A DNA stretch of 24,715 nucleotides from a virus: positions 1 through 24,715 of IMG/VR virus record IMGVR_UViG_3300032087_001411. One strand, given 5' to 3'. Shown in pieces: positions 1-24,715 of this stretch. Numbering within the stretch: position 1 is the first letter of the stretch; each line of letters starts with the position of its first letter. A program made the translations under genes and the position numbers. The notes beneath the pieces are model-generated. The model was not told the DNA's origin. It was given only the letters and a program-made list of their open reading frames with translations, and ran no database searches.

Positions 1-11
1 TCTTCCGATCT
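1..11. other. Sequencing adapter remnant
   Basis: The first 11 bases, TCTTCCGATCT, are identical to the 3' end of the standard Illumina adapter (…GCTCTTCCGATCT). They sit exactly at the end of the sequence. An untrimmed adapter is far more likely than a chance match at this position, so these bases should not be read as phage DNA. Confidence 0.9.
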
Positions 12-92
12 TATAAGGAATATGCCTTGAGTGCGGCTCCAGAGCAGGGTTACGAAGATGTGACCTATGAAGAAATGGCAAAGGGAGCTTAG
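12..92 (+). CDS. C-terminal fragment of an unknown upstream protein
   Basis: An open frame enters from the left edge and ends at the TAG at 90-92, giving about 26 residues ending EEMAKGA. It is acidic and tyrosine-rich (YKEYALSAAPEQGYEDVTYEE) with no recognisable motif. It ends 2 bases before the next start codon, and the Shine-Dalgarno of that gene (AAGGGAG, 81-87) lies inside it, so it looks like the last codons of the preceding gene in the same operon. Upstream of an ERF-type annealing protein a phage often has an exonuclease, but nothing in this fragment shows that. The 5' part is missing because the contig starts here. Confidence 0.5.
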   Translation, partial: YKEYALSAAPEQGYEDVTYEEMAKGA

Positions 93-94
93 CT

Positions 95-685
95 ATGACA
101 GGTAAAGTAAAAATCCACGGTAAAGAATATAAGACCGTGGCACTTCGAGTCGCAGAGTTTAGGGCGGCACATCCAGATTACACCATTCAAACAGAGCTGG
201 TTGAGGCTAATGACGTGCTAGTCATTATGAAGGCCACGATCTCTAATTGTGGTGTGGTCATCGCTACTGGCTACGCTGAGGAGGTTAGATCGGCCAGTAA
301 GATCAACAGCACGTCAGCGCTTGAGAACGCAGAGTCGTCAGCCGTAGGACGCGCACTCGCCTTCTTCGGTCTAGGCGGCACAGAGATCGCATCGGCTGAT
401 GAGGTGGCTAACGCTATCCAACAGCAGAACGATGCAACCCCATTGATGGAGCACAACGAAGCGTTACAGCGTAACTTCGCATCGGTGTATTTCATCAAAG
501 AGCATCTGGCCTTGCAGAGCTGGGAGGCCGTAGCAGAGGCATGGGGCGAGATCACTAACGATGATAAGAAAGCGTTGTGGCTGGCACCAAGCAAAGGCGG
601 GATCTTTACGACAGCAGAGCGTAAAGACCTGAAGTCAGATGAGTTTAACCAAGCACGCAAACTAATATTGGGAGAAGCGTCATGA
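95..685 (+). CDS. ERF-like single-strand annealing protein (putative)
   Basis: This 196-residue protein probably anneals single-stranded DNA in phage recombination. What is visible: an N-terminal alpha/beta region with a hydrophobic strand (VLVIMKATI, around residues 42-50), a GYAEE motif near residue 59, then INSTSALENAESSAVGRALAFFGLG (about residues 70-94), followed by IASADEVANAI. The pattern ‘tSaLENAEtSAvGRALA-x-lG’ is the signature I associate with ERF/Rad52-type annealing proteins of phages. The C-terminal half is charged and less distinctive. The ATG at 95 has a good Shine-Dalgarno, AAGGGAG at 81-87. The next gene, overlapping by 4 bases, looks like an ssDNA-binding protein, which is the usual partner. 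The family call rests on motif memory without a profile search. Confidence 0.6.
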   Translation: MTGKVKIHGKEYKTVALRVAEFRAAHPDYTIQTELVEANDVLVIMKATISNCGVVIATGYAEEVRSASKINSTSALENAESSAVGRALAFFGLGGTEIASADEVANAIQQQNDATPLMEHNEALQRNFASVYFIKEHLALQSWEAVAEAWGEITNDDKKALWLAPSKGGIFTTAERKDLKSDEFNQARKLILGEAS

Positions 686-984
686 GTAAGGAAACAGTGT
701 TCGCAGATGGAATGATCTGCAAGCGGAAAGAGAATGCACCGGACTTTGTGGTGTGCAATCTATCCATCAAGAAGTCGGAGTTTGTTCCGTTTATCAACTC
801 CCAGTCTGGCGACTGGGTAAACCTCCAGGTTTTGAAAGCTAAAAGCGGGAATAAGATTTATGCCAAGCTCGACACATGGGAGCCAGACCCAGCAAAGACT
901 CATGCAGATGGTGTTCAGCAAGTCAGGAACGCCCTTGAAACCTCAACCGCAACGGAACAGCTTAACGATGACATCCCGTTTTAA
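682..984 (+). CDS. Small ssDNA-binding protein with SSB-type C-terminal tip (putative)
   Basis: A 100-residue protein that ends in DDIPF, almost identical to the acidic tip (DDDIPF) by which bacterial SSB recruits replication and repair partners. The first 65 residues are beta-rich and alternate hydrophobic and charged residues (DFVVCNLSIKKSEF, WVNLQVLKAKSGNKIYAKLDTW), which suits an OB-like fold. Residues 70-95 are a low-complexity linker, as in SSB. It overlaps the ERF-like gene by 4 bases (ATGA junction) and has the Shine-Dalgarno GGGAGA at 670-675. It is shorter than cellular SSB (about 170 residues) and I do not recognise the exact family, so the function is inferred from the tip, the fold pattern and the neighbour. 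Confidence 0.6.
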   Translation: MSKETVFADGMICKRKENAPDFVVCNLSIKKSEFVPFINSQSGDWVNLQVLKAKSGNKIYAKLDTWEPDPAKTHADGVQQVRNALETSTATEQLNDDIPF

Positions 985-1222
985 CGTAGGCGCGTCCATA
1001 CGCAGGGCGCAAAAGAAAGCACGCATAGGTAACAGCGATCTCGTTGAACACTTTGGCGTGTGCCATCAAACCATCTGCCGCTGGCGGCGCAAAGAAGACA
1101 ACACCATTAGCACGACCATCGCGCTAGCGGATTTCTTTGGGATGGATCACAACGACTTTATTGAATTAGGGAGAGATCATGAGTCAGAAGGATCGAGTGT
1201 TGCAATATCTGAAGCAGGGTAA
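968..1222 (+). CDS. Small helix-turn-helix DNA-binding protein
   Basis: An 84-residue Cro/CI-like protein. The start at ATG 968 is chosen over an in-frame ATG at 860 because the extra 36 residues would lie entirely within the SSB-like gene and look non-natural, whereas GGA at 954-956 can serve 968. Residues 8-60 read as a helical DNA-binding domain: GASIRRAQKKARIGNSDLVEHFGVCHQT gives helices 1-3 with a turn at FGV, and ICRWRRKED is the recognition-helix end. Then comes IALADFFGMDHNDFIELG, the usual last helix of the fold. The tail is variable and overlaps the next gene. It may regulate the early operon or only bind DNA; no operator can be assigned. Confidence 0.65.
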   Translation: MTSRFNVGASIRRAQKKARIGNSDLVEHFGVCHQTICRWRRKEDNTISTTIALADFFGMDHNDFIELGRDHESEGSSVAISEAG

Positions 1223-1397
1223 GGTGTTGACCAGGCTGAACGCTTGGGATGAGTTGGGAGTCATTGAGACTCCAGCTCGCATTTCCGAGTTGAGGCATGA
1301 AGGTCACGATATCCAGACAACCATGAAGCCAGTGCTGAATCGCTACGGCGAATCGGTGCGGATTGCAGAGTGGTTTATTAGAAGGGAGCAAGCATAA
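1179..1397 (+). CDS. Small winged-helix/HTH protein
   Basis: A 72-residue basic protein. DRVLQYLKQGKVLTRLNAWDELGV (about residues 5-28) followed by ARISELRHEGHDIQTT (33-48) and a C-terminal strand EWFI match a short helix-turn-helix domain that is common in phage early regions: ‘vL.yL..G..lT..ea...lgi...aaRIseLR..Gh.I.T’. The ATG at 1179 follows AGGGAGA (1168-1174). It overlaps the end of the preceding HTH gene by 44 bases in another frame, and its stop codon shares one base with the start of the next tiny gene. It is likely DNA-binding; the target is unknown. Confidence 0.6.
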   Translation: MSQKDRVLQYLKQGKVLTRLNAWDELGVIETPARISELRHEGHDIQTTMKPVLNRYGESVRIAEWFIRREQA

Positions 1398-1480
1398 TGC
1401 AATGCCCTTGCGGAGGTGAGACTGCATCACGAGGCGACTACATAAAGTGTAATAGCTGTGGTCGTATTTATAGGAGATAA
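1397..1480 (+). CDS. 27-residue zinc-ribbon peptide
   Basis: ATG at 1397 overlaps the stop of the preceding gene (TAATG) and has AAGGGAG at 1382-1388, a very good Shine-Dalgarno, so it should be translated despite its size. The peptide starts MQCPCGGE and ends KCNSCGRIYRR. Cysteines at residues 3, 5, 18 and 21 form CxC and CxxC pairs of a mini zinc ribbon, with a basic tail suited to nucleic-acid binding. Phage Mu Com, the translational activator of mom, is also a very small four-cysteine protein encoded directly upstream of mom. Here the next protein gene downstream is a Mom-like gene, so a Com-like role is possible, but the peptide is less than half the length of Com and the two genes are 329 bases apart. 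Confidence 0.6.
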   Translation: MQCPCGGETASRGDYIKCNSCGRIYRR

Positions 1481-1503
1481 AAAAAGCCCCCATTACGGGG
1501 GCT
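1479..1503 (-). terminator. Intrinsic terminator, minus strand
   Basis: On the minus strand a perfect 7-bp stem AGCCCCC/GGGGGCT (1497-1503 paired with 1485-1491) with a 5-nt loop is followed directly by a run of six T (complement of the A-run 1479-1484). This is a textbook rho-independent terminator for leftward transcription. On the + strand there is no T-run after the hairpin, so it should not stop the rightward operon. Its only plausible client is the short minus-strand unit just upstream. Confidence 0.8.
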
Positions 1504-1561
1504 AAGGCCACTTGTCCAAGGGAGAGGACAGTGATATCTTCGTGGAGTCACTACGAAAGAT
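1479..1561 (-). ncRNA. Candidate small non-coding RNA, leftward
   Basis: A minus-strand promoter (TATAAT, 1568-1573) should start transcription near 1561, and the terminator ends it near 1479, giving an RNA of about 80 nt. Three hairpins fill it. Hairpin 1 pairs 1553-1561 with 1536-1543 (8 bp, one bulged base) and begins at the predicted +1. Hairpin 2 pairs 1526-1533 with 1509-1517 (4+4 bp, one bulge) and has the 8-nt loop UCUCCCUU. Hairpin 3 is the terminator. No protein frame of note lies on this strand. The loop is complementary to Shine-Dalgarno sequences of the neighbouring early genes, which suggests a translation regulator. I know no family for it, and the transcription start and folding are predictions by eye. 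Confidence 0.6.
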
Positions 1562-1567
1562 GAATGC

Positions 1568-1597
1568 ATTATACACCCTTCAGTTAATCAGTGTTAA
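1568..1597 (-). promoter_or_regulatory. Sigma70-type promoter, minus strand
   Basis: Read on the minus strand, TTAACA (complement of 1592-1597), an 18-bp spacer and a perfect TATAAT (complement of 1568-1573). Five of six bases match the -35 consensus and six of six the -10. It points left, against every gene in the window, and is followed within about 70 bases by an intrinsic terminator on the same strand. Confidence 0.65.
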
Positions 1598-1603
1598 TCC
1601 TTC

Positions 1604-1809
1604 ATCCTTCTTTTGTCAGAGATTACTGGGCGTTAGGCCGAGGAATGCAAAAACCTCGGAGACGGAGTTGACCCTCTCTATGATGCGCCCCGCTGGTCGA
1701 GAGCAGATCAAGCGGATAGATGACAAGATTCGATACAGTAATCAAAGCTCGTCATTATTAACTAACTAACGTGTCGGAGCTTGCTCCGGCATTAAAAGGG
1801 AAAGTGTGG
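1604..1809. other. Non-coding leader before the mom-like gene
   Basis: Together with the minus-strand RNA this completes a 329-base stretch (1481-1809) without a supported protein gene. It contains a hairpin CCGAGG/CCTCGG (1638-1643 with 1654-1659, 10-nt loop) and the start-proximal hairpin at 1773-1790. A frame runs 1560-1769 on the + strand, but it has no Shine-Dalgarno and no recognisable composition, so it is not called. No convincing rightward promoter is seen. Confidence 0.5.
1773..1790 (+). promoter_or_regulatory. Hairpin directly upstream of the mom-like start
   Basis: GTCGGAG and CTCCGGC pair (7 bp including one G-U) around a CUUG tetraloop closed by G-C, a very stable loop. The stem ends 5 bases before the Shine-Dalgarno AAGGGA (1796-1801) of the mom-like gene starting at 1810. 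There is no T-run, so it is not a terminator. A leader hairpin next to the ribosome-binding site could control translation, as an RNA structure does for mom of phage Mu. Confidence 0.45.
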
Positions 1810-2433
1810 ATGTCTCAAATTGAATTGTTAAGTAGTGATCAAGTTGATGTCGCTACTGCAAAGGTTAGAGGCTTCAAGGTTGAACACTGTGATCTTGATT
1901 CGGTAAAGCGCTTAATCGAAGCATGGCACTACTCAGGAAGCGTCAACGGCCTTCGCGTTTCGCACTGCTTCCGACTGCTTGGGCATAATCAATTACTCGG
2001 CGGCATGGTTTACGGCGGTCTTGGCATGGCTAATGCCTGGAAGAAGTACGCTGATAAAGAGGAAGATGTTTTAGAGCTAAGGCGCTTAGCGTGCATTGAT
2101 GACGCCCCAAGAAACTCTGAATCTTTCTTTGTTGGTCGATCATTACGATGGCTTAAAAAGCATACCAATGTGAAAACAATCGTAAGTTATGCTGATGCCC
2201 ATTACGGTCATTCAGGGACTATCTACAAGGCCAGCAATTTCTCTTACGCAGGCATGACCGCCAAAAGCAAAGTCATCCAATACAACGGGCAGTCATATCA
2301 CGACAAGACAATAAGGACGACTTACAAGGGCAGGCTGAAACCGTTTGCACAAGAGATCAAAGACGCTCTGGATTCTGGCTTAGCCCAGTATGAGGAGCGT
2401 GCGCCAAAACACATTTTCATCTATGAATTTTAG
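1810..2433 (+). CDS. Mom-like adenine modification protein (GNAT-type)
   Basis: A 207-residue protein resembling the Mom family, which modifies adenine (methylcarbamoyl-adenine in phage Mu) to protect phage DNA from host restriction. Landmarks: WHYSG at 39-43, VYGGLGM at 67-73, ELRRL at 89-93, NSESFFVGRSLRWL at 102-114, SYADAHYGHSGTIY at 126-139 and a C-terminal PKHIFIYEF. The order ‘E-x-x-RL … NSESfF … SYAD…GH.GtiY.A.nf.Y.G … PKH’ is the pattern I know from phage Mom-like proteins with an acetyltransferase-like fold. ATG 1810 is preferred to GTG 1771 because AAGGGA at 1796-1801 fits it and a strong hairpin occupies 1773-1790. The upstream zinc-ribbon peptide and structured leader recall the com-mom arrangement. 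The chemistry made here cannot be read from sequence. Confidence 0.75.
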   Translation: MSQIELLSSDQVDVATAKVRGFKVEHCDLDSVKRLIEAWHYSGSVNGLRVSHCFRLLGHNQLLGGMVYGGLGMANAWKKYADKEEDVLELRRLACIDDAPRNSESFFVGRSLRWLKKHTNVKTIVSYADAHYGHSGTIYKASNFSYAGMTAKSKVIQYNGQSYHDKTIRTTYKGRLKPFAQEIKDALDSGLAQYEERAPKHIFIYEF

Positions 2434-2444
2434 GGAGTAGATTC

Positions 2445-2828
2445 ATGATCATTCTTAATGACGGTACTTATTACGAACCTGATGACGAGTACCTTATTCA
2501 ACTACAGCAAGCCTATTCAACTGTCGATGTCTTTGCCGAGCTGAATGCTATGGCTATGTGGTGCGATGCTAACCCTAAAAAACGTAAGACGCCGCGAGGT
2601 ATCAAGCAGTTCATTACATCATGGTTGAAGCGTGCGGCAGACCAGGAGCGAGGCATATCCCCATTTGCGGCGAAAATGCAGGAAAATAGTGGTAAAATCG
2701 CTATGAAGCAATGGAGCCAACTAGATTCTTTGACCCATGATTTCCTCAACTCCGAGAAGTATCGGAGCTACTGTCTACAAAAGTATGGTCAATACGTTAC
2801 CTATGATGGTGAGAGGGTAACGACGTGA
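2445..2828 (+). CDS. Conserved phage protein, replication-type C-terminal-like domain
   Basis: A 127-residue protein. The start IILNDGTYYEPDDEYLIQLQQAY and the block DVFAELNAMAMWCDANPKKRKTPRGIKQFITSWLKRA (about residues 28-64) match a domain I associate with the C-terminus of phage replisome-organiser proteins and with small stand-alone phage proteins: ‘dv..EL..M..Wl.aNP.kRKT.rGi.rFi..WL.R’. The rest is helical and ends in a charged tail. The Shine-Dalgarno AGGGAG (2432-2437) supports ATG 2445. It sits between the mom-like gene and a NinB-like gene, overlapping the latter by 4 bases. A role in replication is inferred only from the domain. Confidence 0.45.
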   Translation: MIILNDGTYYEPDDEYLIQLQQAYSTVDVFAELNAMAMWCDANPKKRKTPRGIKQFITSWLKRAADQERGISPFAAKMQENSGKIAMKQWSQLDSLTHDFLNSEKYRSYCLQKYGQYVTYDGERVTT

Positions 2829-3220
2829 GCCAGCGCTGGTTTGTAAACAACAAGTTTCAGGCTGATCAGTTCTGCGAGTACATTCGAGCCAACCAGGACA
2901 AGGGTCAGATCTACGAGATCATTAAGCCAACCCGAACGCAACATCAGAACAGTGCCATTCATGCCTATTGTCGTGAGGTTGCTGAAGTGATGGCGGCGCA
3001 TGGTATGGACATGAAGACCGTGATTAAGGATGGCGTGCCCATTGAACCAACTATGTACTTAGTCAAAGACTATATGTGGCGGCCAGTACAGGAGGCGGTG
3101 ACTGGTGTTAAGTCAACAACCAGGGTCAACAAGTTTGAAGTGAATGAAGTGTATGAGCATTTGAGTAGACTGCTTGTCGAAAAATACTCGATCAACGTGC
3201 CATTTGGGAGGCGCAAATAA
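2825..3220 (+). CDS. NinB-like phage recombination protein (tentative)
   Basis: A 131-residue protein with a GTG start at 2825, overlapping the previous stop by 4 bases. It has a beta-rich N-terminus (WFVNNKFQADQFCEYI, YEIIKPTRTQHQNSAIHAYCREVAEVMAAHG). The ‘R(T/S)xxQNxxxHAY…vA..m…G’ pattern at about residues 37-61 resembles NinB of lambdoid phages, in which a strand and an RSxxQN motif begin the fold. MYLVKDYMWRPVQEAVTGVKSTTRVNKFEVNEVYEHLSRLL and a final VPFGRRK follow. NinB binds single-stranded DNA and works with ERF- or beta-type annealing proteins, and such a protein is present at 95-685. The similarity is motif-level, and a distinct conserved phage family is equally possible. Confidence 0.4.
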   Translation: MSQRWFVNNKFQADQFCEYIRANQDKGQIYEIIKPTRTQHQNSAIHAYCREVAEVMAAHGMDMKTVIKDGVPIEPTMYLVKDYMWRPVQEAVTGVKSTTRVNKFEVNEVYEHLSRLLVEKYSINVPFGRRK

Positions 3221-3241
3221 CCATCTATCTTGGGGGAGATG

Positions 3242-4402
3242 ATGAGTCTATTAGAGTATTGCAATACTGAAAGACAAGCGGAGATTGTTAGGCTGTTCGA
3301 GTCTGGCATGAACAAGACCGACATCGGGCGTGCGCTGGGTGTTAGCCGAGAGACTATCAAAGGCACGATAAAGATTATTAGTGATCGCGCCGCCAAGCAG
3401 GGCTACTCACCCGATCACGATATGACGCATACGGTTCCCGATGGCTTCCATGTGCGCGGGGTCTCTACCTACTACAATGAAGATGGAAAGCCTGTCGGGC
3501 AGTGGGTGAAGAGTCAGGCTGACAAAGAGGCTATGCTACAGGCCGCTCTTGAGGCGTTCAAATTAGGTCTGAAGGACGATCTTGAAGGGCTAGCCAAACC
3601 CATAGACCCACCGACAGAAACCGCTGAGGACAAGCTGGCGGCCTATCTGATAGGGGATCACCATCTAGGCATGGTTGCATGGTCGCCGGAGACTAATGAC
3701 GAGTCCTATGATTTGAAGACTAGTCAGGAATTGTTGGTCAAGGCAGTGGATAAGCTGGTGTCGATTGCTGGCAATGCTGAGATCGGCGTTTTACTGAATT
3801 GTGGTGACTTGCTTCACGCTAACAATCTGAAGAACCAGACAGGCTCACAGACTCATACGCTCGATATTGATACACGCCAAGGAAAGGTTATCCGAGTAGT
3901 TGGCTCCCTCTTTCAAACTCTAATCACTAGGATGCTGGAGAAGCACAAAGAGGTCTGGGTGATTAATGTGCGCGGCAACCATGATCCAGATGCGAGTCTC
4001 TGGCTGAACGAAATGCTACGGATGTATTATGCCGATATTGAGCGCGTGAAGGTGTTCGAAAACTTCAGCAAGTGGATTCACTTCAAATGGGGCAACAACC
4101 TGGTGGTTACCCATCATGGCGACAGGATCAAGCCGCAACAGCTCTACGAGAATGTGACACGCAACTACGCGAAAGAATGGGGCGAGACCAAGCATAGACA
4201 TATCTGGGTTGGTCATATCCATCATAAGCAAGCTCAAGAGATAGGCGGCTGTACAATCGAGTCATGGAATGTGCTCCCTCCCGTCGATTCATTTCACTCA
4301 GAGCGTGGCTATGGGGCGTCCAGGTCAATGTCCTGCGTTATACTCGATAAAGAGTTTGGAGAGCATAGCCGATTCAAGGTCGGCGTAGATGCATTGAGAT
4401 AG
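3242..4402 (+). CDS. HTH-metallophosphoesterase fusion protein
   Basis: A 386-residue protein. Residues 8-50 form an HTH domain (RQAEIVRLFESGMNKTDIGR ALGVSRETIKGTI), residues 66-92 a small conserved linker (PDGFHVRGVSTYYNEDGKPVG, WVK), and 133-386 a calcineurin-like phosphoesterase. Metal-binding motifs are complete: GDHH (138-141), GDLLH (188-192), GNHD (245-248), HHGD (291-294) and GHIHH (324-328). It should therefore be an active two-metal nuclease or phosphatase, possibly like the Mre11/SbcD group, though no SbcC partner is visible. The start is uncertain: GGGGGAG (3232-3238) is very close to ATG 3239 and ATG 3242, and TTG 3230 is also in frame. HTH plus phosphoesterase suggests a nuclease or regulator acting on DNA. 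Confidence 0.8.
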   Translation: MSLLEYCNTERQAEIVRLFESGMNKTDIGRALGVSRETIKGTIKIISDRAAKQGYSPDHDMTHTVPDGFHVRGVSTYYNEDGKPVGQWVKSQADKEAMLQAALEAFKLGLKDDLEGLAKPIDPPTETAEDKLAAYLIGDHHLGMVAWSPETNDESYDLKTSQELLVKAVDKLVSIAGNAEIGVLLNCGDLLHANNLKNQTGSQTHTLDIDTRQGKVIRVVGSLFQTLITRMLEKHKEVWVINVRGNHDPDASLWLNEMLRMYYADIERVKVFENFSKWIHFKWGNNLVVTHHGDRIKPQQLYENVTRNYAKEWGETKHRHIWVGHIHHKQAQEIGGCTIESWNVLPPVDSFHSERGYGASRSMSCVILDKEFGEHSRFKVGVDALR

Positions 4403-4404
4403 CT

Positions 4405-4788
4405 ATGGCAGTTAAACGTGAGCCGTGTGACATCTGGTTTTCTAAGGCCGTTAGGTTGCGAGATGGGAAGTGTCTGCATTGCCATAAGACTGATCGGCTT
4501 GAGTGCGCCCACATCTACGGCAGGGCTAACAAGCGAACACGCTGGGCCATGTCTAACTGCATTGCTTTGTGCCATGCCTGCCATCGCTACTTCACGTCCA
4601 TGCCAATAGCGTTTCACGACTGGCTGAATGACGAGCTGGGTGAGGCGCATATGGATAAGTTGCGGCAGGATCGGAATGAGATCTACAAGACCAGTAAGCT
4701 ACTGAGAAAGGATATCTCTGATCACTACCGCGATGAGGTCAGGCGTAAGGAATCAGATCCAGAGTACGAGATTCAGAGTTGGAATTAA
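4405..4788 (+). CDS. HNH-type endonuclease-like protein
   Basis: A 127-residue protein with a zinc-stabilised beta-beta-alpha metal motif. DIWFSKAVRLRDGKCLHCH has CxxC at 23-26, LECAHIYGR at 32-40 carries the first catalytic His (36), and SNCIALCHACHRYF at 50-63 holds the Asn (51), the second CxxC (56-59) and the final His (60). The length and the ‘wFS..VR.RDg.C..C … AHi..R … rw…N…LC..CH’ order fit phage HNH proteins of the recombination-endonuclease type (NinG-like or small stand-alone HNH). The helical C-terminus is charged. It starts 3 bases after the phosphoesterase gene, so the two are co-expressed. It may process recombination intermediates; a selfish homing endonuclease is less likely because it is embedded in the operon with no interrupted gene. 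Confidence 0.7.
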   Translation: MAVKREPCDIWFSKAVRLRDGKCLHCHKTDRLECAHIYGRANKRTRWAMSNCIALCHACHRYFTSMPIAFHDWLNDELGEAHMDKLRQDRNEIYKTSKLLRKDISDHYRDEVRRKESDPEYEIQSWN

Positions 4789-4794
4789 AACAGG

Positions 4795-4825
4795 TTGTGT
4801 TTCTCGTAGACATTTAGTGTATAAT
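4795..4825 (+). promoter_or_regulatory. Candidate sigma70 promoter
   Basis: TTGTGT (4795-4800), a 19-bp spacer and a perfect TATAAT (4820-4825), with TG directly before it, in a 67-base gap between the HNH gene and the next ATG at 4856. The -35 is weak (TTG only) and the spacer long, but the -10 is perfect and the setting is right. It would drive the small genes and the methyltransferase to the right. Confidence 0.5.
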
Positions 4826-4855
4826 AAAGACAACATCACTAATACGGGATTACGT

Positions 4856-5056
4856 ATGTGCGTTGTTGAAAAGAAGCAGGCGTTTGTGGCGAGACACAAT
4901 CTCTCGATGTCAGACCAGTGCTTGGACAAGATGTTCCGAAGTCTGAGCAATGCTAAAGGTCTAGATGAAGAGTTGTTCCTGGATATGATGGCGAGCAAGC
5001 CATACTTGGAAGGGTTCGTTGCAGAAGTCGCTAAACACTACCCAGCTTACAGGTAG
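4856..5056 (+). CDS. Small hypothetical protein
   Basis: A 66-residue protein of unknown function. The start at ATG 4856 is chosen because an upstream in-frame ATG at 4733 lies inside the HNH gene and before the predicted promoter; GGGA lies just upstream of 4856. The sequence is helical: KKQAFVARHNLSMSDQCLDKMFRSL (about 6-30), then GLDEELFLDMMASKPYLEGFVAEVAKHYPAYR. It has two cysteines (residues 2 and 22) and no membrane segment. As the first gene after a candidate promoter it may be expressed at a different time from the preceding operon. Confidence 0.55.
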   Translation: MCVVEKKQAFVARHNLSMSDQCLDKMFRSLSNAKGLDEELFLDMMASKPYLEGFVAEVAKHYPAYR

Positions 5057-5085
5057 CTAGGGTTGATAATAGGCCGCAAAGGTCA

Positions 5086-5115
5086 GGGGCTTCTTGCCCC
5101 CCAAAAAAAGGGAGA
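5086..5115 (+). promoter_or_regulatory. Hairpin plus Shine-Dalgarno before the small membrane protein
   Basis: GGGGC (5086-5090) and GCCCC (5096-5100) form a 5-bp stem with the loop TTCTT. A run of seven A and the Shine-Dalgarno AAGGGAGA (5108-5115) follow, 4 bases before ATG 5120. There is no T-run, so it is not a terminator on the + strand; on the minus strand the T-run precedes the hairpin. The Shine-Dalgarno is a perfect 8-base complement to the loop of the candidate RNA at 1479-1561 (minus strand). Confidence 0.4.
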
Positions 5116-5119
5116 AGTT

Positions 5120-5299
5120 ATGCGTTTCATTATTTTGATTGTAGTTGTTGTGATTGGTTTGGGCATTGCTGGGCGCGGCGATATGGAAGACGCCATTGCA
5201 GAACAGGCTCACTACTGCGACATGGTTCAGTTGTACAAAGTGTCTAACGGTGAGAACGGTTGGCCTAATTACAAAGGTATAGATTGTGCGAGTTCTTGA
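5120..5299 (+). CDS. Small single-span membrane protein
   Basis: A 59-residue protein. ATG 5120 is set by AAGGGAGA at 5108-5115; an in-frame TTG at 5063 would add 19 unlikely residues. Residues 3-17 (FIILIVVVVIGLGIA) form an N-terminal membrane anchor or uncleaved signal. The rest is an acidic soluble segment with HYCDMVQLYK and NGWPNYKGIDC, a pattern (‘HYCdMV.l…GWPdYkg…C’) that I recall from small phage membrane proteins of unknown function. Its two cysteines could pair outside the cytoplasm. It overlaps the methyltransferase gene by 14 bases. Confidence 0.65.
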   Translation: MRFIILIVVVVIGLGIAGRGDMEDAIAEQAHYCDMVQLYKVSNGENGWPNYKGIDCASS

Positions 5300-6134
5300 T
5301 CTATTCGCTGGCATCGGTGGCTTTACCATCGGGCTTGAGCGGGCAGGATTTGAGACAGTGGCTTTCTGTGAGATAGAACCTTACGCTCAGAAAGTCTTAC
5401 GCAAGAATTGGCCTGGAGTGCCTATCTATGACGATGTACGAACAATCACAGCAGAGCGATTGGCTTCAGACGGAATTAGAGTCGATGTCATCACAGGCGG
5501 CTTCCCCTGCCAAGACATATCAGTCGCAGGAAACCAAGCCGGCATACAAGATGGGACACGCAGTGGACTCTGGTCAGAGTGCGCCCGTCTTCTTGGGGAG
5601 CTTCGACCCCGATACGCCATCTTTGAAAACGTCACAAACCTGCTTAATGGAGAACGGGGAGCTTGGTTTAAGCGAGTTCTCTGGGACATTTCCGAGATCG
5701 GGTATGATGCGGAGTGGCACTGTATACCAGCTTCCGCGCTTGGCGCCCACCATCACAGAGATCGGGTGTGGATTATTGCCTACCCCAGTAGCGTCCGACA
5801 TGGGCAGTGCGTCACAGAAGCGAATACAGGAAGCGGGACATCCAAAGGCGGCGTTGAGGGAGGCAGTGTTTTGGCCGACACCAAATGCAAGTCAAGGCGG
5901 CACAACAGGGAGCTGGAAACCGATAAGAGACAGCGGCCATACAGTGCAACTGAGTCTCGCCCAGTCTGTCAGAAACTTACGGATACAACAGGGCAAGCCT
6001 TTTGGAGGACTGAGCCCGACGTGGGTAGAGTGGCTAATGGGATTCCCTCTAGGTCACACAGACTTAAATGCTTAGGCAATGCAGTAGTGCCGCCAATACC
6101 TGAATTGATAGGGAGAGCTATACGTGAAGCCTAG
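5286..6134 (+). CDS. dcm: DNA (cytosine-5) methyltransferase
   Basis: A 282-residue C5-cytosine methyltransferase with the main motifs in order: motif I DLFAGIGGF (5-13) for S-adenosylmethionine binding, motif IV GGFPCQDIS (71-79) with catalytic Cys75, motif VI ENV (114-116), motif VIII HHHRDRVWII (155-164), and motif X GNAVVPPIPELIGRAI (264-279). The stretch between VIII and X, which should recognise the target, is only about 95 residues. This is a compact phage-type enzyme, likely used to escape host restriction. GTG 5286 is the only start that keeps motif I; the Shine-Dalgarno is weak (AAAGGT). Unusually, another long frame (5428-6075) lies wholly inside this gene and also looks protein-like. 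Confidence 0.93.
   Translation: MRVLDLFAGIGGFTIGLERAGFETVAFCEIEPYAQKVLRKNWPGVPIYDDVRTITAERLASDGIRVDVITGGFPCQDISVAGNQAGIQDGTRSGLWSECARLLGELRPRYAIFENVTNLLNGERGAWFKRVLWDISEIGYDAEWHCIPASALGAHHHRDRVWIIAYPSSVRHGQCVTEANTGSGTSKGGVEGGSVLADTKCKSRRHNRELETDKRQRPYSATESRPVCQKLTDTTGQAFWRTEPDVGRVANGIPSRSHRLKCLGNAVVPPIPELIGRAIREA
5428..6075 (+). CDS. Methylase-associated protein overprinted inside the dcm-like gene
   Basis: A 215-residue frame lies entirely within the methyltransferase gene, shifted by one base. It is more than a shadow: it contains motifs I know from phage proteins annotated as methylase-related, namely SPAKTYQSQE (26-35), PDTPSLKTSQTCL (61-73), SEFSGTFPRSGMMRSGTVYQLPRLAP (82-107), GLLPTPVASD (115-124), FWPTPNAS (148-155) and a C-terminal LSPTWVEWLMGFPLGHTDL (195-213). 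ATG 5428 has GGAG at 5415-5418. By chance a frame this long without a stop has a probability of about (61/64)^215, near 3 in 100,000, before the methylase constraint is considered. The function is unknown; it could assist or modulate the methyltransferase. The alternative is that this family is a recurrent artefact of conserved methylase DNA. Confidence 0.6.
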   Translation: MTMYEQSQQSDWLQTELESMSSQAASPAKTYQSQETKPAYKMGHAVDSGQSAPVFLGSFDPDTPSLKTSQTCLMENGELGLSEFSGTFPRSGMMRSGTVYQLPRLAPTITEIGCGLLPTPVASDMGSASQKRIQEAGHPKAALREAVFWPTPNASQGGTTGSWKPIRDSGHTVQLSLAQSVRNLRIQQGKPFGGLSPTWVEWLMGFPLGHTDLNA

Positions 6135-6294
6135 AATTAGTGATGAGACTCTCAAGAAGTTTATTGATCAAACCTATCACTGGAAGTCATTAACCTTCCA
6201 TCACCAGATGATCATGGCCGTCGAGTTACAAGAGCGGCGAGCCAATGACGAGAAGATGATCAAGTTCTGGCGGGAGTCGGTAAAGAATGGGTGA
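6124..6294 (+). CDS. Small hypothetical protein (56 residues)
   Basis: A short gene with a GTG start at 6124 and a strong Shine-Dalgarno, AGGGAGA (6110-6116). It overlaps the methyltransferase stop by 11 bases and the next gene by 8. The peptide (starting MKPRISDETLKKFIDQTY, ending FWRESVKNG) is charged and helical, with HHQMIMAVELQERRANDEK in the middle. No family is recognised. The tight packing and the good ribosome-binding site support expression. Confidence 0.6.
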   Translation: MKPRISDETLKKFIDQTYHWKSLTFHHQMIMAVELQERRANDEKMIKFWRESVKNG

Positions 6295-6526
6295 TGTCAT
6301 ACACGCTAGTTTCGGCAACTACGCTACTCACTCTGATCTGCTTGGCTCTATCTATCAACTGATAGACGATCACTGTGAGGAGTACGACGAGCCTCACTTT
6401 TTCGTTGCTGGCTTAGTGATGAGCAAGATGGCGGGCAGGATCTATAACGACCTACCTAGAGACCAGGCAGAAGAGATTATTGATTTCTTATTATTTCAGA
6501 TGGATCAAGATGAAGCTGACAATTAA
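6287..6526 (+). CDS. Small acidic hypothetical protein
   Basis: A 79-residue acidic protein (starting MGDVIHASFGNYATHSDLLG; HCEEYDEPHFFVAGLVMSKM near 33-52; ending FLLFQMDQDEADN). It is helical and soluble, with no membrane segment or cofactor motif. It overlaps the genes on both sides by 8 and 17 bases, consistent with a translationally coupled string of small genes before the terminase. Its acidity would suit a protein-binding or DNA-mimic inhibitor, but nothing specific shows that. Confidence 0.55.
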   Translation: MGDVIHASFGNYATHSDLLGSIYQLIDDHCEEYDEPHFFVAGLVMSKMAGRIYNDLPRDQAEEIIDFLLFQMDQDEADN

Positions 6527-6704
6527 ACAAGTTCAAGAGGCCGCAGAGATGGAAGAGCGTGGCGTGAGTCTATGGTCGCTCGGGCAGATCTACGGCGTAC
6601 ATCAATCAACAATGAGTAAGTATCTCCGCAACTATCACAAGTACGGAGCATCATACTGGGGACGCTATCCAACGGAGAAAACTGATGGCCGACCATCGTG
6701 GTAA
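6510..6704 (+). CDS. Small HTH protein
   Basis: A 64-residue basic protein. ATG 6510 is preferred to ATG 6480, which would overlap the previous gene by 47 bases and add a non-natural MISYYFRWIK head. KLTIKQVQEAAEMEERGVSLWSLGQIYGVHQSTMSKYLRNY (2-42) is a resolvase/transposase-like helix-turn-helix: the turn is at IYGV and the recognition helix is HQSTMSKYLRNY. A basic aromatic tail follows (YGASYWGRYP). It could be a small regulator. A role in DNA packaging start recognition is also conceivable given the terminase genes next to it. Confidence 0.55.
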   Translation: MKLTIKQVQEAAEMEERGVSLWSLGQIYGVHQSTMSKYLRNYHKYGASYWGRYPTEKTDGRPSW

Positions 6705-6852
6705 ACTAGACAAGGAAACGCGGGACAGACACTTCCCCGAGCTGAATGGCGGGAAAGGATCAAGACCACGTAAGTACACATCAACTAGTAGCCAAGCCTA
6801 CAAGGATGGCTGGGATAGGATATTCGGTGTCAAAGACAAGAGCGCAACTTAA
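6685..6852 (+). CDS. Small hypothetical protein (55 residues)
   Basis: ATG 6685 has GGAG at 6674-6677 and overlaps the end of the HTH gene by 20 bases. The peptide is hydrophilic (MADHRGKLDKETRDRHFPEL at the start) and ends GWDRIFGVKDKSAT. The combination NGGKGSRPR … AYKDGWDRIFG is a pattern I associate with short phage proteins of unknown function lying just before the terminase. It overlaps the next gene in another frame. Confidence 0.6.
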   Translation: MADHRGKLDKETRDRHFPELNGGKGSRPRKYTSTSSQAYKDGWDRIFGVKDKSAT

Positions 6853-7117
6853 CAGAGCCACTAGACAAGAGGCTTTGAGAGAGCAAATACAGGCTCAGGG
6901 GTATCATACTCATGTGCTTGAAGTTGTTAAAAAATTGCTAGATCCAGAGCTAGAGCTAGATGGCGCAGATATTGCAAGGCTGAAGGCTGGTGGTGACTTG
7001 TCCTATAAGATGATGAGCAAGTACATTCCCGATCTCAAATCGCAAGAGATTACTGGCCCAGACGGCGGTGACCTGGTGATAGCTGTACAGCGTAAGCGCT
7101 TCGATGGCGACGATTGA
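6827..7117 (+). CDS. Putative terminase small subunit
   Basis: A helical, charged protein of about 96 residues placed directly before the large terminase, which it overlaps by 14 bases. GTG 6827 is chosen for its Shine-Dalgarno AGGA (6817-6820); ATG 6806 and ATG 6746 are in-frame alternatives that extend further into the preceding gene. SKTRAQLNRATRQEALREQIQ is a basic helix suited to DNA contact. Then come VVKKLLDPELELDGADIARLKAGGDLSYKMMSKYIPDLK and a C-terminal EITGPDGGDLVIAVQRKRF. The ‘sADL.yKlm.KYlPDLK..e.tG.dGG’ ending is typical of small proteins paired with phage TerL. The identity comes mainly from position and this ending. Confidence 0.5.
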   Translation: MSKTRAQLNRATRQEALREQIQAQGYHTHVLEVVKKLLDPELELDGADIARLKAGGDLSYKMMSKYIPDLKSQEITGPDGGDLVIAVQRKRFDGDD

Positions 7118-8564
7118 GTATGTAACCAAGCCGCAGGGCAAGATCCTTGAAGAGTTTGCTGACTGTCGGGCACGTAACTCATTCATCATGGGGCCACTAG
7201 GCTCCGGCAAGACCGTCCAAGTCATCTTAAAGTTCCTAGAGTTGATGTGCGAGCAGGCACCAGTGACACGAGAGACGCATCCCAACTACGGCGTTCGGCT
7301 CAGTCGGATCATCGCGGCACGTAATACGTATAGCGAGCTGTTCTCTACAACCATCAAGGACTGGCTCGAAGTGCATGGCGATCTTGGTGAGTTCAAGCAG
7401 GGCAACAAGGAGCCGCCCACCCACAAAATCCAGTTCAAACTAGAGGATGGCACTACAGTACGCTCTGAGGTCATCTTTATCGCCTTTGATCGTCCTGATC
7501 ACGTTAAGAAGGCACGAGGCATACAGACTACTTGGGTGTGGCTGAACGAGGCCAAAGAGCACAGCAAGAGCGTTGTGGATATGCTTGACCTACGTTGTGG
7601 CCGATACCCGTCGATGAAAGAGGGAATCAAGCCAACGCACTACGGCATGATCGGCGATTCCAACGCACCTGATGAGGATCACTGGTATTACAAGCTAGCT
7701 GAAGAGGAAAGGCCCGACGGCTGGACGTTTCATCGGCAACCAGGCGGCGTGTATCGAGAGGGTGATGGCTGGTATCTGAACGAGAAGGCAGAGAACCTAC
7801 GCAACTTACCCGAGGACTATTACCGGCGCGGACTACAAGGGAAATCAGATGACTGGATTAAGGTTAATCTCGCGAATGAGTACGGCTTTGTATCAAGCGG
7901 CAAGCCAGTTCATCCTCTATACACTGATTCTATACATTGCTTTAGCGGTGATTATCACCCTAATAGTGACAGTCCCATTGTTCTTGGCTTTGACTTTGGT
8001 CGGACTCCCGCTTGTGCATTTATACAACGCGATTCGCTGGGTCGCTGGGTGTGCTTCGACGAGTTCTGTATGACTGATAGCGGCGCTGTGGACTTTGCGC
8101 CAAGCCTCAAGAGGTACATTGATGCTAACTACCCTAAGTTTAGGTTTCGCGGTTGGGGTGATCCTTCTGGCGACAACAAGAACCAAGCGAATGCTGACAC
8201 GCCGTTTAAGATTATGCGTGCCGCTGGAATACCTTGTACGCCTACACTGAGTAACGACCCTGCCCTACGACGTGCGGCGCTTGAGCTACCGATGAAAGAG
8301 CTATGCATGGACGGCAAACCTAGATTCCTAATCACTCCAAAGGCCAAGATGATCCGCAAGGGACTGCAAGGCGGGTTCTGTTATCGGCGTATCCAGGTGT
8401 CGGGCGAGAAGTATACGGACGAGCCAGACAAGAATGAGTACAGTCACCCAGTAGAAGCGCTTGAGTATGCATTGCAAGGTGAAGGGGAAGGCAAACAAGC
8501 ACTGACAAACGGCAACATCCAACGACCAATACGGAGAGCTGAGGTTAAGTTCAATGTCTTCTGA
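7104..8564 (+). CDS. terL: Terminase large subunit
   Basis: A 486-residue packaging motor ATPase and nuclease. Walker A is GPLGSGKT (30-37), and the Walker B region WVWLNEA (144-150) carries the catalytic Glu149. The C-terminal RNase H-like nuclease begins at VLGFDFGRTP (293-302, first acidic Asp297); GDPSGD (352-357) and DEFCM (319-323) provide further acidic positions, and HPVEALEYAL near 450 is the typical end of the nuclease domain. The length is normal. It follows the putative small subunit with a 14-base overlap and is followed by accessory genes and the portal, the usual order of a packaging module. The packaging strategy (pac, cos or terminal repeats) cannot be read from it here. Confidence 0.9.
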   Translation: MATIEYVTKPQGKILEEFADCRARNSFIMGPLGSGKTVQVILKFLELMCEQAPVTRETHPNYGVRLSRIIAARNTYSELFSTTIKDWLEVHGDLGEFKQGNKEPPTHKIQFKLEDGTTVRSEVIFIAFDRPDHVKKARGIQTTWVWLNEAKEHSKSVVDMLDLRCGRYPSMKEGIKPTHYGMIGDSNAPDEDHWYYKLAEEERPDGWTFHRQPGGVYREGDGWYLNEKAENLRNLPEDYYRRGLQGKSDDWIKVNLANEYGFVSSGKPVHPLYTDSIHCFSGDYHPNSDSPIVLGFDFGRTPACAFIQRDSLGRWVCFDEFCMTDSGAVDFAPSLKRYIDANYPKFRFRGWGDPSGDNKNQANADTPFKIMRAAGIPCTPTLSNDPALRRAALELPMKELCMDGKPRFLITPKAKMIRKGLQGGFCYRRIQVSGEKYTDEPDKNEYSHPVEALEYALQGEGEGKQALTNGNIQRPIRRAEVKFNVF

Positions 8565-8910
8565 GGTATACGTGGCGTTCACTGATGATGATAGGCATTG
8601 GTGGAGTCCATTCCTGCATCAGACGATCAGGCATTGCTTTGTCATCAAAGCGGAAAAAGGGCGCTGGCTAGTGCATTCAAAGACGACAAAGGGTGTTGAG
8701 ATGTACACGACGGATAGTGTGACCGACATAATCGAAAGTGGTATCATCGTCAAGGCTGTAACGAGTGAACCTCGGCGATCTTTGTTCATGCTGAACACTT
8801 GCGTCGGGCATACGAAACAAATGTTAGGGATAAGCAACCCGTTCATACTGACGCCGTACCAGTTATATCGGCATTTGAGGAAGCAAGATGAAAGCACCCA
8901 AAGCACCTAA
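8554..8910 (+). CDS. Conserved phage protein of unknown function
   Basis: A 118-residue protein that overlaps the terminase end by 11 bases. VYVAFTDDDRHWWSPFLHQTIRHCFVIKAEKGRWLVHSKT (about 5-44) includes an RHCFVI motif; LNTCVGHTKQMLGISNPFILTPYQLYRHLRKQ (about 80-111) follows. The Cys-containing ‘HC.v’ and ‘tCVg..K..LGI….lTP.qLyr.L’ blocks look conserved and recall small papain-like or NlpC-like phage proteins, but no catalytic triad can be assigned with confidence. Its place between TerL and the portal suggests a packaging or head-assembly accessory role. Confidence 0.6.
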   Translation: MSSEVYVAFTDDDRHWWSPFLHQTIRHCFVIKAEKGRWLVHSKTTKGVEMYTTDSVTDIIESGIIVKAVTSEPRRSLFMLNTCVGHTKQMLGISNPFILTPYQLYRHLRKQDESTQST

Positions 8911-9187
8911 GCCAACAGCACAACAATTAGCTGTTGAGCGTCGTCAAGCGGCGGCATTGGATGAAGAGATCAGAGAGCAAGAAGAGCGCTTTAAGGCTAT
9001 GGCTCGCGGCAAGTTAGGCACTAAGTCCTTATTGGGTGGCGTGCCTCGTACTCGTCAAGCATCAGCAACCGGAGGCCGAACCATGCTAGGCGGCTCTCCA
9101 GCAGTAGGCGCTCCGCCTGCCCCGCCTGCTTATGGCGGTGGCCCACGTCCAACACCTCGGCCACGCACTCGCGTACCTATGCGGTAA
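8888..9187 (+). CDS. Small proline/glycine-rich protein before the portal
   Basis: A 99-residue basic protein. Residues 1-45 are a charged coiled helix (MKAPKAPKPTAQQLAVERRQ, LDEEIREQEERFKAMARGKLGTKSLLGG). Residues 55-99 are low-complexity Pro/Gly/Arg (SPAVGAPPAPPAYGGGPRPT). It overlaps the previous gene by 23 bases and ends 6 bases before the portal start. The ‘ARGKlGt.SLLgG’ junction followed by a disordered tail is seen in small proteins next to podovirus portals; they may be minor virion or assembly components. The function is not established. Confidence 0.55.
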   Translation: MKAPKAPKPTAQQLAVERRQAAALDEEIREQEERFKAMARGKLGTKSLLGGVPRTRQASATGGRTMLGGSPAVGAPPAPPAYGGGPRPTPRPRTRVPMR

Positions 9188-9193
9188 TTAATT

Positions 9194-10768
9194 ATGAGCT
9201 TGCCATCGCATCTAGGCTCGATCCAGGACATCAAGGAACGAGAGCAAAAGGCATTCAACACGCAAGCAATGTGGCATGACCAGTTGCAGGACGTGTATGA
9301 ATATTTCCTACCTCAGCGCAACTTGTTTGATGTTGAAGACAAGGGTCAGAAGAAGATGGATAAGATCTTCGACTCGACTGCGCTCACAGCTATCCAACAA
9401 GGTGCGAGCAAGCTACAGGAAAACATTGCGCCAATCTGGTCTCGCTGGGCTACCTTCCAACCTACCGATGAGGTTGTTCGTTTGGTTGAGTCAGGCCAGT
9501 TCGATGTCTCTGAAGAGGACATCCGATCAAACCTTGATCAGCAGTGCGAGATCGTTTTCGACTACATCAATCGCTCTAACTTTCACACGCAGTTCTATGA
9601 GGCCGCGTTAGATCTATTGGTTGGCACAGCCACCATGAAGATCGAAGAAACAGACGACGAGACTAACCCTATTTGCTTCAACACGATTCCGCAGAAGGGC
9701 ATTGCGTTTGAAGAGGGGCCATACGGTACGGTTGAGACGCACTGGCGGCGCTTTGAGGTTAAGGCTCGATTGCTAGAGCGTATGTGGCAGGGCTTCAAGC
9801 CGTCACAGAAAGTCAGAACCATGATCGAGAACAAGCCAAACACTGAGGTAAAGGTCAGTGAGGGCGTGATTTATGATCCCAAGACAAAACGCTATTACGG
9901 CGTGTTGTGGGTAGATGGCGAGAGTCGCTACTCATGGACTGAGGACTTCGGTGAATCAAGCCCTTGGGTGACTGGTCGCTATACAAAGGTTGCAGGCGAG
10001 GTGCGAGGTCGTGGCCCTGCCATGCAAGCGTTGCCTGATGTGCGCTCATTGAACAAGGCGAAAGAGTTTGTCCTGCAAAAAGCGGCGATTGATCTCGCTG
10101 GGATGTACACGGCTACTGATGACGGCGTAACAAACCCTTATACTATGGTCATTGCACCTGGCGTCGTCATTCCTGTCGGGTCAAACAACACCAACAACCC
10201 ATCTATCCAACGTCTCGACACGGGGTCAAACCTTGCGCTGGCGCAATTTGAAATCGTTGAATTACAGACCGCCATCAAGTTGGCGCTGTTTAATGATTTG
10301 CGCGATCCTTCTGGCCCTGTTCGCTCCGCCACTGAAGTTGCTATTGAATCCAGAGAGCTTGCAAAGCGGATCGGGTCGGCGTTCGGGCGATTGCAGACAG
10401 AAGTTCTCATACCAATCCTCAAGCGTGTCGTCGCAATACTGACTCGCCGCGGTTTGATCGTTCCTATCGAGATTGGTGGGCGCGATGTCAAAGTTAAATT
10501 CACATCACCACTAGCCCAAGCTCAGGATGCTGAGGATCTGATGTCGGTTCAGCAAGCTGTGCAGTTTGTATTGAGTACATCTGGCCCCGAGCAGGTATTG
10601 ATGGCGTACAAGACCGAGGACTTCGGTACGTGGGCGGCTGAAAAGACAGGGATGCCATCAGAATTGGTGCGATCTGACATGGAGAAACAGCAGATCATTC
10701 AGGCTGGTGCGCAAGCGCAGATGATGGAACAACAACAACCAATGACGGAAGCGAATGAGCTGGGATGA
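9194..10768 (+). CDS. Portal (head-tail connector) protein
   Basis: A 524-residue podovirus-type portal forming the ring through which DNA is packaged and ejected. The N-terminus (SLPSHLGSIQDIKEREQKAF, MWHDQLQDVYEYFLPQRNLF) and FDSTALTAIQQGASKLQENIAPIWSRWATFQP (about 54-85) match the head-tail connector family. So do VLWVDGESRYSWTEDFGESSPWVTGRYTKVAGEVRGRGPAMQALPDVRSLNKAKE (about 235-290) and the later LRDPSGPVRSATEVAIE block (about 374-390). The C-terminus is Gln/Met-rich (QAGAQAQMMEQQQPM) and overlaps the next gene by 14 bases. No Shine-Dalgarno is obvious (only taattaattATG), so it may be coupled to the gene before. Confidence 0.85.
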   Translation: MSLPSHLGSIQDIKEREQKAFNTQAMWHDQLQDVYEYFLPQRNLFDVEDKGQKKMDKIFDSTALTAIQQGASKLQENIAPIWSRWATFQPTDEVVRLVESGQFDVSEEDIRSNLDQQCEIVFDYINRSNFHTQFYEAALDLLVGTATMKIEETDDETNPICFNTIPQKGIAFEEGPYGTVETHWRRFEVKARLLERMWQGFKPSQKVRTMIENKPNTEVKVSEGVIYDPKTKRYYGVLWVDGESRYSWTEDFGESSPWVTGRYTKVAGEVRGRGPAMQALPDVRSLNKAKEFVLQKAAIDLAGMYTATDDGVTNPYTMVIAPGVVIPVGSNNTNNPSIQRLDTGSNLALAQFEIVELQTAIKLALFNDLRDPSGPVRSATEVAIESRELAKRIGSAFGRLQTEVLIPILKRVVAILTRRGLIVPIEIGGRDVKVKFTSPLAQAQDAEDLMSVQQAVQFVLSTSGPEQVLMAYKTEDFGTWAAEKTGMPSELVRSDMEKQQIIQAGAQAQMMEQQQPMTEANELG

Positions 10769-11030
10769 CATTGAGGGGCAGAACCCCAAGGCACAAAAAC
10801 AACAAGCCAAAGCGAGAGAAAAGCAGACAGAGTTAACCAAAGCATACGCTCGCACATTCAACACAGAAGACGGGCAGAAGGTTCTAGAGGATCTGACCCG
10901 TCGTTTTCTTATTGAGAACGCTACCTCACTTAACAGCCAGAACGTCGCGTATGAAGCGGCGTATCACAATGGCGAGGCAGGCGTTATCCGCATGATCATT
11001 CATTACATCCAACAAACGGAACGACTATGA
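10755..11030 (+). CDS. Bbp19-like small phage protein
   Basis: A 91-residue protein between portal and scaffold. It has a charged N-terminus (PKAQKQQAKAREKQTELTKA), then FNTEDGQKVLEDLTRRFLIEN and NVAYEAAYHNGEAGVIRMIIHYIQQTE. The ‘F.t.dGq.VL.dL…f.…n..y.AayreGe..vir.I…i’ pattern matches the short Bbp19-type domain first named in Bordetella phage BPP-1 and common next to portals in short-tailed phages. Its exact virion role is unknown. Confidence 0.7.
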   Translation: MSWDDIEGQNPKAQKQQAKAREKQTELTKAYARTFNTEDGQKVLEDLTRRFLIENATSLNSQNVAYEAAYHNGEAGVIRMIIHYIQQTERL

Positions 11031-11344
11031 CTGAAGAAACCAAGAAGCGTGGGCGCAAACCAAAGCCCAAGTACGAGCTTGTGTGCGAAGAACAGGACTA
11101 TTTGAAAGAGATTGGCTGTGATCTGAAGTGGCTTGACGGGCTACACGAGGAATATGGCTTTGATCGCTTTGAGTATCTGCATAAGTTTCGGGCTTTCAGA
11201 TGCTACAAGGACTCGATACACGTCGATTGGGTAGACGTAAACGACTTAGCGTTGATGAATGGCAAGCGCAGGCTTGAGGTCATCATGCTGAAACACCAAC
11301 CCGTAAGCCCAAAGAGGGCTGTCATTAACTATCCTTGGAGATAA
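11027..11344 (+). CDS. Small hypothetical protein before the scaffold
   Basis: A 105-residue protein with an ATGA overlap to the preceding gene. The lysine-rich head (EETKKRGRKPKPKYE) looks like an AT-hook (RGRKPKP), and the remainder is mixed alpha/beta with many aromatic residues (CDLKWLDGLHEEYGFDRFEYLHKFRAF). It has no recognised family. The AT-hook-like segment could bind DNA, which would be unusual within a head-assembly block; it may also just be a charged, disordered N-terminus. Confidence 0.5.
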   Translation: MTEETKKRGRKPKPKYELVCEEQDYLKEIGCDLKWLDGLHEEYGFDRFEYLHKFRAFRCYKDSIHVDWVDVNDLALMNGKRRLEVIMLKHQPVSPKRAVINYPWR

Positions 11345-11347
11345 ATC

Positions 11348-12082
11348 ATGGACGAGCAGGCCGTAGAAAGTAACGATACCCTGAATTCACTAGTAGACGC
11401 CGCAGAACCCACGTTAGGTGAAGGCGAATACTTCCTGAGTGACGGGATTAAAGGTGTCGGCGATATGCCTGAGTGGTACAAGGCCGACAAATACAAGTCA
11501 GTATCCGAGCAAGCCAAGGCATATACCGAATTGGAAAAGAAGTTTGGTGGCTTCACTGGTGCGCCAAAGGATGGATACAAAACTGTTGAGGGTGTCGAGG
11601 CAGAAGACGCCTTGTGGCAGGAGCTTGTGTCGTTTGGTGAGCGGACAAATATGTCTCAGTCTGCATTGAATGACGCATGGGGCATTCTGTCAGCGCAGGA
11701 GCAAGCTGTTGAAGAGGTCTCAATGGAGGTCGAGTTGCAGAAGCTCGGCGATAACGCTGTTGAGCGCGTCAAGGTTGTTGAGCAGTACATGAAGAACAAT
11801 CTGGATGGCGATACCTATGAGCGATTGCGCTATGCCGTAAACAGTGCTGAGGCTGTTGAGCTGGTTGAGTCGCTGATCAAGTCAACTGCGCCTGCAAAAT
11901 TACCGATTGATGGTTATATCGAACCAGGCGGCGTGACATGGGAAGACATCGAGGCTGAGATGTTCAAGAAGAACGAGAACGGCCAGCTATTACGCTCTGT
12001 TGACCAGAATCACGAGGCTAAGATCCAGCGCATGATGAAGGAGTTTGGCGGCGACAGGCCATATAGCCGCACTGTTGGCTAA
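11348..12082 (+). CDS. Capsid scaffolding protein (putative)
   Basis: A 244-residue acidic, helical protein directly before the major capsid gene, the usual place of a scaffold. It has an acidic disordered N-terminus, then DMPEWYKADKYKSVSEQAKAYTELEKKFGGFTGAPKDGY (about 38-77), a pattern seen in many podovirus scaffolds (‘yKSv.eqAkay.elekk.G.f..aP.dgY’). Long helices rich in Glu and Val follow, with a basic C-terminus (EAKIQRMMKEFGGDRP) that would contact the capsid protein. GGAGA precedes ATG 11348. The call rests on position, composition and the conserved block. Confidence 0.75.
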   Translation: MDEQAVESNDTLNSLVDAAEPTLGEGEYFLSDGIKGVGDMPEWYKADKYKSVSEQAKAYTELEKKFGGFTGAPKDGYKTVEGVEAEDALWQELVSFGERTNMSQSALNDAWGILSAQEQAVEEVSMEVELQKLGDNAVERVKVVEQYMKNNLDGDTYERLRYAVNSAEAVELVESLIKSTAPAKLPIDGYIEPGGVTWEDIEAEMFKKNENGQLLRSVDQNHEAKIQRMMKEFGGDRPYSRTVG

Positions 12083-12105
12083 CAAACTTCTAATTGTGGT
12101 ATCAT
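12075..12105 (+). promoter_or_regulatory. Candidate promoter for the capsid gene
   Basis: TTGGCT (12075-12080), a 19-bp spacer and TATCAT (12100-12105) preceded by TG plus one base (12097-12099), which makes an extended -10. It lies at the start of the 147-base gap before the capsid gene. The -35 is poor and overlaps the scaffold's last codons. Transcription from here would give a leader of roughly 118 nt. Confidence 0.35.
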
Positions 12106-12111
12106 CGTGAG

Positions 12112-12229
12112 GTCGGATACCCCTTTCTTAAGGCCCGATAGTTTAGGTTGAACGACTGACCGGCTATCGGGTACTCAGTCCAAAACCTCTTAATCATTTT
12201 GAGATATTTGACATAGAGGAGACTGAATC
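12112..12229 (+). promoter_or_regulatory. Structured 5' leader of the capsid gene
   Basis: The gap holds a perfect 8-bp inverted repeat CCCGATAG/CTATCGGG (12134-12141 with 12164-12171). It also holds TCAGTC (12175-12180), which can pair with either of two copies of GACTGA, one in the loop of that stem (12154-12159) and one just before the capsid start (12221-12226). CCTCT (12186-12190) can pair with AGAGG (12215-12219), the capsid Shine-Dalgarno. The last two pairings together form a near-continuous helix that would hide the ribosome-binding site, and the loop copy offers an alternative partner. This looks like a translation switch or timing element. Confidence 0.5.
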
Positions 12230-13063
12230 ATGTCAGTGAATCTTTCCGCAGTAGCGGTAACCGAATTTGACAGCATGGTGAAGCACGCCTACCAAGGTAT
12301 GGGCTTGCTCAAGAACGCTGTCACTGTACGTAACAACGTCGTAGGTGATACCTACAAATTCCGTCGCATGGGCAAAGGCACAGCGAACCAGAAGGCAACC
12401 GCCGCAGATGTAGTCGCGATGGGTGTCGGCCATGAGTTCAAGACTGCAACTCTGGCTAACTGGAACGCACCTGAGTTCACAGACATCTTTGACGCGCAAG
12501 AAGTTAACTTTGACGAGAAGCAAGAGCTAGCAAACACCATCGCTGGCGCTCTTGGTCGTCGTTGTGACCAGCTCGTTATCGACGCAATGGACGGCTCAAC
12601 CCCAACTACTACAACTGTAGCGGCTGGCGGTGCGAACCTGACTATGGCTAAGGTAATCGAGGCTCAAGTTGAGTTGCGTGATCAGGGTGTTCCTAACTCT
12701 GAGCTGTTTGCGGCTATCGAAGCAGGCGGTCTTGGCGGACTCTTGAACGACGAGAAGGCAACTTCTGGTGACTATCAAGCGATCAAAGCTCTTGTATCTG
12801 GTGAAGTAAACAGCCTTTGCGGTTTCAACTTCATCGTGATCGAGACTCGATCAGAAGGCGGTCTGACTGAAGCGGCTAACATCGTTGACTCTTGGTTCTT
12901 CCAGCGTCCTGCTGTTGGTCTTGCTATCGGTATTGATATGAAGACTGAAATCAACTACGTCCCTGAAAAGACAGCTTGGCTGACCAACGGTATGTTGAAA
13001 GCTGGTTCTGTTGTTCGCGACGAAGGTGGTTTAGTCAAGGTTCAATACGACAAGACTGCTTAA
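12230..13063 (+). CDS. Major capsid protein
   Basis: A 277-residue protein in the position of the capsid gene: after the scaffold, before tail-tubular A, with its own leader, a strong Shine-Dalgarno (AGAGGAG) and a hairpin terminator after it. The sequence is alanine- and glycine-rich, with SVNLSAVAVTEFDSMVKHAYQGMGLLKNAVTVRNNVVGDTYKFRRMGKG at the start and EVNFDEKQELANTIAGALGRRCDQLVIDAMDG in the middle. FQRPAVGLAIGIDMKTEINYVPEKTAWLTNGMLKAGSVVRDEGGLVKVQYDKTA closes it, resembling the C-terminal beta region of small podovirus capsid proteins (‘…r.av..a…..t.i.y…k.a.l..g….g.vvid..gvv.i’). An HK97-type fold is expected. Confidence 0.85.
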   Translation: MSVNLSAVAVTEFDSMVKHAYQGMGLLKNAVTVRNNVVGDTYKFRRMGKGTANQKATAADVVAMGVGHEFKTATLANWNAPEFTDIFDAQEVNFDEKQELANTIAGALGRRCDQLVIDAMDGSTPTTTTVAAGGANLTMAKVIEAQVELRDQGVPNSELFAAIEAGGLGGLLNDEKATSGDYQAIKALVSGEVNSLCGFNFIVIETRSEGGLTEAANIVDSWFFQRPAVGLAIGIDMKTEINYVPEKTAWLTNGMLKAGSVVRDEGGLVKVQYDKTA

Positions 13064-13072
13064 TTGCACTTC

Positions 13073-13100
13073 GGCCCCTTCGGGGGCCATCCTATTTCTG
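13073..13100 (+). terminator. UUCG-hairpin terminator after the capsid gene
   Basis: GGCCCC (13073-13078), the tetraloop TTCG (13079-13082) and GGGGCC (13083-13088) form a perfect 6-bp stem with the extra-stable C(UUCG)G loop, 9 bases after the capsid stop. A modest T-containing tail (atcctatttc) follows, so it probably stops only part of transcription. That would set tail genes below capsid expression and protect the capsid mRNA 3' end. Confidence 0.65.
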
Positions 13101-13108
13101 GGTGAGTT

Positions 13109-13669
13109 ATGGCGAGCAAGATCGACTTAATTAGTAATGCACTTATTTTGATCGGTGATACTCCGATTAATTCACTGACTGGCGGGTCACGCCGAGAGAC
13201 TGTTGCCAACAATCTGTACGACAATGTAGTCCAGAACGAGCTGACAAAGCATCGTTGGGGCTTTGCTCGTAAGACAGCGCAGATCTCATTACTAACTGAC
13301 ACCCCAGTAGACCCTAATAGCTGGAATAGCATCTACCAGCTACCGACTGATTTGCTGTTTTTGGTCACTGTCAGCCCTGATGCCCACTATCAGATCTACG
13401 GTGACAAGCTGTATAGCAACTCAACGCAAGCCCTTTACGCTGATTACATCTACAACGCCCCTGAAGACGAGTGGCCTGTGTACTTCGCCAAGATGATCGA
13501 GTACGCATTGGCTATGGACTTTGCGGCTAGCATTCGTGACAGCTCTGCGGCGCGTGGTGAGATGGCGGCGGCTTATGTGAATGCGTCCCGTATGGCTCGA
13601 TTGACGGACTCTCAACAGCATCCTGTCCAACCACTGAGAAGTAACCCGTTTGCTAATGTGAGGTACTGA
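13109..13669 (+). CDS. Tail tubular protein A-like (head-tail adaptor)
   Basis: A 186-residue adaptor that links portal and tail nozzle. SKIDLISNALILIGDTPINSLTGGSRRETVANNLYDNVVQNELTKHRWGFARKTAQISLL (about 3-62) is the classic gp11-like pattern (‘..i.NrAL..lG…I.sl……a..c.y.y….re.ll..HpWnFA.k.a.L’). Then come NSIYQLPTDLL and YADYIYNAPEDEWPVYFAKMIEYALAMDFAASI. The length is normal. ATG 13109 follows GTGAG weakly. It overlaps the tail-tubular B start by 1 base. Confidence 0.85.
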   Translation: MASKIDLISNALILIGDTPINSLTGGSRRETVANNLYDNVVQNELTKHRWGFARKTAQISLLTDTPVDPNSWNSIYQLPTDLLFLVTVSPDAHYQIYGDKLYSNSTQALYADYIYNAPEDEWPVYFAKMIEYALAMDFAASIRDSSAARGEMAAAYVNASRMARLTDSQQHPVQPLRSNPFANVRY

Positions 13670-16206
13670 TGGCTAAGACTCGATTTGTCCAGTCGAGCTT
13701 TGTTAGTGGCGAGCTATCCCCACTACTGAAAGGCCGTACCGACGTTAATCAGTATTATCAGGCGGTAGAGACTGCCGATAATGTCGTGATTGTCCCTCAA
13801 GGCGGGATGAAGCGTCGTCCTGGTACTGAATACATTGGCAAAGCGGTAGAAAACTTAGATCGAGTCAAGGGTTCTACAGGCATCACGATGCCCAATGGCG
13901 GTTCTACAACCGTTATCAATGACGTTAATGATGCTACTACCACATCGACGACTGTCGCGATTGGCACCACTGATCCATATTCTGTTGTTGAGTATGACTT
14001 TGGCAGTGCTGTCTGGCGGGACTTTGTTGACTTGCGTCAGATCAGCTTGTCGTCTGGTTCGAGTGATGAGTTCAAGATCCAAAACTCTAGCGATGGGATT
14101 ACGTGGGCTAACGTCAAAGATGTGCCCCTGATTGGCACGTCACCCCAAAATATCCGCATTACTATTGAAACACCTGCTGGCGAATTGTATCAGCGCCAAT
14201 ACTGGCGGCTTGCTAGGGTTGGCTCGACTGATCTAAGCACAGCAACCGTAACTGTGGCGGATGTTAACTTCTGGTATGAGGACGGCACCTCTCAAGCGCC
14301 CAAGCTAGTAGATTTTAGCATTGAGGATGACCGTCATTATTTGATCGAGTTCACTGCTGAAAACATCAGGGCGTACCGAACCCCTAGTACGCTTGCGGCT
14401 GACATCAAGCCAACCTATTCATCCTTGTCTGAGGCAGATGTTCAGGACATTCGAGTAGCTCAGATTGAGAATGTCATGCTGATATTCGGCAACTTTGAGC
14501 CTATGCGCCTTGTGAATCTGGGTACAGATGACGATTGGTTCTTGGACAACATCCCGTTTACCAATATTCCGCAGTATGACTTTGATGATGATCTAAGCCC
14601 TACGCCTGTTAATGAAGTCCAGATAATGGACATACATCATGGCAGTGCCACATGGAAAAAAGGCGAGCGTTTTGAGATTGATATTGAAGGCGTAACGTCC
14701 AAATCTATTACGTTTGCGGGCGATGCAACGCCGGATGAGCAAGCGGCTACCGTGTTTAACATCCAGAAGAATCTTCAAGATATGCCTGTCTTTGGCGAGA
14801 CTGGAGTTTCTGTTGCAAGGACTGGAGCGCATACTTATACGATCACAATATCGGGCGAATCAACAAAAGACTTTGAATTGTTCTCTGCCTATGTGACGGA
14901 AGGCAATACAGGCCACGAGATTGAATTTACAAAAGTTCCGCCTGCTGGCTCCCCACGTAAAGAAGATGTGTGGTCATCTACCCGTGGCTGGCCTAGAAGC
15001 GCGTGTTTTTATGAGGGTCGGTTAGTCATTGGTGGTACTCGGTCAAAGCCACAGTCGATCTTTATGTCTAAAACTGGAACTTTCTTTGACTTTGAGATTG
15101 AAGAAGCTGACGACGACGAGGCTATCTTTGCGACCATCTCATCTCGCAAGATGAACGACATTGTTGATGTTTATCCTGGTCGTAACCTCCAGATCTTTAC
15201 GTCGGGTGCGGAGTTTGCCATTACCAGCAGACCTGTGACTCCAGCCAATATCAACATTCAGCCGCAGACATCGCATGGTGCAAGCAACATTGAGGTGCAG
15301 GATGTTGACGGCTCGACCATGTTTATAGACCGTCATGGCAAGTCGCTCTTAGGCTTCCTGTATTCGTTTAACGAGGACGCTTATACAACGGATGATAGGT
15401 CGGTACTGGCATCGCATTTAATCAACCAGCCCGTCGATATGGCGCTTCTAGCGGGCACTGCGAGTGATGATGCTAATTGGCTGTTTATTGTTAATTCAGA
15501 TGGCTCTGCCACTGTTCTAAATACGCTGAGAAGTCAGGACATCAACGGCTTCACTAGCTGGAATACAGATGGAAACATCAAGAGCGTCTGCGTTGTAGAT
15601 CAAGAGTTGTATATGTCTGTTGAGCGTGAGGTGAATAGCCAATCACTCATCTACATTGAGCGCTGGGATTTCAATTACAAGCTGGATTGTGCGCGTAAAG
15701 ACACGGCATCACAGATACAGCTAGGATCAATCGATCATTTATTCAACGAGCAAGTACAGATCATTGTGGAAGACAAGGGTTATGTACTGCCAGCTAGGAC
15801 AGTCGGGGCATCTAACCAGATCAGCTTAGACTCTAATGAAGTGTATGCGGGCAATTATGAGGTTGGCTTGTTGTTCACGCCTACTATTAAGCCGATGCCA
15901 TTGAATACTAGTTTATACCGAGGTGACTCTGGAAATCAGATGCGCCTGAAGAAGATTGTTCGTATGAACTTGCGGGTGTACGAGTCGTCTGGCATTAATA
16001 TTGATGGCATTCCTGTCGCTATCCGCTCGTTTGGGCCTAGCACTGACTCGCCACTTAGTCCTGAGTCTATTGTCCCCACAAGTGGCATAATAGAGGATGT
16101 TTACGACATTAACGGCTGGGGCAGAGAGGTCATGCCAACGATTACTTGTCCTGATCCTACGCCCATGCATATACAGATGATTGAATACGAGGTTGAGGGT
16201 AATTAA
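13669..16206 (+). CDS. Tail tubular protein B-like (tail nozzle/stabilisation), with a discoidin-like insert
   Basis: An 845-residue tail nozzle protein. The N-terminus (TRFVQSSFVSGELSPLLKGRTDVNQYYQAVETADNVVIVPQGGMKRRPGTEYIG, about 4-57) is the hallmark of the podovirus stabilisation/tail-tubular B family (‘.t.fsgGElsP.l.gR.Dl..Y..g……N.i..p.GG..rRpGt.fi’). Normally this leads directly into ‘..RLidF.fs….Y.lef…..irvy’. Here that part (KLVDFSIEDDRHYLIEFTAENIRAYR, about 212-237) is separated by about 135 extra residues (72-205) that resemble an F5/8-type (discoidin) carbohydrate-binding module: SVVEYDFG, SDGITW, YWRLARVG. Further on, GWPRSACFYEGRLVIGGT, SIFMSKTGTFFDF and AEFAIT are typical of the beta-propeller-like core. 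Confidence 0.85.
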   Translation: MAKTRFVQSSFVSGELSPLLKGRTDVNQYYQAVETADNVVIVPQGGMKRRPGTEYIGKAVENLDRVKGSTGITMPNGGSTTVINDVNDATTTSTTVAIGTTDPYSVVEYDFGSAVWRDFVDLRQISLSSGSSDEFKIQNSSDGITWANVKDVPLIGTSPQNIRITIETPAGELYQRQYWRLARVGSTDLSTATVTVADVNFWYEDGTSQAPKLVDFSIEDDRHYLIEFTAENIRAYRTPSTLAADIKPTYSSLSEADVQDIRVAQIENVMLIFGNFEPMRLVNLGTDDDWFLDNIPFTNIPQYDFDDDLSPTPVNEVQIMDIHHGSATWKKGERFEIDIEGVTSKSITFAGDATPDEQAATVFNIQKNLQDMPVFGETGVSVARTGAHTYTITISGESTKDFELFSAYVTEGNTGHEIEFTKVPPAGSPRKEDVWSSTRGWPRSACFYEGRLVIGGTRSKPQSIFMSKTGTFFDFEIEEADDDEAIFATISSRKMNDIVDVYPGRNLQIFTSGAEFAITSRPVTPANINIQPQTSHGASNIEVQDVDGSTMFIDRHGKSLLGFLYSFNEDAYTTDDRSVLASHLINQPVDMALLAGTASDDANWLFIVNSDGSATVLNTLRSQDINGFTSWNTDGNIKSVCVVDQELYMSVEREVNSQSLIYIERWDFNYKLDCARKDTASQIQLGSIDHLFNEQVQIIVEDKGYVLPARTVGASNQISLDSNEVYAGNYEVGLLFTPTIKPMPLNTSLYRGDSGNQMRLKKIVRMNLRVYESSGINIDGIPVAIRSFGPSTDSPLSPESIVPTSGIIEDVYDINGWGREVMPTITCPDPTPMHIQMIEYEVEGN

Positions 16207-16635
16207 ATGAATCCCTTTTTAATTTTAGCCGCTGTGCAAGCCGTAGCTGGAGGTATTCAGGCATACGGTCAAGTACAAGCAGGCAAGGCACAGAAAGCCG
16301 CAATCAGAGAGCAAGCCAAGCAAGAAGAGATGGCGGCGCAAAGCCAAGAGCTACAGCGTCGTCAAGAGCTTAATAGAGCTTTAGCGGCTAATGCGGTAGC
16401 ACTCTCGACAGCGGGGATTACGGGGGAAGGAACGCCGGCAAGTTTGGCGTTGGAAAGCGCAAGGCAAGCAAGTCTTAGCGAAATGACTATTGACCTATCA
16501 GAGCGCTTACGAAGGGCGTCATTAGAACGACAAGCAAGAAGCGCAGTGCAAACAGCGGGAATATCGGCGGCAAGTACATTGTTACAGTCTGGCGTGAAAG
16601 CTGGTCAGTTATCGCAAACGCCTACGGATGGATAG
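16207..16635 (+). CDS. Internal virion protein, gp14-like (putative)
   Basis: A 142-residue protein starting right after the tail-tubular B stop. Residues 3-20 are hydrophobic (PFLILAAVQAVAGGIQAYGQ), then comes an Ala/Gln/Glu/Arg-rich coiled helix (KAAIREQAKQEEMAAQSQELQRRQELNRALAANAVALSTAGITGEGTPASL). The glycine motif ‘l.a….l.asGi.g.GspA’ followed by another Arg-rich helix is typical of small ejected internal virion proteins of podoviruses that form part of the DNA-translocation pore. The two following genes are also internal virion candidates. Confidence 0.65.
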   Translation: MNPFLILAAVQAVAGGIQAYGQVQAGKAQKAAIREQAKQEEMAAQSQELQRRQELNRALAANAVALSTAGITGEGTPASLALESARQASLSEMTIDLSERLRRASLERQARSAVQTAGISAASTLLQSGVKAGQLSQTPTDG

Positions 16636-16637
16636 TT

Positions 16638-18230
16638 ATGGCTCAGAAGCGCATTGATTACTACGGCAAGTTTACGCCTACAGGGGTAGACACCTCTCAG
16701 GCTAAACGCTTGCAGGCTCTCTCTGGCTTGGCTGAGTCAGTTAGTGATATTGCGTTCGAGGTAGGCGCGGGCATTCAGGAGCGCAGGGGCCGAGAGGCTG
16801 GATTGAAGGCAGGTCAAGAGGCCGCAGAAAAAGGCGAGGCGATTGAAACTCAACAAGGCTTGTTGTCACAATTGTCGATTTTCGATCAGGCTTACAACAA
16901 TGCACTAACAAAAGCGTATGTGGCAAGCGTAAACACTGACACACAAGAAAATATAAACCGCATATTAACGGACAATCCTGACGATATTGATTCGTTCGAC
17001 ACAGTTATAAAAGACTACAGGCTCGGCGTTATTAACAATGTTGCTGACGAGTTTCAGCCTCAAATAATGATGTCTATGGATCAAGCAATTGCTAGTGCAA
17101 GAGCGCAGGTGCACCAGGCGCAAACCGCAAAAAATTTACAGATTGCTGATGATCGATTCGTTAGGTCTTTTGAAATATCAAGAGACAGGGCTTTAAGAAG
17201 TGCTCGCCTTAATGACGAGGACGATCTTGCGATAGCGGAATTTAATGCTTTCTCCGCTATTGATAGCCGTGTTGAGGCTGGAATGATTAGTTATTCAGCC
17301 GGAGAAACGGAGAAGCAAAAACTATTAGTAGGAATCAAAGCAGAAAAAGCGCGAGGCGGTCTGCAAGTAATGCTTAAAAATGATGCTAGCCCTACTGCCG
17401 CGCTAGACTATATTTCTAAATTTCTTCCAGCCAACCTCATTGCTTCTGACTTTTCTGTTGAAGAGCAGGAGCGTCTTGTTGATGTCCTGCGCGCTGATCT
17501 CCGTGAGTTTATTGCAATGGAAGGTTTAGCAGAGGCAGAAGAAGAAGAGGCAAGAGAAAAAAGGCAGACAGATAACTATATGACCCTTTTCGTTGGGATT
17601 ATTAATGGCGAGAAAGATATTGGTGATGTTACAAGAGCGTCTCTTGCTAACGACATTACGCCGGAAAGCGCTCGAAGTCTTACTACTACCTTGCAAACAA
17701 GAGGGCAGGGCATAGATAACTATGAGTTTATCTATGAGGTGCAAACGAAGATGTATACAAACCCAACAGCGGCAAGGGAAGAGATAGCTAGAAATACTGG
17801 AAGCCAAAATTTGACAAGCGCAACAGCGCTCCAGTTATTGAGATCGTTAGATGAAGAGCCAATCTTAAACACGCCAAAGGCTAATCGTTATAGAAACTTT
17901 GTAAAAAACAGCATTGCAACAACCGACATACTTGGAAACATTACTGGCGATAACAAAAAACGAGCGTCATTTCTAATGTTCCAATATGACGAGCGAGTGC
18001 TTGCTGGTGAGGCACCTGAAGATGTGGCTCAGGACTTAATTTCTATAGACGATATAGCAAACACAAAATTCGAGATATTGTATAAAAACTTAGATCAGCA
18101 ATATGAAGATGGCGAGATAGACGATACTGAATACAACTCGGAATACGAATCATTGAAAGAACAAGAACAGCGCTTGCAAAACTTTGAAAACCTAATGAAC
18201 AGCACTAAGAAGAGAAACAATAATGGTTAG
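16638..18230 (+). CDS. Internal virion protein, gp15-like (putative)
   Basis: A 530-residue, almost entirely helical protein. The N-terminus AQKRIDYYGKFTPTGVDTSQAKRLQALSGLAESVSDIAFEVGAG followed by GREAGLKAGQEAA matches the start of podovirus internal virion proteins (‘..r……..p..vd.s..ka..aLa.l…..d…..g….a..eG…G..a’). An early coiled region and an acidic segment (GLAEAEEEEAREKRQ, around 288-302) follow. It has no enzymatic motif. It sits between the gp14-like gene and the 1365-residue protein, matching the gp14-gp15-gp16 order of T7. From about 16.9 kb the DNA becomes clearly AT-rich (about one third GC in sampled lines near 17.9 and 18.1 kb), unlike the upstream structural genes. Confidence 0.65.
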   Translation: MAQKRIDYYGKFTPTGVDTSQAKRLQALSGLAESVSDIAFEVGAGIQERRGREAGLKAGQEAAEKGEAIETQQGLLSQLSIFDQAYNNALTKAYVASVNTDTQENINRILTDNPDDIDSFDTVIKDYRLGVINNVADEFQPQIMMSMDQAIASARAQVHQAQTAKNLQIADDRFVRSFEISRDRALRSARLNDEDDLAIAEFNAFSAIDSRVEAGMISYSAGETEKQKLLVGIKAEKARGGLQVMLKNDASPTAALDYISKFLPANLIASDFSVEEQERLVDVLRADLREFIAMEGLAEAEEEEAREKRQTDNYMTLFVGIINGEKDIGDVTRASLANDITPESARSLTTTLQTRGQGIDNYEFIYEVQTKMYTNPTAAREEIARNTGSQNLTSATALQLLRSLDEEPILNTPKANRYRNFVKNSIATTDILGNITGDNKKRASFLMFQYDERVLAGEAPEDVAQDLISIDDIANTKFEILYKNLDQQYEDGEIDDTEYNSEYESLKEQEQRLQNFENLMNSTKKRNNNG

Positions 18231-21200
18231 TAAGTTAATAACTGAAGTTGCCGAGGGTGTCGCAAGAGCTGGTGCAGAAGCTCCAAAATCAGGCTTCAGG
18301 GCTTATCACGGTAGTCCATATCAATTTCAGCAGTTCGACTTTGAAAAGATTGGAACAGGCGAGGGCGCTCAGGCGTATGGATATGGCCTGTATTTTGCTG
18401 AGTCGGAAGATGTTGCTCGCGGATACAGAGAGGCATTGACAGAGCCAAGGATTGAAGTTGGCGGTAAACCTGCTGACCTTATATATACAGCAGATATTCG
18501 GGAGCGCTTTGCTGATTTGTATGATGAGGTTGGTGATGATATTTCGCAAGAGCGATTAGATATTATTTTGAGCAACATGAGCCAAGCCAATACTGAAAGT
18601 GACTTGGAAAATGTGTTGTCATCTTTTAGGCCGGAAGAGCGGCGGTTATTTGAAACATACGTTCGTCCTCGCGCTGAATTTGTAGAGCCAGAAGGCGCAG
18701 TGTATGAAGTTCAGATTCAAGCAGGGCAAGATGAGCTTATTAACTGGGATAGGCCAGTCAGAGAACAACCTCCAAAAATACGAGATGCCTTGTTAAAGCT
18801 AGAGGGCGTTGATGAAAACACTAAAGGTGAGTTTGCGTATTACCGACTAGCACCTCAAGCCACAGGAAGAGGTGCGCAAAAGCAAGCAACTGAGCGAGCT
18901 AAAGAACTTGGCATAAAAGGCATTAGGTATGCCGACGGTTTCTCGCGTAATACTGAAGGCGGCACAAGTAACTTTGTAGTCTTTGATCCACGTATCATCG
19001 ATATATCTCGCCAATATGGCATAGCACTTCCAATGGCTGGCCTCATACTGGCTAACCAAGACGCAGAGGCCGCTGATTCTACAGGTCTAGCTGTCGATAT
19101 AGTGCCACCACTTCGTGCGCCTACATTTGAAAATGACGACGCTACTGGCAAAGTCCTTGATGCTAGACAAAATGCTAACTTAACTCCAGCTCAAAGAGCG
19201 CGTTTAAGGATTCAAGCTAAAAAACAGCAAGAAGAATCTATCCCCGCTAGGGTGGGTCAGTTTGCTAGTGAAGTAGCAAAGCCAGTGGCCGCCGATTTTT
19301 TTGGCGGGCTTTTTATCGAAGGGCCACGGCAAGCACTCGCTGGCTTTCTTGATGCGACTGCTGAGGCCGCAAAAATTCTCGATGAAGCAATGGGCATTGA
19401 GGATGTTGAATATCTAACAATAGAAGCTGATCCTCGGACTGTCACGGGCGCTGGTGTTCGATCTATCAGTCAGTTCCTTACAGGCTTTTCACCTGCATTA
19501 AAAGGGATTAGAGCGCTGAAGGTTGCTGAAAAAACTGGTAAGGCTAAAACTTTCGTCGAGTCAGCGTTGGCCTCTGGTGTAGCTGATGCGACGGTTTTTG
19601 ATCCTCAAGAGGATCGGCTATCTAACTTAATTCAAGAAGTTCCTGCTTTACAAAACCCTGTTACTGAATATCTTGCGGCCAGTCCAGAAGATACGGACGC
19701 TGAGGGGCGTCTTAAAAACGCTGTAGAAGGGCTTACCATTGGCTTTCTTGGCGAGGGTCTTGTTCAAGGCGTTAAGCTCATAAAAAACCGCAGAGCGCTT
19801 GTAGAGACTGCTGAAGCTGAAGGCAAGACGGTTGAGGAGCTGGTGGAAGAAGCGGCGGCAACCATGAAGGGCGGAGCGCCTACGCCTGACTTGATGCCAC
19901 CTGGTCAAGAGTACATCCCCTTTAGTGAGGCGGCTGAGGCTGTACAGCCCACTATTCGAGTCCCTCAGTTCAAAGCGGGGACTACTGAGGCAGATCCAGA
20001 GGCCGCACAAAACATCAATCTAGCCAACCTTAATACGACTGATGATGTAGCAACTCTTATTGATGAGGTTGCCAAGGCTGACTCGCCCAACATTAACGAC
20101 GCACGCCGCCAGAAAATCACGAATGACGAGTTGCCCAAGTTAGCTGATGACCTTGGTATGACTGTTGATGACCTATTGGCACGTCGGCAAGGGGAGGCGT
20201 TTAACGCGGAGCAAATACTTGCGGCTCGTAAAATTCTTGTGGCTTCTGGTGAAAACCTTGTGAAGCTAGCTAACGCGGCTAAGAACGGCAGTGAGATGGA
20301 TCTTGCTTTGTTCCGTAGGGCGATGGCACAGCATCGAGCCATCCAGTCACAGGTATCAGGCATGACGGCTGAGGCTGGTCGTGCATTGCAGTCATTCCGA
20401 ATTGTAGCGGCTAGTTCACGAGAGCAAGAGCGCCTTATTAAAGAGGCGCTAGAGACTACGGGCGGTGAAGCTGTATCCCGTGACATGGCGGCCATGCTGT
20501 CAGAGCTGGATAGCCCTGAGAAGATCGGTCGCTTTGTTAAGGATGCTCAAAAAGCCACAAAGATGGATATGCTTTATGAGTATTGGATCAATGCGTTGCT
20601 GTCGTCACCCACAACGCACATGGTAAATATAACATCCAATGCGATGGTCGCGGCTTTGACTGTTGGTGAAAGAAAAGTGGCAAGCGTGATCGGTCGAAAC
20701 ATACAGCCTGGTGAAGCGGATGCCCAACTTAAAGGAATGATTGACGGCGCTCGCGATGGCTTTCGGTTGGCATGGAATGCTTTGAAAACGGGTGAGCCTA
20801 CCGATCCACTGCAAAAAGTAGAAGCAGAAAAACACAGAGCTATTTCTGGGGAAAACCTAAATATTGCAGGATTTCCAGGGCGGCTCGCAGATTTTCTAGG
20901 TGAGTTTGCCCGTGTTCCTGGTCGCTTATTAACTGCTGGCGATGAATTCTTTAAGTCTGTTGGCTACCGAATGGAGTTGTACGCGCAGGCTTATCGTCAA
21001 GCATTTAATGAAGGGTTGCGTGATGAGGCGGCGGCAAAGCGCGTTATTGAGATTATTGAGAACCCACCAGAAAATATCAGGCAGTCAGCTATTGATGCAA
21101 GTCGCTATCAGACTTTTACTAACTCATTAAAAGAAACAAGAATCAGAGGGATTGGAGAGTTAGGTCAAGCAGGCGAAAAAATTAGGCAAGCACAAAGCGT

Positions 21201-22320
21201 TGGCCCTTATGCAAGAATAATTATTCCGTTTGTAAGAACTCCAACCAACATAGCGTCATATACGTTTGAAAGAACGCCTTTAGCGTTTGCTTCTCGTTCT
21301 GTTAGGCAGGAAATTGCCGCTGGTGGTGCTAGACGCGATTTAGCTTTAGCGAAAATTATTACAGGCTCGACGATAATGGGTGTGTCTGCTGATCTTGCTT
21401 TGAGTGGTCACATCACAGGAGCAGGGCCATCCAATCGTGATATGAGAAATCTTATGCGTGCTACTGGCTGGCAACCGTACTCAGTCAAAGTTGGCAATAC
21501 GTATTACGCATACAACAGGCTTGACCCTATAGGCACATTGTTAGGTTTGGCGGCTGATATTACAGAAATTATTGGGCAGGCAGATGAAGCGGATGCAATG
21601 GAAATTGCGGCGGCATCAGCGATTGCGGTTAGTCAAAACATGGCAAGCAAAACTTATCTATCAGGAGTGAGTGATTTCTTTGATTCGTTTTTCAGCGCTA
21701 GTACCGACCCAGAAGGAAACAGCGCCAAGATGGAGCGATTCTTTACAAGAATGGCGGGATCAGTTGTTCCTGGTTTTGTTGCCAGTGTAGAGCGCACTAT
21801 GAGTCCAGAAATCAGCGCAACGTACACAATGCTAGACAGGATTAAATCTCGGATACCTGGTTATTCAGATGACTTGCCGCCACGACGAAATATTTTTGGA
21901 GAGCCTATTGTTCTAAGTGGTGGCCTTGGCCCTGATATTGTTTCAGGTATTTATTCCTCTGAAGTAGTAGACGATCCGGTAGCAGAAGAGATGATAAATC
22001 AAGGATATGCGCCTGGTATGCCAAGCAGACAAATCAAGGGCGTTGAATTAGATGCTCAGCAGTATGATCGTTACATCCTTTTGTATAGCGGCATTGAAGC
22101 AGACTATACGCTAAAAGAATATTTGAGCATTATGTTTGATTCAAGAGATTATGTATCTGGCTCAGATGGCCCTGAAGGTACAAAAGTTGAGTTGATTCAA
22201 GCTGTTTTTAATGGCTATAAGCGCATGGCTCAACAGCAGATGTTGGAAGAGGATGATAAACTTAGAAGCTCGGTAGAGGCCGCGATAGAAGAGCGGGAAA
22301 GAAAGAGGGCGGGACTGTAA
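18223..22320 (+). CDS. Large polyvalent ejected virion protein with an ADP-ribosyltransferase-like domain
   Basis: A 1365-residue protein at the gp16 position, overlapping the previous gene by 8 bases. Residues 25-265 look like an ADP-ribosyltransferase of the type found in phage polyvalent proteins: YHGSPYQFQQFDFEKIGTGE (28-47), GYGLYFAE (53-60) and NFVVFDPRIIDISRQYG (about 247-263). That family (described as ART in polyvalent proteins) has NAD-binding YHG and LYFAE motifs. Residues 290-530 contain hydrophobic Ala/Gly helices, and about 760-1100 is a large helical region (MDMLYEYWINALLSSPTTHMVNITSNAMVA, PYARIIIPFVRTPTNIASYTFERTP, NRLDPIGTLLGLAADITEIIG) like the large domains at the C-termini of such proteins. 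It is probably ejected with the DNA to modify a host target and help DNA entry. No lysozyme motif was seen. Confidence 0.75.
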   Translation: MVSKLITEVAEGVARAGAEAPKSGFRAYHGSPYQFQQFDFEKIGTGEGAQAYGYGLYFAESEDVARGYREALTEPRIEVGGKPADLIYTADIRERFADLYDEVGDDISQERLDIILSNMSQANTESDLENVLSSFRPEERRLFETYVRPRAEFVEPEGAVYEVQIQAGQDELINWDRPVREQPPKIRDALLKLEGVDENTKGEFAYYRLAPQATGRGAQKQATERAKELGIKGIRYADGFSRNTEGGTSNFVVFDPRIIDISRQYGIALPMAGLILANQDAEAADSTGLAVDIVPPLRAPTFENDDATGKVLDARQNANLTPAQRARLRIQAKKQQEESIPARVGQFASEVAKPVAADFFGGLFIEGPRQALAGFLDATAEAAKILDEAMGIEDVEYLTIEADPRTVTGAGVRSISQFLTGFSPALKGIRALKVAEKTGKAKTFVESALASGVADATVFDPQEDRLSNLIQEVPALQNPVTEYLAASPEDTDAEGRLKNAVEGLTIGFLGEGLVQGVKLIKNRRALVETAEAEGKTVEELVEEAAATMKGGAPTPDLMPPGQEYIPFSEAAEAVQPTIRVPQFKAGTTEADPEAAQNINLANLNTTDDVATLIDEVAKADSPNINDARRQKITNDELPKLADDLGMTVDDLLARRQGEAFNAEQILAARKILVASGENLVKLANAAKNGSEMDLALFRRAMAQHRAIQSQVSGMTAEAGRALQSFRIVAASSREQERLIKEALETTGGEAVSRDMAAMLSELDSPEKIGRFVKDAQKATKMDMLYEYWINALLSSPTTHMVNITSNAMVAALTVGERKVASVIGRNIQPGEADAQLKGMIDGARDGFRLAWNALKTGEPTDPLQKVEAEKHRAISGENLNIAGFPGRLADFLGEFARVPGRLLTAGDEFFKSVGYRMELYAQAYRQAFNEGLRDEAAAKRVIEIIENPPENIRQSAIDASRYQTFTNSLKETRIRGIGELGQAGEKIRQAQSVGPYARIIIPFVRTPTNIASYTFERTPLAFASRSVRQEIAAGGARRDLALAKIITGSTIMGVSADLALSGHITGAGPSNRDMRNLMRATGWQPYSVKVGNTYYAYNRLDPIGTLLGLAADITEIIGQADEADAMEIAAASAIAVSQNMASKTYLSGVSDFFDSFFSASTDPEGNSAKMERFFTRMAGSVVPGFVASVERTMSPEISATYTMLDRIKSRIPGYSDDLPPRRNIFGEPIVLSGGLGPDIVSGIYSSEVVDDPVAEEMINQGYAPGMPSRQIKGVELDAQQYDRYILLYSGIEADYTLKEYLSIMFDSRDYVSGSDGPEGTKVELIQAVFNGYKRMAQQQMLEEDDKLRSSVEAAIEERERKRAGL

Positions 22321-22321
22321 T

Positions 22322-23524
22322 ATGACAGTATCAGACAACACAAGCCGTAACCAATATACCGCGACTTCTGGTCAGACGGTCTTTGCGTATACGTTTGAGA
22401 TCGTAGACAAGAGCCATATCGTTGTATTGCAGAACGGTGTGACGCTCTCAGAGGGCGCAGATTACACTGTATCGGACGTTGGCAATGATAGTGGTGGTAA
22501 CGTCACCCTAACTGTAGGCGCGTCTACAAGCGATATTCTGACGCTCTACAGGGATATGCCGCACTCGCGCACCCAGAATTACACCAACTCTGGTGACTTC
22601 TTGGCGTCTGAGGTCAACGCTGACTTTGACAATCTATGGTTGGCAGGCGAGCAGACTGACCGATCATTCTCGCAATCTATCCGCAAGCCTATTACTGACT
22701 CAAGCTCGATCTCGATGGAGTTGCCAGCGGCGTCTTCACGAGCCAATAAGTTGCTAGGGTTTAGCGCTACTGGCGCAGTCCAGGCGTCTAGCTCTGATCT
22801 ATTGAATGTGACAGCAACATCAACTGAGCTAAATGTACTTGATGGCATTACTGCATCAACGGCAGAGCTAAACTATGTTACTGGGGTTACATCTGGCATT
22901 CAGGCTCAACTGAATACTAAGTCACCAATAGCTTCGCCAACTTTTACCGGCACTGTCACTATCCCTTCATTAACGCTTGGCGGCACTGCGATAACGGCAA
23001 CTGGCACAGAGTTAAACTATGTGGATGGCGTTACGTCTGACATACAGACGCAGATTGATGCAAAGATGCCTTTGGCTGGCGGCACGTTCACGGGCGCGGT
23101 GACATTTAACAACAGCATTAGTGCTCGATTCGGCAGTTCTTTTGACTTGATTATTAACAGTGATGGCACCGACTCATTTATCACTGAGCAAGGTAGCGGC
23201 AGTCTATTTATTAAATCCAATGGTGCTGGAATTGTTTTCCGCAACTCAACGGGTGCTAACTATGTCTCGATGCTAGAGTCTACTGGTGAGGCTAAGTTAT
23301 TTCATATTAGTGGTGGCACTGCTACTCAGCGATTGGCTACGTCAACACTCGGCATTGATGTAAACGGCACAACGGAAACAGATAAGCTACGAATCACCAC
23401 CTCATCAGCTCCATCATCTGCTACTGATACCGGCACTGTTGGGGAGATTGCTTGGGATGCAAACTACATTTATGTATGCGTCGGCACAAACACTTGGAAG
23501 CGCGTTGCGATCAGCACGTGGTAA
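22322..23524 (+). CDS. Tail fibre protein with T7-type N-terminus
   Basis: A 400-residue fibre. Residues 8-125 match the T7 fibre N-terminal anchor: SRNQYTATSGQTVFAYTFEI, SHIVVLQNGVTLSEGADYTV, GNVTLTVGASTSDILTLYRDMPHSRTQNYTNSGDF, FDNLWLAGEQ, SQSIRKPI. Residues about 168-262 carry repeated ‘TELNy(v/l)dGvTs’ and ‘…spTFTGtVt’ units that form a trimeric shaft. The C-terminal third (SLFIKSNGAGIVFRNSTGANYVSM, IAWDANYIYVCVGTNTWKRVAIST) ends in a short ‘W.a.yiYvc.gtntWkRv.l’ module frequent in fibres of aquatic phages. It starts one base after the previous stop. It is short compared with T7 (553 residues). No chaperone-like intramolecular domain is seen. Confidence 0.85.
   Translation: MTVSDNTSRNQYTATSGQTVFAYTFEIVDKSHIVVLQNGVTLSEGADYTVSDVGNDSGGNVTLTVGASTSDILTLYRDMPHSRTQNYTNSGDFLASEVNADFDNLWLAGEQTDRSFSQSIRKPITDSSSISMELPAASSRANKLLGFSATGAVQASSSDLLNVTATSTELNVLDGITASTAELNYVTGVTSGIQAQLNTKSPIASPTFTGTVTIPSLTLGGTAITATGTELNYVDGVTSDIQTQIDAKMPLAGGTFTGAVTFNNSISARFGSSFDLIINSDGTDSFITEQGSGSLFIKSNGAGIVFRNSTGANYVSMLESTGEAKLFHISGGTATQRLATSTLGIDVNGTTETDKLRITTSSAPSSATDTGTVGEIAWDANYIYVCVGTNTWKRVAISTW
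22823..23107 (+). repeat. Fibre shaft repeats (TELN-DGVTS units)
   Basis: Within the fibre gene three units, TELNVLDGITAS, AELNYVTGVTSGIQAQLNTK and TELNYVDGVTSDIQTQIDAK, occur in series. The last two are each followed by a ‘(S/G)PTFTG-V’ or ‘GGTFTGAVTF’ block. The copies are similar at protein level and diverged at DNA level, so they are old repeats and not a recent tandem duplication. Confidence 0.7.
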
Positions 23525-23538
23525 TTAGGAGAAACTAA

Positions 23539-23811
23539 ATGGGTAATCCATATAAGGGCGTTGGCTCACACTTACACGGGATGCCGTATGACTTTTATCC
23601 CGTAACACCAAACGACAGCACCGATAACGTCGGCACTGATAATGTTGCTACGGGCTTATACATTGAGACAGGCGGCGATGTTGCGTTTATTACTAAAGAC
23701 GGTGACACGCGCACCGTAGCAGTTCCAGATTTCTTTTATCTGAATTGTTCAGTGACTCGTGTTAAGAGCACAGGCACAACTGCAACCGGAATTTTCGCCT
23801 TACTAGTATAG
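23539..23811 (+). CDS. Small virion-associated protein
   Basis: A 90-residue protein with a clean AGGAGA Shine-Dalgarno. It reads GNPYKGVGSHLHGMPYDFYPVTPNDSTDN, then NVATGLYIETGGDVAFITKDGDTRTVAVPDFFYLNCSVTRVKSTGTTATGIFALLV. The block ‘(a)rgLYvgtgGdv.v…dG….v.v..g..lp..v.rV.atGTTAtgI.AL’ is very common in small proteins near the fibre genes of many phages. They may decorate the head or tail; the role is not established. The length is typical. Confidence 0.7.
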   Translation: MGNPYKGVGSHLHGMPYDFYPVTPNDSTDNVGTDNVATGLYIETGGDVAFITKDGDTRTVAVPDFFYLNCSVTRVKSTGTTATGIFALLV

Positions 23812-23818
23812 GTGCATT

Positions 23819-24715
23819 ATGAGTAACGCCATCGGCATACCCCTGCCCAGACTTTCGAGGTCGCGAGCTGGAGACAGGCAGACACAGAAATACGCTGTTA
23901 ATGGGAAGGTTCCTGGTTTCACTGCGGACTTCATTGACAACTATTACTTTGGTCACACGTCTTTATCGTCTGCCATAACCCACGCCCGCTCTGGCAACGC
24001 AACCATGACTGATGGCTATGGGCCTGAGCTTGTTGTCAATGGTGGGTTCGATAGTGATTCGGATTGGACTAAGGGTACAGGCTGGAGTATTGCCAACGGT
24101 GTTGCAACAAAATCTCCGGGCACTAGCGCAAATCTAGATCAAACAATGGATGTCGTTACAGGCACCATGTATGAAGTATCGCTTTCATTGTCTAACGTTT
24201 CTGCTGGATCTGCCACTGTTTACCTTCAAGGTAGCGCAACAGAAAATGTTAGCTCAGCAATGACTAGCAGTGGTGTTTATACGTTCTTGTTGGAAGCAGG
24301 ATCGGCAAGCAGTTATGACTTACGCATCAATGCCTCATCGACTTTTGCGGGATCTGTAGACAACGTATCAGTACGCGAGATGCCTGTAATCAAGTGGGCA
24401 CCGCATAATCTGTTGACGCGTTCTGAAGAATTTGACAATGCCGCTTGGAGTTCGACGGGCACTGTAACAGTAACCGCAAATGCCGCAACGGCACCTGATG
24501 GGAGCGCAACAGCCGATAGAGTTGTTACTTCAGGCGCTTCAGCTTTAACACGAACTGTAATTCAAGAACTTAATCACACTATTGGAATGTGGGTAAAAGC
24601 CGTTACTGTTGGCTCTAATAATACATTTAGATTGCAAGGCACAGGCGGACAGTTATCTTCTAATTTCACAGCTACAGGCGATTGGCAGTTATTTTACTTT
24701 ACTCCAACTACTTTA
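23819..24715 (+). CDS. Second receptor-binding/spike protein with carbohydrate-binding-like modules, 3' truncated
   Basis: An open frame of 299 codons runs off the right edge. The N-terminal 45 residues (SNAIGIPLPRLSRSRAGDRQ, FTADFIDNYYF) look like a virion anchor. From about residue 68, GPELVVNGGFDSDSDWTKGTGW and VDNVSVREM bracket a beta-sandwich like carbohydrate-binding modules (the ‘ELVvNGgFdtdsdWt…GWti..G.a’ pattern). A second module begins at about 201 with HNLLTRSEEFDNAAWSSTGT and APDGSATADRVV. Two glycan-binding-like modules after a fibre gene indicate a receptor-binding or spike protein. ATG 23819 has a weak ribosome site (ATAGGTG). The end and any enzymatic domain lie outside the window. 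Confidence 0.75.
   Translation, partial: MSNAIGIPLPRLSRSRAGDRQTQKYAVNGKVPGFTADFIDNYYFGHTSLSSAITHARSGNATMTDGYGPELVVNGGFDSDSDWTKGTGWSIANGVATKSPGTSANLDQTMDVVTGTMYEVSLSLSNVSAGSATVYLQGSATENVSSAMTSSGVYTFLLEAGSASSYDLRINASSTFAGSVDNVSVREMPVIKWAPHNLLTRSEEFDNAAWSSTGTVTVTANAATAPDGSATADRVVTSGASALTRTVIQELNHTIGMWVKAVTVGSNNTFRLQGTGGQLSSNFTATGDWQLFYFTPTTL

Follow-up and report, generated by a model that had tools for sequence, protein, structure and literature searches.

The window analyzed here, a 24,715-nucleotide stretch of an IMG/VR virus record, contains phage structural genes encoding the large terminase, head-tail adaptor, major head protein, and tail proteins, along with a pair of overlapping genes that are the subject of this analysis. 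The longer one, ORF A (positions 5286..6134, + strand, as are all features of this gene pair described below), starts with GTG and encodes a 282 aa C5-cytosine DNA methyltransferase, the probable catalytic subunit; the shorter one, ORF B (5428..6075), is wholly nested within ORF A in the +1 frame relative to A, has its own ATG at 5428, and encodes a 215 aa protein, the candidate target-recognition and motif IX subunit. A Shine-Dalgarno-like GGAG lies 9 nt 5' of the B ATG (5415..5418). A check against the sequence bore out the ORF coordinates given in the first-pass annotation, the 215 open codons, the ATG, the GGAG, and the quoted motifs with their register in the two frames. The RNA around the B start (5380-5480) is less structured than shuffled sequences (z = +2.0; 198 of 200 shuffles fold at least equally well), which is weak evidence consistent with an accessible start; a promoter scan detected none at B. 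About 3 kb from the methyltransferase, at 1771-2433, the window encodes a Mom-family DNA modification protein (Pfam Mom, E = 2e-35; PHROG 1384), the proximity of which fits a phage shielding its own DNA from restriction, and positions 18223-22320 encode a 1365-residue protein with a weak N-terminal match to the polyvalent-protein ADP-ribosyltransferase domain (PF18760, E = 5e-5, below the cut-off).

Protein A has the features of a C5-methyltransferase, namely, motifs I-VIII, the PCQ nucleophile, ENV, RxR, and a Rossmann-like fold. It matches the Pfam family PF00145 over residues 1-170 (E = 1.7e-50) and PHROG 363 (E = 5.7e-81), and a Foldseek search with its AF2 model identified M.HhaI (E = 1.2e-14), with M.HhaI and M.HaeIII being the nearest solved structures. 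The FPCQ of catalytic motif IV (5502..5513), where the B frame reads SPAK, is invariant across 60 aligned A proteins. In the AF2 model, the catalytic domain with motifs I-VIII (residues 1-172, 5286..5801; pLDDT mostly high, 70-98 by block) and the motif X helices, RSHRLKCLGNAVVPPIPELIGRAIREA (residues 257-282, 6054..6131; pLDDT about 91-94 over the last 20 residues), are confident, and residues 173-230 (5802..5975), at the usual place of the recognition domain, are predicted to form a disordered linker (pLDDT <50). Neither a folded target-recognition domain nor motif IX was found within the A chain, which has no WVEWLMGFP-type motif; judging from the model, the small domain is apparently missing from A and would come from B.

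Protein B matches the phage family PHROG 1008, labelled "DNA methyltransferase" (E = 3.5e-24), and no Pfam, NCBIfam, or PADLOC model. Its C-terminus, of the form LNPxWVEWLMGFPxGWT (residues 195-212, LSPTWVEWLMGFPLGHTD; 6010..6063), corresponds to motif IX of C5-methyltransferases: it sits at the motif IX position of 12 relatives (L241, L262, and L264-L273) in which the copy of this motif stands in frame with A, in the order recognition region, motif IX, motif X. Compared with the PDB, the C-terminal motif yields a weak match to motif IX of the plant DRM (4onj/4onq, E = 0.4). The middle of B consists of 1-5 tandem "PTPxAxD" cassettes, mostly of 30-40 residues, each beginning with PTP. There are 35 recurrent cassette families, 29 of which occupy more than one slot and 32 of which have more than one partner family; the cassettes are shuffled between phages. 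The B of the window carries two: residues 119-150 (5782..5877; TPVASDMGSASQKRIQEAGHPKAALREAVFWP, cassette family j) and residues 151-194 (5878..6009; beginning with TPNASQGGTTGSWKPIRDSGH, cassette family c). From their position, their modularity, and analogy, each cassette probably represents one target-recognition unit. Modelled by itself with AF2, B gives a poor result (pLDDT 57), as might be expected if the domain needs its partner to fold.

The openness of the B frame is not a chance by-product of the A sequence. When the A gene of the window was shuffled among synonymous codons, the B region stayed open in 0.5% of the trials. A search of viral contigs with B as the query retrieved 80 loci, in nearly all of which both frames are open in the same register; loci found this way constitute a sample biased towards B, and the test was therefore redone with relatives found by A alone. 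Of the 61 A-sampled loci that have both motif IV and motif X, 57 show no stop in the +1 frame between these motifs, compared with 1.48 of 61 expected after synonymous shuffling, which introduces 4.5 stops on average; in the remaining four, B is intact and terminates 2-3 codons ahead of motif X. In the +2 frame, none of 73 loci is open. A Shine-Dalgarno-like string is present in 24 of the 35 A-sampled loci with an ATG at the codon pair of the B start. The first-pass annotation had named stops in B, in relatives with an intact methyltransferase, as evidence against a real gene; among 80 A-sampled relatives, a single one (L122) contains an internal stop in B. This stop is located before GIWPTSGMM in a locus with an intact ORF A and suggests either that B is decaying or that the sequence contains an error.

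A second line of evidence comes from synonymous sites. Codon position 3 of A is codon position 2 of B, so that third-position changes that are silent in A alter B. In close pairs, the divergence at fourfold sites of A is about 0.63 before B (codons 1-48) and 0.57 after B (codons 263-282), and drops to 0.19, 0.33, 0.14, 0.07, 0.09, and 0.05 in most of the A blocks within B; over a variable stretch of B (residues 33-49), it is 0.55. Among close relatives, the median per codon is 0.15 inside vs 0.61 outside B (p = 1.5e-12). These loci had been found with B and are thus a biased sample; repeated on the loci found with A, the test gives 0.52 inside vs 0.71 outside (p = 5e-13), with the steepest constraint, 0.00-0.14 at most codons, across the C-terminal motif of B. 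The constraint sets in near the start codon of B and persists up to its stop, after which normal fourfold divergence resumes. Thus, purifying selection acts on B at the protein level, beyond any selection imposed by A, the lack of which was the other outcome that the first-pass annotation had regarded as fatal to the gene. Of the two possibilities left open there, an overprinted gene maintained for a long time is the one upheld by the openness of the frame in A-sampled relatives and by the synonymous constraint confined to B; B likely originated by overprinting of A.

The two frames share the burden of conservation unequally along the gene. Both A and B are conserved across motifs IV-VIII; from there to motif X, B is the leading frame. 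The initial cassette clusters rested on B similarity, which biases the comparison, and it was repeated with clusters built from the A frame and from DNA; in these B-blind clusters, A codon position 1 (B position 3) differs in 0.48-0.50 of comparisons and A position 3 (B position 2) in 0.13-0.15, and amino acid differences amount to 0.54-0.55 in A and 0.19-0.21 in B. In the region of A residues 173-230, the amino acids of A drift while B stays conserved. The same applies further downstream, where B retains MGFPxGWT or a near-match in loci with A tails departing from EPxVGRVAxGxP (L123, L126, L129, L132, L134, and L149).

Natural controls are provided by loci in which motifs IX and X are distributed differently between the frames. 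In Mycobacterium phage Shaka and its relatives, Gordonia phage Jumbo, and a Streptomyces plasmid, A ends soon past motif VIII, and the +1 frame holds the cassettes, motif IX, and motif X; in the Shaka group, the part of B beyond the overlap with A shows the ordinary codon signature of a single gene (divergence of 0.107, 0.083, and 0.288 at B positions 1, 2, and 3, respectively). Conversely, in the 12 relatives mentioned above, frame A encodes both motif IX (LNPDWVEWLMGFP) and motif X, leaving only cassettes to the +1 frame, which stops short of motif IX (128-183 codons in the ten viral loci). In these 12 genes, the synonymous divergence is 0.25 and 0.20 over B, 0.52 over motif IX, and 0.59 at the N-terminus. 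The constraint is lifted over motif IX once this motif is in frame A, which indicates that the coding constraint follows the reading frame rather than a DNA signal; furthermore, the presence of motif IX in A at these loci implies that the function of B cannot be that of motif IX alone. Within this set, some loci differ from others by an entire middle cassette (L265 compared with L270, L272, and L273). Two other candidates for motif IX in frame with A, L194 and L206, were set aside as they look like frameshifted metagenome contigs. In another locus (L182, 836-2557), an actinophage-like methyltransferase ORF of 574 codons contains a large insertion after ENV, and the +1 frame of this insertion reads as an ORF whose AAGLLDGEG looks similar to LAGLIDADG on visual inspection, with no support from Pfam; the insertion resembles the out-of-frame homing endonuclease insertions that have been reported in phage methylases (PMC11855218).

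Loci in which B encodes motif IX and A encodes motif X, usually with 62 nt between the two, are widespread. They were detected in genomes of Pseudomonadota, Actinomycetota, Bacillota, Bacteroidota, and Gemmatimonadota as well as Chloroflexi, Elusimicrobia, Planctomycetota, and others, and B-like sequences are present in 302 phage records. One Roseovarius chromosome (OX638333.1) carries at least five near-identical A/B loci (L221, L222, L225, L228, and L229). A search for B encoded alone, as proposed in the first-pass annotation, found no stand-alone B gene in phages, plasmids, genomes, or viral contigs, and every B examined overlaps an A; for all candidates without an obvious A, one is present in the -1 frame, with the exception of an apparently chimeric contig (L248). 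Annotation of these loci is inconsistent: frequently, A alone is annotated, and in Stenotrophomonas phage SOVA965, the B frame is the sole annotated one. In Paenibacillus phage Lily, LILY_63 is recorded as "g62 internal gene", without a function or a subunit role; this gene is internal just as the B of the window, which matches PHROG 1008. Searches of the open-access literature turned up no description of such overlapping pairs as a family of wide occurrence.

Taken together, these observations make it likely that the locus encodes a two-subunit C5-methyltransferase, with A as the catalytic subunit and B as the target-recognition subunit, produced from overlapping frames. B carries motif IX and the cassettes, the cassettes shuffle, and A has no predicted folded recognition domain. 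The first-pass annotation, which described two methylase-associated families in two frames, is borne out in one of its two options, that of a real overlapping gene; rather than separate families, however, the evidence points to A and B being two halves of one enzyme, with B not an unrelated protein. Under this scenario, A, with motifs I-VIII and X, would bind SAM and attack the cytosine, and B, apparently translated from its own start inside A, would supply the small domain comprising the target-recognition cassettes and motif IX. The two proteins would assemble into a single enzyme that presumably methylates the DNA of the phage itself, probably evading host restriction, and swapping of cassettes would alter the set of sites that become methylated.

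Several other explanations of B have to be considered. Instead of having a start of its own, B could be read via programmed +1 ribosomal frameshifting from A, as part of an A-B fusion; in the actinophage-type genes, where A stops just past motif VIII, a shift into the +1 frame, which encodes everything from the cassettes through motif IX to motif X, would indeed produce a complete enzyme in the classical order. We nevertheless consider this unlikely, given that B residues 1-30, which would be dispensable to the fusion, are constrained (fourfold divergence of A of 0.19-0.33 over codons 49-80 vs 0.61 over codons 33-48), that the ATG and the Shine-Dalgarno-like site recur at the same position, and that, in window-type loci, the fusion would be left without motif X, which A encodes. 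Many overprinted viral genes have accessory roles, and with no database function available for B, it could be a real overlapping gene with a role other than methylation, such as regulation of the methyltransferase or counteraction of host defence. Slightly less plausible still than frameshifting, this possibility is at odds with the C-terminal motif IX of B, absent from A and in frame with A in related loci, with the failure to find any B without A, and with the model of A, in which there is no folded recognition domain.

The two remaining explanations deny that B is a gene, and both were rejected. The first-pass annotation had raised the possibility that the second frame is only an image of conserved methylase sequence, seen out of frame and annotated time and again by mistake. 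Conserved residues of A do restrict B, as in the case of FPCQ, which permits SPAK, and annotators call either frame "DNA methyltransferase"; however, shuffles predict about 4.5 stops in a frame that is open, the synonymous constraint is limited to B and moves with the frame, the cassettes are more conserved in B than in A, which drifts there, and B remains conserved beyond the end of A, with the ordinary coding signature seen in the actinophages. Such an image is thus refuted, with hardly any probability remaining. Similarly, a binding site or a structured RNA could constrain a stretch within a gene, but here the constraint spans hundreds of bases with the codon periodicity of B (B2<B1<B3), the length changes in triplets, as cassettes, and the constraint is lifted over the motif IX sequence when it is in frame A; a DNA or RNA element is dismissed as extremely improbable, given the periodicity and the loci in which frame A includes motif IX.

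Having favored the two-subunit enzyme, we propose, with somewhat less assurance, that it belongs to a large family of phage and prophage C5-methyltransferases in which the entire recognition subunit, made of swappable 30-40-residue cassettes, is encoded in the alternate frame, with motifs IX and X switching frames, so that the same DNA specifies specificity in one frame and a disordered linker in the other. Many phage and bacterial genes designated "DNA cytosine methyltransferase" are annotated with only one of the two putative subunits or in the wrong frame, and such enzymes cloned or predicted from a single frame would fail. The pair is a rare example of a deep, nearly fully overlapping gene arrangement with hundreds of relatives and natural controls in which motif IX is in the other frame, and the origin, persistence, and separation of overlapping genes become testable with this family. 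If the cassettes are recognition units, they would amount to a readable code for the methylation specificity of phages.

Parts of this organization have precedents among known C5-methyltransferases; the new elements are the breadth of the family, the alternate-frame coding of modular, putative recognition cassettes, and the way motifs IX and X have moved from one frame to the other. M.EcoHK31I, which recognizes YGGCCR, is a C5-methyltransferase consisting of two polypeptides, as is M.EaeI. The small ORF of M.EcoHK31I lies inside the large ORF in another frame, and both polypeptides are needed for activity in vitro. According to PMC3404938, its motifs I-VIII and X reside on the large polypeptide and motif IX on the small one, and the predicted recognition domain is assigned to the larger subunit. 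By motif layout, the window is similar, with motifs I-VIII and X in the large polypeptide and motif IX in the small one, encoded within the large ORF in another frame and under selection as a protein. In contrast, the recognition region of the window is best assigned to the small polypeptide, as shuffled cassettes, since the cassettes are conserved in B while the corresponding region of A is disordered and drifting; moreover, the window-type genes are phage-borne and widespread, and motif IX, or motif X as well, switches frame in some loci. In M.AquI, also according to PMC3404938, a catalytic half with motifs I-VIII is separate from a half with motifs IX and X. The same division is seen in the actinophage loci, for example, Shaka gp77/gp76, whereas the window type keeps motif X on the catalytic half, with the overlap almost complete and in another frame. 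Finally, the C5-methyltransferases of the Bacillus phages SPR, phi3T, rho11, and H2 are cited in PMC8936443 as containing tandem target-recognition domains with several specificities. The 1-5 shuffled tandem cassettes of the window family, if they act as recognition units, would parallel those of the multispecific enzymes, and the window would then unite this feature with the alternate-frame coding of M.EcoHK31I; the Bacillus phage enzymes, however, are single polypeptides encoded in one frame, whereas the cassettes of the window family are encoded in a second frame, as a separate protein.
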